Shown here piece by piece: positions 1 through 64,000 of a stretch of DNA of 64,000 nt (within the stretch, counting starts at the first letter, position 1; each line of letters begins with the position of its first letter). Source of the DNA: Candidatus Eisenbergiella stercoravium (GTDB lineage Bacteria; Bacillota; Clostridia; Lachnospirales; Lachnospiraceae); NCBI GenBank assembly GCA_019113175.1, contig DXHY01000011.1:1-64000 (forward strand), read 5' to 3'. Under the pieces are notes generated by a model. That model saw only the letters and a program-made list of their open reading frames with translations, did no database searches and was not told the origin of the DNA. The position numbers and the translations under genes were made by a program.

Positions 1-866
1 CCATCCTGCACAAACGATACCGTGGGTTCCAGAAACAGAACCAGATCGAAGCGGTTAATTCCGGAAACAGCATCCGCAAGGGCATCACATTTTTGAATTT
101 CTTCCTTCTTTTTCAGGAGAAAATGGGAATAGAATTTCGTAGTAACCGCATCCGTATCGATAAACAGGATCCGGTTGCTGCTGTAGGCCGCTTCTATCTC
201 TTCCGTTTTCTGTCTCAGGAAATTTTCGCACAAATCGTCCATATTCATGAAATCTTCACCGCCTGCGATGTCACAGGTATCCCGGCCGATTTCCCGGACA
301 AAATTCGTGTTATAGGCAATCGACAGATTTTGTACAAGAGTGGATTTTCCCGTGCTCTCTCCGCCTGCTATCAGAACGCGTTTCACATAATACGGCCTGC
401 AGATCGGCGGAATATACTGCCAGTTTGCGTATACATCGAACCGCAGGCTGGTGGAACTGACCGGAACCTCCGAACGGTCAAAATAAATCACTTCGCTTTC
501 CGGGCAGTAAAGACTTTCAAACCGGCCGGTTCCCAGATAGTCCGTGCCGCAGAACACCGCGTCAATCGGCTTTCCGATCGCCGCCTTAATATCCTCGGCG
601 CCTTTTTCCCAATAGTAATCCGTATTATATACTTCCTTGCTGACAGCCTTATCCTCGATCATAATGATTTTCACATTGGGCAGATGCATGATATTATTAT
701 GGATCCAGCGGTATCTCAATTCCTTCGATGTGGATTCCCGTCCCTCACACCAGCTGATCATCACATACAGTTCTTCGCACATGGCAGCTGCCCTGATGAT
801 ATCATGCAGGTGCCCGATATGCAGCGGATCGAAGGATCCTCCATACATTCCAACCCGATATCTCAT
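1..866 (-). CDS. nadR: NadR-like nicotinamide-nucleotide adenylyltransferase / ribosylnicotinamide kinase (3' end outside window)
   Basis: Minus-strand reading starts MRYRVGMYGGSFDPLHIGHL (nucleotidyltransferase GGSFDPxHxGH) and later VLIAGGESTGKSTLVQNL (P-loop kinase); SD GGAGG upstream. Missing from the ORF track because it runs off the window edge. Confidence 0.85.
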   Translation of the reverse strand, partial: MRYRVGMYGGSFDPLHIGHLHDIIRAAAMCEELYVMISWCEGRESTSKELRYRWIHNNIMHLPNVKIIMIEDKAVSKEVYNTDYYWEKGAEDIKAAIGKPIDAVFCGTDYLGTGRFESLYCPESEVIYFDRSEVPVSSTSLRFDVYANWQYIPPICRPYYVKRVLIAGGESTGKSTLVQNLSIAYNTNFVREIGRDTCDIAGGEDFMNMDDLCENFLRQKTEEIEAAYSSNRILFIDTDAVTTKFYSHFLLKKKEEIQKCDALADAVSGINRFDLVLFLEPTVSFVQD

Positions 867-990
867 TTTTTCCTCCATGCCGAAGCGATACGATGAGGCC
901 ACTCTGCGATCACAGCAGTTTTGTGCTTCGGCGCAAAACTGCCGATTGAAAAATAAGCTATCAAGCTTATTTTTCAATCTTCTCCTCCAT
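867..990 (-). repeat. Composite SD-linked palindromic element, copy C1 (5' leader of nadR-like gene)
   Basis: Sense: ATGGAGGAGAAGATTGAAAAATAAGC-TTGATA-GCTTATTTTTCAATCGGCAGTTTTGCGCCGAAGCACAAAACTGCTGTGATCGCAGAG...CGCTTCGGCATGGAGGAAAAAATG. Near-identical to 49165-49313. Confidence 0.85.
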
Positions 991-994
991 GCAA

Positions 995-1024
995 GCTCAG
1001 TGTTTCCGGGCTCAGTGTTCCCGG
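995..1024. repeat. 15-bp tandem repeat x2 (GCTCAGTGTTTCCGG / GCTCAGTGTTCCCGG)
   Basis: Direct reading; one mismatch between units. Confidence 0.85.
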
Positions 1025-1055
1025 AAGGCCGCCGTCAGGCGGCATGGCTGTCCGA

Positions 1056-2447
1056 TCAGTAGCCGATGAGAACGGCCAGCGCCATCATGAAGCAGCCGAG
1101 CACCGTCCAGATCAGAAACAGCGGGAACATGAATTTTACCCATCTTCCGTAGGGCACCCTGGATACCGCCAGCGTTCCCAGCAGGCTGGAGGTCGTCGGA
1201 AGGAGCAGGTTCGAAAAGCCATCGCCCATCTGATAGGCCAGAACCAGGGACTGACGGCTGAGGCCGATCAGATCCGCTACAGGAGACATCAGCGGGATCG
1301 TCACCGCAGCCATGCCGGAACCGGAGGTGATCACAAAGCTGGTAGCGGTCTGAGCCAGGAAGAAGCCGACGCTCTGCACGGCCGCAGGAAGGGAATTTAC
1401 CGCCATTGCCACCGCGTTGGAGATGGTGTCAATGATCATGGCATCCTCCAGAACGATGATGATGCCTCTGGCAAAGCCCACCGTCAGGGCGCTGCCCGCA
1501 AGGCCCTTGGCTCCTGTGGTAAAGGTGGACGCGATTTTGCTGGGAGAAAGGCCGGAAATGAGGCCGCAGATCACGCCCATAACCAGGAAGAGGGCGGCCA
1601 TTTCCTCAAAATACCACTGATAGATCAGCAGACCGTAAATCAGAATCGCCAGCGTGCCGAAAAGCACAACCAGCACCGCGGTCTGCCGGCCGGTGATCTT
1701 CTGATCCGCGCCTTCATCGGGAACGAATTCCTTTTCATCCGAAAGTCCGGCAAGAATGCTCTTTTCCGGATGCTTTTTGATCTTCCGCTCATAGGCGATG
1801 ATATAAACGGTGTCGATGATCAGCATCAGGACCAGAAGCAGACCGCGGAAGCCCATTCCGGAAAACAGCGGCACGCCGGCGATATCCTGGGCTACGCCCA
1901 CGGTGAAGGGATTCATCAGACCGGCGGTAAATCCGGTGGCCGCGCCCACAGCCACCATCGCCATGCCGGTAACCTTATCAAGCCCCAGCGTCAGGGCCAT
2001 GGTGATTCCGATGGGAACGAAGATGGCAACCTCGTTGGACATGCCCATGGTTGTTCCGAAGATGGCGAAAAGGGTCAGAAACATGGGAACCACAAAGATT
2101 TCCTTGCCCTTCAGCTTTTTCCCGACGGTTCTGCACAGGGCGAGAATGGCGCCGCTGGTGTTCACCAGCTCAAATGCGCCGCCGATGATCATCAGGAAGG
2201 CGATGACATCCACCGCTTCCAGAATGCCCTGATACATTACGACGGGAACATTGAGAAAGCTGACGGGATTGGTACCTTCAGAGGTATAGCTTCCTGCTTC
2301 AACAACAGTTCTTCCCGATACCGGATCCTCGAAGCGTACAAATTCTCCGGACGGAACAAAATAGGTTGCTGCCGCCGCCAGAATAATCAGACATACGATG
2401 ATGACCAGGGTATGGGGAGTCTCAAATTTTCGCTTTTTTGGTTTCAT
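1056..2447 (-). CDS. YfcC/DcuC-family anaerobic C4-dicarboxylate or amino-acid carrier-like permease
   Basis: Polytopic protein MKPKKRKFETPHTLVIIVCLIILAAAATYFVPSGEF...; YfcC-like N-terminus. Start moved to 2447 (SD AGGAGG) from the ORF start at 2510. Confidence 0.8.
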   Translation of the reverse strand: MKPKKRKFETPHTLVIIVCLIILAAAATYFVPSGEFVRFEDPVSGRTVVEAGSYTSEGTNPVSFLNVPVVMYQGILEAVDVIAFLMIIGGAFELVNTSGAILALCRTVGKKLKGKEIFVVPMFLTLFAIFGTTMGMSNEVAIFVPIGITMALTLGLDKVTGMAMVAVGAATGFTAGLMNPFTVGVAQDIAGVPLFSGMGFRGLLLVLMLIIDTVYIIAYERKIKKHPEKSILAGLSDEKEFVPDEGADQKITGRQTAVLVVLFGTLAILIYGLLIYQWYFEEMAALFLVMGVICGLISGLSPSKIASTFTTGAKGLAGSALTVGFARGIIIVLEDAMIIDTISNAVAMAVNSLPAAVQSVGFFLAQTATSFVITSGSGMAAVTIPLMSPVADLIGLSRQSLVLAYQMGDGFSNLLLPTTSSLLGTLAVSRVPYGRWVKFMFPLFLIWTVLGCFMMALAVLIGY

Positions 2448-2455
2448 ACTTACTT

Positions 2456-2589
2456 CCTCCTCATTGCCGCCGCAGGCGGCATTAAATTGTGAAAGAATGG
2501 CGAAAGCCATTCTTTGGCGCGAACCGAAGGTTCACGCTGTCCTCCTCATTGCCGCCGCAGGCGGCATCAAATTGTGAAAGAATGGCGAA
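2456..2589 (-). repeat. 49-bp direct repeat (2456-2504 and 2541-2589) with palindrome GCCGCCTGCGGCGGC and SD-like AATGAGGAGGA
   Basis: Two copies with one mismatch, separated by hairpins GCGTGAACC-TTC-GGTTCGCGC and AAGAATGGC-TTTC-GCCATTCTT. Confidence 0.9.
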
Positions 2590-2769
2590 TCCGACTTATT
2601 ATACAGCAAAAACGGGCCATGTGGTAGACTTTTTCATATTTATTCATGGGTATTTTCATATTTATGTTATTTTTACGGGGCGGGGAAACAGGCGGCTGCG
2701 TCGGAGCGACCGTTCAGATCCGTGCGGCGTCAGGAAAAGCGGAGCTGGCTTTGCAGAGACGGAAAAGGC

Positions 2770-2831
2770 TTGACGGAATCGATTCTTCGTGCTATTTTTG
2801 AAAATGAACCGATTCAAGTTGAAACGGTTCA
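2770..2831 (+). promoter_or_regulatory. Promoter with three LacI-type operators
   Basis: TTGACG-N17-TATTTT (2770-2798); GAATCGATTC in the spacer (2776-2785), then TGAACCGATTCA (2805-2816) and TGAAACGGTTCA (2820-2831), all with central CG. Confidence 0.6.
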
Positions 2832-2895
2832 AGACAGAAGATGATTCTGCAGGCATGAGAGCTGCAGACCTGAGCTTTCTGCATGGAGGTGAGAA

Positions 2896-3888
2896 ATGGC
2901 AACGATCAGGGACGTGGCGGTCGATGCGGGCGTATCCGTGGGAACGGTCTCCAAGGTATTGAATAATCTGTACGTGAAGCCCGGAAACCGGGAAAAGGTG
3001 GAGGCTTCCATCAAAAAGCTGGATTATCGGGTGAATACCTATGCCAGAGGGCTGAAGGCGCAGCAGACTCACACGGTGGCGATCCTCATTCCGGATCTGA
3101 TCAACCCCTTTTTCGCCATGCTGGTCAACGATGTGGAGCAGGTTCTTGCGGCGCTGGGCTACCGGCTGCTGCTGTGCAATTCCCACAACAATGCGGACCG
3201 GGAGCTTGCCTATCTCAACATGGCAAGGCAGAACAAGGTGGACGGGCTGATTGCGCTCACCTACAGCAACCTGGACGAGTATCTGGAGGCAGGGCTTCCG
3301 GTGGTGTCCATTGACCGGCATTTTTCCAGACAGGGCATCTGCTGTGTGTCCGGAGACAACGCGGAGGGAGGACGGCTGGCGGCCCAACAGTTCATCAAAA
3401 CCGGCTGCCGGAACGTGATCTACATCCGAAACGGTTCCAATCTGGAAAACGAAACCCTGAAGAGGGGACAGGCTTTTCTGGAGGCCTGCAGAAAGGCCGG
3501 GCTGTCTGCAGAAGCCATGGATTTTGGAGAGGAAACCACCCTGCAGAAGGAGGGCGTCCGCAGGATTCATGCTTTCCTGGAGGAGATCGTCAGAGACGGC
3601 AGGTGCGAATATGACGGGATCTTCGCCAGCTCCGACGTCCATGCGGCTGTCATCCTGAAAAAGCTGAGAGAGCTGGGCGTAAGCGTTCCCCGGCAGGTAC
3701 AGCTGATCGGCTACGATGGCCTGAGAGTTCTGAATGTGGGAGACTATGTGGTCTCCAGTATCGAGCAGCCGGTTCAGGAGATGGCGGTTGCCTGCGCGGA
3801 CGTGCTGCTGAAACTGATTGAAAAGAAACCTGTCGAATCCAGCATCATCCTTCCGGTAAGGTTTGTGGATGGCGGTACGACGAAATAG
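2896..3888 (+). CDS. LacI-family transcriptional regulator
   Basis: MATIRDVAVDAGVSVGTVSKVLNN HTH plus periplasmic-binding-like domain. Confidence 0.95.
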   Translation: MATIRDVAVDAGVSVGTVSKVLNNLYVKPGNREKVEASIKKLDYRVNTYARGLKAQQTHTVAILIPDLINPFFAMLVNDVEQVLAALGYRLLLCNSHNNADRELAYLNMARQNKVDGLIALTYSNLDEYLEAGLPVVSIDRHFSRQGICCVSGDNAEGGRLAAQQFIKTGCRNVIYIRNGSNLENETLKRGQAFLEACRKAGLSAEAMDFGEETTLQKEGVRRIHAFLEEIVRDGRCEYDGIFASSDVHAAVILKKLRELGVSVPRQVQLIGYDGLRVLNVGDYVVSSIEQPVQEMAVACADVLLKLIEKKPVESSIILPVRFVDGGTTK

Positions 3889-3927
3889 AAATTCCGGGTA
3901 AAAATATAAGAAAAGGAGCAAAAAACG

Positions 3928-5382
3928 ATGAAAAAGCTGGAAAACAAAATCATGCTGATCACCTATTCCGATTCCATGGGACACAATCTGAAGGAGCTGG
4001 AAGAAATCCTTTCCACATACTTTAAGGATGCGGTGGGCGGCGTCCACATCCTTCCCTTTTTCCCGTCGTCGGGAGACCGGGGCTTTGCACCCATGGACTA
4101 TACGAAGGTGGATCCGGCCTTCGGGGACTGGCAGGACGTGGAGCGGCTGGCGGACGAATATTATCTGATGTTTGACTACATGATCAATCACATCTCGGCC
4201 CACAGCGAATATTATCAGGATTTTCTGGAAAAGAAGGACGCTTCCGCGTGGAAGGACCTGTTCATCCGCTATAAGGATTTCTGGGAGGGCGGAGAACCCA
4301 CCGAAGAGCAGGTGGATGTGATTTATAAAAGAAAGCCGCGGGCTCCCTATGTGGAGGCCCATTTTGCGGACGGCACTACGGAGAAGGTCTGGTGTACCTT
4401 TGACGAGGAGCAGATCGACATCAACTGTAAGTCCGAAACGGCGAAAAAATTTATCCGGGACAACCTCACCGGCATGTGCGGACATGGCGCGGCCATGATC
4501 CGTCTGGACGCCTTCGCCTATGCCACAAAGAAGGCGGGAACCAGCTGCTTTTTCATCGAGCCGGATGTGTGGGAGCTGCTGGATGAGTGTGCGGAAATCG
4601 TGAAGCCCTGGGATGTGACGATTCTGCCGGAGATTCACGAGCATTATACCATGCAGAAGAAGATTGAGGAGAAGGGATATTATGTTTATGATTTCGCCCT
4701 GCCCATGCTCCTGATCAACGCCCTGTACTATGGTCAGACCCGGTATCTGAAGCACTGGCTGGAAATCTGTCCCAGAAAACAGTTCACAACCCTGGATACC
4801 CATGACGGCATCGGGGTGGTGGATGTGAAGGATCTGCTTCCGGATGAGGAGATCGACCGGACGAAGGAGGATATCTTCAAGTTCGGAGCCAATGTGAAGA
4901 AGATTTATAATACCTCAGCCTACAACAACCTGGATATCTACCAGGTGAACTGCACTTATTATTCCGCTCTGGGAGACGATGACGCGTCCTATCTGCTGGC
5001 AAGGGCGGTGCAGTTCTTCGCTCCCGGCATCCCGCAGGTATATTATGTGGGACTTCTCGCAGGGAAGAACGATCTGAAGCTGCTGGAGGAAACGAAGGTG
5101 GGGCGCAACATCAACCGTCATTACTATACGCAGGAGGAGATCGCGGAAGAGGTAAAACGTCCTGTGGTGAAGAAGCTGCTTCATCTGATGGAGTTCCGCA
5201 ACGCCTTCCCCGCCTTTGACGGCAGCTTCCGGATGGAGGACTGCGAGGACGGAAGGCTGGTGATCGTCCGGGAGAAAGACGGCTATAAGGCCAGGCTCGA
5301 TGCGGACTTTAAGACAAAGGAGTTTCATGTGTATACAACAGAGCCGGGCGGAGAAGAGACGGAAAGAGAATTTCTTATTTAA
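3928..5382 (+). CDS. Sucrose phosphorylase-type GH13 (subfamily 18) enzyme
   Basis: [24 protein letters not shown]...[57 protein letters not shown]. Confidence 0.88.
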
Positions 5383-5487
5383 AAAACCGAACGGGACAGA
5401 ATAAATTGTGTCTGCAGGGGGCAAGGCTGAAGGACAAGGAGGGCGGAACAGCTTTTTCTCAAAGGCAGACCCGCAGACAGGCTGTTA

Positions 5488-6501
5488 TTATTTGGTGCTC
5501 TCTCTTTCGATAAGACGGGTGGGAAAAGCAACGGAAGGAGAGAGCACATGATTTTCAATCATATTTTGAAGCATTTCGATGGAGGCTTTGGCAATGGAAG
5601 ACCGCTGAATCTCCATGCTGGTGATCGGCGGAGTGCATAACTGGCTCAGCGTGGAATTGTCAAAACCTATTACCTTAATTTCTCCGGGAATCTGAAATCC
5701 GAGTTTCTGTACCCTCTGCATTGCAATACAGGCCAGTTCATCATTACGCCCCAGTATAGCGTCTACAGGATTTTTCCGGATATAATACTCAACCTGCAGT
5801 GCAACTTCTTCTTGGTTATGACAGCCGGTTATGACGTTTTGTTCCGGTGAGGAAGACAGGCCGAGCCGCTTCATTTCTTCGATGAATCCGCGGTACCGCA
5901 GATCATTCATATTGCTGAAATGTCCGTTGCGGCTGAAACGGTCGATATAAATTATATTTCTGCAGCCGGCATCAAACAGGTATCTGACGCATTCCCCAAC
6001 CCCCTTATAGAGCCCGCTGTCGATTTTGGCAGCCCCCCGGATGGCGTGATAATCCCGATTGACGAGCAGAACCACGGGAATACCCGCATCAATGATCTGC
6101 TGGATATATTCGTCAGGAAAGCTGATGGAACTGATGATTACGCCGTCGTAACACCTGCTGATAATATCGCTTACAAACTGCTGCGTATTCCGATTGCCGC
6201 ACAGAGAGATGATATATCCCAGATCATAGGCGTTTTTTTCCAGCTCGCTTAGCAGCAGGCTGAAATGTTCGGTTATGATCTGATCCGTGATAAAGATGAT
6301 ATGATTCAGTTTCTTTCCTTTTAAGGCGCGGGCGATGGAATTGGGGCGATAGCCCAGTTTATTGACCGCCTCCAGCACCCGTTTCTTTTTCTCCTTATCC
6401 ACATAGCGGTTATTATTCATGACATAAGACACGATGGTTTCGCTGACTCCTGCTTCTCGCGCAATGTCTTTTCTGGTTACTCTTGTACGCTTCTGTTCCA
6501 T
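5488..6501 (-). CDS. LacI-family transcriptional regulator
   Basis: MEQKRTRVTRKDIAREAGVSETIVSYVMNNNRYV; start at 6501 with good SD rather than 6621. Confidence 0.93.
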   Translation of the reverse strand: MEQKRTRVTRKDIAREAGVSETIVSYVMNNNRYVDKEKKKRVLEAVNKLGYRPNSIARALKGKKLNHIIFITDQIITEHFSLLLSELEKNAYDLGYIISLCGNRNTQQFVSDIISRCYDGVIISSISFPDEYIQQIIDAGIPVVLLVNRDYHAIRGAAKIDSGLYKGVGECVRYLFDAGCRNIIYIDRFSRNGHFSNMNDLRYRGFIEEMKRLGLSSSPEQNVITGCHNQEEVALQVEYYIRKNPVDAILGRNDELACIAMQRVQKLGFQIPGEIKVIGFDNSTLSQLCTPPITSMEIQRSSIAKASIEMLQNMIENHVLSPSVAFPTRLIERESTK

Positions 6502-6680
6502 GTGGATTTCCTCCCGCCGGTGTAAAACTCGAAACTGTGTATACCGTCTGCAGGATAAATTATAGCGGGAACCCGATTTTAAGTCAAACGGCCATACCGG
6601 GACGGCCGCATGCCGGAGCATCCGCCCGGAACCCGTGGTAAGGTCCGGGGCAAAAAGGACAGAAATTGCTGTGCGATGGA

Positions 6681-6730
6681 TTGACAGAGAACAGAGAACG
6701 GATTAATATAGCATTATACACACGTGTTTA
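6681..6730 (+). promoter_or_regulatory. Sigma-A-type promoter (TTGACA-N17-TAATAT) with downstream LacI-like palindrome
   Basis: TTGACA 6681-6686, TAATAT 6704-6709, palindrome TACACACGTGTTTA 6717-6730 (central CG). Confidence 0.6.
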
Positions 6731-6793
6731 CATGGATTTCTTATAAAGACCCATGGAGTATGAGCTGAAAAAAGGGATGGAGGATAAAAGACC

Positions 6794-8278
6794 ATGAGCA
6801 AAAGTGAAAGAAATCAGCGAAACGTCATTATTGTGTATGCAGATGATCTGGGCTTCGGGGATTTGAGCTGTTATGGAAGTCATCAGATCAGCACGCCGAA
6901 TCTGGACCGTCTGTGTGCGGAAGGCCTTAAATTTACGAATGCATATTCTACATCAGCCGTATGTACGCCCTCCCGTTACAGCATCCTGACGGGACGGTAT
7001 CCGTTCCGGAACAGCAGGGCGCATATTTTGCCCGGAGATGCCGGATGCATCATTTCTCCGGAGCTGGATACCATGCCGAAGCTTTTTCAGCGTGCCGGAT
7101 ATCATACGGGAATCGTTGGAAAATGGCATCTCGGACTGGGAGATGGGAGCCACCCCATTGACTGGAATCAGGAGATTAATCTCACTCCTGTGGATCTTGG
7201 CTTTGACGAATCCTTCATTTTCCCGGCAACGGCTGACCGGGTGCCCTGCGTTTATGTGGAGGGCCGTAAGGTTGTGAATCTGGATCCGGATGATCCCATT
7301 GAAGTCTCTTATGAAGAGGAGTGCCCGTTCGACGACATTCCTACCTATCACAAAAATCCGGAGATGCTGGAAATGCGTTCTTCCCACGGCCATGATATGA
7401 GCATTGTAGGCGGCATCGGCAGAATCGGTTACATGCGCGGAGGAAGCAAAGCCGTCTGGAAGGACGAGGATCTGGCGGAAACCTTTTTGAGCAGAGCGCT
7501 GCGTTTCATCAATGACAGCCAGAATACGGAGCAGCCTTTCTTTTTGTATTACGCTCTGCATCAGCCTCATGTTCCCCGCGTACCGTCGGCACGCTTCCGC
7601 GGCGCGACGGCTCTTGGCCCCCGCGGCGATGTGATTGCCGAGCTTGACTGGTGTGTCGGGCAGCTGATCGAGGAGCTGAGAAGACTGGATATCCTGGATG
7701 ATACAATGATCATTTTCTCAAGCGACAACGGTCCGGTTCTGGACGACGGGTACGTGGACAGAGCATATGAGCTGAACGGCACGCACCGGGCGGCAGGTCC
7801 GCTGCGCGGAGGAAAATACAGCAAGTTTGACGGAGGCACCCGGATTCCTTTCATTGTCAGCTGTCCTAACCTGGTCCGCAGAGGCGAGTCCGGCGCGCTG
7901 ATCAGCCAGGCGGATCTGTTCGCTTCCTTTGCCCATATGCTGGACATGCCGCTTGAACCGGAAAGCGCGGTTGACAGTCAGGACATGTATGCAGCCCTGA
8001 TCGGGGAGGATCCCGTTGGCAGGGAAGAGCTGATGGTGGAGGATGTGACCTGCGGCAAGATGCTGAGACGCGGAAACTGGGCATATCTTTCTCCCAGTGA
8101 AGGCGCTCCGTTTATGGGGAATGTGCGGATTGAAACAGGCCTGTCCATGGATCCGCAGCTTTATAATATGGACTATGATATTGGGCAGCAGACCAATGTG
8201 GCCTGGGATTATGAAGACGTGGTGAAGGATATGGAGGAGCGGATTCAGAGAATTGTGAGAAGCGAGGGAACGAGATAA
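6794..8278 (+). CDS. Sulfatase (arylsulfatase family, Cys-type CTPSR site)
   Basis: VYADDLGFGDLSCYG metal site, STSAVCTPSRYSILTGRYPFR sulfatase signature, GKWHLG. Confidence 0.93.
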   Translation: MSKSERNQRNVIIVYADDLGFGDLSCYGSHQISTPNLDRLCAEGLKFTNAYSTSAVCTPSRYSILTGRYPFRNSRAHILPGDAGCIISPELDTMPKLFQRAGYHTGIVGKWHLGLGDGSHPIDWNQEINLTPVDLGFDESFIFPATADRVPCVYVEGRKVVNLDPDDPIEVSYEEECPFDDIPTYHKNPEMLEMRSSHGHDMSIVGGIGRIGYMRGGSKAVWKDEDLAETFLSRALRFINDSQNTEQPFFLYYALHQPHVPRVPSARFRGATALGPRGDVIAELDWCVGQLIEELRRLDILDDTMIIFSSDNGPVLDDGYVDRAYELNGTHRAAGPLRGGKYSKFDGGTRIPFIVSCPNLVRRGESGALISQADLFASFAHMLDMPLEPESAVDSQDMYAALIGEDPVGREELMVEDVTCGKMLRRGNWAYLSPSEGAPFMGNVRIETGLSMDPQLYNMDYDIGQQTNVAWDYEDVVKDMEERIQRIVRSEGTR

Positions 8279-8303
8279 GGCAGAACAGGCCGAAAGGAGG
8301 GGG

Positions 8304-10289
8304 ATGTGTATGAATACGCCAGTTTTAGACCGTATCTGTATCGACAGAACAGCTCCCAAACCGGTATCTCCGGTCATTTATGGCTGGCACTATGAAGAGA
8401 TCGGGATGATTGGTGACGGGGGATTGTATGCAGAGATGATCCGCAACCGGAATTTTTCAGAAAGCGGAACGGCTCCGGGAATGCAGATAAAGGATGGCTT
8501 ATATCAGAATATACCTCATGCGGACAGGCCGAACTGTCTGCCGGAATATCTGCCGGAGCTGGATGGGTGGAGCGCATTGGGAGAGGGCGTTTCCATCGGC
8601 CGGATTACTCTGGATGAATCCGGACGTGTCTATGCGATGACGGTGAAGCGGGCTGATTCTGAAAAAGAAGGGATATGCGGAGCGGCAAACAGCGGATTTT
8701 TCGGTATGCATACGCAGAAGGGGAAGAAATACCGGTTGTCGGTTTATCTTTGTTCGGAGCCCTCCGGGGGCGGCGTGAGTGTGGGCATTGCAGATAAGGA
8801 GGGATTTGCAACCACAGAAGCCCTGATTCAGGGCATACCGGGGAAGAAGACGCATTATGAAGTGACGTTTACTGCAAAACGTACAGTGGAAGATGGAGTT
8901 TTTCTTCTTACGCCCCTGCAGAGCGGCGGGGTGACAGTTTTCTTTATTTCCCTGTTTCCATGTGATACATGGGACGGCGGACGTTCTGTTTTCAGACGGG
9001 ACATCATGCAGAATATGTTGGATTATAAGCCGGAATTCCTGCGTTTCCCCGGTGGCTGTATCGTACATGGCGTCAATGTGGAGACAATGTACCATTGGAA
9101 GGAAACCATAGAGGATATATCGGTGAGAAAGAGTTCCTGGTGCAAGTGGCAGCCGCACTGGATTTCAAATGGAATCGGGTACCATGAATTTTATGAGCTC
9201 TGCGAGTATCTTGGAGCGGACGCCATGTATGTGGCGCCGTGCGGATTGATCTGTACGGACTGGGCATTTCAGAAGGGAGACAGTGAAGATTTCTGTCATC
9301 CGGAGACAGAGGTGGAGGATTATATACAGGACTGCCTGGATGCCATTGAATACGCGATAGGGCCGAAGGACTCCGTCTGGGGAGCCAAAAGAGCAGCGAA
9401 CGGCCATCCGGAGCCGTTCCCTCTGCGGTATGTGTCAATTGGAAACGAAGATTTCGGCCCGGCATATTATGAACGGTATGAGAAATTCAGCGCTGCCATT
9501 CGAAGCCGTTACCCGCAGCTGAATCTGATTGCGGACAGCATCGTTGGAAACCGTAAGCATGGTGACTGGGGAGATAAACGGAAACGTCTTTCCTATTTCC
9601 ACGATCCTGCCGGGATGGATTATTTCGATGAGCATTATTATGACAGCGGGGACTGGATCTTTGAAAATTTCGACCGTTTTGACGGCTATGACCGCAGCGG
9701 TCCGGGACTGATGTGTCTGGAGCTGGGGCTGAACTCAGAACAACCGTCCGATGTTCTGTATGAGTCAATTTTTTTGATGATGTTGGAAAAGAACGGGGAT
9801 CTGAAGCCTGTTTTCGCCGGAAGGCCTCTGATGCGTAACTGGGATTATGTAAAAGGAGAGCTGAATCCCTTTTATTATCATACGAACAGGGAAAGCTGGA
9901 AGACAGTGCACTATTATGCCAAGAAGCTGTTTCGGGACAATCGGTTTGACAGACTGTTTTCCGCATCCTGCTGCCGGCAGGACGGCGGAGCGGTATTGGA
10001 TGAAGAAACCCTTTTTTCCACTGCGGGGCAGGACAGTACGACCGGGGATATCATAATAAAGACCGTCAATCTTGCAGCGCATTCTATAGAAGCCCGTGTA
10101 GACGCCGGAATCTCGCAGACCGAAGCGTGTATTTATACGCTCAGGAATACGGATGCTCTTCCCAAAACAAAGGAGGCTTCCCAATGCGGAGGGCCGGATC
10201 TGTATCTGGGGCCGATTGACCTTGATAAGCCGTACGCGTTTCCGGCCCGTTCACTGACAGTAATGCGGATTTCCGGAAAAAATCTTTAA
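8304..10289 (+). CDS. GH51-type alpha-L-arabinofuranosidase-like glycosidase with N-terminal sandwich domain
   Basis: PEFLRFPGGCIVHG, YVSIGNEDFGP (acid/base), GLMCLELGLNSE (nucleophile region). Confidence 0.82.
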   Translation: MCMNTPVLDRICIDRTAPKPVSPVIYGWHYEEIGMIGDGGLYAEMIRNRNFSESGTAPGMQIKDGLYQNIPHADRPNCLPEYLPELDGWSALGEGVSIGRITLDESGRVYAMTVKRADSEKEGICGAANSGFFGMHTQKGKKYRLSVYLCSEPSGGGVSVGIADKEGFATTEALIQGIPGKKTHYEVTFTAKRTVEDGVFLLTPLQSGGVTVFFISLFPCDTWDGGRSVFRRDIMQNMLDYKPEFLRFPGGCIVHGVNVETMYHWKETIEDISVRKSSWCKWQPHWISNGIGYHEFYELCEYLGADAMYVAPCGLICTDWAFQKGDSEDFCHPETEVEDYIQDCLDAIEYAIGPKDSVWGAKRAANGHPEPFPLRYVSIGNEDFGPAYYERYEKFSAAIRSRYPQLNLIADSIVGNRKHGDWGDKRKRLSYFHDPAGMDYFDEHYYDSGDWIFENFDRFDGYDRSGPGLMCLELGLNSEQPSDVLYESIFLMMLEKNGDLKPVFAGRPLMRNWDYVKGELNPFYYHTNRESWKTVHYYAKKLFRDNRFDRLFSASCCRQDGGAVLDEETLFSTAGQDSTTGDIIIKTVNLAAHSIEARVDAGISQTEACIYTLRNTDALPKTKEASQCGGPDLYLGPIDLDKPYAFPARSLTVMRISGKNL

Positions 10290-10292
10290 AAT

Positions 10293-10332
10293 AAGGGGAC
10301 TGCTGCACCGGTTTTTGGTGGGCAGTCCCCTT
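10293..10332. terminator. Bidirectional intrinsic terminator between convergent genes
   Basis: AAGGGGACTGC ... GCAGTCCCCTT. Confidence 0.85.
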
Positions 10333-10343
10333 TATTCTGGAAT

Positions 10344-12554
10344 TTAAGAGGGGATATGACTGCGATATTTTCCGGGTGTTACGCCTTCCAGCTTTTTGAA
10401 CACGCGGATAAAGGATACGTCGCTGCAGAAACCGCTTTGTGTGGCAATGGCTGAAAGTGTCAGCTCCGGCTGGGACATCAGGCTTTTGGCGTGATCAATG
10501 CGCAGCCGCTGGACATAATCCAGCATATTGCGTCCCGTTCCCTTTTTAAAAGCCTTTGAGACGTAGGCATTGCTGACATTGAGCTGCTCAGATACATAAA
10601 AAACGCTGAACATGGGATCCAGATAATGCTCCTGAGTAATGGCCATAATTTTGTCCACCATACTTTCCTGTGGAGACGCATTTAACAAATGCTCTGAAAG
10701 CTGCTGAGTGATTGAGTAATATTCGGATTCCAGCTGTTCGATGGAGGAACAATCCATCAGACGGTCCATAAGCGAGTATTTTTCCCAAAGATTATTTTCA
10801 TTGATCTCGTTCATATCAGCAAGTACAGATACTGTATGATCGATAAAGCTGAAAATCTTGCATTTGATGAATGGAAGGGAATAATGGTTATTTTTCAATT
10901 CGTCAAATATCTGCCGCTGGATAATGCGGGCGGCGTCAAAATCCTGATCTCTGAGAAGATTGGAATATTTCTTAAACCACATTTCAAACAGCAGATTGCG
11001 GTCGTAGGAAACGGCTACATGGCTGATCTCTGAATAATGCATCTCCCCCCGTTCACCAAGAAAGCTCATATGATCAGTAATTTTCTGTGTTTCTTCATAG
11101 GCGAAGGCGAGCTGCGTCAGGCCGCGGTGAATATCGCTGAACGCAATCATGAGCTGATCCCTGTAACTGTGGAGAATATCGTTTATCCATTCGTATGGCG
11201 GGCAGGTCGATGCACCAAAGTAAAAAATCTTTATATCATGCCTTCCTGAAAGAATGTGCCATTCCTGGCGGCTGTCCGCGAGAGGCGGCTGGGAAAAAGC
11301 GGTCAAAAGAGATTTGGGAAGGGAATCATATTCGCTGTAAATCCGGATCAACTGTACATAAGGCCCGCAGATCGTAAGATGGAATTTATTCATATATTCT
11401 GTAAGGAGAGAGTCTGAAAGAATTTCTCCATGGATGAGCTTATATAGCAGCCCTTCCATATACAGGCTATGGTTCTGAGAGATCAGTCTGGCAGAGCTGT
11501 TTCGGATATCCATCAGCTCGTCAATGGAGCGTTCTATGCGCTGCAGAGCAGATTCTTCCGACGCTGAGCCGGGAGATACCTTGCTGGCAATGGAAGAAAT
11601 CGGACGGTAGTTATAATTTGCCAGATAGATGCTGAGCAGAAGTCCGCTGAGCAGTAAGACAACGAAACAGATGAAGGCAATCGTCTGACTGTCAGACAGT
11701 GTGCGCGCGAAGTCCAGAGTGGGTATAAAAGCAACATGCAGAAGCGGATATTTGGCGGAAGATACGGCATACAGGGTATAGTCGCCCAAGGTATGAAGCC
11801 CGGGCGTGAGAGAGCCGGGATCAAGGCCGTACTGCTCCACAAGCTCCTGGGAAGAGATAGAGGAAAACAAAATATTGCCGGAATCATCCACTGTGAAAAC
11901 CTCTGAAGACGTGGGAAGATCAGAGGCATCCCGGTAGGGGGAAACGAGCATTGGATCGACGATAAAGGCGAGAGTCCCCATACCGTTTCCGGAAGATCCA
12001 TATGGAAGCGTATAAAGTATGGCAATATCCGAAGCGTAGCGCCCGGTACCGTTTAAGGAAATGCGGCTTCCTGCATGAAATTCATCCAGCAGGGAAATAA
12101 AGCGGTCATCGTTCAGGTGATACTGATTCCAAATCTGGATAGAATAAACAGAGGAATCCGTAATCAGCAGCTCCTGCTGCGGCAGATATATGAATATTGT
12201 GTCAATATAGCTGCTCAGAAATTTATAGCTGCTCAGTTTTTCTATTATGGAAGGGAGATCATAGTGCAGCTGCGGAGGGATATCGCCGTTGCAGGCGAGA
12301 AAGGTATGTATGGCCTGATCGCCGCTTAACTCTCTGGCAAGGCTGTCCAATGCGTCAAGGTTGCTCTCAAGAGAGGATTGATAGGAAATTGCCTCCTTAT
12401 AAGCAAGCTGCCGGGAATAATTGGAAATCGTTCCGATCAGGCTGGATGACAGAAAAAGCAGAATGCCGGTCAGGAGGACCAGAATCAATAAGTAGGAAAC
12501 AAGAAGTTTACGAAAGAAAACAGCAGTTCTTAATTTCTTAAAAAAAGCTCTCAT
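10344..12554 (-). CDS. AraC-family regulator with N-terminal membrane sensor domain
   Basis: N-terminal TM segment, extracytoplasmic region, second TM near aa 290, C-terminal HTH MFSVFYVSEQLNVSNAYVSKAFKKGTGRNMLDYVQRLRIDHAKSLM. Confidence 0.9.
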   Translation of the reverse strand: MRAFFKKLRTAVFFRKLLVSYLLILVLLTGILLFLSSSLIGTISNYSRQLAYKEAISYQSSLESNLDALDSLARELSGDQAIHTFLACNGDIPPQLHYDLPSIIEKLSSYKFLSSYIDTIFIYLPQQELLITDSSVYSIQIWNQYHLNDDRFISLLDEFHAGSRISLNGTGRYASDIAILYTLPYGSSGNGMGTLAFIVDPMLVSPYRDASDLPTSSEVFTVDDSGNILFSSISSQELVEQYGLDPGSLTPGLHTLGDYTLYAVSSAKYPLLHVAFIPTLDFARTLSDSQTIAFICFVVLLLSGLLLSIYLANYNYRPISSIASKVSPGSASEESALQRIERSIDELMDIRNSSARLISQNHSLYMEGLLYKLIHGEILSDSLLTEYMNKFHLTICGPYVQLIRIYSEYDSLPKSLLTAFSQPPLADSRQEWHILSGRHDIKIFYFGASTCPPYEWINDILHSYRDQLMIAFSDIHRGLTQLAFAYEETQKITDHMSFLGERGEMHYSEISHVAVSYDRNLLFEMWFKKYSNLLRDQDFDAARIIQRQIFDELKNNHYSLPFIKCKIFSFIDHTVSVLADMNEINENNLWEKYSLMDRLMDCSSIEQLESEYYSITQQLSEHLLNASPQESMVDKIMAITQEHYLDPMFSVFYVSEQLNVSNAYVSKAFKKGTGRNMLDYVQRLRIDHAKSLMSQPELTLSAIATQSGFCSDVSFIRVFKKLEGVTPGKYRSHIPS

Positions 12555-12997
12555 TTTACTCCTTTCTTTTTCCAGGCAAAAAATGAAAACGAGATAAAAA
12601 CTGAAAATTTATGGACAGAATATACAAGTTACAGAGAACAAAATTGTAGTTAAATTCCAAAATCAGGGGTGAAACAGGTTAAAAGCTGAAAATTGTAAAA
12701 TTGCATTTGATCCCGTACAATAAGCATATAGCATTTGTGGAAAATAGTCAATGTTATACTAAAACATGGAAAATATTTATGCTGATTATATAATACACAC
12801 GAAAGTATATAGGAACATCCATATATATGGGCCTATATATGAATGAAGCGACATGGGATTGAAGCGGCTGGATATATACCATACAGAAAGGACATTAATC
12901 CAGAACGGCGGACATGGGAAGGGAGGAGAAAGAAAAAAAGAGGGAAAGACAGCAAAGGAAAAGAGAAGAAAAAAATAAGAAGGAGGAACAGAAATTC

Positions 12998-14689
12998 ATG
13001 AGAAGATTTCAAAAAGCGGCGGCACTCGCAATTGGTGTATGCATGACGGTATCCGCACTTGCCGGATGCGGCGGACAGAGCGGCGAAAGCGAGATGAAAA
13101 CAGAAACGAAACAGGAGGCTGTTACGGAACAGGCTTCCGGGCAGAACACGGAGGAAACCGCTGAAACGGAGGGAACCGGAATAACATTTCCTCTGGAAGA
13201 ACAGGTTACCCTGACGATGTGGGCTCCATTCAATGTGAATGCAGCATCTGTTATGGAGGATTATAACGGGAGCCTGGTATTTCAGGAAATGGAAAAGCGG
13301 ACGAATGTCCATATTGAATTTATCCATCCGGCAATAGGGCAGGACAGTGAACAGTTTAACCTTATGATCGCTTCACAGGAATACCCGGACATGATTATGG
13401 GCGGAATCAGCAATTATGTCGGAGGCGGGGATCTGGCCGTTGAGGACGGCGTATTTTTACAGTTAAATGATCTGATTGACCAATATGCGCCGAATTATAA
13501 GGCGATTCTGGAATCCAATCCGGAGGCCAAGAGACAGGCGTCCTCGGACAGCGGGATTATGTCGGCCATATTGCCGATGATGCGTCAGGAAAATCTGTGC
13601 TGGTATGGTCCGGTGATCCGAAAGGACTGGCTGGAAGAGACCGGGCTGGATATTCCGGAAACGGTGGAAGAGTGGGAGGTTCTGCTGACGGAAATGAAGA
13701 AAAACCATCCGGATTCCACACCGCTTATTTTTCATCCGTCAGGAGCCTCTGCAGGAAACTCATTCAGAGAAAGAGGATATGATTTTTGGGGACTCTTTAT
13801 GTCTGCCTATGGAATCGGCACCAGTTCCGGAACATTTGGAGCCATGTACAACGACAACGGAACCGTGAAATATGCGCCAATCGAGGACGGATTTAAAGAT
13901 TATCTGGAAGTAATGAACCGTTGGTACGAAAATGGCCTGATTGATGCGGATTATCCCGCGCGTGATATGGACGGCGTGAATGCCCTGATTACATCCGGCA
14001 TGGTCGGAGCGATGGTAGGATCCGTAGATATTGCCTCCAACCTGTTTGACAGCCAGGGGGTAGAATACGTTGCAGCTCCGTATCCTGTTTTGAAAGAAGG
14101 AGATCCCGTACGTCTTCGCGCATACGACGCGGTGGCCTCTCCGATAGGCAATTCTGTTTCCATCACCACCCAGTGCGAAAATCCGGAGATTGCCGTGGCC
14201 TGGTTGGACTATGCGTTCTCCGAGGAAGGCTCTCTGCTTTATAATTTCGGCGTAGAAGGAGACACCTATACAATGGTTGACGGTACGCCAACCTTTACGG
14301 ATAAGGTGCTGAATAATCCGGACGTTCCTGGTGAAACAGCGCTGTTTCTGTATAAGATGCAGGTATTCCCGCAGCTTCGCTGGGGAGCGCTGGCCAATCC
14401 GAGTACGGTAAAGAATACCAAGGTTCTGGAAGAAAAGACGGCATGGACCGAGCAGGGCACGGCAGAGCTGACAATGCCGCCGGTTTCTCTTACGGCAGAA
14501 GAGGGGGATGAGCTTGCAAAAATATTAACCACCACGGATGTCTATCAGAATGAAATGGTAACCAAATTCATAATGGGTGTGGAGCCTTTGGACAAATTTG
14601 ACGAATACGTGAATGAAATGAAAAAAATGAAGATTGAGGATGCAATCGCTATCTATCAGGAAGCGCTTGACCGTTATCTGTCACGTTGA
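12998..14689 (+). CDS. ABC transporter extracellular solute-binding lipoprotein (LplA-like)
   Basis: MRRFQKAAALAIGVCMTVSALAGCGG lipobox; SD AGGAGG at 12981; 12914 start seems less likely. Confidence 0.88.
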   Translation: MRRFQKAAALAIGVCMTVSALAGCGGQSGESEMKTETKQEAVTEQASGQNTEETAETEGTGITFPLEEQVTLTMWAPFNVNAASVMEDYNGSLVFQEMEKRTNVHIEFIHPAIGQDSEQFNLMIASQEYPDMIMGGISNYVGGGDLAVEDGVFLQLNDLIDQYAPNYKAILESNPEAKRQASSDSGIMSAILPMMRQENLCWYGPVIRKDWLEETGLDIPETVEEWEVLLTEMKKNHPDSTPLIFHPSGASAGNSFRERGYDFWGLFMSAYGIGTSSGTFGAMYNDNGTVKYAPIEDGFKDYLEVMNRWYENGLIDADYPARDMDGVNALITSGMVGAMVGSVDIASNLFDSQGVEYVAAPYPVLKEGDPVRLRAYDAVASPIGNSVSITTQCENPEIAVAWLDYAFSEEGSLLYNFGVEGDTYTMVDGTPTFTDKVLNNPDVPGETALFLYKMQVFPQLRWGALANPSTVKNTKVLEEKTAWTEQGTAELTMPPVSLTAEEGDELAKILTTTDVYQNEMVTKFIMGVEPLDKFDEYVNEMKKMKIEDAIAIYQEALDRYLSR

Positions 14690-14695
14690 GTGACC

Positions 14696-14741
14696 GGGCC
14701 TGCAGAAAGCGCCGCCATGTACTTTCTGCAGGCCCTTTTTT
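14696..14741 (+). terminator. Strong intra-operon intrinsic terminator between binding protein and permease
   Basis: 14-bp perfect stem GGGCCTGCAGAAAG/CTTTCTGCAGGCCC followed by TTTTTT. Confidence 0.9.
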
Positions 14742-14814
14742 GAGAGACAGGATCCGGCCGGAAGTGCTGATTCTCAAAAAAGAGCCGATAAAGAAGAGGA
14801 AAAGGGATGTTGAT

Positions 14815-15759
14815 ATGAATAAAGTCAAAAAGAACAAAAATACCGGGGAAGGCGTTGGACAAAGGCTGAAACGGGATATCCGGCAGAATAAATATGTGTA
14901 TCTTATGGCGGTTCCGGTTATCCTGTTTTATATCTGCTTCTGTTATCTCCCGATGGGCGGGCTTCTGATCGCTTTTCAGGATTATTCCCCTACAAAAGGC
15001 ATTTGGGGCAGCGAATGGATCGGATTTGAGAATTTCATTGACTTTTTTAATGACTATCAGTTTCCCAGACTGCTTCGCAATACGCTGACGCTGAGTCTGG
15101 AGCTGATCCTGTTTGGATTCCCAGCGCCGATTCTTCTGGCGCTGCTGATCAATGAACTGCGCGGGAAACGTTATCGGAAGATAGTTCAGACAGTCAGTTA
15201 TCTGCCGCACTTCATTTCACTGGTGGTTATTTGCGGCCTGATCAGCAACTTCACAGCCTCTACAGGTGTGATAAATCAGGTATTGTCCTTTTTTGGATTT
15301 GAACCGAAAACATTTCTGATGGATCCAAAGCTGTTTCACCCTTTATTTGTAATATCGGACATATGGCAGAGTGTCGGTTGGGGCAGCATCGTATACTTAT
15401 CGGCCATTTCGGGAATTGATCCCGGATTATATGAAGCGGCAAGTATTGATGGAGCGGGACGTTTTCGGAGGATCTGGCACATTACCTTGCCGGCCCTGAT
15501 TCCAACGATTACTGTTTTATTTATTATGCGGATCGGAAATATCATGAATCTGGGATATGAAAAGATTATTCTGCTGTATAATCCCACCATTATGGAAACG
15601 GCTGATATTATTTCCACATTTACATATCGGAGAGGACTTTTGGACGCAGACTATGGATTCAGTACGGCAGTGGGTATGTTTAATTCTCTTGTGAATTTCG
15701 TGATCCTTTTTGTCGCAAACAAACTGAGCAGAAAGCTGACCGGAGAAAGTTTATGGTAA
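14815..15759 (+). CDS. ABC transporter permease (LplB/UgpA-like)
   Basis: Polytopic; EAASIDGAGRFRRIWHITLPAL EAA loop. Confidence 0.92.
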   Translation: MNKVKKNKNTGEGVGQRLKRDIRQNKYVYLMAVPVILFYICFCYLPMGGLLIAFQDYSPTKGIWGSEWIGFENFIDFFNDYQFPRLLRNTLTLSLELILFGFPAPILLALLINELRGKRYRKIVQTVSYLPHFISLVVICGLISNFTASTGVINQVLSFFGFEPKTFLMDPKLFHPLFVISDIWQSVGWGSIVYLSAISGIDPGLYEAASIDGAGRFRRIWHITLPALIPTITVLFIMRIGNIMNLGYEKIILLYNPTIMETADIISTFTYRRGLLDADYGFSTAVGMFNSLVNFVILFVANKLSRKLTGESLW

Positions 15760-15769
15760 GGAGGAATTT

Positions 15770-16657
15770 ATGGTTACGAAACGTTCGCCCGGAGAAATTA
15801 TTTTTGACATTGGAAATGCTGTCTTTCTGGGAATACTGACGCTAATTTTTTTGTATCCCATGTGGTACGTGATCATGGCTGCTTTCAGTGATCCGGCCAG
15901 ATTTGTCAGCCATACAGGATTATTGTGGCTTCCGGAAGGATTTTCGCTGGCAGGATTTAAGATGGTACTTAGAACCGCCAGTATTGTAACCGGATACGGG
16001 AATACCGTTTTATATGTGATCGCGGGCACAGCGCTGAATATCCTGCTGACCAGCATGGGAGCCTATGTGCTCAGCCGGAAAAAACTGTATATCCGCCGTT
16101 TTTTATCACTGGCGATCGTTTTTACCATGTACCTGTCCGGAGGTCTGATTCCCTTTTATCTCACCGTGCGTAATCTGGGGCTGTATAATACGCGATTGGC
16201 ACTGATTCTGCCGGTGGCGGTTAATACATGGAATCTGATAGTGATGCGCACATCCATGTCTCAGGTTCCGGACAGCCTGGAAGAAGCGGCAAAGATCGAT
16301 GGCGCAAACGACTTTGTCATCCTGTTTCGCGTCATTCTGCCTGTCATTAAAAGCACGGTTGCCGTAATGGTTTTGTTTTACGCCGTGCAGCATTGGAACT
16401 CCTGGTTCAATGCCATGATTTTTCTGCAGGATCGGTCCAAATACCCGCTGCAGCTGTTCCTTCGGGAAATTCTGCTCAGCGGAAGCATGACGGATATCGC
16501 GGCGGGATCGACTGGCGAAGACGTAAACAATGTTCTGACAATGAACATGCTGAAATATTGTACCATTGTGGTTTCCACACTGCCCATTCTGTGTATCTAT
16601 CCTTTTTTGCAGAAATATTTTGTGAAAGGCGTAATGATCGGTTCAGTGAAAGAATGA
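15770..16657 (+). CDS. ABC transporter permease (LplC/YtcP-like)
   Basis: EEAAKIDGANDFVILFRVILPV EAA loop; C-terminal LPILCIYPFLQKYFVKGVMIGSVK. Confidence 0.93.
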   Translation: MVTKRSPGEIIFDIGNAVFLGILTLIFLYPMWYVIMAAFSDPARFVSHTGLLWLPEGFSLAGFKMVLRTASIVTGYGNTVLYVIAGTALNILLTSMGAYVLSRKKLYIRRFLSLAIVFTMYLSGGLIPFYLTVRNLGLYNTRLALILPVAVNTWNLIVMRTSMSQVPDSLEEAAKIDGANDFVILFRVILPVIKSTVAVMVLFYAVQHWNSWFNAMIFLQDRSKYPLQLFLREILLSGSMTDIAAGSTGEDVNNVLTMNMLKYCTIVVSTLPILCIYPFLQKYFVKGVMIGSVKE

Positions 16658-16669
16658 GAGGATTCTGTC

Positions 16670-19027
16670 ATGGAAGAAAGCATTTTGCATTATATCCGTC
16701 CCAAAGCCCCTTTTCTATGGGCGGATGGAGCCGGCCGTCTGCCCAACAGCTATTACTTGTTCCGGGCGGAATTTACGGTGGAGGAGGACGACAATCCTTC
16801 CAGCCTGTGGATCTGTGCACGAAAAAAATACAGGCTGTATATCAACGATAAGCTGATCGGACAGGGACCGCCGCCTGCGGTAGAGTATGGAAATATCATC
16901 GACTGTCATGCTGTTGCCAGAGAGCTCCTGCCGGGAAGCAAAAACTGCCTTGCGGTGGAAGTACAGGATATGGAAGGCAGCGGGGAAGCCTGTTTCATTG
17001 CATGGCTGGAAAACGCGGATGGTACCCTGTATATGGGACTGTCAGAGAAGGATATTCGGGTGCTTCCGGCCCCGATGTGGGAGAGAAATACCCAGGAGGA
17101 CCGCCAGAACAGCAATGTGCGCTACCAGGAACACTATGACGCGCGCAGCTGCCCGTTTGGATGGAGGCTGCCGGGATTCGACGACAGCCATTGGTGCCGT
17201 CCTGCAGTCCGCGGTCCTCTTGCTCTGATAAAAAGAGAGATTCCTTTTCCTTTGGAAGAAACCGCATATGCGCAGTCTGTCTGTTTCGTGGAGGAGAGCA
17301 TTGCTATTGTAAACCGGGTCAGAAAACAGGATCTGAGCATAGCGCTTTCTTTAGCGGGAAAACCGGTGGAATACACCCTGGTACAGAACCCTGAAAATTT
17401 ATTGAGGGAAGAGGGTGTTTCCCGCTTTGGAAGCAGTACTCTTCATCAGGATCACAGTTTTGCGCTGGATGGTTATTATGATCCCTGTATTGTGCTGGAC
17501 TTCGGAAAGGTTATAACCGGATATCTGATGCTGGATGTGGAGGGCCGGGCAGGAGAACAGATTGATGTTGGGTATGCGGAACGGCTTGTGGACGGGCATT
17601 TTGTCAACAGCCTGGAGACCCTGCATTGTTCAGGCCGATATACGCTGCGGGAAGGCCGCCAGCAATATCGTTTTTTTGCCTGGGAGAGCTTCCGATTTAT
17701 AAAGCTGCGTTTTCGTGACTGTTTTGCTCCGGTGACGGTACATTCAATAAAGGTTCTGAAGAGCACTTATCCGTATGAAGAGAGAGGGAGCTTCCGAAGC
17801 GGCCTGGAGCAGCTGAACCGTGTGTTTGATATTTGCCGGTATACGCTTCGGCTGTGCAGTCATGAATTTATCATGGATACGCCGTGGCGGGAACAGAACC
17901 AGTGGTGCGGAGACTCCTGCGCGGTCACACTGGGCGGCATTTATGCCTGTTTTGGAGATACCAGGCTGCCGGGGAAATTTCTGCATCAGGCCGGAATGGT
18001 ACAGCTGCCGAACGGGCTGATCAAATTTACCACACAGAGCTGGGATCAGGGAAACTGGCGTGAAGCGACTGTGGATTATTCCCTCTGGTGGGCGGACGCG
18101 CTGTGGAATCATTATGAATACACGGGTGAAATCGGATGGATCAGACGATATTGGCCTCATGTATGCAGACTGATTCAAGCACTGCCGGATCAGATAGATG
18201 AAAACGGGCTTTTGGGGGATATTCCTTATAAGGCTTTCATCGACTGGGCTTTCATCGACGGTGTGGACTGGATGAAGGACTATGTTTCCGGAGAAAATGC
18301 ATTTCTGAACGCACAGCTTTTCGGGGTGGCGGAAAAAATGATCCGAATGGCGCAGCTGATGGGGGATTCATACATGGAAAGCGGACTGAAACGCCTTCGG
18401 AAAGGGATCCGCGCCGCTTATCATGAGCGCCTGTTTGATCCGGAAAAGGGATGTTATGCAGATACCAGCTTTAATGGGAAGCGGTCAGAGCATATCAGCG
18501 AGCATTCCAATATGGCCGCCATACTCTGGGGACTATCTGAGGGGGAGGAAGCCAGGGAGATTGCGGAAATGTTGTTTGTGAAAAAAAAGCAGCCCTTCAC
18601 CTTAGCGGAACCGTTCGGAACTGCGGTTACGCTGCGGGCTTTGGATAAAGCCGGACTTATGAATCTTTCCGTCCGGATTCTGAAGGAACGCTGGGGAACG
18701 TGGATGGTGGACAGAGGCCTGACATCTACGCCGGAGGAATGGGGAATGAACGGAAGCTTCCGGAGCGGCAGCTATCAGGGGATCATGCGGTCGTTATCTC
18801 ACGCATGGTCGGCCGGACCGGCCCAGTTTCTTATACATAATGTAACGGGGCTGCGGATTCTTAAGCCCGGATGCGGAGAAATCAGCCTGCGGCCGGCGGA
18901 TATCGGAGCCGATTACCGGATTGTATGTCCGCTTCCGCAGGGAAACCTGATAGTGGAAAACAAAAGAGGAGAAATCAGCTGCAGAGTATCGGACGGCGTA
19001 AAGCTGGTTTCTGTTTCACGCAGATGA
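16670..19027 (+). CDS. Alpha-L-rhamnosidase family (GH78-like)
   Basis: MDTPWREQNQWCGDS...; N-terminal beta domains then six-hairpin barrel. Confidence 0.85.
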   Translation: MEESILHYIRPKAPFLWADGAGRLPNSYYLFRAEFTVEEDDNPSSLWICARKKYRLYINDKLIGQGPPPAVEYGNIIDCHAVARELLPGSKNCLAVEVQDMEGSGEACFIAWLENADGTLYMGLSEKDIRVLPAPMWERNTQEDRQNSNVRYQEHYDARSCPFGWRLPGFDDSHWCRPAVRGPLALIKREIPFPLEETAYAQSVCFVEESIAIVNRVRKQDLSIALSLAGKPVEYTLVQNPENLLREEGVSRFGSSTLHQDHSFALDGYYDPCIVLDFGKVITGYLMLDVEGRAGEQIDVGYAERLVDGHFVNSLETLHCSGRYTLREGRQQYRFFAWESFRFIKLRFRDCFAPVTVHSIKVLKSTYPYEERGSFRSGLEQLNRVFDICRYTLRLCSHEFIMDTPWREQNQWCGDSCAVTLGGIYACFGDTRLPGKFLHQAGMVQLPNGLIKFTTQSWDQGNWREATVDYSLWWADALWNHYEYTGEIGWIRRYWPHVCRLIQALPDQIDENGLLGDIPYKAFIDWAFIDGVDWMKDYVSGENAFLNAQLFGVAEKMIRMAQLMGDSYMESGLKRLRKGIRAAYHERLFDPEKGCYADTSFNGKRSEHISEHSNMAAILWGLSEGEEAREIAEMLFVKKKQPFTLAEPFGTAVTLRALDKAGLMNLSVRILKERWGTWMVDRGLTSTPEEWGMNGSFRSGSYQGIMRSLSHAWSAGPAQFLIHNVTGLRILKPGCGEISLRPADIGADYRIVCPLPQGNLIVENKRGEISCRVSDGVKLVSVSRR

Positions 19028-19050
19028 ATAGTAAAAAAGAAGGAGGGCTT

Positions 19051-21315
19051 ATGGAGAAAATGGAATTTACATTTCCTTATGGGGATCATCTCTATGATAA
19101 TTATACGATTCCGGACAGCGAACAGCCGGACATCGAACCATATGCGGGAGGAACAAGGTTTGAATACCCGTTTGCGCCGGAACAGCAGCCGCTTCAGGAG
19201 CTGGGATTGCTGGATGTGACGAAACCGCCATTCCTGGCCGACTCCAGCGGTGAAAAAGACTGTACGGATGCGCTGAATGAGGCGATCCGGACTGCGCAGA
19301 GATACCATTATGTGTGTTATTTTCCATTGGGTACATACAGAATTTCAGATACTCTGCAGGCACAGCAGTATATTTGGTGGAAGAATTATCCTTATGACAA
19401 ATACCGTGTCGTACAGCGGAGATATCCGGTCGTGCTGATGGGGGAGAGAGGGAGGACAGAAGACGGAAAAACGCTTCGGCCGACAATATATCTGGCGCCA
19501 TATTCCGACGGCTTTACTTTCCGGGATCATCATAAAGCGGTGATACATGTCTATAACGGAGCTGCGCCGGAAGAGAATGCGGCGCCGGCCAGCATTGAAA
19601 ATATGATTACCGGTCTTCATATTGAAATCGGAGAAGGGAACAAAGGCGCAGTAGGGGTGGCCTTTTATGCTGCCCAGGGCTGTTCGATGGAAGATTGTGA
19701 GCTTGATGTAGGGGATGGATATTGCGGCCTGTGGGGAGCTGCTGGAAACGGAGGAAGCCATGCGCAGAATATAATACGCGGAGGGCGCGTAGGAGTGGAC
19801 TTGTCCAGAGGTACGCCGGGAGCGGTGATGAGCGGATTTGTTTTCGATCATCAGAGAGAACATGCGATTATAGCGGGAACCAAGCAGGCAGTGGATTTTG
19901 TCGGCTGTGCCATATATACGTCGTCGCAGCTGCCGCCGGTGGTATCGTTCGGAGGGACCTATGAGCTGTTCCATCAGGGCCAGATTTCCCTGATCGACTG
20001 TATCATCGAGTTTGATGCACCGATGAAGCAGGGACGGATACAGGCGGCCGTCAGCAGCCGGGAGAGTATTTACTTGAGGAACATTTATGTGCGAAATGCA
20101 ACGCATTTTGTATGGAATCCTGACGGCTCCAATCTGGCCGCATTGTCAGAAAACTGGTGCCGCGCAGAAGAGTTTGCTCATGGAATTACTTCCATGCCCC
20201 ATGAAGGAAGAGTATATCCGTCTCCGATCTATATGGATGGGAAAAAACTGGGGGAAAACACATGGAGCATGGGAGTGGAAATCGCAAAGCCTCCGGCGGG
20301 ACTGCTGGAAAAGCACCGGTACTGCCTGCCGTTATGGCAGGATGTAACTTCATATAACGTAAAAGATTATGGCGCAAAAGGAGACGGTATCACAGATGAT
20401 ACGAAAGCGCTGCAGAATGCAATCAACCAAAATGAGTATGTGTTCCTTCCAAAAGGCTATTATCGGATTACGGACACGCTTCATCTGAAGAAAAATACAA
20501 AACTGATCGGCGTTGCACAGGGACTTTCTCAGATCCTTGTTACGCAGATACCGGATGGAGCCTTCGCAGAAAAAAAGGAAAACGTACCAGCGATAGATAC
20601 GCCGGATATTGTGGATGCATCTGTAATACTGGCATACTGCGGTCTTGTTACTTCCAGAAAACAGCCCGGCATTTATGCGCTGCGGTGGCGTGTAGCAGGA
20701 GGTTCAATCCTGCGGAATTTCGCCTTCTATGCCGATGTGGGATACCGCATTACCTGGATTACGGAGAATCGGAGCCATCCGTGGATCCTGGTGACGGGGA
20801 ACGGCGGTGGAAGATGGTACAATTTCTGGTGCGATATTACTCAGGGCGGTAAGGATTACAGGATTCTCAGCATTCGCGGAACACGGCAGCCATTTGCCAT
20901 CTATGCCTGTAACGTGGAACACTCCAGATCTGATTATGAGATGGACATTCTGAACTGCAGAAACATCGTGATTTATAATCTGAAAAGTGAATGCAATTCC
21001 CCCGATCTGCTGATCCGGGACTCAGACAATATTGCGGTGTTTTCTCAGGGAGGGGACGCTTCAACATATCCCGGAGGTTCCCTGTATCACATAGAGAACT
21101 GTACGAATTTTACACTGTCCCTGCTGTATGATTACCGCATTAACTGCAGCGGACACGGGCCGGAATATTTCAGCGGGACATGGTTTGATCCATGTGAATG
21201 GCATATGCTGACGGAAACGGCACCAAACGGCGATGTGATTACAACCTTGCCCTGTGAACGCCCCTGTCTGTATAAGAGAGGAAACTACAGAGGCTGTAAT
21301 GAAGCAGAAGAGTAA
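19051..21315 (+). CDS. Pectate-lyase-superfamily (right-handed beta-helix) protein with two N-terminal-type motifs
   Basis: DCTDALNEAIRTAQRYHYVCYFPLGTYRISDTL and DYGAKGDGITDDTKALQNAINQNEYVFLPKGYYRITDTL; SD AGGAGG before 19051. Confidence 0.8.
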   Translation: MEKMEFTFPYGDHLYDNYTIPDSEQPDIEPYAGGTRFEYPFAPEQQPLQELGLLDVTKPPFLADSSGEKDCTDALNEAIRTAQRYHYVCYFPLGTYRISDTLQAQQYIWWKNYPYDKYRVVQRRYPVVLMGERGRTEDGKTLRPTIYLAPYSDGFTFRDHHKAVIHVYNGAAPEENAAPASIENMITGLHIEIGEGNKGAVGVAFYAAQGCSMEDCELDVGDGYCGLWGAAGNGGSHAQNIIRGGRVGVDLSRGTPGAVMSGFVFDHQREHAIIAGTKQAVDFVGCAIYTSSQLPPVVSFGGTYELFHQGQISLIDCIIEFDAPMKQGRIQAAVSSRESIYLRNIYVRNATHFVWNPDGSNLAALSENWCRAEEFAHGITSMPHEGRVYPSPIYMDGKKLGENTWSMGVEIAKPPAGLLEKHRYCLPLWQDVTSYNVKDYGAKGDGITDDTKALQNAINQNEYVFLPKGYYRITDTLHLKKNTKLIGVAQGLSQILVTQIPDGAFAEKKENVPAIDTPDIVDASVILAYCGLVTSRKQPGIYALRWRVAGGSILRNFAFYADVGYRITWITENRSHPWILVTGNGGGRWYNFWCDITQGGKDYRILSIRGTRQPFAIYACNVEHSRSDYEMDILNCRNIVIYNLKSECNSPDLLIRDSDNIAVFSQGGDASTYPGGSLYHIENCTNFTLSLLYDYRINCSGHGPEYFSGTWFDPCEWHMLTETAPNGDVITTLPCERPCLYKRGNYRGCNEAEE

Positions 21316-21344
21316 AAGAATAAAGTTTCGGAATGGAGGAAAAT

Positions 21345-22364
21345 ATGGATCATAATAAACAGATAAAAGGAGCGGTGTATTTTCCGTCACGCGCCTATAA
21401 TGCATATCAAACCTGGATGTATTTTGACAGAACGGTGATTGAAAGAGATTTTGGATATGCGAAATGTGCCGGGCTGAACGCTTTGCGTATTTTTACAAGC
21501 TACGAGTACTGGCAGGAGGAGGCAGAGCTGTTCTGGAAGAAGTTTGAAAGCCTTTTGTCTGCGGCAGAAGAACAAAATATCCTGGTCATGCCCATCTTAT
21601 TTGAAAACTGCGGCAGGGAGCCGTCTCGGGAAAACATGCTGGATCAGGATCCGGAAACAGCTGCCTGTATCCAGTCACCCGGACGTAAAATTACAGGAAA
21701 CCGAAAGCTGTGGGGAAAACCGGCTGAATATACCCGTGAATTTATGAGGCGCTATGCCGATGATGAACGTCTGGCAGCCATAGAGCTGATGAACGAACCC
21801 CATGAGGAAACCGGAGACATTCCGTTTGCGCAGTTCATTACAAAGACGGCATTTGATATGAAAAAGAAGGTGCCTCTCAGCATAGGATGCATTTCTCTGC
21901 AGCATAATCTGTATTTTGCACAATGGATTGAAGTTTATCAGTTTCATGATAATTTCCCCTCTGACCGAAGGAATTTTGAGAAAGAATTAAGAGATGCGGT
22001 CAGCCTGCAGGAAATGACGGGGAAGGCGGTTTGGCTCTCAGAGTGGCAGCGGCTGCGGATAAGCGGACCCGGATGGGATCAAAGGGTAATTCCGGAAGAA
22101 GATAAAATCCCGTATCTTTCTTCTCTGGCAGAAGCGGTTTATCAGAGCGGCATCGGCAGTTTCTTCTGGTCGCTTATGGTGAAACCGGCTTATTTGCCGG
22201 CTCAGAGGATAAATGGAACAATAAACGGTCTGTTCCATGAGGATGGGAGAGTATACAGCGCAGCGGACTACATTGCTGTTTCAGGAAAACAGAATTCTCC
22301 GGAAGCTTTCGCACAGCCGCCGCTGTGGTATATGGAAGATATGAAGAGAATCGACAAGAACTAA
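21345..22364 (+). CDS. Clan GH-A (GH5-like/cellulase-like) glycosidase
   Basis: AAIELMNEPHEE (acid/base) and AVWLSEWQRL (nucleophile); start 21345 with SD GGAGG. Confidence 0.72.
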   Translation: MDHNKQIKGAVYFPSRAYNAYQTWMYFDRTVIERDFGYAKCAGLNALRIFTSYEYWQEEAELFWKKFESLLSAAEEQNILVMPILFENCGREPSRENMLDQDPETAACIQSPGRKITGNRKLWGKPAEYTREFMRRYADDERLAAIELMNEPHEETGDIPFAQFITKTAFDMKKKVPLSIGCISLQHNLYFAQWIEVYQFHDNFPSDRRNFEKELRDAVSLQEMTGKAVWLSEWQRLRISGPGWDQRVIPEEDKIPYLSSLAEAVYQSGIGSFFWSLMVKPAYLPAQRINGTINGLFHEDGRVYSAADYIAVSGKQNSPEAFAQPPLWYMEDMKRIDKN

Positions 22365-22453
22365 CAGCATATTCAATAAAAAATTAGGGATAGTTGTATC
22401 TGCTATGTTCCCTTCTAAACAAGCAGAAAGAAAATTTTAGTGTAGAAAACGCA

Positions 22454-22503
22454 CGCAAAAACACATTCGGTAGTGAAAAGGCTTCCGGATGTGTTTTTTG
22501 CGC
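22454..22503. terminator. Bidirectional terminator
   Basis: CGCAAAAACACATTCGG ... CCGGATGTGTTTTTTGCG. Confidence 0.85.
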
Positions 22504-22615
22504 GAGTAACCCCAGCAAGCTACCCTCATGCTTATATGAACAGTCATTGGCCGGAGAAGTATAGAGAACAGCTTTATGTTAGCTGTATTACATCGCAATA
22601 ATCAGATACGCCCAC

Positions 22616-23830
22616 CTAATCCCATTTTTCTTCCAACAGAAAATCCCGGATATTACGGTGTCTGATCCCGTCCCGGCTCATATCGAACTCATCCAGAGTA
22701 ACGACATACTTCGGGAAGTTGTCGCGAATGTGGTTATAGACTCCAAACTCCCGCTGAACCGTATCCTCCGAGGCCAACAGGTAGGCGACCTGAATATACA
22801 GTCTGTTTCCACGATCCTCACAGACGAAATCAATCTCCTGGCTGCCCGCCTTGCCGATGGTGACAGTATAGCCCCGCCGCAGCAGCTCCATGTAAACAAT
22901 GTTTTCCAAAACCAGGTTGATGTCCTTCCTGTTGCCGCCGAACACAGCTTCCCGTATGCCGTGGTCGGCCACGTAATATTTCTCGTTGACAGTGAGAATT
23001 TTCCTGCCCTGCAGATCCTGCCGCTTTACCTGGTAGAATAAAAAGGCGTCGGTACATGCCCTGATATAGTTCAGCACGGTTTCCGGAGAAACGGACCGGC
23101 CCTCGCTTTTCAGATATTTGGAAATGGAGGTGGAAGAAAAAGTGGTGCCGATGTTGGAGGTAATGTAGGCAATAATCCGTTCCAGCATATCCACATCCCG
23201 GATGTTGTTGCGCTTGACGATATCCTTAAGCTCCACAGAGTTGAACAGATCCCGAAGATACTGGCGGCTGGCCGTATCATCATAGCGCAGATTGCTCAGA
23301 TATGGCATACCGCCTGCGATCAGATACCTGTTGAAGCATTGCTGAAGACTGGCATCCGGGAAGACCGTATGGTACAGCTCGATAAACTCCGCAAAGGAAA
23401 AAGGATAAATCACAAATTCCACATATCGTCCGGCCAGGTAAGTCGCCAGTTCGCCGGAGAGCAGCTTTGCATTGGAGCCGGTGATGTAGATGTCACAGTC
23501 CAGCTCTACCCGGAAAGAGTTAATGCATTTTTCCCAGGCGTCCACTTCCTGAATCTCGTCAAAAAAGAGATAGACCCTGCCTTTCATTTCCGAAGCACGG
23601 CGGATAATCTCATCATGAAGTTCTCTGGAAGTACAGAGATGAGCGTTGCTCATATTTTCAAAATTGATGGAGATAAACTGGCTGCTGTCCACGCCGGAAA
23701 CCAGCAGTTCATCTTTGATCAGATCCAGCATGACTGACTTTCCACTGCGGCGGATGCCGGTCAGGACCTTAATCAGGTCATTGTTGAGGAAAGGGCGGAT
23801 ACGCTTCATATAGGCTTCTCGTTTGATCAT
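22616..23830 (-). CDS. AAA_14/DUF4143-type ATPase
   Basis: KVLTGIRRSGKSVMLDLI Walker A, RVYLFFDEIQEVDAWEKCI Walker B; C-terminal nuclease-like region. Confidence 0.9.
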   Translation of the reverse strand: MIKREAYMKRIRPFLNNDLIKVLTGIRRSGKSVMLDLIKDELLVSGVDSSQFISINFENMSNAHLCTSRELHDEIIRRASEMKGRVYLFFDEIQEVDAWEKCINSFRVELDCDIYITGSNAKLLSGELATYLAGRYVEFVIYPFSFAEFIELYHTVFPDASLQQCFNRYLIAGGMPYLSNLRYDDTASRQYLRDLFNSVELKDIVKRNNIRDVDMLERIIAYITSNIGTTFSSTSISKYLKSEGRSVSPETVLNYIRACTDAFLFYQVKRQDLQGRKILTVNEKYYVADHGIREAVFGGNRKDINLVLENIVYMELLRRGYTVTIGKAGSQEIDFVCEDRGNRLYIQVAYLLASEDTVQREFGVYNHIRDNFPKYVVTLDEFDMSRDGIRHRNIRDFLLEEKWD

Positions 23831-24136
23831 GGCAGTCAGCCTCCTTTCTGCAATGTCAGGCTTTCTAACAGTTTAATAGTATCACGGGTATACATGAAAT
23901 TCAATTCAATATTTATAATTTTATAAGGTATAATTAATAAAAGTTATTTTTAATATTATTTATCAGGTATAATGAATATATTACGCATACAGTTTTTAAA
24001 AATGGCATAAAAGACTATGGAAGCTTACGGGCTACCCCTTTGTTTATCAGATTTTCAGACTCTGATTATTCGGACTGTTACTTACCGCGGCACATTGATC
24101 TAAAATAAAAATTTATCGTAAATCAATAAAAATATA

Positions 24137-24165
24137 TTGACTTTCAATGTGCACCGTGATATGTT
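24137..24165 (+). promoter_or_regulatory. Sigma-A-type promoter TTGACT-N17-TATGTT
   Basis: Direct reading upstream of 24202 CDS. Confidence 0.5.
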
Positions 24166-24201
24166 GTTGACAGAGCAGAAAAAGAGAAAGGAAACGAGAC
24201 C

Positions 24202-24651
24202 ATGAAAGAAAAAACTCTGATCAAGGTGACCAAGCTGCTTCTGGACATCATGTTTTTCGCGGGGATTGCGGTGATTGTAACCCTGCCGGTTTCCATCAGA
24301 ATCTACGGGTATATCAATTCCTATTTTGCCCAGTATTATGTACAGCTCATCATACTGTTCGCCGTATCCGGTATTCTGGCAGAACTGATCCTGTATGAGC
24401 TCCGCCGGATGTTCCGGACGGTTCTGGCAAACGACTGCTTTGTGGAAGCGAACGTGAAGAGCTTAAACCGGATGGGAACCTACAGCTTTCTGATCGCGCT
24501 GGTGACGGCGGGACGAATGGTTCTGTATCTGACCCCGGCGGTCATGATCATCATTCTGGTTTTCCTGATAGCGGGGCTGTTCAGCAAGGTACTCAGCCAG
24601 GTGTTTGACCGGGCGGTGGCTTATAAGCTGGAAAATGATCTGACCATATAG
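24202..24651 (+). CDS. DUF2975-type membrane protein
   Basis: Four predicted TM segments; immediately upstream of a YozG-like HTH gene, the usual arrangement of this pair. Confidence 0.8.
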   Translation: MKEKTLIKVTKLLLDIMFFAGIAVIVTLPVSIRIYGYINSYFAQYYVQLIILFAVSGILAELILYELRRMFRTVLANDCFVEANVKSLNRMGTYSFLIALVTAGRMVLYLTPAVMIIILVFLIAGLFSKVLSQVFDRAVAYKLENDLTI

Positions 24652-24683
24652 TGAACGAATCGAAATGGAGGCCGGAATGGAAT

Positions 24684-24753
24684 GCCGCCTGCGTCGGCAG
24701 AACAGGAGGCCATGATTATAATGCGGCCGTTCGGCCGCAAAGAAAGAGGTAGG
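24684..24753 (+). repeat. Two SD-linked palindromic modules in series (GCCGCCTGCGTCGGC then ATGCGGCCGTTCGGCCGCAAAGAAAGAGGTAGG)
   Basis: Each palindrome is followed by an SD-like purine tract (AACAGGAGG; AAAGAGGTAGG); second abuts start codon 24755. Confidence 0.85.
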
Positions 24754-24754
24754 C

Positions 24755-24979
24755 ATGTCAATCGTGATAAATCTTGACGTGATGATGGCCAAACGCAAAA
24801 AGGGGCTGACAGAGCTTGCCGGGGAAGTGGATATCACGCTCGCAAATCTGTCAATTTTGAAAAATAATAAGGCAAAGGCTGTACGGCTCTCCACGCTGAA
24901 CGCAATCTGTAAGGCGTTGGACTGCCAGCCCGGAGATATTCTGCAGTATGTGGAGGACGATGAAGAAGACGGGCAGTAA
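24755..24979 (+). CDS. XRE-family (Cro/C1-type) small HTH regulator
   Basis: LDVMMAKRKKGLTELAGEVDITLANLSILKNNKAKAVRLSTLNAICKALDCQPGDIL. Confidence 0.95.
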   Translation: MSIVINLDVMMAKRKKGLTELAGEVDITLANLSILKNNKAKAVRLSTLNAICKALDCQPGDILQYVEDDEEDGQ

Positions 24980-25083
24980 AGCTGTCCGGACGGCCTGAAA
25001 GAAGATGGCAGAAAGCTGAAAGAGGGGCAGAGTATGCGGGGTACGAACAGCATCATCTGTCTCCGGAAAGGATGGGCTTTATG

Positions 25084-26727
25084 GAAGAGAGAATGGAACA
25101 GGAAGCGGGCCGCACGGGAGCGGTGGAGCAGAAACGGGAAGCAGGGGGAAGCGCTCCTGCGGAAAACAGAATGTTTTCCGGAAGCGATTACGGGAGGCCG
25201 GTAATGGGGTATACGCCGACGGAACAGACGACTGCGGGGAAAGCATCCGCCCAGGCGGATGAACACAGAATTTTTATGAGGAAGAATTACGCTTTCTTCG
25301 GCGGAGCAAGCGCCCTGTACGCCCTTTTCTACACGTTCTGCCTGTATCGGAACGCGTCGGGAATCACCTGGCCTTTTTTCGCGGCAGGAACCCTTGTTTA
25401 TTTTTACTCATGTACCAGAAGGTCAGGGGTTCCATGGAAAAAAGACAGTATTTTCTATCTGGTCAGCATCCTTCTTCTGGGCGTCAGCATTTTCCTGACA
25501 GACAACGTCGCCATTCACAACGTTACAAAGCTGGGCATTTTTCTGCTGGCGGTCAGCATGATGCTGCACCAGTATCTGAATGACAGAAAGTGGAATCTGT
25601 CCAAATACCTGCTCTCTCTGGGGCAGGCGCTGCTGGAGACCGTCGCTTCGCTGGGCTATCCGGTCAGTGACGGAAACGCCTGGATGAAGGATCGGGAGCG
25701 GGACGGAAAAAATACAAAGGGGCGGTATGTACTGCTGGGAATCCTGATTCTGTGTCCGCTGCTGGTCATCATCCTGGCGCTGCTCGCCAGCGCGGATCTG
25801 GTTTTCCGGGAGCTTTTCATACATCTGTTTGATTATGTGGAGCCCATTGACATCTTCATGGTCTGCTTCATGCTTGTCACCATGTTTTTTGCCTCCTACA
25901 GCTTTATTGCGATGTTGAACCGGAGGGTGCTCAGAGAGGAGTGTGCGGATAAGCGGAGGCAGGAGCCGGTGCTTGCGATCACGGTTACCTCCGTGCTGGC
26001 TTTTGTCTACCTGATTTTCTGCGGGATCCAGATCGTCTATCTGTTTCTGCGCAAATCGGGACTTCCGGAGGGCCAGTCCTATGCATCCTATGCCAGACAG
26101 GGGTTCTTCCAGCTGCTTGCGGTCTGTGTGATCAATCTTGTGATTGTGCTGGTCTGCCTTTCTCTTTTCCGGGAGAGCCGGGTCCTGAAGGGGATTCTTG
26201 CGGTGATTTCCCTGTGTACCTGCTGCATGGTTGCGTCAAGCGCTTACCGGATGCTTCTTTACATTGATGCGTATCGTCTGACTTTCCTGCGCGTGCTCGT
26301 TCTCTGGGCGCTTGCGGTGATTGCGGTGGTGCTTGTGGGAATCCTGTGCAGCATTTTCAGACCGGATTTTCCGTTGTTCCGGTATATTATGGTTGTGGTG
26401 ACGGTTTTTTACATCGTTCTGGCTTACGCGAAGCCGGATTACTGGATCGCCCGGTATAATATGGAGTATGTGAACCGGGAGACCGGGATGGAGCTTACGG
26501 AGGAGCAGAGAGCAGAATTCTACGGAGATTTCCTTTATCTGTCAGAGCTTTCTGCGGATGCGGTTCCGGTGCTGGCCTCGGAGGAGAATTATGAATTCTT
26601 ATGCGGGCAGACGGATTCCATGAAGCGTTATTTTGACCGGATGGAGGCGAGAGTGGAAAAGGACGGTATCAGAAGCTTTAATGTGTCCAGGTATCTGGCG
26701 GGAAGGGCGTTGGAGAAGGTGCGGTGA
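25084..26727 (+). CDS. DUF4153/DUF4173-like polytopic membrane protein
   Basis: About 12 hydrophobic segments; C-terminal YNMEYVNRETGMELTEEQ...LYLSELSADAVPVL. Start may be 25072. Confidence 0.7.
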   Translation, partial: EERMEQEAGRTGAVEQKREAGGSAPAENRMFSGSDYGRPVMGYTPTEQTTAGKASAQADEHRIFMRKNYAFFGGASALYALFYTFCLYRNASGITWPFFAAGTLVYFYSCTRRSGVPWKKDSIFYLVSILLLGVSIFLTDNVAIHNVTKLGIFLLAVSMMLHQYLNDRKWNLSKYLLSLGQALLETVASLGYPVSDGNAWMKDRERDGKNTKGRYVLLGILILCPLLVIILALLASADLVFRELFIHLFDYVEPIDIFMVCFMLVTMFFASYSFIAMLNRRVLREECADKRRQEPVLAITVTSVLAFVYLIFCGIQIVYLFLRKSGLPEGQSYASYARQGFFQLLAVCVINLVIVLVCLSLFRESRVLKGILAVISLCTCCMVASSAYRMLLYIDAYRLTFLRVLVLWALAVIAVVLVGILCSIFRPDFPLFRYIMVVVTVFYIVLAYAKPDYWIARYNMEYVNRETGMELTEEQRAEFYGDFLYLSELSADAVPVLASEENYEFLCGQTDSMKRYFDRMEARVEKDGIRSFNVSRYLAGRALEKVR

Positions 26728-26868
26728 GTGCATGTATGCAGTGTTCCGGAACTGAAAGAAGAACGCTTTCTTAATAATTCCTGAAACCCGTTTATAAGAT
26801 TGACAGGGACAATCCCGCTGCTGTATTCTGAATAAGACACAAAAAATTCACAATTCGGAGGAAAGCGT

Positions 26869-27498
26869 ATGAAGAAGGCAGCGGTAATTTTTGTCCTGGC
26901 AGCGGTTCTTCTGCTGGCTGGATGCGGCGGGGGATTTGACGCTGACAGGTATGTGCTCGGCGTGCTGAACAATATCTATCTGGGGGATTCCACGGAATAC
27001 CGGGAAATGGTGGATATCACGGAGGAGGAAGCGGCGGAAGAGTATGAGCAGGGAATTGAGGTTGAGGCGGATTTCTTCCTGCAGTATTACGGGATAGGCG
27101 AGGTTTCCGATGATGTCTATCAGCAGATCGTGGATATGTACAAAACAATTTATCAACAGTCAAAGTTTGAGGTGCAGGAAGCGGTGCAAAACGGCGATGA
27201 TTACAACGTGGAGGTGCTGATCAGCCCCATCGATGTGATCGTAAACAGCGAGGATGACATCAGCGCGGCTGTGGATGAATTCGTCGCGGCGATGGATCCC
27301 GCGGATTATCCGGATGATCTGTCGATAAACGATGCGCTTGCGCAGCTGGTGGTGGACGTGATCAATGAAAATATGCCGGAGCTTGGATGGCAGGATCAGA
27401 AATCCATCATCGTTAAGGTGGAAAAGGATGACGCGGGTTATTACGGACTCAGCAGCGACGCCATTTCTCAGCTGGATCAGGATATGATCGCGTACTGA
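26869..27498 (+). CDS. Lipoprotein (DUF5105-like)
   Basis: Signal and lipobox AVLLLAGCGGGF; acidic helical remainder. Confidence 0.8.
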   Translation: MKKAAVIFVLAAVLLLAGCGGGFDADRYVLGVLNNIYLGDSTEYREMVDITEEEAAEEYEQGIEVEADFFLQYYGIGEVSDDVYQQIVDMYKTIYQQSKFEVQEAVQNGDDYNVEVLISPIDVIVNSEDDISAAVDEFVAAMDPADYPDDLSINDALAQLVVDVINENMPELGWQDQKSIIVKVEKDDAGYYGLSSDAISQLDQDMIAY

Positions 27499-27551
27499 CC
27501 GGGCTTTTTCCAGATAGACATAAAAAAGAATAAAAAGATTCCATAAAACGA

Positions 27552-27586
27552 AACAGGACTGCCGATACACTCTGCAGTCCTGTTTT
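27552..27586 (+). terminator. Intrinsic terminator
   Basis: AACAGGACTGC...GCAGTCCTGTT followed by TTT. Confidence 0.85.
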
Positions 27587-27670
27587 TGTGCGATACGCCC
27601 GGAGAGCAGCCGCATGGAGGGCAGGTTTACCTGCACTGACATGCGGATATTCGACGGGCAGTATCGCAAA

Positions 27671-27703
27671 AATCGGATAGAGGAAGCTTCTTCCTCTATC
27701 CGA
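27671..27703. repeat. 33-nt near-perfect palindrome related to 50876-50904
   Basis: ATCGGATAGAGGAAG-CTT-CTTCCTCTATCCGAT. Confidence 0.85.
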
Positions 27704-27782
27704 TTGCACACTTTATGATGTATTCTAACACAGCCGGAAAGAAAAGTCTAGTAATTTTTTTGTTTCCGGCTACAATGGATGT

Positions 27783-27982
27783 AAACTGAGTTACAGTTCA
27801 CTCGTCCGTCAGAACCGGTCAGATGTCGTGCCTGCACGAACAGATGGCTGGTCCTGAGCGGACGAAGGGAGCGCCGGTTTATGAGCAAGAAATCGCTAAC
27901 TGCGATTTCTCATAGCTGCGAAGCAGCGGAGAGCGCGGAGCGCGGCTTTGCGAATGGCGCGGAGTGAACTGTAACTAAACTG
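27783..27982. mobile_element. MITE-like non-coding element: 188 bp, 15-bp perfect terminal inverted repeats, flanking AAACTG direct repeats
   Basis: AAACTG|AGTTACAGTTCACTC...GAGTGAACTGTAACT|AAACTG; no ORF inside, several hairpins. Confidence 0.6.
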
Positions 27983-28062
27983 GACGCGCGTCAGTTACCA
28001 TAAGGAAAAATACCGCTCAGTCATTACCGGCTGGAGCGGCAGATCTGGGAACGGAGGTAAAT

Positions 28063-31000
28063 ATGGCTTCTGAAACGAATCAGAAAAATCCGGAACGCAG
28101 TCCGGAGAGGCGGAAGGAAGAAGCGCATCTTGAAGAAACCCTTGAGGTGGTGCGGGAAAACGTGGAAACCTACGGGGCTGAGGTCGCCCGGATGAAGGGA
28201 GATATTGATGAAATGCTGGAGCATTTTCACGATAACGACGTGGAGGTGCTCACCATCCTGAACAATACCATCACCCTTCACGATCACATGAAGCGGGCGC
28301 TGGAACGGAATGAGCGGGCGCTGAAAAAGCCGTATTTCGGCAGGATCATTTTTCAGGATTACGCGCTGAAAAAGCAGGAGACGCTGTATATCGGGAAAGG
28401 CGGCATATCAAAGGATACCACTCACTGGGTGGTGGTGGACTGGCGCGCGCCTGTGGCGAATGCCTATTATGAAAACGGACTTGGAAAATGCAGCTATCCC
28501 GTGCCGGGAGGCGGACGGGTCAAAATTGACCTGAAGGGAAAGCGTACCTATGAAATTGAGGATGGAAGGCTGCTGGATTTTTACGATTCCGAGGTGGTGA
28601 CCAATGACGATCTGCTGACGAAGTATCTGGCAAAAAACAAGCAGGCCGTGCTGGGAGAAATCATCGCTACCATTCAGAAGGAGCAGAATGATATCATCCG
28701 CCGTTCTCCCTACCACAACATGATCGTACAGGGCGTGGCGGGATCGGGGAAAACCACGGTGGCCATGCACCGAATCTCCTATATTCTCTATAACTATCAG
28801 GAGCGGTTTAAGCCGGAGGATTTTTACATTGTGGGAAGCAACCGGATCCTGCTGGAGTACATCACCGGAGTGCTTCCCGATCTGGATGTATACGGCGTGA
28901 GACAGATGACCATGGAGCAGCTTTTCGTGCGGCTTTTGTACGAGGACTGGGACGAAGAAAAATACCGGATCCGGCCGGCGGACCGGACGGACCCGGGCGG
29001 CAGGGAACGGGGAACAACGCAGTGGTTTGAGGCGCTGGACGCCTTTTGCAACGCGCTGGAATGGGAGACCATTCCCAGAGGGAGCATATACCTGAATCCC
29101 AGACAGTTTGTGGAAGGCTTTAAGGACGGAAAAACAGGAGTATTTGACGAAACGGGCGGCCGTCCTCCCGCGCCGGGGGAAGCGGTGGAGCTGATGAACC
29201 GGGACGCGGTGGAGCGGTATATCCGGCAGAATCCCTCCATTTCCGTGCAGAACAAGATCAACATGCTCAACGAGCGCCTGGAAAATAAGATCAAAGAGGA
29301 ATTTCTGGGAAAGGGCGTTAAATATACGGAAAAGGAAAGAAAAGCCATCCTGAAGGCCTACCGGGGCAGGTACGGGAAAAAGGTGTGGAAACGTTCCATT
29401 TATGATCTGTACCGGGAATTTCTGGAGCAGCAGAGAGAAAAGGGCGCGAAGGTACAGATCCCGGATCGGGAATTTGACGTCTATGACCTGGCGGCGCTTG
29501 CCTTTCTGTACCGGAGAATTAAGGAGACGGAGGTGATCAGCGAGGCCCATCATGTGGTCATTGATGAAGCGCAGGATTTCGGCATGCTCGTCTACCGGGT
29601 GCTGGACTCCTGTATCCGGGAATGTACCTATACCATCATGGGGGACGTCTCCCAGAATATTCACTTCGGTTATGGCCTGAACGACTGGGAGGAGTTAAAG
29701 GGCCTGCTGCTTTCCGGCGACCGGGATTATTTCGGAATTCTGAAAAAAAGCTACCGCAACACGGTGGAAATCTCGGAATTTGCCGCCCGGATTCTGGAAC
29801 ATGGAAGCTTCACTCCCTACGCGGCGGAGCCCATCATCCGTCATGGAGATTCGGTGCAGATCAGAAAGGCGGACAGCCGGAGCGGTATGCTCAAAGCCTG
29901 CGCCGGGATCTGCCGGGACTGGCAGGAAAAGGGATTCGATACCATCGCCGTGATCTGCCGGAACAGAGAGGAAGCTTCCCGGACGGCGAAAGAGCTGCAG
30001 AAGCTGATTCCCGTGGCGGAGAGCGATCTGGAAAAGGCGGTGTTCGGAAGCGGTATCATGGTGCTCCCGGTGGAATTTACCAAGGGACTGGAATTCGATG
30101 CGGTTCTGCTCCTGGATCCCACAAGGGCGGCATATCCTTCCGACGACGGAAATGCCAGGCTTCTTTATGTGGCGGCCACCCGTGCCCTGCACGAGCTGTG
30201 CGTGCTGCATGAAGGCGACCTGACCGGGCTCATTGCGGATCCGGTTCCGAAGAAGCAGGAAAAAAGTGCGGCTTCTCAAATGGAAAAAACAACGGCCCTT
30301 CAGAAAGAAAGGTCGGCAGCCGTCGGCAGAACAGGCGGAAATCCAGACAGTCAGAAGAAAAAAAGGATTTCCATCGTGCGAAATGATATTTCGCGAAATG
30401 AGATTCCGCAAAATTCTGTCCCGGAGCGCAAACAGCCATCCCCGGTACGGCAGGAAAGACCGTCCGCCGCCTCGCGAACAAAACCGTCCGCTTCCCTCCG
30501 GTCTCCAGCTTCCGCGTCAAATGTTACTGTAAGAAAGCCTTATGAGTCCTATGCAGAGGCGGAGAAAAGGGGAGTCACAGAAGCCGGACGGACATGGGGA
30601 AGCACCGGCCGTTTATCCGGCGGTTTCCCCGCTTTTGGGGATATGCCTTCCGCAGATCATCTCCGCCCTGCGGGCCGCCCCAGAACGGACCTGGCGGTGC
30701 GCTGGAGCGCTGAGAATGCAGACGGCCTGTATCTGCAGAGCCGTTACGGCGTGCTGAGGCTCTGCCCGGTGGGAAGCGCCATTGTGCGGGTGACCTTTGT
30801 GAAGGGATCGCAGATGCCGAAAGGCGTCTGTTCCGGCATCGCCGTGAACCGGATGGAAAAGAACTGGAAGCTGAGAGATACAAGGACAGCGGTGGAATTC
30901 TCCGGAACGGAGCTGTGCCTTCAGGTGGATAAAGCGTCCGGAGCGGTCCGATATCTCTCCGGGGAGAAAAAGCCGCTGCTTGCGGAGCGAAGCAGGGACT

Positions 31001-31347
31001 GCAGACTGATTGAGGATGGCGGCGCGCAGCCGCGCGCCTGGCTGTATCTGGACCGGACAAAGGGGGAAAAGCTTTATGCGCCCGGCATGCAGGGAGAAAA
31101 GGGCATTTCCCTGAACGCCTCTGCCAGATACATTTCCCATGGAGGGGTGGAGCTTCCCCTGCTGTTATCGGAAAACGGATACGGCATGCTCATCGCTTCC
31201 AGAAAACCGGTGATCAGCTGCGATATTCCCCTCTACGGAGCCTGTCTGTGCGCAGAGGGAGAGCAGATGCTGGATTTCTATTTCATCGCGGGAAAACAGC
31301 AGCTCACCATTATGAACGCATACGCACATCTGTGCGGGCTGATTTGA
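28063..31347 (+). CDS. HelD-like (UvrD/Rep superfamily) helicase with C-terminal GH31 N-terminal-domain-like extension
   Basis: MIVQGVAGSGKTTVAMHRISYILYN, HVVIDEAQDFGMLVYRVL, RLLYVAATRALHELCVL; C-terminal ~220 aa from ADGLYLQSRYGVLRLCPVGSAIVRVTF to LDFYFIAGKQQLTIMNAYAHLCGLI. Confidence 0.85.
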   Translation: MASETNQKNPERSPERRKEEAHLEETLEVVRENVETYGAEVARMKGDIDEMLEHFHDNDVEVLTILNNTITLHDHMKRALERNERALKKPYFGRIIFQDYALKKQETLYIGKGGISKDTTHWVVVDWRAPVANAYYENGLGKCSYPVPGGGRVKIDLKGKRTYEIEDGRLLDFYDSEVVTNDDLLTKYLAKNKQAVLGEIIATIQKEQNDIIRRSPYHNMIVQGVAGSGKTTVAMHRISYILYNYQERFKPEDFYIVGSNRILLEYITGVLPDLDVYGVRQMTMEQLFVRLLYEDWDEEKYRIRPADRTDPGGRERGTTQWFEALDAFCNALEWETIPRGSIYLNPRQFVEGFKDGKTGVFDETGGRPPAPGEAVELMNRDAVERYIRQNPSISVQNKINMLNERLENKIKEEFLGKGVKYTEKERKAILKAYRGRYGKKVWKRSIYDLYREFLEQQREKGAKVQIPDREFDVYDLAALAFLYRRIKETEVISEAHHVVIDEAQDFGMLVYRVLDSCIRECTYTIMGDVSQNIHFGYGLNDWEELKGLLLSGDRDYFGILKKSYRNTVEISEFAARILEHGSFTPYAAEPIIRHGDSVQIRKADSRSGMLKACAGICRDWQEKGFDTIAVICRNREEASRTAKELQKLIPVAESDLEKAVFGSGIMVLPVEFTKGLEFDAVLLLDPTRAAYPSDDGNARLLYVAATRALHELCVLHEGDLTGLIADPVPKKQEKSAASQMEKTTALQKERSAAVGRTGGNPDSQKKKRISIVRNDISRNEIPQNSVPERKQPSPVRQERPSAASRTKPSASLRSPASASNVTVRKPYESYAEAEKRGVTEAGRTWGSTGRLSGGFPAFGDMPSADHLRPAGRPRTDLAVRWSAENADGLYLQSRYGVLRLCPVGSAIVRVTFVKGSQMPKGVCSGIAVNRMEKNWKLRDTRTAVEFSGTELCLQVDKASGAVRYLSGEKKPLLAERSRDCRLIEDGGAQPRAWLYLDRTKGEKLYAPGMQGEKGISLNASARYISHGGVELPLLLSENGYGMLIASRKPVISCDIPLYGACLCAEGEQMLDFYFIAGKQQLTIMNAYAHLCGLI

Positions 31348-31455
31348 ACGCAGGTTGCTGCGTTCATGAGCATGGAGCAAAGCGGAATGAGAATGTCAGT
31401 TTTAGGCCTGGCCGTATATTTTCGGCCATCTCCGGGATAATAGACAAAAAAGAAG

Positions 31456-31480
31456 GCCGCCGCAGGCGGCAGAATGGAGG
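31456..31480 (+). repeat. SD-linked palindrome GCCGCCGCAGGCGGC-AGAATGGAGG
   Basis: Direct reading; start codon at 31490. Confidence 0.8.
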
Positions 31481-31489
31481 TGGCTTGTA

Positions 31490-31924
31490 ATGAATGAATC
31501 AGATACCATAAAGCTGCTCCGGGAATGTGACGCCGGGGCGAAGATGGCAGTATCGTCCATCGATGAGGTGCTGGAAAAGGTTTCCGGCCCCGGCCTGAAG
31601 CAGCTTCTTCAGGAAAGCAGGGAACACCATGAAAAACTGGAAAACGAGATCCATTCCTTGTTGTGCAATTACGGCGCGCAGGAAAAGGAACCTGCGGCCA
31701 TGGCAAAGGGCATGTCCTGGATAAAAACAAACGTAAAAATGAGCATGGACGACAGCGACGCCACGGTAGCCGATCTGATCACAGACGGCTGCAATATGGG
31801 AACCAAATCCCTGAACCGGTACCTGAACCAGTTCAGGGGAGCGGACCATGCATCAAGGGAACTCTGCGGACGGCTGATTTCCATTGAGGAGAAGCTGTGT
31901 CAGAAGATGAAGTCCTATCTGTAG
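31490..31924 (+). CDS. DUF2383-like four-helix-bundle protein
   Basis: LLRECDAGAKMAVSSIDEVLEKV...REHHEKLENEI; ferritin-like helical pattern. Confidence 0.65.
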   Translation: MNESDTIKLLRECDAGAKMAVSSIDEVLEKVSGPGLKQLLQESREHHEKLENEIHSLLCNYGAQEKEPAAMAKGMSWIKTNVKMSMDDSDATVADLITDGCNMGTKSLNRYLNQFRGADHASRELCGRLISIEEKLCQKMKSYL

Positions 31925-31928
31925 ATGT

Positions 31929-32675
31929 TCAGATTTCCGGCGCTTCCACAAAGCAGTGCATATGCAGAGGTCCGAGCACCTTAAAGCCCTCTCCCAGAGC
32001 AAAATCCTTTCCCTCCGCCAGCTTCTGGCCCTGCATGGAAAAATAGATCCGGTACAGGCCCAGAAGCTCTTCGTTTAACTGGGTGCGGTGTTCTGCCATG
32101 GCGGCGAATTTCGTCTCGAAGGTCTGCGTCACATCGATCACCGTATTCGGCTTCTGCGTGAAATAAAAGGCGATGGCGTCCGCCTGCCAGGGCGCGGTCT
32201 GTGTCTCTCGGGGATAGCGGGACAGGCTGGAGGAAATAAAGGCCTGGGCCGCTGCCCGGCCGGTAACGATATGATCGTTGTGGGCCTCATACTGCGCCCA
32301 GGGGTCCGGACAGAAGATCACGTCCGGCCGCAGGTTTCGGATAGTCTCTGAAATTCTTCCGGCAAGGGAAGGAATGTCAGAAAGAGAGCCGTCCGGCAGA
32401 TCATAGAAAAGAAAGTCAGAAACCCCAAGGACCTTACCGGCGGCTATGGTTTCCTTCCGGCGCAGGGCGGCGATTTCCGAAAAGTCCAGCTTCCCAGTGG
32501 AATCTCCCAGATATCCGTTGGTGACTGTAAGATAAGTGATGGAGCAGCCTTCCGCGGCAAGAGCGGCCACGGCGCCGCCCATTCCGATTTCGATATCGTC
32601 GGGATGAGGCTGAATACACAGGGCTTTTTTGGCATTTCTGATTTCCGGAGGCATAAAATAAGCGGATATATCCAT
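31929..32675 (-). CDS. PIG-L/LmbE family deacetylase
   Basis: ALCIQPHPDDIEIGMGGAVAALA, YEAHNDHIVTGRAA. Confidence 0.92.
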   Translation of the reverse strand: MDISAYFMPPEIRNAKKALCIQPHPDDIEIGMGGAVAALAAEGCSITYLTVTNGYLGDSTGKLDFSEIAALRRKETIAAGKVLGVSDFLFYDLPDGSLSDIPSLAGRISETIRNLRPDVIFCPDPWAQYEAHNDHIVTGRAAAQAFISSSLSRYPRETQTAPWQADAIAFYFTQKPNTVIDVTQTFETKFAAMAEHRTQLNEELLGLYRIYFSMQGQKLAEGKDFALGEGFKVLGPLHMHCFVEAPEI

Positions 32676-32676
32676 A

Positions 32677-34020
32677 TCAGTTTCCTTTCTCCGCCTGACG
32701 GCGGTCTGTAAGCTCCTTCTGAATTTTCTCAATTTGCGCGGGCTTTAAACGATACAGGAACAGGGGCAGGATTGCCAGGAGGAAGCAGAGGGCGGGAACC
32801 ACATAGACCATGGCCCCGAAGCCGGTTATTACGGCTGGGGTGGGATCCATATTTTCCTCATAATGCATGGCGGTCATGGCAAAGCCGAGAAGCCCCTTTG
32901 AAATAGTGGAGCTCAGCTTGTTCAAAAACGTGTTCATGGAGAAAACGATCCCCTCTCCCCGGAAGCCGAGCCGGTATTCCGAATAATCGATGGCATCCAT
33001 CAGCATGGAGGTGCTGCTGATGGTGGTCATTCCGGTAAAGGCGAAGCTGACGCCCAGAAGGATCAGGCCGGTAACGGGGCCGGCGTTCATCGGGAAAGGC
33101 AGGAAGCTGGAAATGCCTCCGGCAATGCAGGCAATAATAAAGATTTTCTTCTTGTCGAAATGAGAGATCAGCATGGGAGAAACCGCCATTCCGGTGATCA
33201 TGCCCAGTACCAGACTCACGCCGATATAGGTGACATAGCCGGAATCTCCCCATACATAAACGGCAAAATACATCTGAGAGACCTGCCGGAGGTTGTTCAC
33301 CATATCGATGATCAGAAGCGAAACCAACAGCGCAATCAACGGGCCGTTGTCAAGGATGGTGTGGATGTTGCGGGAAAACGGGATGTCCTTCGGGGGAGGT
33401 TCGATCCGTTCTTTTAGGACGAAGCCGCTCAGAACCATCAGAGCCGCTCCAACAACGGCCACCACTGCGGCGGCAGCGGTATAGGCCGTGGTGCTGCGCT
33501 CTCCTCCGAAGGCATTTAACAGAGAAACGCTTCCCACGGAAATGATCACAGTGCCGATGGTTCCTCCGATCTTCCCGAGGGTGACCATGCTGTTTTTTTC
33601 ATCCGGATCCGGAGAGGAAACAGAGGAAATGGCCCAGATGGGAACATCATAGATCGTGTAGGTAATATCCCAGAGCACGTAGCAGACGGCGGCGACGGCG
33701 ATGGTTCCCGCCAGCGAACCGCCGAAGCTTACGAAGCAGAAAATGGTGGACAGCGCAATAAAGATGGGGCCTGCCAGCAGATAGGGACGGAATTTCCCAA
33801 TGGGGGTCCGTGTCCGGTCCGCGATCATTCCCATAATCACATCGTTTACAGCATCCCACAGGCTGGCCGCTACCATGATGACGGTCACGCTTTCGGGCGG
33901 AATGCGCAGCAGGTCAGTGAAAAAGAACATGATGTACATGGTGACAAAGCTGTAGATCATGTTCTGCCCCAGAAGGCTGCCGGTGTAGGTCAGTTTTTCT
34001 CGTTTGGAGATGTTGTGCAT
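32677..34020 (-). CDS. GPH-family (MelB-like) glycoside:cation symporter
   Basis: KLTYTGSLLGQNMIYSFVTMYIMFFFTDLL...DAVNDVIMGMIADRTRTPIGKFRPYLL. Confidence 0.93.
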   Translation of the reverse strand: MHNISKREKLTYTGSLLGQNMIYSFVTMYIMFFFTDLLRIPPESVTVIMVAASLWDAVNDVIMGMIADRTRTPIGKFRPYLLAGPIFIALSTIFCFVSFGGSLAGTIAVAAVCYVLWDITYTIYDVPIWAISSVSSPDPDEKNSMVTLGKIGGTIGTVIISVGSVSLLNAFGGERSTTAYTAAAAVVAVVGAALMVLSGFVLKERIEPPPKDIPFSRNIHTILDNGPLIALLVSLLIIDMVNNLRQVSQMYFAVYVWGDSGYVTYIGVSLVLGMITGMAVSPMLISHFDKKKIFIIACIAGGISSFLPFPMNAGPVTGLILLGVSFAFTGMTTISSTSMLMDAIDYSEYRLGFRGEGIVFSMNTFLNKLSSTISKGLLGFAMTAMHYEENMDPTPAVITGFGAMVYVVPALCFLLAILPLFLYRLKPAQIEKIQKELTDRRQAEKGN

Positions 34021-34192
34021 TCTTCTGCCTCCTTTACTTTTTTCATTGTACCTTTTAAAAAGTAAAAAGACAAGCGCACGGAACGGATTTGGAGTCTTTT
34101 AGGTAAAAGGAAAGAACGAGAAAATTTTTACCCGAAGGGTATGGAAACGTCAGATAATGTGATACAATTTCAAAAAATGGGATAGCGGAAAC

Positions 34193-34208
34193 GCCGCCTG
34201 CGGGCGGC
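34193..34208 (+). repeat. GCCGCCTGCGGGCGGC palindrome in leader of HD-domain gene
   Basis: Followed by CAGAAAGAGAGGTACCCCATG. Confidence 0.75.
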
Positions 34209-34247
34209 CGTAAGAACAAAAAGTTTGCGCAGAAAGAGAGGTACCCC

Positions 34248-34829
34248 ATGCAGGGATTCACACCCGAACAGTTCATCTCATTTCTTGGCCGCGTGGAAAA
34301 ACTGAAGTCTGTTCCCCGCCACTGCGTTACCTCGGACGGTGTGACGGAAAATGTGGCTGCCCACAGCTGGCGGACGGCGCTTATGGCATATCTGATGAAG
34401 GACGAGCTTCTGGATGTGGATATCGATAAGGTCATCCATATGTGCCTGATTCACGATCTCGGGGAAGCGGTGACGGGAGATATTCCCACTTTTGAAAAGA
34501 CGCAGGAGCATGAGCAGACGGAAAAAGAAGCGCTGGACGGCCTTCTCCGGGAACTTCCGGAGGCGCTGTATCAGGAGTTTACCGCCCTCCTTGCGGAAAT
34601 GGAGGCACTCCAGACACGGGAAGCACGGGTTTACAAGGCGCTGGATAAGCTGGAGGCGGTGATTCAGCATAACGAGAGCGACATTTCCACCTGGCTGCCG
34701 CTGGAATACGAGCTGCAGAAAACCTATGCCGCGAAAAACGTGATCGGCTTTCCTTTTCTGGAAAAGCTGCAGGAGCAGGCGGTGAAGGATACGGATGAGA
34801 AGATTCGGGAGAAAGAGGAACACCAATGA
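34248..34829 (+). CDS. HD-domain hydrolase (YfbR-like)
   Basis: ENVAAHSWRTALMAYL, MCLIHDLGEAVTGDIP. Confidence 0.92.
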   Translation: MQGFTPEQFISFLGRVEKLKSVPRHCVTSDGVTENVAAHSWRTALMAYLMKDELLDVDIDKVIHMCLIHDLGEAVTGDIPTFEKTQEHEQTEKEALDGLLRELPEALYQEFTALLAEMEALQTREARVYKALDKLEAVIQHNESDISTWLPLEYELQKTYAAKNVIGFPFLEKLQEQAVKDTDEKIREKEEHQ

Positions 34830-35452
34830 CAAAAAAAGAAAAAAGAGACCACATTCTCGCCCGTCTTGACGAGCTGTACGGAACCGAAAAAGAAGGTTTC
34901 TATCACAATCAGGACTGGCAGCTTCTGGTGGCGATCATGCTGAGCGCCCAGAGCACGGATAAGCAGGTGGACGAGGCGCTGCCGGGGCTGTTCGGAAGAT
35001 TTCATACGGCGCAGGATGTTGCGGAGGCGGATATCGAAGAGATTGAAAGCTATATCCGTTCCGTTGGCCTGTATAAGAACAAGGCAAGAAACATGAAAAA
35101 ATGCTGCGAGCAGATCTGGAAAGAATATGGAGGAAAGGTGCCGGATACGCTGGATGAGGTGCTGAAGCTGGCGGGCGTGGGAAGAAAGACGGGGACGCTC
35201 TTCCTGGCGGACGCCTACGGGACGCCCGGCGTGACGGTGGACACCCATGTGTTCCGCATCTCGCACCGGCTTGGCTGGGCGAAGGGGAAGAACCCTGTGG
35301 AAACGGAAGCAGAGTTGATGAAGGTGCTTCCGGTGGATCATTGGAACCGGATCAATTTCCAGCTGATTTATCTGGGCCGTTCCATCTGTACCGCCCGCCG
35401 CGCCAGATGTGAGGAATGTCCGCTGGCGGAGTGGTGTGAAAAGAAGCTGTAA
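34826..35452 (+). CDS. Endonuclease III-family DNA glycosylase (paralogue 1)
   Basis: HhH LAGVGRKTGTLFL, VDTHVFRISHRLG, CX6CX2CX5C Fe-S loop; ATGA overlap with 34248 gene. Confidence 0.93.
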   Translation: MTKKEKRDHILARLDELYGTEKEGFYHNQDWQLLVAIMLSAQSTDKQVDEALPGLFGRFHTAQDVAEADIEEIESYIRSVGLYKNKARNMKKCCEQIWKEYGGKVPDTLDEVLKLAGVGRKTGTLFLADAYGTPGVTVDTHVFRISHRLGWAKGKNPVETEAELMKVLPVDHWNRINFQLIYLGRSICTARRARCEECPLAEWCEKKL

Positions 35453-35461
35453 AAAATAAAT

Positions 35462-35500
35462 GGCCGCAGCATCTGTCCGAAAGAGGACAGCGCTGCGGCC
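35462..35500. terminator. Hairpin between convergent genes
   Basis: GGCCGCAGC-ATCTGTCC-GAAAGA-GGACAGC-GCTGCGGCC. Confidence 0.65.
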
Positions 35501-35520
35501 GCCTGTCTGTTTCGGCCTGC

Positions 35521-36867
35521 TTATTCCATGCTTTCTGTATGCTTTTGACTGCCGGTCTGTTTTTGGCTGCCTGCCTGTTTTGGAGCGTCAGCCTGTTCTC
35601 TGGCATTGTCGGTCTGAGAAGCCGTCAGCTCGGAGAGAATCTCCCGAACGTCGTCTCCCATCCGGATGAGAGAGGCGGGCGCGGGGGTATCGATGCCGTG
35701 TACCAGGCCGTTCCGGAAGTTGCGCAGCTTCTGAAGCTTTTCCAGGCTTTCCTTTTTCAGCAGCTTCATGCGTTTGATGCTGTTGAGATTGAAGGTGCCG
35801 CGGGCCTTGGGATTGCTCTGGCGGGTCAGCTTCATCAGAACGGTTTCCAGGCTGATCCAGGGACGCAGGAAATATTCCTCCGCTTCCAGGCGTCCTGTAT
35901 AGGTTTTCCGGGAGGTTCCATCGGATTTCTCTGAAGCGGAACGAAGGCCGCGGTAAAGCTCGTAGCGTTTTTCGCTGCCGCAGATGATCTGATCGATGAG
36001 CTGCTGGGAAATGGTCCGGCTGTCGTCCACCAGTCTGGTGGATTTCAGGATCGGGTCCAGCTCCTTTGCGCTGTCCAGCTTCAGGCGGTTCATCAGGCGC
36101 AGGAGCTGTTCCACGTTGCCCATCTTCGGCTCGATGTCGAAGCGCCTGTAGCGGGTGCTCAGGTAGTCGTAGAGGTAGGCGGCCAGATCGTACTGGCTGC
36201 CGAAGGCAGCATTTTTGCTCTGCAGGCGGGCGTTACCGGCGGCCTGCAGACGCTCCAGGGCGATTTCTCCGGCCAGGACAAGGCCGTTAAGCTCGTCAAG
36301 AATGGCCAACTCCTCATCGGAGAGGGTACCCTGCATGGGCTTGTAGACCAGATCATGTTCTACCTCGGACCAGGCGTGCATCAGGACGGAAGCCACCTGG
36401 ATTTCCAGACGCACGGAAGCATACTTGAGCTGTTTTTTCTCCAGAAGCTCCTCCTTCATGGAGGCGCGGTAGTGGGTGGCCCAGTAGCCGGAAAAACGCT
36501 TGTTGTAGGAAGGCTGTTTGGACTGGCCGGGGAATTTTTTGGTTTCAGACACCGTAAAAAGGTTGTTGATCACCTGGTCGGCTTTGGCACGATCGCCGGG
36601 GAAGTAAAGGGAGACGCGCACGCCGGACAGATCCGCAATATCCGCATAGATCTCGTTCATGCTCCGGTAGGGCTGTTCCCTCTTTTCATTCCGCTGAGTC
36701 ACCTTGTTTTTCAGCCGGACGGGGCTCTTGGCCCGCGAGGTGACGATGGCGCGGATACCGGAGGAATGCAGGGCGTCCCGCAGCATATCTTCGGCTATGT
36801 GTCCGGCCGTCTCAAAAAAACTGATTTTCTTTTTATAATTTTCTATAAACTGACTGATGAGATCCAT
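35521..36867 (-). CDS. RelA/SpoT-synthetase-like protein with C-terminal HEPN-like motif
   Basis: DIADLSGVRVSLYFPGD, GYWATHYRA, VRLEIQVASVLMHAWSEVEHDLVYK; C-terminal LRNFRNGLVHGID (RX4H). Start 36867 with SD GGAGG. Confidence 0.85.
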   Translation of the reverse strand: MDLISQFIENYKKKISFFETAGHIAEDMLRDALHSSGIRAIVTSRAKSPVRLKNKVTQRNEKREQPYRSMNEIYADIADLSGVRVSLYFPGDRAKADQVINNLFTVSETKKFPGQSKQPSYNKRFSGYWATHYRASMKEELLEKKQLKYASVRLEIQVASVLMHAWSEVEHDLVYKPMQGTLSDEELAILDELNGLVLAGEIALERLQAAGNARLQSKNAAFGSQYDLAAYLYDYLSTRYRRFDIEPKMGNVEQLLRLMNRLKLDSAKELDPILKSTRLVDDSRTISQQLIDQIICGSEKRYELYRGLRSASEKSDGTSRKTYTGRLEAEEYFLRPWISLETVLMKLTRQSNPKARGTFNLNSIKRMKLLKKESLEKLQKLRNFRNGLVHGIDTPAPASLIRMGDDVREILSELTASQTDNAREQADAPKQAGSQKQTGSQKHTESME

Positions 36868-36901
36868 TCGGGCTCTCACCTCCTTCCTTTTGCGTAGAAC
36901 T

Positions 36902-38458
36902 TTAAAATACCCTTGTCGTCCATTTGGTGCAGTCCCAGACTGCGTCCACAATATCCTGGTAGAATTCCGGTTCGTGGCAGACCATCAGAATGCTGCCCTT
37001 ATAGGCGGACAGCGCCCGTTTCAGCTCTGCCTTGGCGTCCGCATCCAGATGGTTGGTGGGCTCATCCAGCAGAAGCACATTGGTAGGGCGGTTGATCAGC
37101 TTGCAGAGCCGTACCTTCGCCTGCTCGCCGCCGCTCAACACCCGGACCAGGCTTTCGATGTGTTTGGTGGTCAGGCCGCATTTTGCCAGCGCGGAGCGAA
37201 CCTCATACTGGGTGTAGGAGGGAAAGGTGTTCCAGATTTCCTGGATGCAGGTGGTGTTGTCATCCGCTTCCATTTCCTGCTCGAAGTATCCGATGCTCAG
37301 ATAATCTCCCTGCTCCACGCTGCCGGAAAGAGGCGGAATCAGGCCAAGAATGCTTTTTAACAGGGTGGTCTTTCCAATGCCGTTGGCGCCGGTGAGGACG
37401 ATTTTCTGTCCCCGTTCCATGGAAAGATTCAGGGGAGAGGACAGGGGCTCCTCATAGCCGATGACCAGATCCTTCGTGGTGAAAATGAAGCGGCCCGGCG
37501 CCCGGTCCTCCTTAAAGTGGAATTCCGGCTTCGGTTTTTCGGCGGCCAGCTCGATCACGTCCATTTTATCCAGCTTTTTCTGGCGGGACATGGCCATGTT
37601 ACGGGTGGAGACGCGGGCCTTGTTTCGGGCGACAAAGTCCTTCAGATCCGCGATTTCCTTCTGCTGTCTGTTGTAGGCGGCTTCCAGCTGGGCCTTCTTC
37701 GCGGCATAAACCTCCGTGAACTTATCATAGTTTCCCACATAGCGGGTCAGCGTCCGGTTATCCATGTGATAGATCAGATTGACCACGCTGTTGAGAAACG
37801 GGATATCATGGGAGATCAGGACGAAGGCGTTTTCATAATCCAGAAGGTAACGCTTCAGCCATTCGATGTGAGCCTCATCCAGATAGTTGGTGGGCTCATC
37901 CAGCAGCAGAATGTCCGGCTTTTCCAGAAGAAGCTTTCCCAGAAGAACTCTGGTGCGCTGGCCGCCGGAAAGCTGGGATACATCCTGATCCAGTCCCACG
38001 TCGGTAAGACCGAGCGCCCGGCCCACCTCTTCCACCTTGCTGTCGATGAGGTAGAAGTCATGCGCGGTCAGAAGCTCCTGGATGGTGCCAAGCTCCTCCA
38101 TATATTGTTCCAGTTCTTCTTCGGAGGCATCCCCCATTTTTTCACAGATCTCGTTCATCCGGGCTTCCAGGTCGAACAGAAAGGAAAAGGCGGATGCCAG
38201 GGTTTCCCGGATAGTGGTTCCCTTTTCCAGCACCGTGTGCTGATCCAGATAGCCCGCCCGCACGTTTTTGGCCCATTCGATTTTTCCTTCGTCGGGAATG
38301 AGCTTCCCGGTGATGATATTCATAAAGGTGGATTTGCCTTCCCCGTTGGCTCCCACCAGGCCGATGTGTTCCCCCTTCAGAAGACGGAAGGACACGTCCT
38401 CGAAAATGGCCCGGTCGCCGAAGCCGTGGGTCAGATGCTCTACGTTCAGTATACTCAT
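36902..38458 (-). CDS. ABC-F family ATPase
   Basis: Two ABC domains: LVGANGEGKST and LTGANGIGKTT; QLSGGQRTRV and VLSGGEQAKV; no TM. Confidence 0.95.
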   Translation of the reverse strand: MSILNVEHLTHGFGDRAIFEDVSFRLLKGEHIGLVGANGEGKSTFMNIITGKLIPDEGKIEWAKNVRAGYLDQHTVLEKGTTIRETLASAFSFLFDLEARMNEICEKMGDASEEELEQYMEELGTIQELLTAHDFYLIDSKVEEVGRALGLTDVGLDQDVSQLSGGQRTRVLLGKLLLEKPDILLLDEPTNYLDEAHIEWLKRYLLDYENAFVLISHDIPFLNSVVNLIYHMDNRTLTRYVGNYDKFTEVYAAKKAQLEAAYNRQQKEIADLKDFVARNKARVSTRNMAMSRQKKLDKMDVIELAAEKPKPEFHFKEDRAPGRFIFTTKDLVIGYEEPLSSPLNLSMERGQKIVLTGANGIGKTTLLKSILGLIPPLSGSVEQGDYLSIGYFEQEMEADDNTTCIQEIWNTFPSYTQYEVRSALAKCGLTTKHIESLVRVLSGGEQAKVRLCKLINRPTNVLLLDEPTNHLDADAKAELKRALSAYKGSILMVCHEPEFYQDIVDAVWDCTKWTTRVF

Positions 38459-38683
38459 ATGAAAAAACTCCTGTGTATATTGTATATTTGGTATATTTGT
38501 TTCTGCGGTTTATCTGCCTTCCGGAAAAAAGGCGCGTTTCACGCAAGTATAGCACAGGAAATTTATTTTTACCAGAGCGGAGGAAAAAGAAAGAGGAGAA
38601 GGGGTGTTGCAATTCGCGGGCAGGTATGAAAAGATAGGGATATGGCAGAAAAACAGAGAAGGCTTTCTCGGGAAGGGGATATT

Positions 38684-39538
38684 ATGAAACTTTCTTTTTC
38701 GACTCTGGGTTGCCCCCAATGGAGCTTTGAGCAGATCATAAAAAACGCGCATGAGATGGGATATGAAGCCGTGGAGCTGCGCGGCGTGGGAAATCAGCTT
38801 CGCATGGAGAAGCTGGAGTGCCTGCAGCCTGAAAACCGCGGCGCGCTTAAATGTCTGCTGGAGAAAAATCAGATAAAGCTGTGCGTGGCGGGTACGTCGG
38901 TGCAGTTCCATGATGCGGAAAAGTATGAGGAGGCGCTGGAGGAAGGGTGTCTGGCCCTGAAGCTGTGCACCGAATTGGGGATCCCCTTCATACGTGTATT
39001 CGGCAACACGTTTCCGGAAGGAGAGCCGAAGGAGGCCGTAATGCGCCGCGTGGAGGAGGGAATCTCGGCGCTGTGCGGTTACGCTTCTTCTCTGCGGCCC
39101 TCCGGTCCGGTTCAGGTGCTTCTGGAAATTCATGGAGATTTTAATTCCCTGCCGGTTCTGAGCCGGCTGTGCGACACGCTGAAAAATGAGCCGGGATTCG
39201 GCCTGATCTGGGATGTATATCACAGCTGGCTCTGGCATGGAGAAAATTTTCTTCCCTTTTATGAGGCCCTGCGCTCCCGAATCCGTCATGTACATCTGAA
39301 GGACTGTACGCTGGAAAATGGAAAGCCGAAGCTGTGCCTTCCCGGGGAAGGTGTACTGCCGCTGAAGGCGATGGTAAAATGCCTGCAGGAGGATGGGTAT
39401 ACGGGCTTTTATTCCTTTGAGTGGGAGAAGCGCTGGCATCCGGAGCTGCCGGAGCCGGAGCGCGCGCTGCCGCGGTATGTGGACTTCATGCGCGCGCTGG
39501 AAGAGGACATGCTCCGTGGCGCATCGCTTCAGGCCTGA
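38684..39538 (+). CDS. Sugar phosphate isomerase/epimerase (xylose-isomerase-like TIM barrel)
   Basis: MKLSFSTLGCPQWSFEQIIKNAHEMGYEAVELRG; HVHLKDC; WDVYHSW. Confidence 0.92.
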   Translation: MKLSFSTLGCPQWSFEQIIKNAHEMGYEAVELRGVGNQLRMEKLECLQPENRGALKCLLEKNQIKLCVAGTSVQFHDAEKYEEALEEGCLALKLCTELGIPFIRVFGNTFPEGEPKEAVMRRVEEGISALCGYASSLRPSGPVQVLLEIHGDFNSLPVLSRLCDTLKNEPGFGLIWDVYHSWLWHGENFLPFYEALRSRIRHVHLKDCTLENGKPKLCLPGEGVLPLKAMVKCLQEDGYTGFYSFEWEKRWHPELPEPERALPRYVDFMRALEEDMLRGASLQA

Positions 39539-39555
39539 TGCTTTCCTGTCCGCAG

Positions 39556-40800
39556 TCAGGCTTTTGATTCTTCTGCCTGAAAGCTTCTCCACTTCCGGAA
39601 AAAGGCAAGGCAGATCAGCATGCCGCCGAGAGCGATGACAATCCATACGCTGATGACGGCGATCCAGCCGGACAGATCGGAAATCATTCCGAAGAGCCAG
39701 GCGGAAAGTGAACTGCCCACATAGGTGGAGGCGTTCAGGATGCCGGAAACCGTTGCCACCTTTCCAAAGCGGGAAAAATGGGCGGGCAGACGGCTGATGA
39801 GGAACAGGTTAATGCCATACATACAGCCGGCGGTCAGGGTCATGAGAACCACGCTGGGAACAGGGCCGTGCTGATACAGAAATACCAGCAGGGCGGAGCA
39901 GGCTGCCGCTGCGCCGAAAAGCAGAGCGGAAGCACTGAATTCATTACGGATGCGGTTCAGCAGGGTGGAAGCCAGGTAGATGCTCAGAATACTGAACACC
40001 GGAAGAACGGCTGCCGTCAGGATGGATACCGAATTGCTCAGGCCGAAGGTTTCTGAAATGTATACGGGCATCCAGGTGGTGATTCCGTCACGGAGAATGC
40101 CGTGCAGCACGATGGCGAGCATCGCTGGCAGGAGGGCCGCCTGGAAGAGCAGAGTGGTCAGGCGTACGGAGGACTGCTCCGTGGTTTCCATGTGGATGGC
40201 GTGGATCGCATTCCGTCCATCCGCCTGCAGCCTGCCGATTCCTGTAAACCATACAAAAGCGGTGAGCACTCCGGCAAGGGCGGGGAACAGGAAGGCGGCT
40301 CTCCAGCTGGCAAAACGGATGCACAGGGGGACGAAGAGATAAACGAAAACCGTTCCCACAGAGGATGCCATGGAGACCTGTACGCAGCATTTCTGATATT
40401 GCTTTTCATCCAGCGTTTCGGCCATGATCCTGACGAGCGGCGGCCAGAGCATGGACTGGAACAGGCCGTTCAGACACCAGACCGGGATGATGAGCCGGAT
40501 GTCGGGAAACAGACCGACCAGAAGATTACAGGCGCAGGTCGCAGTCAGCCCGGCGGCAATCATTTTTCTGGGAGAAAACCGGTCTCCCAGAAAGCCGCAG
40601 AGGAACTGGCCGATCCCGTAAGTCAGAAAGCTTCCGGTCACCGGAAGACTCACGACGCTTTTCGTCAAAGCGAGCGAATCCTGAATCTCCGCCAGACAGG
40701 CGGCGTAGTTCATACGCGTCAGATAACTAATAAAATAAACCAGACAGCAGAGGAAGCAGAACACGTTCCTCTGCCGCCCGGTGGTAAGTACACCGTTCAT
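39556..40800 (-). CDS. MFS transporter (organophosphate:Pi antiporter-like)
   Basis: CLVYFISYLTRMNYAACLAEIQDSL...GQFLCGFLGDRFSPRKMIAAGL. Confidence 0.88.
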   Translation of the reverse strand: MNGVLTTGRQRNVFCFLCCLVYFISYLTRMNYAACLAEIQDSLALTKSVVSLPVTGSFLTYGIGQFLCGFLGDRFSPRKMIAAGLTATCACNLLVGLFPDIRLIIPVWCLNGLFQSMLWPPLVRIMAETLDEKQYQKCCVQVSMASSVGTVFVYLFVPLCIRFASWRAAFLFPALAGVLTAFVWFTGIGRLQADGRNAIHAIHMETTEQSSVRLTTLLFQAALLPAMLAIVLHGILRDGITTWMPVYISETFGLSNSVSILTAAVLPVFSILSIYLASTLLNRIRNEFSASALLFGAAAACSALLVFLYQHGPVPSVVLMTLTAGCMYGINLFLISRLPAHFSRFGKVATVSGILNASTYVGSSLSAWLFGMISDLSGWIAVISVWIVIALGGMLICLAFFRKWRSFQAEESKA

Positions 40801-40844
40801 GATGGCAGCCTCCATTCGGAGCCGGCGGCAGCTGGCCGCCGGCT

Positions 40845-41612
40845 TCATAATATAATATCGAGGGAAGCCTTTTTCCAGGCGTCCCGGATCTCATCTGACA
40901 GACCGCTGTCGGTCAGGTAAAGGAAGCGGGGGCTGAGATCGCAGACCTTCAGCGCTGCGCAGGTCTCAAATTTGGTGCTGTCCGCAAGGACAAACACCTG
41001 ATCCGCGGCAGCGATAAGCGCCCGCTGTACCTCGACCAGCTCTCTGATATGCTCGCTCATACCGAAGTTCAGAGAAAGCGCCGATGGAGCGTGGAAAAAG
41101 GCGGATACATGAAGCTGGCGGATCATATCCAGTGCAAGATGGCCGTAGAAGGCCTTTTCCCCCGGCAGATAGAACCCTCCCGTGAGAATTACCTGAAAGC
41201 CCGGCTTCGCTGAAAGGATCTCGAAGATCGGCAGAGAAGCGGTCACAATGGTGAGCTCCTGAAAGGAATCGCACAGCAGATGGGCAAGCTCGCTGGTGGT
41301 AGTGCCCGCATCCAGGGCAATCCGTTCTCCTTCCCGGATATGGGAAAGAGCGGCGCGTGCAATCTGTCTTTTCTCAGTTTGATGTTCCGTGCTCCGTTCG
41401 GACAGGCCGGTATAGCTCTGCATTCGGTTCATGCTGAGTGCGCCGCCGTGTACCCGTTTCAGCGCGCCCTGTTTTTCCAGATATTCCAGATCCCGCCGGA
41501 TGGTTTCCAGAGAAACCTGAAAAAGTCCGGTCAGCTCTGTGACCGTGACGGAGGAGCGGCGGCTTAACAGCTCCAGAATTTTATTTCTTCTTTCATTTGC
41601 AAACATATCCAA
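40845..41612 (-). CDS. DeoR-family regulator
   Basis: NERRNKILELLSRRSSVTVTELTGLFQVSLETIRRDLEYLEKQGALKRVHGGA; start TTG 41612 or ATG 41606. Confidence 0.95.
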   Translation of the reverse strand: MDMFANERRNKILELLSRRSSVTVTELTGLFQVSLETIRRDLEYLEKQGALKRVHGGALSMNRMQSYTGLSERSTEHQTEKRQIARAALSHIREGERIALDAGTTTSELAHLLCDSFQELTIVTASLPIFEILSAKPGFQVILTGGFYLPGEKAFYGHLALDMIRQLHVSAFFHAPSALSLNFGMSEHIRELVEVQRALIAAADQVFVLADSTKFETCAALKVCDLSPRFLYLTDSGLSDEIRDAWKKASLDIIL

Positions 41613-41644
41613 TTAACTCCACATAAACACAACTATATGCACAT

Positions 41645-41713
41645 AATATAACAGCGCATATTCTTCCTGTCAAGTCTGTAAAGAAAAAGTCAGGCAGAAG
41701 AAATATGCGCTGT
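41645..41713 (-). promoter_or_regulatory. deoR-like promoter TTGACA-N17-TATATT overlapped by an inverted repeat
   Basis: Minus strand TTGACA at 41668-41673, TATATT at 41645-41650; arms ACAGCGCATATT (41651-41662) and AATATGCGCTGT (41702-41713). Confidence 0.65.
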
Positions 41714-41757
41714 CTGAATCAGAACAATAGACTGTATTCAGGGGGCTGGAAGCGGGA

Positions 41758-42540
41758 TCATTTTTCACCGCACAGAACATGCCCCTCCCATTCTCTCGGA
41801 ATGGAAACGCCCTCCAGCATTGCAATCGTGGGGGCCAGATCCAGAAGTCCGGCCTCATCCAGCACTCTTCCGGGACGGAACGCTCTGCCATGGAAAAACA
41901 TGGGAATGGTATAATCTTCCGGGCAGTCCTCGCCGTGCATACGGCCATGTCCGCCGTGATCGGCGGTGACGATGATGTGATACCGGCAGCCCGCCGCTTC
42001 AAAAAGCTTTTTCACACAGGAAAAGGCGTTATTTACCTGCTGCAGATATTCCGGCGACATCCAGCCGTGATCATGGCCTCCCTTTTCATCAGTTTCAACC
42101 ATGTGGATGAAGAGAAAATCCGGCTGCTTTCTGCGGATCAGGGCAGCGGCATGTTCTGTAAGCATAAGATCGGAGTTCTCTTCCTCATAGGCGTGGATGT
42201 AGGAGGTATATTTCATACATTCGGAGGTCCAGATGTGACGGATGGGCTCCCAGTTGTGGAAGGCAGCGCAGACCTTTCCGGCGGCGGAAAGCTGTTCCGT
42301 GATGCCGGGAACGGGACGGACGGGAGGCGTGTAGGTATTGGTCAGAATGCCGTGACGTTTCGGGGGCACTCCGTAAAACATGGAGGTGTGGCAGGGAAGC
42401 GTGACCGTGGGAAGGACGGAATGGCCGTTCAGCGTATAACTGGAGGTTTCCATCAGCTCCTTCACAAAGGGATTTCCGCATTCCAGCGCGCCGTCCGGAC
42501 GCATGCCGTCGATGGAAATGAGGATGACTTTTTCATTCAT
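41758..42540 (-). CDS. Alkaline-phosphatase-superfamily phosphodiesterase/nucleotide pyrophosphatase
   Basis: VILISIDGMRPDG, LPTVTLPCHTSMFYGVPPKRHGI, IIVTADHGGHGRMHG. Confidence 0.92.
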   Translation of the reverse strand: MNEKVILISIDGMRPDGALECGNPFVKELMETSSYTLNGHSVLPTVTLPCHTSMFYGVPPKRHGILTNTYTPPVRPVPGITEQLSAAGKVCAAFHNWEPIRHIWTSECMKYTSYIHAYEEENSDLMLTEHAAALIRRKQPDFLFIHMVETDEKGGHDHGWMSPEYLQQVNNAFSCVKKLFEAAGCRYHIIVTADHGGHGRMHGEDCPEDYTIPMFFHGRAFRPGRVLDEAGLLDLAPTIAMLEGVSIPREWEGHVLCGEK

Positions 42541-43793
42541 GACTGTTCTCCTTCTTTCATGTGGTTATGTATGATAATGAATAAAACTGCCAGAAGCGTA
42601 AGGATGAGCCAGGAGCCAAACAACAGGGGATAGCTGTCATTTTCGAGCAGCCGGCCGTACAGGATGGAGCTGATTCCGGCTCCGAAATAGGTGGCAAAAT
42701 CCATCAGTCCCACAACGCTGGAGACGCATCCGCAGCCGGCATACCGGGTGGGATAGACTGTGAGAAAGGAGGTGTTGACGACGGAGATGGCCGCTGCGAT
42801 AAGGCTCAGGCAGACCGCTGCCGGAATCATTGCCACGTCTTTCAGACACAGCGGGATGAGACACAGCGCGGTGACGGACAGAGACAGGATGGAAACGGTA
42901 TGCTCCCTCCCCCGGCACAGGCGCAGAAGAAAGGGATAGATCAGCCGCCCCAGCAGCGTCAGAACCGGAATCGCAAGCACATAAAAGGACAATTCCGCCA
43001 GAGGAAGCGAATAGGTGTCCGCAAAATAGGAAGCCGCCCAGAGGTTCAGATTATCCTTCAGAACGCCGTGAAACATGGCAGGCAGCAGGAGAATCAGAAG
43101 CCTGGGAGAGCAGAGCACCGAAAATCTTCCTCGCGAAAAGCCGGCGTCTGCGAGCCCGGCCCGTATGGAGCGAAAGGAGCCGGATTTGGAAACGGAGCAG
43201 GGAACAGATGCATCTGTGTGCCCGGAGGGACAGGGGAAACGGAAAAAGAGAAAGACCGCCGCGCCTGCCAGTGCCGCGATGAGGCCGGGCAGCAGAAAGG
43301 CAAACCGAACATCCTGAAAGGAAATGGCAGCGGCAGCGATCAGAATGCCCAGAACGCTGCCGACACCCACGGAGGAGACCAGACAGGAGGCGGTTTCTGC
43401 CTGCTTCTCTCCCGGAAAACGGGCGGCGAGCGCCCGAAGCAGCGGCCCCCACAGCATGGACTGGGCAAAGCCGTTGATGCCCCACAGAACCAGAATGACT
43501 CCGGCAGGAGGAAGAAAACCGATCAGAATATTTCCAAGAGCGGTCAGCAGAAGTCCGATTGTCACCATCTTCCTCGGCGGAAACAGATCCCCAAGAAAAC
43601 CGTTCAGGAGCTGGCCTGCGGAATAGCACAGGAAAAAGGCCCCTCCCATCGCCCCGACCTGCGTGGAGGTCAGAAGCCTCTGCTCCTGCATGACGGGAGA
43701 AGCGATGGTCAGGTTCAGCCTGGCAATATAGATGGAAGCATAGGCAAAATAGGACAGAACAAAAAACTGCCGCTTTGACAGGGACTTTCGCAT
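42537..43793 (-). CDS. MFS transporter (organophosphate:Pi antiporter-like)
   Basis: FAYASIYIARLNLTIASPVMQ...GQLLNGFLGDLFPPRKMVTIGL. Confidence 0.88.
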   Translation of the reverse strand: MRKSLSKRQFFVLSYFAYASIYIARLNLTIASPVMQEQRLLTSTQVGAMGGAFFLCYSAGQLLNGFLGDLFPPRKMVTIGLLLTALGNILIGFLPPAGVILVLWGINGFAQSMLWGPLLRALAARFPGEKQAETASCLVSSVGVGSVLGILIAAAAISFQDVRFAFLLPGLIAALAGAAVFLFFRFPCPSGHTDASVPCSVSKSGSFRSIRAGLADAGFSRGRFSVLCSPRLLILLLPAMFHGVLKDNLNLWAASYFADTYSLPLAELSFYVLAIPVLTLLGRLIYPFLLRLCRGREHTVSILSLSVTALCLIPLCLKDVAMIPAAVCLSLIAAAISVVNTSFLTVYPTRYAGCGCVSSVVGLMDFATYFGAGISSILYGRLLENDSYPLLFGSWLILTLLAVLFIIIHNHMKEGEQS

Positions 43794-43795
43794 GA

Positions 43796-44653
43796 TTAAT
43801 CCGCCTCTTTTCTGATTTTTTCCAGAATCTTATCTCTGTTTTGAATATGCTCTGCAAAGGCCTGGCCGCCGCGCATCGCCAGAACGGCGTAAAGAGCATC
43901 CAGCAGACACAGGTGTGCGATGCGGGCAGATACGGCTTCTGTCGGATAATTGATATCGTCCGGATAGGCGGTGAGGGGATAATCAGCCGCTTTGGCAAGC
44001 GGGCTGGAACGGTAGCTGGTGATGGCGGCCGTCGTGGCGCCGTGAGCGCCTGCCAGCTTCAGGGCGTCCAGTGTGGCGGCCGTCTGTCCGCTGTGGCTGA
44101 TGGCGATGGCGATGTCCTGCTTCTGCATGTTCATGGCCGCGACCGGCATGAACAGGATATCGGTATAGCAGGAAGCGCAATAGCCGAGCTGGAGCAGACG
44201 ATACTGCATATCCTGTGCGACCGGAGAGGAGGTGCCGACACCGAACAGATAGATTTTTCCCGCCCGGTCAAATGCTGCGGCAAGCCGTTCCAGCATATCC
44301 GCATCCAGCATGGACAGAGTGTTCTGCAGGGTCCGAATGCCGGAAGCGAAGACCTTTTCCGCAATCTGTCCGGTGCTGTCCTGATCGCTGATCAGAGGAA
44401 GAAAGGAAACGGGCCTTGCAGCCAGCTCCTTTGCAAGGGCAAGACGGAACTGGGAGAAACCGCTGTAGCCCACCGATTTGCAGAAACGGATGACAGCGGA
44501 GCCCGCCGTGCCGGATGCCTGCGCCAGCTGCGCCACATTCATCTCCGTCACCTTGCTGCTGTTTGCCAGCACATAGTCGGCAATGATGCATTCCGTGCGC
44601 GTCAGGGAGTTATAATGATTTTTGATGGATGCAATACATGCTTCTGCGGCCAT
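43796..44653 (-). CDS. RpiR/MurR-family regulator with SIS domain
   Basis: LTRTECIIADYVLANSSKVTEMNVAQLAQASGTAGSAVIRFCKSVGYSGFSQFR; SIS IYLFGVGTSSPVAQDM. Confidence 0.95.
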   Translation of the reverse strand: MAAEACIASIKNHYNSLTRTECIIADYVLANSSKVTEMNVAQLAQASGTAGSAVIRFCKSVGYSGFSQFRLALAKELAARPVSFLPLISDQDSTGQIAEKVFASGIRTLQNTLSMLDADMLERLAAAFDRAGKIYLFGVGTSSPVAQDMQYRLLQLGYCASCYTDILFMPVAAMNMQKQDIAIAISHSGQTAATLDALKLAGAHGATTAAITSYRSSPLAKAADYPLTAYPDDINYPTEAVSARIAHLCLLDALYAVLAMRGGQAFAEHIQNRDKILEKIRKEAD

Positions 44654-44685
44654 GAAGAGAACTCCTTTTCAGAATAACAGGGTTG

Positions 44686-44787
44686 GAATAAAATTTTATT
44701 CTACAAATCATAAAATAAAATATAATATTATTCCAGTGTTCTGTCAAGAGGGACTTCACGCTTTTTGCGACAGACTTCACGCTTTTT
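44686..44787 (-). promoter_or_regulatory. rpiR-like promoter region: 16-bp palindrome, TTGACA-N17-TATATT, upstream tandem repeats
   Basis: GAATAAAATTTTATTC (44686-44701); minus-strand -10 44719-44724 and -35 44742-44747; AAAAAGCGTGAAGTC twice at 21-bp spacing (44752-44787). Confidence 0.7.
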
Positions 44788-44842
44788 ACAACACATAAGC
44801 AGGGGGATTTGTCTTGTATGCATGCCGGAAAAAGAGCGGTTT

Positions 44843-45493
44843 CTAATCTGTTTTGATTCCCGGCAGATCCCAGCGGTAATGGCTGGCAAGCATACGGATG
44901 GCAACCACAAGGAGGGCGCTTATGACCATGGCGAGGTCAGAATGGGTGTATTCCAGAGAAAAGGTGTAAAGGCAGGCGCCTGCAATGGAGGCGCAGGCAT
45001 AAATATGTTTTTTCAGCACATAGGGCGTTTCCCCTGCCATGATGTCACGCAGGATGCCGCCGCCGATTCCGGTTATGACGCCCAGGAAAATGATGAGGAA
45101 GTGGTAGCTGCCGTAACCGGCGGCCATTCCGGTGTCGATGCCTGTGACGGTAAACGCGCCGAGCCCGATGGCGTCCAGGATATTCATGATTTTTTCATAT
45201 TCCTCGATATATCTGCTGCCAAGCAGGGAAGGGCGCAGCCGGAACAGGATAAAAAGAACGATCACCGTCAGAAAGGCGGCAAATACATAAACCGGATTCC
45301 GGAACATGTTTGGCGGAATTTTTCCGATCATCAGGTCACGCAGCATTCCGCCGCCCACGGCCGTGATGACACCCAGAACGATGATGCCGAACAGATCCAG
45401 CTTTTTGCGGACAGCCACCATGGCCCCGGAGGAGGCGAAGGCGACGGTTCCGATGATTTCCACGAAAAAGATGAAATTTGACTGCAGCTCCAT
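44843..45493 (-). CDS. TRIC/UPF0126 family cation channel-like protein (YicG-like)
   Basis: GTVAFASSGAMVAVRKKLDLFGIIVLGVITAVGGGMLRDLMIG, repeated GVITGIGGGILRDIMAG. Confidence 0.95.
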   Translation of the reverse strand: MELQSNFIFFVEIIGTVAFASSGAMVAVRKKLDLFGIIVLGVITAVGGGMLRDLMIGKIPPNMFRNPVYVFAAFLTVIVLFILFRLRPSLLGSRYIEEYEKIMNILDAIGLGAFTVTGIDTGMAAGYGSYHFLIIFLGVITGIGGGILRDIMAGETPYVLKKHIYACASIAGACLYTFSLEYTHSDLAMVISALLVVAIRMLASHYRWDLPGIKTD

Positions 45494-45738
45494 GATTGAC
45501 CCCCCTCATATTATTTCTGAGATTTCGGACGGAAGGTCGTCTGTATGCAGACTTTTCCCGGCCCGTCCGGGCCGTTTCATCATAGCACGAAACCTTTCTC
45601 ATATCCATACCAAAAACCATAGAAAAAAGAAAAAGAATCCCTTATAATAAAAAGGACACAAAATGATTCTCAAAAGGGAAGCCGCCAAAGCCTGTAGACG
45701 CGCTGCCCTGCGGGGAAAAGCCAAAAAGGAGAAGAATT

Positions 45739-46872
45739 ATGGAAAAAAGAAAAATGGAGAAACTTGGAATTGAGACATCGCTTCTGGGATTTGGCTGTAT
45801 GCGTTTCCCTACCCTGCCGGATGGAAAGATCGATGAGGCGGAAGCGGAGAGAATGCTGGACAGGGCGATTGCGGCAGGAGTGAACTACATAGACACAGCT
45901 TATCCGTATCTTGATGGCCAGAGCGAGCCTTTTGTGGGAAGGGTGCTGAAAAAATACGACAGAGATTCTTTTTATCTTGCGACCAAGCTCCCGGTCTGGA
46001 TGGTAAACAGCGTGGAAGACGCGGAGCGGATTTTCAATGAGCAGCTGGAACGCCTGCAGACGGATCACATTGATTTTTATCTTCTTCATGCCATGAATCA
46101 GGAAAGATGGAACCATATGAAGGAGCTGGGTGTGGTGGATTACTGCGCGAAGCTGAAGGAAGAGGGAAAGATCCGCTGTTATGGCTTCTCCTTCCATGAC
46201 AGCTATGAGGCGTTTGAGGAGATCCTGCGTTCCAGAGAGTGGGATTTCTGCCAGATCCAGTATAACTACCTGGACAGGAACGAGCAGGCGGGAGATAAGG
46301 GCTATGCGCTGGCGGAAAGCCTGGGTGTGCCGATGGTGATCATGGAGCCTGTAAAGGGCGGTAATCTGGCGGGCTTTTCCGATGATATTAACGAGCGATT
46401 CCATAAGATGGATCCGGAGGCCAGCGTCGCTTCCTTCGCCCTGCGCTGGGTGGGAAGCCATTCCAATGTGAAGGTCATTTTAAGCGGCATGTCCACCATG
46501 CAGCAGGTGGAGGACAATCTGAAGACCTTTGAGAATTTCCGTCCTCTGAGCGATAAAGAAAGCCGGGAAATGGACGAAATCGTGAAGGAGCTGCGCTCCC
46601 GCGTGCAGAATGGCTGCACGGGCTGCCGCTATTGCATGCCCTGTCCGGCAGGCGTCAATATTCCCGGCAATTTTAAAGTTTGGAATAACTATCATATGTA
46701 CCGTACCTATGACCATGTAAAACGGGCCTGGGAAGTGGAACTGAAGGATGAGGAAAAAGCAAAGAACTGCGTGAAGTGCGGAAAATGCGAAACTCTCTGC
46801 CCGCAGAAGATCTCCATCCGGGCGGATCTGGTCCGCGTACAGAAAGAGCTGGACGAGAAGATTTTCAGGTAA
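45739..46872 (+). CDS. Aldo/keto reductase with C-terminal 4Fe-4S ferredoxin-like domain
   Basis: GFGCMRFPTLPDG, INYIDTAYPYLDGQSE-type motif; CTGCRYCMPCPAGV and CVKCGKCETLCPQKI. Confidence 0.95.
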   Translation: MEKRKMEKLGIETSLLGFGCMRFPTLPDGKIDEAEAERMLDRAIAAGVNYIDTAYPYLDGQSEPFVGRVLKKYDRDSFYLATKLPVWMVNSVEDAERIFNEQLERLQTDHIDFYLLHAMNQERWNHMKELGVVDYCAKLKEEGKIRCYGFSFHDSYEAFEEILRSREWDFCQIQYNYLDRNEQAGDKGYALAESLGVPMVIMEPVKGGNLAGFSDDINERFHKMDPEASVASFALRWVGSHSNVKVILSGMSTMQQVEDNLKTFENFRPLSDKESREMDEIVKELRSRVQNGCTGCRYCMPCPAGVNIPGNFKVWNNYHMYRTYDHVKRAWEVELKDEEKAKNCVKCGKCETLCPQKISIRADLVRVQKELDEKIFR

Positions 46873-46929
46873 ACACAGCGCTCCGCGGCGGGTGCCTTTG
46901 GGAGCTCAGACAGATGGGACTTGTAAAAA

Positions 46930-47832
46930 ATGGAAAAAGCATACAAGCTGGAATTTGAAAATGAACAGATGGGTGCTCTTGTCGTAAACTGCTGCGGCTG
47001 CTCCAGAACGGAGCCGCTGCACAGCTTCGGCCCGGCGCTGAAGCCTCATTATATGATCCACTATATTCTGAGCGGAAAAGGCGTATTCCGGACGGGAGGC
47101 AGAGAATACCCGCTGGAGGCGGGAAGCGGTTTTCTGATCGTTCCCGGGCATCTCGCCTTTTACCAGGCAGATGAAAAAGAGCCCTGGACCTATGTGTGGG
47201 TGGGCTTTTCCGGAAGCGGAGTGGAAAGCTTCGTTGCCTATACCGGTCTTTCGGCCCGTCAGCCTATTTTTCAGTCGGACCGTTCGGATGAGCTGTATGG
47301 CAGCGTCCGGGACATGATGGAGCACAATACGTACGGACTGACCAATGAGCTGCGCAGAAACGGGCAGCTCCAGATCTTTCTGTCTCTGATTGCGGAAAGC
47401 GCCGGGACACAGGCGCGACCGGAGGAGGACAAGGCAAATCAGTATGTGAAGCGGGCGGTGGAATTCATCCAGCGCAACTACTGCAATCCAGTGAAGGTGA
47501 CGGATGTGGCGGACTATGTCTGTATTAACAGAAGCTATCTTTATACCCTTTTTGAGCATTCCATGGGCATGTCGCCGCAGCAGTTTCTTACAGCCTTCCG
47601 GCTCACCAGAGCGGCTGAGCTTCTTGCGGTTACACAGCTTCCTGTGGAAAGCATCGCGCTTTCCTGCGGCTATAATGATCCTCTGGTTTTTACGAAGGCA
47701 TTTAAACAGATGAAGGGAATGTCGCCCTCCGCTTACCGGAAGGAGCTCCAGAAAGGGGAGACCCGCCGGAACAAGGAATATCTCCGGCAGGTGGAGGATT
47801 TTATCAGTCAGGTGAAAAGCCTGCAGGGATAA
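46930..47832 (+). CDS. AraC-family regulator
   Basis: Cupin N-terminus; VTDVADYVCINRSYLYTLFEHSMGMSPQQFLTAFRLTRA and GYNDPLVFTKAFKQMKGMSPSAYRK. Confidence 0.95.
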   Translation: MEKAYKLEFENEQMGALVVNCCGCSRTEPLHSFGPALKPHYMIHYILSGKGVFRTGGREYPLEAGSGFLIVPGHLAFYQADEKEPWTYVWVGFSGSGVESFVAYTGLSARQPIFQSDRSDELYGSVRDMMEHNTYGLTNELRRNGQLQIFLSLIAESAGTQARPEEDKANQYVKRAVEFIQRNYCNPVKVTDVADYVCINRSYLYTLFEHSMGMSPQQFLTAFRLTRAAELLAVTQLPVESIALSCGYNDPLVFTKAFKQMKGMSPSAYRKELQKGETRRNKEYLRQVEDFISQVKSLQG

Positions 47833-47994
47833 ATGGCATGGCTTAACATTTTGACAGGTACACGTAACAAATAGCCGCTTGCCGTCATCGTTATTTTGTT
47901 ATATGATGAATGTAGTTGAAAGCGGTTGCGCCTGCCTGGCCGCAGCTGCTGAATGGCAACAGAACCGGAATGGATGAGTAAAGGAGAAGGGATT

Positions 47995-49164
47995 ATGGAA
48001 ATGAAAGAAAAAGTACTGCAGAAATTCGGGGAGGTGTTCGGAGATACCGAAGGGGTAAAGACCTATTTCGCGCCCGGACGCGTTAACCTGATCGGCGAAC
48101 ATACGGACTATAACGGCGGGCATGTATTCCCCTGTGCGCTTACCATCGGAACCTACGGCGCGGCAAGAAAGAGAGAGGATCGGAAGCTTCGCTTTTACTC
48201 CATGAATTTTGAGCATCTCGGCGTGATTGAGAGCAGTCTGGATAACCTGACCCCTGAGAAGAAGGCTGACTGGACAAACTATCCCAAGGGTGTGATGTGG
48301 GCCTTTGAAAAGAGGGATATGAAGATCCCGTACGGCATGGATCTTCTCCTGTGCGGCAACATTCCCAACGGCTCCGGACTTTCTTCCTCAGCGTCTCTGG
48401 AGGTGCTGACCGGCTTTATCCTGCGTGACATGTTCGGCTTTGATGTGACCAATCAGGATCTGGCGCTGATCGGCCAGTATTCCGAGAATAATTTTAACGG
48501 CGTTAACTGCGGAATCATGGATCAGTTCGCCATTGCGATGGGTAAAAAGGATCATGCCATTTTCCTTGATACTGCGGACCTGAGCTATGAGTATGCTCCT
48601 ATCCATCTGGAAGGCGCCAAGATCGTTATCGCCTGCAGCAATAAAAAGCGCGGCCTCGGCGATTCCAAATACAATGAGAGAAGAAGCGAGTGCGAAACGG
48701 CTCTGGCAGAGCTTCAGGAAGTGATCGGCATTAAGAGCCTGGGCGATCTGACCGAGGAGCAGTTCGAGCAGTATAAGAGCGCCATCAAGGATGATGTCCG
48801 CAGAAAGCGCGCAAAGCATGCTGTTTATGAAAACCAGCGCACCATCAAGGCGGTTGCCGCGCTGAAAGCCAACGACATCGCCCAGTTCGGACAGCTCATG
48901 AACGCTTCCCACGTATCCCTCCGCGACGATTATGAAGTGACCGGTATCGAGCTGGATACTCTGGTGGAGGAAGCCTGGAAGGTGGACGGCGTGATCGGCT
49001 CCCGCATGACCGGAGCGGGCTTCGGCGGCTGCACCGTGAGCATCGTGAAGACCGACGCCATCGACAACTTCATCGAGAAGGTCGGCGCGGAGTATCTGAA
49101 GAAGATCGGATATGCCGCTGACTTCTATGTGGTGGAGATCGGTGACGGACCGAGTGTTCTTTAA
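47995..49164 (+). CDS. galK: Galactokinase
   Basis: APGRVNLIGEHTDYNGGHVFP; GSGLSSSASLEVLTG; start 47995 with SD. Confidence 0.97.
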   Translation: MEMKEKVLQKFGEVFGDTEGVKTYFAPGRVNLIGEHTDYNGGHVFPCALTIGTYGAARKREDRKLRFYSMNFEHLGVIESSLDNLTPEKKADWTNYPKGVMWAFEKRDMKIPYGMDLLLCGNIPNGSGLSSSASLEVLTGFILRDMFGFDVTNQDLALIGQYSENNFNGVNCGIMDQFAIAMGKKDHAIFLDTADLSYEYAPIHLEGAKIVIACSNKKRGLGDSKYNERRSECETALAELQEVIGIKSLGDLTEEQFEQYKSAIKDDVRRKRAKHAVYENQRTIKAVAALKANDIAQFGQLMNASHVSLRDDYEVTGIELDTLVEEAWKVDGVIGSRMTGAGFGGCTVSIVKTDAIDNFIEKVGAEYLKKIGYAADFYVVEIGDGPSVL

Positions 49165-49313
49165 ATGGAGGAAGATTGAAAAATAAGCCCGATGGCTTAT
49201 TTTTCAACCGGTAGTTTTGCGCCGAAGCATAAAACTGCTGTGATCGCAGAGGGGAAATCACCTGCGTGATTTCCCCTCGCGGCCTCAGCAACGCTTCGGC
49301 ATGGAGGAAAAAG
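49165..49313 (+). repeat. Composite SD-linked palindromic element, copy C2 (galK-galT intergenic)
   Basis: Starts directly after galK stop with ATGGAGGAA (49165-49173), ends with ATGGAGGAA (49301-49309) as galT SD; carries three hairpins. Confidence 0.9.
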
Positions 49314-50837
49314 ATGATTCAGAACAGTATCAGAGAATTAGTGAGATATGGACTTGCCACCGGGCTGATTGAGCCGGAGGACACGATTTATACGACGAAC
49401 CGCCTGCTGGAGCTGTTCGGCCTGGATGAGCTGGAGGATGCGGATACGCCCATCACCGCGGACAGGAGCGAGGAGCCTGAGCTGGTAGCAAAGCTGGAGA
49501 GCATTCTGAAGGATATGCTGGACTATGCGGCGGACAACGGACTTCTGGAGAATAACAGCGTAGTGTACCGGGATCTGTTCGATACGAAGATTATGGGTAC
49601 CCTGGTGGCCCGCCCCAGCGAGATCATCCGCACATTCCGTGCGCATTATGCAAATTCCCCGCAGGAGGCGACCGATTACTTTTACAAATTCAGCCAGGAT
49701 ACGGACTACATCCGCCGTTACCGTGTCTGCAGGGATCAGAAATGGGTGGCGCATACCAAATACGGCGATCTGGATATCACCATTAACCTGTCCAAGCCGG
49801 AGAAGGACCCCAAGGCCATCGCTGCTGCCAGAAATGCGAAGCAGAGCGCATATCCCAAGTGCCAGCTCTGCATGGAGAACGAAGGCTATGCGGGCCGCGT
49901 AAACCATCCCGCAAGACAGAATCACAGGATTATCCCCATCACCATCAACAACAGCGCGTGGGGCTTCCAGTATTCTCCTTATGTATATTATAATGAGCAC
50001 TGCATCGTGTTCAATTCGAAGCATATTCCCATGAAGATCGAACACGATACCTTCGTGAAGCTGTTTGACTTTGTGAAGCTGTTCCCGCACTACATGCTGG
50101 GTTCCAATGCGGATCTTCCCATTGTTGGCGGTTCCATCCTGAGCCATGACCATTTCCAGGGCGGACATTACGAGTTCCCCATGGCAAAGGCCGGTGTGGA
50201 CCGGGAGTTCACGGTGAAGGGATTTGAGGATGTGAAGGCGGGCGTGGTGAACTGGCCCATGTCGGTTATCCGCCTGAACGGACCCGACAGTGACCGGATC
50301 ATCGCTCTGGCGGATGTGATTCTGGAGAAATGGCGCGGCTATACGGATGAGGCGGCTTTTATCTATGCGGAAACGGATGGAGAGCCCCATAACACCATTA
50401 CCCCCATCGCCAGAAAGCGCGGAGACAATTATGAGCTGGATCTGGTGCTTCGCAACAACATCACTACTGAAGAGCATCCTCTGGGTGTATATCATCCCCA
50501 TGCAAAGCTGCATCACATCAAGAAGGAGAACATCGGCCTGATCGAAGTGATGGGCCTTGCGGTACTTCCTTCCCGTCTGGACGGCGAGATGGCGGATCTG
50601 GAAAAGGCCATCCTTTCCGGCGCGGACATCCGCAGCGATGAGGTGCTTTCCAAGCATGCGGACTGGGTAGAGGAATTCCTTCCCAGGTATGAAAATGTGA
50701 ACGCGGACAATATCCATGAAATCATCCAGAAGGAAATCGGTCAGGTGTTCATGGAGGTTTTGGAGGATGCCGGCGTATACAAGAGAACCGAAGATGGCCA
50801 GGCAGCGTTTGACAGATTTATCGCCACGCTGGGATAA
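49314..50837 (+). CDS. galT: Galactose-1-phosphate uridylyltransferase (Firmicute-type)
   Basis: PKCQLCMENEGYAGRVNHPARQNHRIIPI; GGSILSHDHFQGGHYEFPM. Confidence 0.96.
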   Translation: MIQNSIRELVRYGLATGLIEPEDTIYTTNRLLELFGLDELEDADTPITADRSEEPELVAKLESILKDMLDYAADNGLLENNSVVYRDLFDTKIMGTLVARPSEIIRTFRAHYANSPQEATDYFYKFSQDTDYIRRYRVCRDQKWVAHTKYGDLDITINLSKPEKDPKAIAAARNAKQSAYPKCQLCMENEGYAGRVNHPARQNHRIIPITINNSAWGFQYSPYVYYNEHCIVFNSKHIPMKIEHDTFVKLFDFVKLFPHYMLGSNADLPIVGGSILSHDHFQGGHYEFPMAKAGVDREFTVKGFEDVKAGVVNWPMSVIRLNGPDSDRIIALADVILEKWRGYTDEAAFIYAETDGEPHNTITPIARKRGDNYELDLVLRNNITTEEHPLGVYHPHAKLHHIKKENIGLIEVMGLAVLPSRLDGEMADLEKAILSGADIRSDEVLSKHADWVEEFLPRYENVNADNIHEIIQKEIGQVFMEVLEDAGVYKRTEDGQAAFDRFIATLG

Positions 50838-50875
50838 AGCCGGACGAGGCGGCTTACAGATATAAAAAATAAGAG

Positions 50876-50948
50876 ATCGGACAGGGGAAGCTCCCCTGTC
50901 CGATTATTCGATGCGGCACGTGGATGCTTCCATGTGCCGCACATTTTT
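50876..50948 (+). terminator. Double hairpin terminator after galT
   Basis: ATCGGACAGGGGA-GC-TCCCCTGTCCGAT (approx.) then GCGGCACGTGGATGCTTCCATGTGCCGC followed by T-run. Confidence 0.85.
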
Positions 50949-51939
50949 ATTCGGGAACAGAGGACGCACGGCGCTGCCTGTGAAAACGCTCTGCCGCGCT
51001 CTCCATCAGCAGATAGAAGGCCTGCCCCTCCGGCGAGATACCGGGCCTGCAGAAATCAGGAGCGCCGCAGACCTGTCGGACAAAGCCGTAGGCGTCCACC
51101 TTTTCGTTTGCCGCAGCACGCATTTTTTCCGCCAGCGGCAGATATTCCGGAGACAGCCAGCCATCCGCCATTCCCGTGAAAAGGGCATAGGCGTACATCT
51201 GGGAAAAATTGACCTCCACGAAGGAGTCCGCGCGGTCGAGAATATCATGGGACAGGCCGTCCTCCCGTACCATGCTGCGCAGGGCTTTCAGAAGCGGAAG
51301 TCCCATGGCGAGCAGGCGGAGGCGCAGTGCTTCTTCCTGCATCGGGATCCGGTGCAGAAGCCGTGCCATGGACGCAGCGGCCCAGCCGTTCCCGCCGCCC
51401 CAGAAATCTGCCCGCACGAAGCGTCCAGCTTGTGCGTCCCAAATATGATGGAAAAGCCCTGTCCCCGGATCGCATAAAAGCCTGTGGTATCCTTCCATCT
51501 GTTCCACGGCCTCCTGTGCATGTCCTGCGGCGGCAAGAAAGGTTGGAAGCATATAGCAGGAATCCGCCCAGACCTGCCTGGTGCCGATCAGATGGCAGAC
51601 CACGCCGCAGGAGGTGCGCGGCGCCCGGCACAGCGCCCAGTCAAGAAGCCGGTTCAGGGCATCCTCAAATATCGGATCCCCCGTCAGCCGCCAGGCTTCC
51701 GCAATCGCCTCGCCGGGCGCGCAGGGATCCGTCACCGCCTGATCAGAACCCATGACAGCGGCTCTTCCGTCTTCTGTCTGCCGCATCACCGCGCTCATGG
51801 CGAGGGCGGTCACCATATCCTTCTCTCCAAGATCGAGAAAGGCATGGGCGGCCACGCCCTGTTCCCAGGAATGACGCTGCATGGAGAGGAGGGCTGATTT
51901 TACAGCTTTTACCTTCCGGATTTGCTCTGTGGTTTCCAT
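50947..51939 (-). CDS. GH88/GH105-family unsaturated glycuronyl hydrolase-like protein
   Basis: QRHSWEQGVAAHAFLDLG; GTRQVWADSCYMLPTFLA; GGGNGWAAASMARLL; start 51939 with SD AGGAGG. Confidence 0.85.
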   Translation of the reverse strand: METTEQIRKVKAVKSALLSMQRHSWEQGVAAHAFLDLGEKDMVTALAMSAVMRQTEDGRAAVMGSDQAVTDPCAPGEAIAEAWRLTGDPIFEDALNRLLDWALCRAPRTSCGVVCHLIGTRQVWADSCYMLPTFLAAAGHAQEAVEQMEGYHRLLCDPGTGLFHHIWDAQAGRFVRADFWGGGNGWAAASMARLLHRIPMQEEALRLRLLAMGLPLLKALRSMVREDGLSHDILDRADSFVEVNFSQMYAYALFTGMADGWLSPEYLPLAEKMRAAANEKVDAYGFVRQVCGAPDFCRPGISPEGQAFYLLMESAAERFHRQRRASSVPE

Positions 51940-52312
51940 ATCAGCTGGACTTACCTCCTTTTTTTTGCTTTCATTATAGAAGTCTGTATGACGGGCGTCA
52001 AACGGTTTTAGGACCGCTGAGGAGCAGGAATCCGGATGATTAGATTGCCATGGGAGTGATGCAGTATACGATAGAATTTGCTCAGGGAAAAAGAGAGCAG
52101 ATGGATAGAAAGCGCAATCCAGGAAAGGTTTTTGAGATTGTGACATGATATAATGAGCGCAAGTGAACCTGTGGGAGCTGGCTCACGTACGGCGAGCGGC
52201 GAATGCCGTACCGATCTAAAGGACATGCAGACCAGCGCACTGTCGGCTGCAAAATAGGCGCTGATTTTCCTACGGTTTTTCAAAATGAACTCAAAAAGGC
52301 GGTGCTTTCAGG

Positions 52313-52798
52313 ATGAAAGAAACTCTTATCCGTATCCAACTGACACTGGATTATATCGAGGATAATCTGAAAATGTAATGGAGAACGGCAGGGAATATCT
52401 GACGCAGGAAGGAGAATTGTTTGGAATTCTGTGCGGGCGGATTCAGGGAGAGCGGATGAGCGGAAAAGAGCTCTGGGAACAGTCCGGGAAAGATATGGAG
52501 AGCAGCAGAAATTATGCCTTTGGCACGCTGATAGGGCGGCTGCATGGAATTCTGGCGCGGTTGGACTGTTCGTGCTGCGAGGAAAGCGATCTTTATGGAG
52601 AGGTTTTGTCCTGGGCACTCCCGGCTGTTCAAAGAAAAATTGAAGAAATGGATATAGATTTGCGGAAAAAAACAGGCATGTTCCTGACGGAGAGTTTTAC
52701 TGCGGAATATATCAAAGGTTTTGGCTGCCTGTATCGGAAGCTTCCCAGACAGATCATTCACCGGGACATGAATCCCTGCCATGTGATCTGTCGGCGGT
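52313..52798 (+). pseudogene. AraC N-terminal remnant (to ~52376) followed by truncated APH/aminoglycoside-phosphotransferase-like kinase
   Basis: MKETLIRIQLTLDYIEDNLKM-stop; then ...LPRQIIHRDMNPCHV, which breaks off right at the kinase HRDxxPxN-like motif. Confidence 0.7.
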
Positions 52799-53165
52799 GG
52801 ACACCTTTGCTTACCAGAAGCTGTTATATGACATTCCGGAACAGGAATATCGGGAAAGTCTGAAACGGCTGACAGAGCTGCTCAGACTGGATACCATCCT
52901 TTTAAATACGCAGGTGAGGCGGCTTTCCCTGGGGGAACGGATGAAGGTGGAGCTGGTGAACAGCTTTCTGTACAGTCCCCGTCTCATCTTTCTAGATGAA
53001 CCGACGATCGGACTGGACATAGGCAGCCAGGACGCGATCCGGGATTTCATTCGGGAATATCAGCAGAAAAGAGGGGCCTCCATCCTGCTGACCAGTCACG
53101 ATATGGACGATATAGAGAATACCTGCGACCGGATCCTGATTTTGAAAAAGGGAAGGCTGGCTTTC
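52783..53165 (+). pseudogene. ABC-2-type ATPase remnant lacking Walker A
   Basis: DLSAVDTFAYQKLLYDIPEQEY...RRLSLGERMKVELVNSFLYSPRLIFLDEPTIGLD...LLTSHDMDDIENTCDRILILKKGR. Confidence 0.8.
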
Positions 53166-53167
53166 CG

Positions 53168-53352
53168 TGCTGGAAATTCTTCCGGCAGCCTCCTGGGGAT
53201 ATCTGCCAACTAAAATTCTTCTGGGGCAGTATTCTCTGGCGGATCAGCAGTATCTCATTCTGATGCAGACGGCCTGGTGCGTGATCTTGGGAATTCTGAA
53301 GGAAGCGGTATGGAGGGCCGGATTGAAACGGTATTCTTCTGTGGGAGCGTGA
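53168..53352 (+). pseudogene. C-terminal remnant of first ABC-2 permease
   Basis: ILPAASWGYLPTKILLGQYS...GILKEAVWRAGLKRYSSVGA. Confidence 0.65.
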
Positions 53353-53420
53353 TTGAAATACTGCCTGAGGAAAGGCTGTACGAATGGAGAAGTATTACCG
53401 GAGGAGGAGAAAACGCAGAT

Positions 53421-54209
53421 ATGAGGGAAGTCCGGATTTTTTTCATGCAGGCAAAGCTGTCTCTGATGGCGGCATCGATTTTCCGGGCCAATTTTATTCT
53501 GATGCTGATCCAGAGTATCATTAACACACTGCTCCATGTTGCCTGCATGGATTTCATTTACGGGAGTGTGGAAGAAATAGGCGGATGGAACCGGGAGGAG
53601 ATGCTGGTGCTGATATGCACATCCATGGTCATTAATCAGCTTTTCCGGGCATTTGTTAATGGAAACCAGATGCGGTTTGTGGAAGGCGTTGCTGACGGAA
53701 GCTTTGACCATATGCTTTTACGGCCCATTGGAATTCTGTTTCAGATGAATACGGGAAAGGTAGATTTTTCCAGTCTTATGAGTGCGCTTTGTCCTGCCAT
53801 CATTCTGACGGTAAATCTGGGATGGCTGGACAGGGCCATCTCCTTCTGGAGCTTCATTCTGTATCTGTTCCTCTGCATCATGGGACTTGCGATTCTTTCG
53901 GCCTTCATGGTGTGCCTGTATTCCCTGGCCTTTTGTTTTGTCCGGGTGAGCGGGCTGAACAATATTTATTATATCCTGATGAACATTTCGGAGAAACCAC
54001 AGGAGCTGTTTCCGCAACGATTTCTTTCGGGATGCTTTCTGTTTGCCGTCCCGGCAATTCCCATCGCCAATATTCCGGTTCGTGTGATGCTGGGACGGAC
54101 AGGCCCTGAGGGCGTGTTAATACAGACGGTCGTCTGTGTGCTTTTCCTGTCCGGCGCGAAAGCTGCGGTGAAGATGGGGATCAAAAGGTATACGGGAGGA
54201 GGGGGATGA
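53421..54209 (+). CDS. ABC-2-type permease (DUF990-like), apparently intact
   Basis: MREVRIFFMQAKLSLMAASIFRANFILML...GSFDHMLLRPIGILFQ. Confidence 0.8.
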   Translation: MREVRIFFMQAKLSLMAASIFRANFILMLIQSIINTLLHVACMDFIYGSVEEIGGWNREEMLVLICTSMVINQLFRAFVNGNQMRFVEGVADGSFDHMLLRPIGILFQMNTGKVDFSSLMSALCPAIILTVNLGWLDRAISFWSFILYLFLCIMGLAILSAFMVCLYSLAFCFVRVSGLNNIYYILMNISEKPQELFPQRFLSGCFLFAVPAIPIANIPVRVMLGRTGPEGVLIQTVVCVLFLSGAKAAVKMGIKRYTGGGG

Positions 54210-54282
54210 AGGATTGAAAATGGCAATCTCCGGCGGTATACTGAACATAAGCAACCACTGTATATCAATTTTGGAGGGGTCT

Positions 54283-55332
54283 ATGAATTCTGAATTATTA
54301 ACACAACTTCCCAAAACGGATGGTCTTGAGCGGACGGAGCTTCTGAACCTCCTTCTGTCAGAGGAATACGGTTTTCTGCCGGAGCCGCCCATGGGAGTAA
54401 CCGCTGATGTGGAATCGGAGGACAGAAGCTTCTGCGCGGGAAAAGCGGTGCTGAAAAAGCTGAAGCTGAACTGCAATACCGGAAACGGGACTTTTTCCTT
54501 CCCGGTGTCTCTGATGTATCCGGCAGGAGCCCGGACGCAGGAGAAAGAGGGAAAGCCGGTTCCTTGCTTTCTTTATATCAGCTTTACGGACCGGATTCCG
54601 GATCTGTCCTTCCCGGCTGAGGAAATTCTGGATAACGGTTTTGCAGTGCTGCATTTCTGTTATCAGGATGTAACCTCTGACGATGGGGATTTCACCAACG
54701 GACTGGCAGGGATGATCTATCCGGATGGAAAAAGAGGAAAGGCACAGTGCGGGAAGATCGGTCTGTGGGCCTGGGCGGCCAGCCGTGTTATGGACTATGC
54801 CTGTACGGTTCCGGAGCTTGACCATAACCGCATCGGCGTGGTGGGACATTCCCGGCTGGGAAAGACCGCGCTTCTTGCGGGAGCGCTGGATGAGCGGTTT
54901 TACTGTACCTTTTCCAACGACTCCGGGTGCAGCGGTGCGGCGCTTGCCAGAGGGACGAAGGGTGAGACGGTGGAGAAAATTTATCAGAATTTTCCATACT
55001 GGTTCTGCAAAAAGTATGGAACCTATGCGGAACAGGAGGATACCATGCCCTTTGACCAGCATTTCCTCCTCGCTGCCATTGCGCCCCGCCGCGTCTATGT
55101 GGCGAGCGCTTCGCAGGACTGCTGGGCAGACCCGGAGAATGAATACCTCTCCTGCATTGCCGCAGGGGAATATTATCGGAATATGGGGCTGAAGGGCTTC
55201 ATCCACCCGGACAGAGATCCGGTACCCGGCGACTGCTTCGGAGAGGGAGAGATCGGGTATCACCTGCGGGCCGGGACGCATTATCTGAGCCGGGAGGACT
55301 GGGGGCATTTTATGGAATATATGCGGAAATGA
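54283..55332 (+). CDS. CE15-like / acetyl-xylan-esterase-like alpha/beta hydrolase
   Basis: RIGVVGHSRLGKTALLAGALDERF; SNDSGCSGAALARGTKGE; start 54283 with SD GGAGG. Confidence 0.8.
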   Translation: MNSELLTQLPKTDGLERTELLNLLLSEEYGFLPEPPMGVTADVESEDRSFCAGKAVLKKLKLNCNTGNGTFSFPVSLMYPAGARTQEKEGKPVPCFLYISFTDRIPDLSFPAEEILDNGFAVLHFCYQDVTSDDGDFTNGLAGMIYPDGKRGKAQCGKIGLWAWAASRVMDYACTVPELDHNRIGVVGHSRLGKTALLAGALDERFYCTFSNDSGCSGAALARGTKGETVEKIYQNFPYWFCKKYGTYAEQEDTMPFDQHFLLAAIAPRRVYVASASQDCWADPENEYLSCIAAGEYYRNMGLKGFIHPDRDPVPGDCFGEGEIGYHLRAGTHYLSREDWGHFMEYMRK

Positions 55333-55378
55333 CATATATTCGAGGAGGAAAAGAGAAGAAAGCAGACGCTGAAAACAG

Positions 55379-55432
55379 GGCCGTTATGAAAACCGGTGTT
55401 TGGAGTAAAAAGGTTTTCATAACGGCCATTTT
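55379..55432 (+). terminator. Intrinsic terminator (16-bp stem)
   Basis: GGCCGTTATGAAAACC...GGTTTTCATAACGGCC-ATTTTT. Confidence 0.9.
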
Positions 55433-55545
55433 TCTGTGACCAAGGTTGATAAAGCGGGGAGATTAGAGTATACTGACGGAAGAAAAAATGTCATATGCTC
55501 TATTTGTCTGCTCTTACGAAAATACTCAGAAAGGATGAGCTGCCC

Positions 55546-57426
55546 ATGCGCTTCCTCCTCGCAGCCGTCAACGCCAAATACATACACTCCAATCCCGCCG
55601 TCTACAGCCTGCGCGCCTATGCGGAACGCTTCTGCTCCGTGCTGTCCAGAGAACCGGCATCTTCGGACAGAGCTGCGAGGGCTGAAATTGAAATCGCGGA
55701 ATACACCATCAACCAGCCTTTCTGGGAGATTCTTGCCGACCTTTACGGGAAAAAGCCCGATGCGGTCGGCTTTTCGTGTTATATCTGGAACCGGGGGATG
55801 GTATTTGATCTGATCCGCGAGCTGTCCAAGGTTCTGCCGCATGTCCCGGTCTGGCTGGGCGGGCCTGAGGTTTCCTACGATCCGGAAGAGACCCTTTCCG
55901 CCCTGCCGTCGGCTGCGGGCGTCATGATCGGAGAAGGGGAAGAGACGTTCCGGGAGCTGATGAAGCTGTATGCGGACGAGCTTCCTTCCTCCTTCGGGAC
56001 TTCTTCGGAAGCGCCCGACAGCCCGGAAGAAACTCCCGCCTGGCCCCTTCCGGATCAGATTCGTGGTATCGCTTACCGCACCCGGCCGGGCGGCGTTGTG
56101 AGAAGAACGCCGGGGAGGCAGGCCGTGCCTCTCGATGAGATTCCCTTTTTTTACGGGGAACAGAATGAGATCAACGACTTTCAGGACCGTATCATCTACT
56201 ACGAATCCAGCCGGGGCTGCCCTTACCGGTGCAGCTACTGCCTGTCCTCCATCGATAAAACGGTGCGCTTCCGGAACGTGGAGCTGGTGAAGAAGGAGCT
56301 TCAGTTTTTCCTGGACAAAAAAGTGCCGCAGGTAAAGTTCGTGGACCGCACCTTTAACTGCAGCCATGCCCATGCCATGGAAATCTGGAGCTATATCCGG
56401 GAACATGACAACGGTGTCACCAATTTCCATTTTGAGATTGCGGCTGATATCCTGACGGAGGAGGAGCTGGCGCTGCTTCGCAGCCTTCGTCCCGGTCTGG
56501 TACAGCTGGAAATCGGCGTGCAGTCCACCAATCAGGATACGCTGAAGGAGATCCGGCGCGCGGCTGACTGGGAGCGGCTGAAGGAAATCGTGGGAAAAAT
56601 CCGGGAAGGTAGAAACATCCACATCCACCTGGATCTGATCGCCGGGCTTCCGCTGGAGGATATGGAGAGCTTTCAGCACTCCTTTAACGACGTTTATTCC
56701 TGCAGACCGGATCAGCTGCAGCTGGGTTTCCTGAAGGTGCTGAAGGGTTCCCATATGTACGAAAAGGCGGAGGAATACGGGGTCATGTATACGGATTTCC
56801 CGCCCTATGAGGTTCTTTGTACCCGCTGGATTTCCTATGCGGATATCCTGACGCTGAAGCGGGTGGAGGAGATGGTGGAGCTGTATTACAACAGCGCTCA
56901 GTTCACCCATACCCTTCCGGTCCTGGAGAGCTGCTTTTTGTCGCCCTTTGGGATGTACCGCGCTCTGGCAGATTTTTATGACAGTCGCGGTCTGTTCCGG
57001 CAGAGCCCTTCCCGCATGTACCGCTATCAGGCTCTTCTGGAATTTGCTCTGCAGGCGGCTCCGGAAAGGGAAGAGGTCTGGCGGCAGCTTCTGACTCTGG
57101 ATCTTTATCTGCGGGAGAATGCGAAGAGCCGGCCGGATTTTGCCCCTCCCTTCCGACAGGAGGAAGAGGTGAAGGAAAAAATCAGCCGTTTTTACCGGGA
57201 AGAGGAGAAAAATCCCCGTTTCCTGGCGGAATACGTGCAGGCGGGCTATGATTCCCGGCAGATGGCGCGCATGACCCATGTGGAATGCTTCAGCCTTCCG
57301 GTATGGGAGGCGGGAATGGGGGCTGCGGAGGAAAAAGATGGAGCCGCCAGATATTTTGTGCTCTTCGACTATCGAAACAGGAATCCTCTGAACCGGGAAG
57401 CGCGGGCAGTGCTTCTTCCGCTGTGA
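55546..57426 (+). CDS. B12-binding-domain radical SAM protein (DUF4080-like)
   Basis: MRFLLAAVNAKYIHSNPAVYSLRAYAERF; YYESSRGCPYRCSYCLSS (CX3CX2C). Confidence 0.93.
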   Translation: MRFLLAAVNAKYIHSNPAVYSLRAYAERFCSVLSREPASSDRAARAEIEIAEYTINQPFWEILADLYGKKPDAVGFSCYIWNRGMVFDLIRELSKVLPHVPVWLGGPEVSYDPEETLSALPSAAGVMIGEGEETFRELMKLYADELPSSFGTSSEAPDSPEETPAWPLPDQIRGIAYRTRPGGVVRRTPGRQAVPLDEIPFFYGEQNEINDFQDRIIYYESSRGCPYRCSYCLSSIDKTVRFRNVELVKKELQFFLDKKVPQVKFVDRTFNCSHAHAMEIWSYIREHDNGVTNFHFEIAADILTEEELALLRSLRPGLVQLEIGVQSTNQDTLKEIRRAADWERLKEIVGKIREGRNIHIHLDLIAGLPLEDMESFQHSFNDVYSCRPDQLQLGFLKVLKGSHMYEKAEEYGVMYTDFPPYEVLCTRWISYADILTLKRVEEMVELYYNSAQFTHTLPVLESCFLSPFGMYRALADFYDSRGLFRQSPSRMYRYQALLEFALQAAPEREEVWRQLLTLDLYLRENAKSRPDFAPPFRQEEEVKEKISRFYREEEKNPRFLAEYVQAGYDSRQMARMTHVECFSLPVWEAGMGAAEEKDGAARYFVLFDYRNRNPLNREARAVLLPL

Positions 57427-57560
57427 ATTTTGCGCGATAATCCCGGCAGGCGGCCGTCGTGCCTGCATGAACGTCCATTTGCCGGGAGAATTCGTCATGA
57501 ATGAGGCGGTCCGGCAGGGTGAGAAAATTAAGATAAATAAAGAAAGGAACAAAAACGGAA

Positions 57561-58220
57561 ATGAGACAGAAGGAACGGGTTGAGAAGGTGTTTCAGCTTC
57601 TGGATGAACATTACGGAACGGAATATATCTGCTATCTGGAGCATGAGAATGCCTGGCAGCTTCTGATTGCCACCATTTTGAGCGCCCAGTGCACCGATGC
57701 CAGGGTGAACATTGTCACCAGAGAGCTTTTTCAGAAGTACAGAAGTGTGGAAGACTTCGCCAGGGCGGATCTGAAGGAGCTGGAGCAGGATATTCACGCT
57801 ACGGGATTTTACCATAATAAGGCAAAAAACATTATTTCCTGCTGTCAGGATCTGGTGAACCGGTTCGGCGGAGAAGTACCCCGTTCGCTGGAGGATCTGA
57901 CCTCCCTGGCGGGTGTGGGGCGGAAGACCGCCAACGTGATCCGGGGCAACATCTACAATGATCCCAGCATCGTGGTGGATACCCACGTGAAGCGGATCTC
58001 AAACCGCCTGGGCTTCACGAAGGAGGAAGATCCGGTGAAGGTGGAGAAGGATCTGATGCGTGTGCTTCCCAAGGATCACTGGATTCTCTATAACATGCAG
58101 ATCATCACTCTTGGCAGACAGCTCTGCAAGGCGCAAAATCCCAAGTGTGGGGAATGCTTCCTGACCGGGGTGTGTCCCTGGTATGAAAAAAAGAAAAAGG
58201 CGGAAGGGAAGAAGCCATGA
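57561..58220 (+). CDS. nth: Endonuclease III (paralogue 2)
   Basis: LISAxxCTDARVN-type start (ILSAQCTDARVNIVT), LAGVGRKTANVIRGN, VDTHVKRISNRLG, CX6CX2CX5C. Confidence 0.96.
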   Translation: MRQKERVEKVFQLLDEHYGTEYICYLEHENAWQLLIATILSAQCTDARVNIVTRELFQKYRSVEDFARADLKELEQDIHATGFYHNKAKNIISCCQDLVNRFGGEVPRSLEDLTSLAGVGRKTANVIRGNIYNDPSIVVDTHVKRISNRLGFTKEEDPVKVEKDLMRVLPKDHWILYNMQIITLGRQLCKAQNPKCGECFLTGVCPWYEKKKKAEGKKP

Positions 58221-58960
58221 AAAGCCCGGTAAGGGATTACGTCTGTGTGGACCTGGAGACCACGGGCCTGCATCCCAAAACAGATAAAATCATAGAAATC
58301 GGCGCGGTCAGGGTCCGGGATGGACGGGCGGTACAGATCTGGCAGAGCCTGGTGAATCCCGGAAGGGAGCTGACGGAGCGCACCAGACAGATCACGGGCA
58401 TCCGGCAGGAAGAGGTGGACAACGCGCCGGATATCGCTCAGGTTCTCCCACAGCTTCTGGATTTTCTGGGAAAGGATGTACTGGTGGGCCACAGCCTCCT
58501 TTTTGACTTTTCCTTTCTGAAAAAGGCAGCGGTGAACGCCGGGCTTTCCTTTGAAGCGGACGGCATCGATACCCTGAAGCTTGCCCGGAAATACCTTCCG
58601 GAGCTTCCGAGCCGGAGCCTGGAGCAGCTCTGCCTCCATTTCAATATTCCTCATCAGGCGCATCGGGCACTGGGGGATGCGCAGGCGACGGCGGCTCTGT
58701 ATGAGCTTCTCTGTGAAAAATTTTATGAGGAAAAGCAGTTTGCTCCTCTTCCTCTGATTTTCAACGTGAAAAGAGAGGGGCCTGCCAGCCGTTCTCAGAA
58801 GGAACGCCTGCGGCGCCTGGCGGCGTTGTATAAAACGCAGCTTCCTGTGGACGTGGAAAGGCTGACCAGAAATGAGGCGAGCCGTCTTGCGGATCAGCTC
58901 ATCGCAAGATACGGAAAAGTGCCCGGGACTGTGGAAAATCCCGAAAAAGAGAGAAAATAG
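58217..58960 (+). CDS. 3'-5' exonuclease (DnaQ/PolC-epsilon type)
   Basis: YVCVDLETTGLHPKTDKIIEIGAVRV; VLVGHSLLFDFSFL; HRALGDAQATAAL; ATGA overlap with nth. Confidence 0.92.
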   Translation: MKSPVRDYVCVDLETTGLHPKTDKIIEIGAVRVRDGRAVQIWQSLVNPGRELTERTRQITGIRQEEVDNAPDIAQVLPQLLDFLGKDVLVGHSLLFDFSFLKKAAVNAGLSFEADGIDTLKLARKYLPELPSRSLEQLCLHFNIPHQAHRALGDAQATAALYELLCEKFYEEKQFAPLPLIFNVKREGPASRSQKERLRRLAALYKTQLPVDVERLTRNEASRLADQLIARYGKVPGTVENPEKERK

Positions 58961-59006
58961 TCCGTATTTTTCGGCATTCCGGAATGCGGCACATCAGTGC
59001 GCGCTC

Positions 59007-59035
59007 TTGCAAAAGAGGGATCTTTTCGATATAAT
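59007..59035 (+). promoter_or_regulatory. Sigma-A-type promoter TTGCAA-N17-TATAAT
   Basis: Direct reading upstream of 59088 small ORF. Confidence 0.65.
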
Positions 59036-59087
59036 AAGCTGTTAAGTAAACAAAAACAGCTGATGTATATTGGAAATGGAGATTACA

Positions 59088-59192
59088 ATGTTTAATATTT
59101 ACAGTAAGAAATCCAAAAGAATAATTTCATCCGTGATCATTATCATACTGGTTCTGGCCATGGTGATACCGACACTGCTGTATGTGCTGTAA
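59088..59192 (+). CDS. 34-aa single-TM small membrane protein
   Basis: MFNIYSKKSKRIISSVIIIILVLAMVIPTLLYVL; SD ATGGAG; not in ORF track (below length cut-off). Confidence 0.75.
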   Translation: MFNIYSKKSKRIISSVIIIILVLAMVIPTLLYVL

Positions 59193-59211
59193 TGCTTTTA
59201 GGAGTGATTGA

Positions 59212-60813
59212 ATGATGAAAAAATGGATTTGTTTTCTGGCATTCCTGCTTTTTGCGGGAATTGCCCCTGTCGCTTCCGGCATTTCCGCACAGGCGCAGGC
59301 CAGACCGGATGATACGATCAAAGAAGGCGTATATGCCGGAGAGATTTCACTGGCGGGAATGACCCAGACAGAGGCGCAGGAGGCGGTACAGGCCTATGTG
59401 GATTCTCTGGGAAGCAGCGTGATCACGCTGAATGTTGTGGACGGAAATACGGTGACGACGACCGCATCGGAACTGGGAATGAGCTGGAGCAACCAGAATC
59501 TGGTGAGCGAGGCGGTGAACCTGGGAAAATCCGGTAATGTGGTGACACGCTATAAGGCGGTCAAAGATCTGGAGTATGAAAATAAGGTCTATGATATTCA
59601 GTTTTCCTTTGATCAGGAAGCAATCGCTTCCCTGATCGAGAACGAATGCGACCAGTATAATGTGGAAGCCATTGATGCCCATCTTACAAGGGAAAATGGG
59701 AAATTTGTGATTGAAGACGGTCAGACAGGCGTAGTCATAGACAACAGCGCTTCTGAAACGGCGGTATATGAATATCTGACTACACAGTGGAAGGGCGGAG
59801 ACGCCTCCATCGATCTGGTGGTGACAGAGGAGAAGCCTCAGGGGAATGCGGAGGATCTGGCTCTTGTGAAGGATGTGCTCGGTACCTATACCACCAGCTA
59901 TTCATCATCCGGTTCAGACAGAAGCGCCAATGTGGCGAATGGCTGCAAGCTGATCAACGGTACCACGGTTTATCCGGGTGAAAGCTTTTCTACCTACGAA
60001 GCGGTAGCACCATTTACGGAAGAAAACGGTTATTATATGGCCGGTTCCTATCTGAACGGTCAGGTGGTAGACAGCATCGGCGGCGGTATCTGTCAGGTAT
60101 CCACCACTCTCTACAATGCGGTTCTTCTTGCAGAGCTGCAGGTGGATGAACGGCACAATCATTCCATGATCGTCAACTATGTGGATCCGTCCATGGACGC
60201 GGCGATTGCGGAATCATCCGGAAAGGACTTCATTTTCACCAACAATACGGATTATCCGATTTATATTGAAGGCTATACGAGCAATAAAAGAATCACCTTT
60301 ACCATTTACGGCGTGGAAACCAGGGATCCCAACCGGAAGGTGACCTATGAGAGCGAGGTCCTTGAAACGATTTCGCCGGGAGCAGAGGTGATCAATCAGA
60401 CTTCGTCACAGCCCATCGGCTATGTGGATGTCCAGTCCGCCCACACCGGCTACAAGGCCAGACTGTGGAAGATCGTGACAGTGGACGGAGAAGAGGTCAG
60501 CCGGGAGCAGGTGAACAGCAGCAGCTACAAAATGACGCCGCGAACGGCAACTGTGGGAACCTCAACAAACGATGCAAACGCTTATAACGAGCTGCAGGCG
60601 GCCATTGCCACCGGAAGCATTGACCATGTGAAGAGCGTGGCTTCTGCACTGGCAAGCGGCAAGTCAACCACGACGACGCCTTCGGAGACGCCCACGGGAA
60701 TTGATCCTGCTCTGGCTGCAATTCTGGAAGGAAAGACGCCTGAGGAGCAGGCAGTTCTGATCCAGCAGTACAATGAACAGCTTGCACAGCAGCAACAGCA
60801 GGCCGGACAGTGA
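59212..60813 (+). CDS. VanW-family protein
   Basis: GVYAGEISLAGMTQTEAQEAV; VYPGESFSTYEAVAPFTEENGY...GGGICQVSTTLYNAVLLAEL. Confidence 0.93.
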   Translation: MMKKWICFLAFLLFAGIAPVASGISAQAQARPDDTIKEGVYAGEISLAGMTQTEAQEAVQAYVDSLGSSVITLNVVDGNTVTTTASELGMSWSNQNLVSEAVNLGKSGNVVTRYKAVKDLEYENKVYDIQFSFDQEAIASLIENECDQYNVEAIDAHLTRENGKFVIEDGQTGVVIDNSASETAVYEYLTTQWKGGDASIDLVVTEEKPQGNAEDLALVKDVLGTYTTSYSSSGSDRSANVANGCKLINGTTVYPGESFSTYEAVAPFTEENGYYMAGSYLNGQVVDSIGGGICQVSTTLYNAVLLAELQVDERHNHSMIVNYVDPSMDAAIAESSGKDFIFTNNTDYPIYIEGYTSNKRITFTIYGVETRDPNRKVTYESEVLETISPGAEVINQTSSQPIGYVDVQSAHTGYKARLWKIVTVDGEEVSREQVNSSSYKMTPRTATVGTSTNDANAYNELQAAIATGSIDHVKSVASALASGKSTTTTPSETPTGIDPALAAILEGKTPEEQAVLIQQYNEQLAQQQQQAGQ

Positions 60814-60953
60814 TAAGCTTTGCAAAAAAGTGAAAAGTGGGAAAAGCGTTCGGTATCAATGCATTTTAAGCTGGAAATCGGGAAATCCCCGGGCAGAATG
60901 GCCCGGGGATTCTCTGCCGGAGCGAAGAGAGCCAAACGCCAGAGTGAAAAGAA

Positions 60954-61949
60954 ATGAACATAGGGAAAATACAGGAGAGTGTGCTGAAACGTTCCGTATT
61001 CAGACAGCTGAAAACAAAAAGAAAAGAAGTATTGAGTGGCGCAGAACCTGGGGAGGACTGTGCCATTCTGTCATTTCCGCCGGATGAGGAGCTGCTGGTT
61101 TCTTCTGCTGCTGCGGTGAAAACCGGCCATGATGCGGTTTTGTACGGAATTCATACCGCTGTGAACAACATTGCGGCCTGCGGAGGAAGGCCTGCATCCA
61201 TCTGGCTGACAGTGCTGCTTCCGCCGGAAGCGGAGGAAGAGAATCTGAAAGCACTCATGAAGCAGGCGGATCAGATCTGCGCCGGAATGGATATTCAGAT
61301 TGCCGGCGGCCATACGGAGGTCACTTCTGCAGTGAAACGGGCGGTAGTTTCTGCCACTGCGGCGGGCACTGTTTCTCCCGGGCAGGGGATACGAACCTCC
61401 GGCCTCTATCCGGGTGCGGAGCTGGTGGTGACGAAATGGATCGGCCTGGAAGGAACTGCAGTGGCCGCGCAGGAAAAGGAACAGGAGCTTCTGGGCCGTT
61501 TTCCTGCGTATCTGGTGGAAGAAGCAAAGGGCTTTGACCGATATCTGTCCGTGCTTCCCGACGCGTCGGCCGCGTTAAAGGCAGACACCGGCAAAGGCAT
61601 CTGTGCCATGACAGACGTGTCCGAAGGAGGAATCTTCGGCGCATTTTGGAAGATGGGAGAAAGCTCGGGCGTTGGCCTGGAGATTGACCTGAAAAAAATT
61701 CCTATCCGACAGGAAACGGTGGAAATCTGCAACCACCTTGACCTGAATCCCTACGAACTGATCTCCGGCGGCAGTCTGCTGATTGCGGCGGACGACGGCT
61801 ATACCCTGGCTGAAAGCCTGGAAAAGGAAGGCATCCCGGCAGCAGTGGTGGGAAGAGCCACAGCCGGAAACGACAGAATCGTCTGGAACGGAGAAGAGAA
61901 GCGGTTCCTGGGACCGGTCAGGATGGATGAGATTCATAAATTGATATGA
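60954..61949 (+). CDS. AIR synthase-related protein (HypE/PurM-like fold)
   Basis: GEDCAILSFPPDEELLVSS; IAGGHTEVTSAVKRAVVSATAAG; MTDVSEGGIFGAFWKM. Confidence 0.85.
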   Translation: MNIGKIQESVLKRSVFRQLKTKRKEVLSGAEPGEDCAILSFPPDEELLVSSAAAVKTGHDAVLYGIHTAVNNIAACGGRPASIWLTVLLPPEAEEENLKALMKQADQICAGMDIQIAGGHTEVTSAVKRAVVSATAAGTVSPGQGIRTSGLYPGAELVVTKWIGLEGTAVAAQEKEQELLGRFPAYLVEEAKGFDRYLSVLPDASAALKADTGKGICAMTDVSEGGIFGAFWKMGESSGVGLEIDLKKIPIRQETVEICNHLDLNPYELISGGSLLIAADDGYTLAESLEKEGIPAAVVGRATAGNDRIVWNGEEKRFLGPVRMDEIHKLI

Positions 61950-61950
61950 A

Positions 61951-62078
61951 ATGCGGCCGTTCGGCCGCAAAGAAAAGCGGAAATCGGACCATGAGGGGTC
62001 CGATTTCCTGGAAGAATTGCTGACGCAATTCTTCACACGGATTAAATGCGGCCGTTCGGCCGCGAAGAAAGAGGTAGG
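61951..62078 (+). repeat. Nested SD-linked palindromic element: ATGCGGCCGTTCGGCCGC-AAGAAA at both ends enclosing two hairpins
   Basis: Copies at 61951 and 62046; internal stems GGAAATCGGACC/GGTCCGATTTCC and GAAGAATTGC/GCAATTCTTC. Confidence 0.9.
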
Positions 62079-62079
62079 T

Positions 62080-62571
62080 ATGAGAGAGTTCAGAGAGCAG
62101 CTGCTTGGAATTATTGAGAAGAACAGCCGGATTGATCTGAAGGAGCTGGCGGTAATTCTGGGTGTGGAAGAAATCGATGTGGTAAACGAGCTGGCGGCGA
62201 TGGAGGCGGAAGGGATCATCTGCGGCTATCACACGCTGATCGACTGGGATAAAACGAGCCTGGATAAAATTTCCGCACTGATCGAGGTGCGGGTGACGCC
62301 GCAGAGAGGACAGGGCTTCGACAATATAGCGGAGCGGATTTACAAGTATCCGGAGGTGAACGCGGTCTATCTGATTTCCGGCGGATTTGATCTGCTGGTG
62401 ACGCTGGAGGGAAGGAATCTGAAGGAGATTTCCTCCTTTGTATCGGAGAAGCTGTCCACGCTGGACGGCGTGTTGAGCACCGCGACGCATTTTATTTTGA
62501 AGAAGTATAAGGATCATGGCACCATTCTGGCCAGAAAATATGAAGATACAAGGGAGAAGATCATGCCATGA
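62080..62571 (+). CDS. Lrp/AsnC-family regulator
   Basis: QLLGIIEKNSRIDLKELAVILGVEEIDVVNELAAMEAEGIICGYHTLIDW; start 62080, SD GAGGTAGG. Confidence 0.93.
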   Translation: MREFREQLLGIIEKNSRIDLKELAVILGVEEIDVVNELAAMEAEGIICGYHTLIDWDKTSLDKISALIEVRVTPQRGQGFDNIAERIYKYPEVNAVYLISGGFDLLVTLEGRNLKEISSFVSEKLSTLDGVLSTATHFILKKYKDHGTILARKYEDTREKIMP

Positions 62572-63740
62572 GAAATCCGCTGTCTGAAAAAATTGTAACC
62601 ATTAAGCCCTCCGGAATCCGGAAATTTTTTGATATCGTCAGTGAAATGGACGATGCCATCTCGCTGGGCGTAGGTGAGCCGGACTTTGATACGCCCTGGC
62701 ATATCCGGGACGAGGGTATCTATTCCCTGGAAAAGGGGCGGACCTTCTATACCTCCAATGCGGGTCTGAAGGAGCTGAAGGTGGAGATCTGCAATTATCT
62801 GAAAAGACGGTTTGAGCTGGAATATGATCCTGCCCACGAAGTACTGGTCACGGTGGGAGGCTCAGAGGCCATTGATATCGCTCTGCGTGCAATGATCGAT
62901 CCGGGAGATGAGGTGCTGATTCCCCAGCCCAGCTATGTTTCCTACGAGCCCTGTGCCATTCTGACTGATGCGGTTCCGGTGATCATCAATCTGAAGGCGG
63001 AAAACCAGTTCCGTCTGACGGCGCAGGAGCTTCGGGACGCCATTACGGATAAGACCAAAGTGCTCGTTCTTCCCTTCCCCAACAACCCGACCGGAGCGAT
63101 CATGGAGCGGAAGGATCTGGAAGAAATCGCAGAAGTGATTCTGGAAAAGGATCTTTTCGTGATTTCCGATGAAATATACAGTGAGCTGACCTATGGAAGA
63201 GACCATGTTTCCATCGCGCAGATTCCGGGAATGAAGGAAAGAACCATTTTGATCAACGGTTTCTCCAAATCCTATGCCATGACCGGATGGCGTCTGGGCT
63301 ATGCCTGCGGTCCGCGCCTGATTCTGGACCAGATGCTGAAAATCCATCAGTTCGCCATCATGTGTGCGCCGACCACCAGCCAGTATGCGGCGGTGGAGGC
63401 CCTGAAAAACGGAGACAGAGACGTACAGGAAATGCGGGAGGCCTATAACCAGCGGCGGCGTTATCTGATGTACGCCTTTCAACAGATGGGACTTCCCTGC
63501 TTTGAACCCTACGGCGCCTTTTATGTGTTCCCCTGCATTAAGGAGTTCGGACTGACCAGCGATGAATTCGCCCTTCGTTTCCTGCGGGAGGAAAAGGTGG
63601 CCGTGGTACCGGGAACCGCGTTCGGAGAATGCGGAGAGGGCTATATCCGTATTTCCTATGCCTACTCTCTGGAAAATCTGAAGCTGGCCATCGGGCGTCT
63701 GGCTGATTTTGTAAAACGATTGAAAGCGGAACGGACGTGA
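62568..63740 (+). CDS. PLP-dependent class I/II aminotransferase
   Basis: VTVGGSEAIDIALRAMIDPGDEVL; LPFPNNPTGAIM; INGFSKSYAMTGWRLGY. Confidence 0.95.
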   Translation: MRNPLSEKIVTIKPSGIRKFFDIVSEMDDAISLGVGEPDFDTPWHIRDEGIYSLEKGRTFYTSNAGLKELKVEICNYLKRRFELEYDPAHEVLVTVGGSEAIDIALRAMIDPGDEVLIPQPSYVSYEPCAILTDAVPVIINLKAENQFRLTAQELRDAITDKTKVLVLPFPNNPTGAIMERKDLEEIAEVILEKDLFVISDEIYSELTYGRDHVSIAQIPGMKERTILINGFSKSYAMTGWRLGYACGPRLILDQMLKIHQFAIMCAPTTSQYAAVEALKNGDRDVQEMREAYNQRRRYLMYAFQQMGLPCFEPYGAFYVFPCIKEFGLTSDEFALRFLREEKVAVVPGTAFGECGEGYIRISYAYSLENLKLAIGRLADFVKRLKAERT

Positions 63741-63802
63741 AAACGCTGCTGTGGCGGCACTTGGGCGCGTGCCTTCGCTGACGCTTCGGCATGGAGGTAG
63801 GA
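63741..63802 (+). repeat. Partial copy C3 of SD-linked module (ACGCTTCGGCATGGAGG)
   Basis: GCTTCGGCATGGAGG shared with C1 and C2, placed as SD of trmL. Confidence 0.7.
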
Positions 63803-64000
63803 ATGAACATTGTACTGCATCAGCCGGAGATTCCGGCCAACACGGGCAACATAGGCAGAACCTGCGTGGCGACAGGTTCCGTACTGCATCTGATCGAGCC
63901 ACTCGGTTTTCAGCTGAACGAAAAGCAGATCAAACGGGCCGGCATGGATTACTGGCATAAGCTGGATGTGCGGCGTTATGTCAATTATGAGGATTTTCTG
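63803..64000 (+). CDS. trmL: tRNA (cytidine(34)-2'-O)-methyltransferase, 5' part only
   Basis: [36 protein letters not shown]. Confidence 0.93.

Follow-up and report, generated by a model that had tools for sequence, protein, structure and literature searches.

DDE-type MITEs, RUP-like repeats among them, have terminal inverted repeats (TIRs), duplicate their target site and can insert either way round. IS200/IS605-derived PATEs and REP/RAYT carry subterminal hairpins, and their insertion is orientation-specific, directed by a short motif and leaving no clear duplication; we know of no case in which IS200/IS605-derived elements or REP/RAYT target the interval between a Shine-Dalgarno sequence (SD) and a start codon. 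Pneumococcal BOX repeats, composed of boxA, boxB and boxC, have TIRs resembling ISSpn2 and disrupt some genes, according to the portion of the BOX account used here (Croucher et al., 2011, PMC3049150). The element described below, about 140 bases long, rich in hairpins and present in dozens of copies in its genome, occupies the galK-galT junction in the window (the whole stretch of 64,000 nucleotides analysed). It is multicopy and polymorphic in its insertion, lies in one orientation and in a fixed register, and has its own SD and a covarying structure.

The galK-galT copy and its family

All features of the galK-galT locus lie on the plus strand. The galactokinase gene galK (47953-49164; NCBIfam NF003705, E 1.6e-182) ends in TAA at 49162-49164 and is followed directly by ATGGAGGAA (49165-49173), which reads as the original SD of galT, left upstream of the insertion. 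The element then begins with hairpin 1 (GATTGAAAAATAAGCC CGAT GGCTTATTTTTCAACC, 49174-49209), whose helix shows compensatory changes, and continues with hairpin 2 (GTAGTTTTG...CATAAAACTGC, 49211-49238), which has two-sided changes across copies, and hairpin 3 (GAGGGGAAATCAC CTGC GTGATTTCCCCTC, 49249-49278), a module missing or replaced in other copies. The loop segment GCCGAAGC (49221-49228) is the 5' arm of a long-range pairing with which the 3' arm, GCTTCGGC (49293-49300), covaries. Directly 3' of that arm is a second ATGGAGGAA (49301-49309), the SD at the right end of the element, and AAAG separates it from the ATG at 49314 of galT (UDP-glucose--hexose-1-phosphate uridylyltransferase; translated end at 50800, stop not included; NCBIfam NF003629, E 4.8e-234). 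The sequence at 49165-49313 matches the order SD, hairpins, SD read by the original prediction, which had also described a second copy as the same composite lacking only the third hairpin. Indeed, the copy at 867-990 on the minus strand, upstream of a nadR-like gene (start codon 866-864; NCBIfam TIGR01526, E 6e-45), has the same ends as the galK-galT copy, and the missing hairpin 3 is the sole difference.

Searched across the genome (4.10 Mb in 89 contigs), the composite turned out to belong to a dispersed family. A 181-base query found about 40 further copies by blastn, and a covariance model (R1) built from 27 copies (alignment A1) gave 107 matches among the best 150 candidates scored, equal to at least about 75 distinct places, the surplus coming from hairpin 1, whose palindrome also matches in antisense. 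Because many draft contigs end inside a copy, as C13, C16, C19, C27, C61, C79 and C81 do in this draft (G000), the copies are probably undercounted and any longer autonomous version under-represented; a search for an autonomous version among the half elements gave hairpin-reduced forms only. Congeners with the element have 43-144 covariance-model matches each, apart from G011 with 17, and three others (G001, G003 and G012) have none. The element is patchily distributed across the order: in an order-level sample it is present in 13 of 295 genomes and 9 of 130 genera from three families, one of these families being represented by a single weak match. In several copies from other genera, the left flank is again SD-led and the right end ATGGAG. 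In a phylum-wide sample of 398 genomes, it was found in its own genome only, and at this search sensitivity the element is confined to the order or rare outside it.

Position, register and structure of the copies

Insertion at galK-galT implied that relatives might retain an empty site, and that they would not all share the full spacer. Two congeners (G004 and G007) do have an empty site, with TTTAATGGAGGAAAAAGATG between the genes: they read GTTCTTTAATGGAGGAAAAAGATG where the present genome reads TTTAAATGGAGGAA-element-CATGGAGGAAAAAGATG, and their sole SD, TTTAATGGAGGAA, is the same as the left-flank SD of the occupied site. A third congener, G008, has the element at the same position. The other congeners in which both genes lie on one contig have unrelated spacers, of 100-150 nt in G005, G009, G003, G012, G001 and G011, so the junction tolerates many insertions; G006 was left out of this comparison because its two genes lie on different contigs. 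Joined-flank queries for 24 loci in six congeners revealed further empty sites, including L020, L025, L026, L030, L039, L041, L042 and L045. With spacings taken by eye, SD and start codon are about 6-10 nt apart in relatives before insertion and mostly 6 nt apart after it.

Measured against start codons, the copies are concentrated rather than scattered. In this genome and the congener G010 together, 111 of the 116 copies with sequence available to the right have an ORF start directly downstream, all in a single orientation, and the start lies within 24 nt of the right end in 63/67 and 48/49 copies, respectively. For comparison, an ORF start occurs within 24 nt of 32% of random positions, and on the other strand beyond the left end in 17/116 cases. 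The start codon at the right end is ATG in 85 of 87 copies. The distance from the terminal GGAG or GAGG to the start codon is exactly 6 nt in 91/109 copies (83%), against 29/167 (17%) for native GGAG-led genes at the same loci (Fisher p ~9e-29). On the other side, the left flank is SD-like within 13 nt in 51/67 copies here and in 46/49 in G010, its GGAG lying mostly 3-4 nt before the hairpin 1 junction. The location at SDs in the original prediction is borne out by these flanks, and what it overlooked is the fixed distance to the start codon. This register could stem from selection alone, not from the insertion mechanism.

In 17 copies, the left-flank GGAG is the right end of another copy, and such tandem arrays (L283 1501-1773, L384 505-767, also L218 and L315) have the second element 4-5 nt past the first SD; from their sequence, they look as if each copy had served as a new target. 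The downstream genes are unrelated, some of them essential, and include ligA and genes for a V-ATPase B subunit, a Mur ligase, Apt, a MalF-like permease and a BMC shell protein.

The copies share an architecture of three hairpins, a covarying pairing between loop and 3' end, and a terminal C/A-ATGGAG(G). The galK-galT segment is predicted to fold at -67 kcal/mol (z = -5.7), with 0/200 dinucleotide shuffles as good. Across the aligned copies, helix cells are paired in 95% of cases, compared with 87% when shuffled and 40-56% when slid, and 17 pairs show two-sided changes; in the hairpin 1 helix, 6 of 12 pairs have compensatory changes among the 27 copies. The hairpin 2 loop and the 3' arm occur in the combinations CCGAAGC/GCTTCGG, CCGGAGC/GCTCCGG and TCGGAGC/GCTCCGA, and match at 6.19 of 7 positions versus 5.80 +- 0.06 for shuffled combinations, a difference whose significance the shuffles overstate, the subfamilies being related. 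In the predicted minimum free energy (MFE) structure of the galT copy, this long-range pairing (49221-49228 with 49293-49300) replaces hairpin 2, and a switch between two RNA states is therefore possible. Predicted SD accessibility is 0.44 for the element, 0.42 for native SDs and 0.33 for shuffled element bodies.

Hairpins behave as exchangeable cassettes, as had been proposed from the two copies in the window: hairpin 3 is missing in the nadR copy and in copies of G005, and unrelated hairpins take its place elsewhere. Half elements (L368, L369, L370, L371, L376 and L375 1412-1447) consist of hairpin 3 or hairpin 1 plus the right end only and still lie directly 5' of a start codon; L368 and L369 have a different hairpin (GGATACGAAGTATCC) where hairpin 2 would be. 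A second, smaller GC-rich hairpin (like ATGCCGCC-TGC-GGCGGCA) is often found just before SDs in these genomes, for instance in the left flanks of L009 and L013 and at L155, L162, L171 and L113, and looks like another dispersed repeat.

Source of the right-hand SD and mode of insertion

The original prediction held that insertion restores the downstream SD, and that it does so by target-site duplication. Restoration is borne out; duplication fails as a general rule. Among 87 aligned right ends, C/A-ATGGAG is followed by GTAA or ATT, and this constancy extends up to two or three bases before the start codon. The left flanks are variable, and the left and right of one copy mostly differ. The downstream SD is, judged from these alignments, the element's own conserved right end, the left flank keeping the old SD; at galK-galT the two agree, since ATGGAGGAA was the native SD to begin with. 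Matched left and right sequences score 6.13 over all copies compared with 5.18 for shuffled pairs, a comparison to which tandem copies contribute much. With tandems removed, the difference becomes marginal in this genome (4.98 versus 4.70 +- 0.13); the values for G010 are 6.71 versus 5.19 +- 0.21, an excess that probably comes from incomplete tandem removal, since the tandem filter leaks there. A limited duplication of target sequence may have occurred in some copies.

These data bear directly on the proposal that an ordinary transposase acts at SDs with a 9-10 bp target-site duplication, the right-hand SD being the duplicated target. The perfect ATGGAGGAA repeats at galK-galT, the deviant ends that match each other at L020 and, for G010, at L278, L357 and L358, and the left/right similarity above shuffled would all follow from it. 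However, native SD contexts vary far more than the right ends do, most copies (L026, L039 and L012 are examples) have unlike sequences on the left and right, and the spacing is 6 nt after insertion even where the empty site of the relative has 8-10 (L021 and L026). Furthermore, orientation is strict, and no TIRs were seen by eye at the ends (GATTGAAAAATAAGC left, GCTTCGGCATGGAGG right). We therefore regard duplication by such a transposase as distinctly improbable. A flanking direct repeat of the DDE MITE type is likewise rejected as a general feature; there are a few matching cases and a stronger signal in G010, where the tandem filter leaks.

Together, orientation, position, register and empty sites argue that the element is mobile and inserts in the SD-start interval, and we consider it highly probable that this is a short, non-coding, hairpin-rich, MITE-like element that enters this interval and brings its own SD, set at 6 nt. 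The element, presumably non-autonomous, would insert in one orientation into the spacer, with an AGG-rich motif similar to its right end as target. Its right end, a strong SD (C/A-ATGGAG-GTAA or -ATT), would come to lie 6 nt before the start codon, leaving the former SD stranded upstream; translation of the downstream gene would pass to the element-borne SD, and the element would become a structured leader between two operon genes. Tandem arrays would arise because the right end resembles the target, each copy offering a new one. Insertions that break translation would be purged, and selection would keep those with a usable SD-start spacing, while hairpins and loop-to-end pairing may serve mobility, SD exposure or both. 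We infer that translation is driven by the element-borne SD, and the unrelated downstream genes, including ligA and that of a Mur ligase, argue for its being functional in the cell. It is simpler to read the register as the result of an SD-only target followed by selection; that the element recognises the SD jointly with the start codon, for instance by way of the mRNA or the initiating ribosome, and substitutes its own SD is in our judgement unlikely.

The same insertion model with the enzyme named would make this a non-autonomous single-strand element (HUH/Y1, IS200/IS605- or REP-like), mobilised by a TnpA, that inserts 3' of a GGAG-like motif with no duplication and is cleaved on the right at a target-like site. 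The hairpins at either end, the strict orientation, the lack of TIRs by eye and a GGAGGTAA-like motif common to left flank and right end agree with this version, which we hold possible yet somewhat doubtful, as PF01797 (Y1_Tnp) has no match in this genome, in the element-rich G002, G004, G005, G006 and G007 or in G011, and is present in the element-free G001, G003 and G012. A retroelement that invades mRNA where translation starts, a reverse transcriptase (RT) then copying it back, would account for the SD/start-codon register, and it would be consistent with the sense orientation, the conservation of the RNA structure, the constrained position with respect to SD as well as start codon, and the RT genes of several carriers; against it, RVT_1 has no match in the carriers G313, G166 and G031, and Rfam recognises no catalytic RNA domain, which makes it quite unlikely. 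Beside the RT genes examined, no R1 match was found except two tandem copies in L384. More generally, no mobilising enzyme was found, and neither IS200/IS605 transposases nor RTs track the element in these drafts, in which a Y1 transposase or RT could be missed; missing from several carriers, Y1 transposases are rejected as a universal mobiliser, as are RTs, given the three carriers without RVT_1. An ancestral, non-mobile cis-regulatory leader of the riboswitch or r-protein kind, lost in some relatives, would share the structured 5'-leader position, the SD at the end and the pairing close to it, but the downstream genes are unrelated, presence is lineage-specific with short native spacers in relatives, copies form tandem arrays and no Rfam cis-regulator matches the element; we give this explanation hardly any credence.

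If the insertion model is right, a very disruptive non-coding target would be made nearly neutral because the element brings the ribosome-binding site it displaces, and a selfish element could live inside operons and before essential genes. Genes, even essential ones, apparently take the insertion and stay translated. Dozens of genes per genome would share one structured leader, altering the spacing and possibly the coupling of operons within the genus, and the many natural before/after pairs would lend themselves to studying leader structure versus translation. The element also points to the existence of an enzyme that mobilises it.

Relation to described repeats

No Rfam family matches the element, T-box and SRP RNA being the only hits elsewhere in the loci. 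The TD-2 RNA (RF03162) scores 46.8, 44.4 and 42.2 bits, below its gathering threshold of 48.7, and in the two copies checked the match is antisense to the gene, hairpins 3-2-1 of the element being matched in reverse complement. Paired TD-2-like hairpins in Treponema (L194-L199; L196, L200 and L201 from Treponema putidum), without an SD and start codon, share with the element, in reverse complement, a TGAAAA stem and the order of a GAGTTTT hairpin. The score under gathering, the opposite strand and the lack, in the pattern-matched Treponema putidum copies, of an SD followed by a start codon in the corresponding position led us to reject TD-2 as the same family.

Like DDE-type MITEs, the element is a small, non-autonomous, dispersed repeat, but it has one orientation and no general target-site duplication. 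Its hairpins and orientation fit PATEs and REP/RAYT, with cleavage points blurred in the A-rich flanks; unlike in those systems, a Y1 transposase does not track it here. A literature search returned BOX-like repeats, none of them placed between SD and start codon. By analogy, pneumococcal BOX repeats are the closest kind among those compared, being short, non-coding repeats of modular hairpins that reach high copy numbers, are transcribed as leaders and occur patchily across relatives, as far as the portion of the BOX account used here goes (PMC3049150). Modularity of the BOX type is found here too (hairpin 3 missing or replaced, half elements), the likeness being one of architecture alone. 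Within the same portion of that account (PMC3049150), a fixed SD-start position and an element-borne SD are not described for BOX, and relative to BOX as described there, what is new in the present element is the SD that it bears and its register to the start codon.
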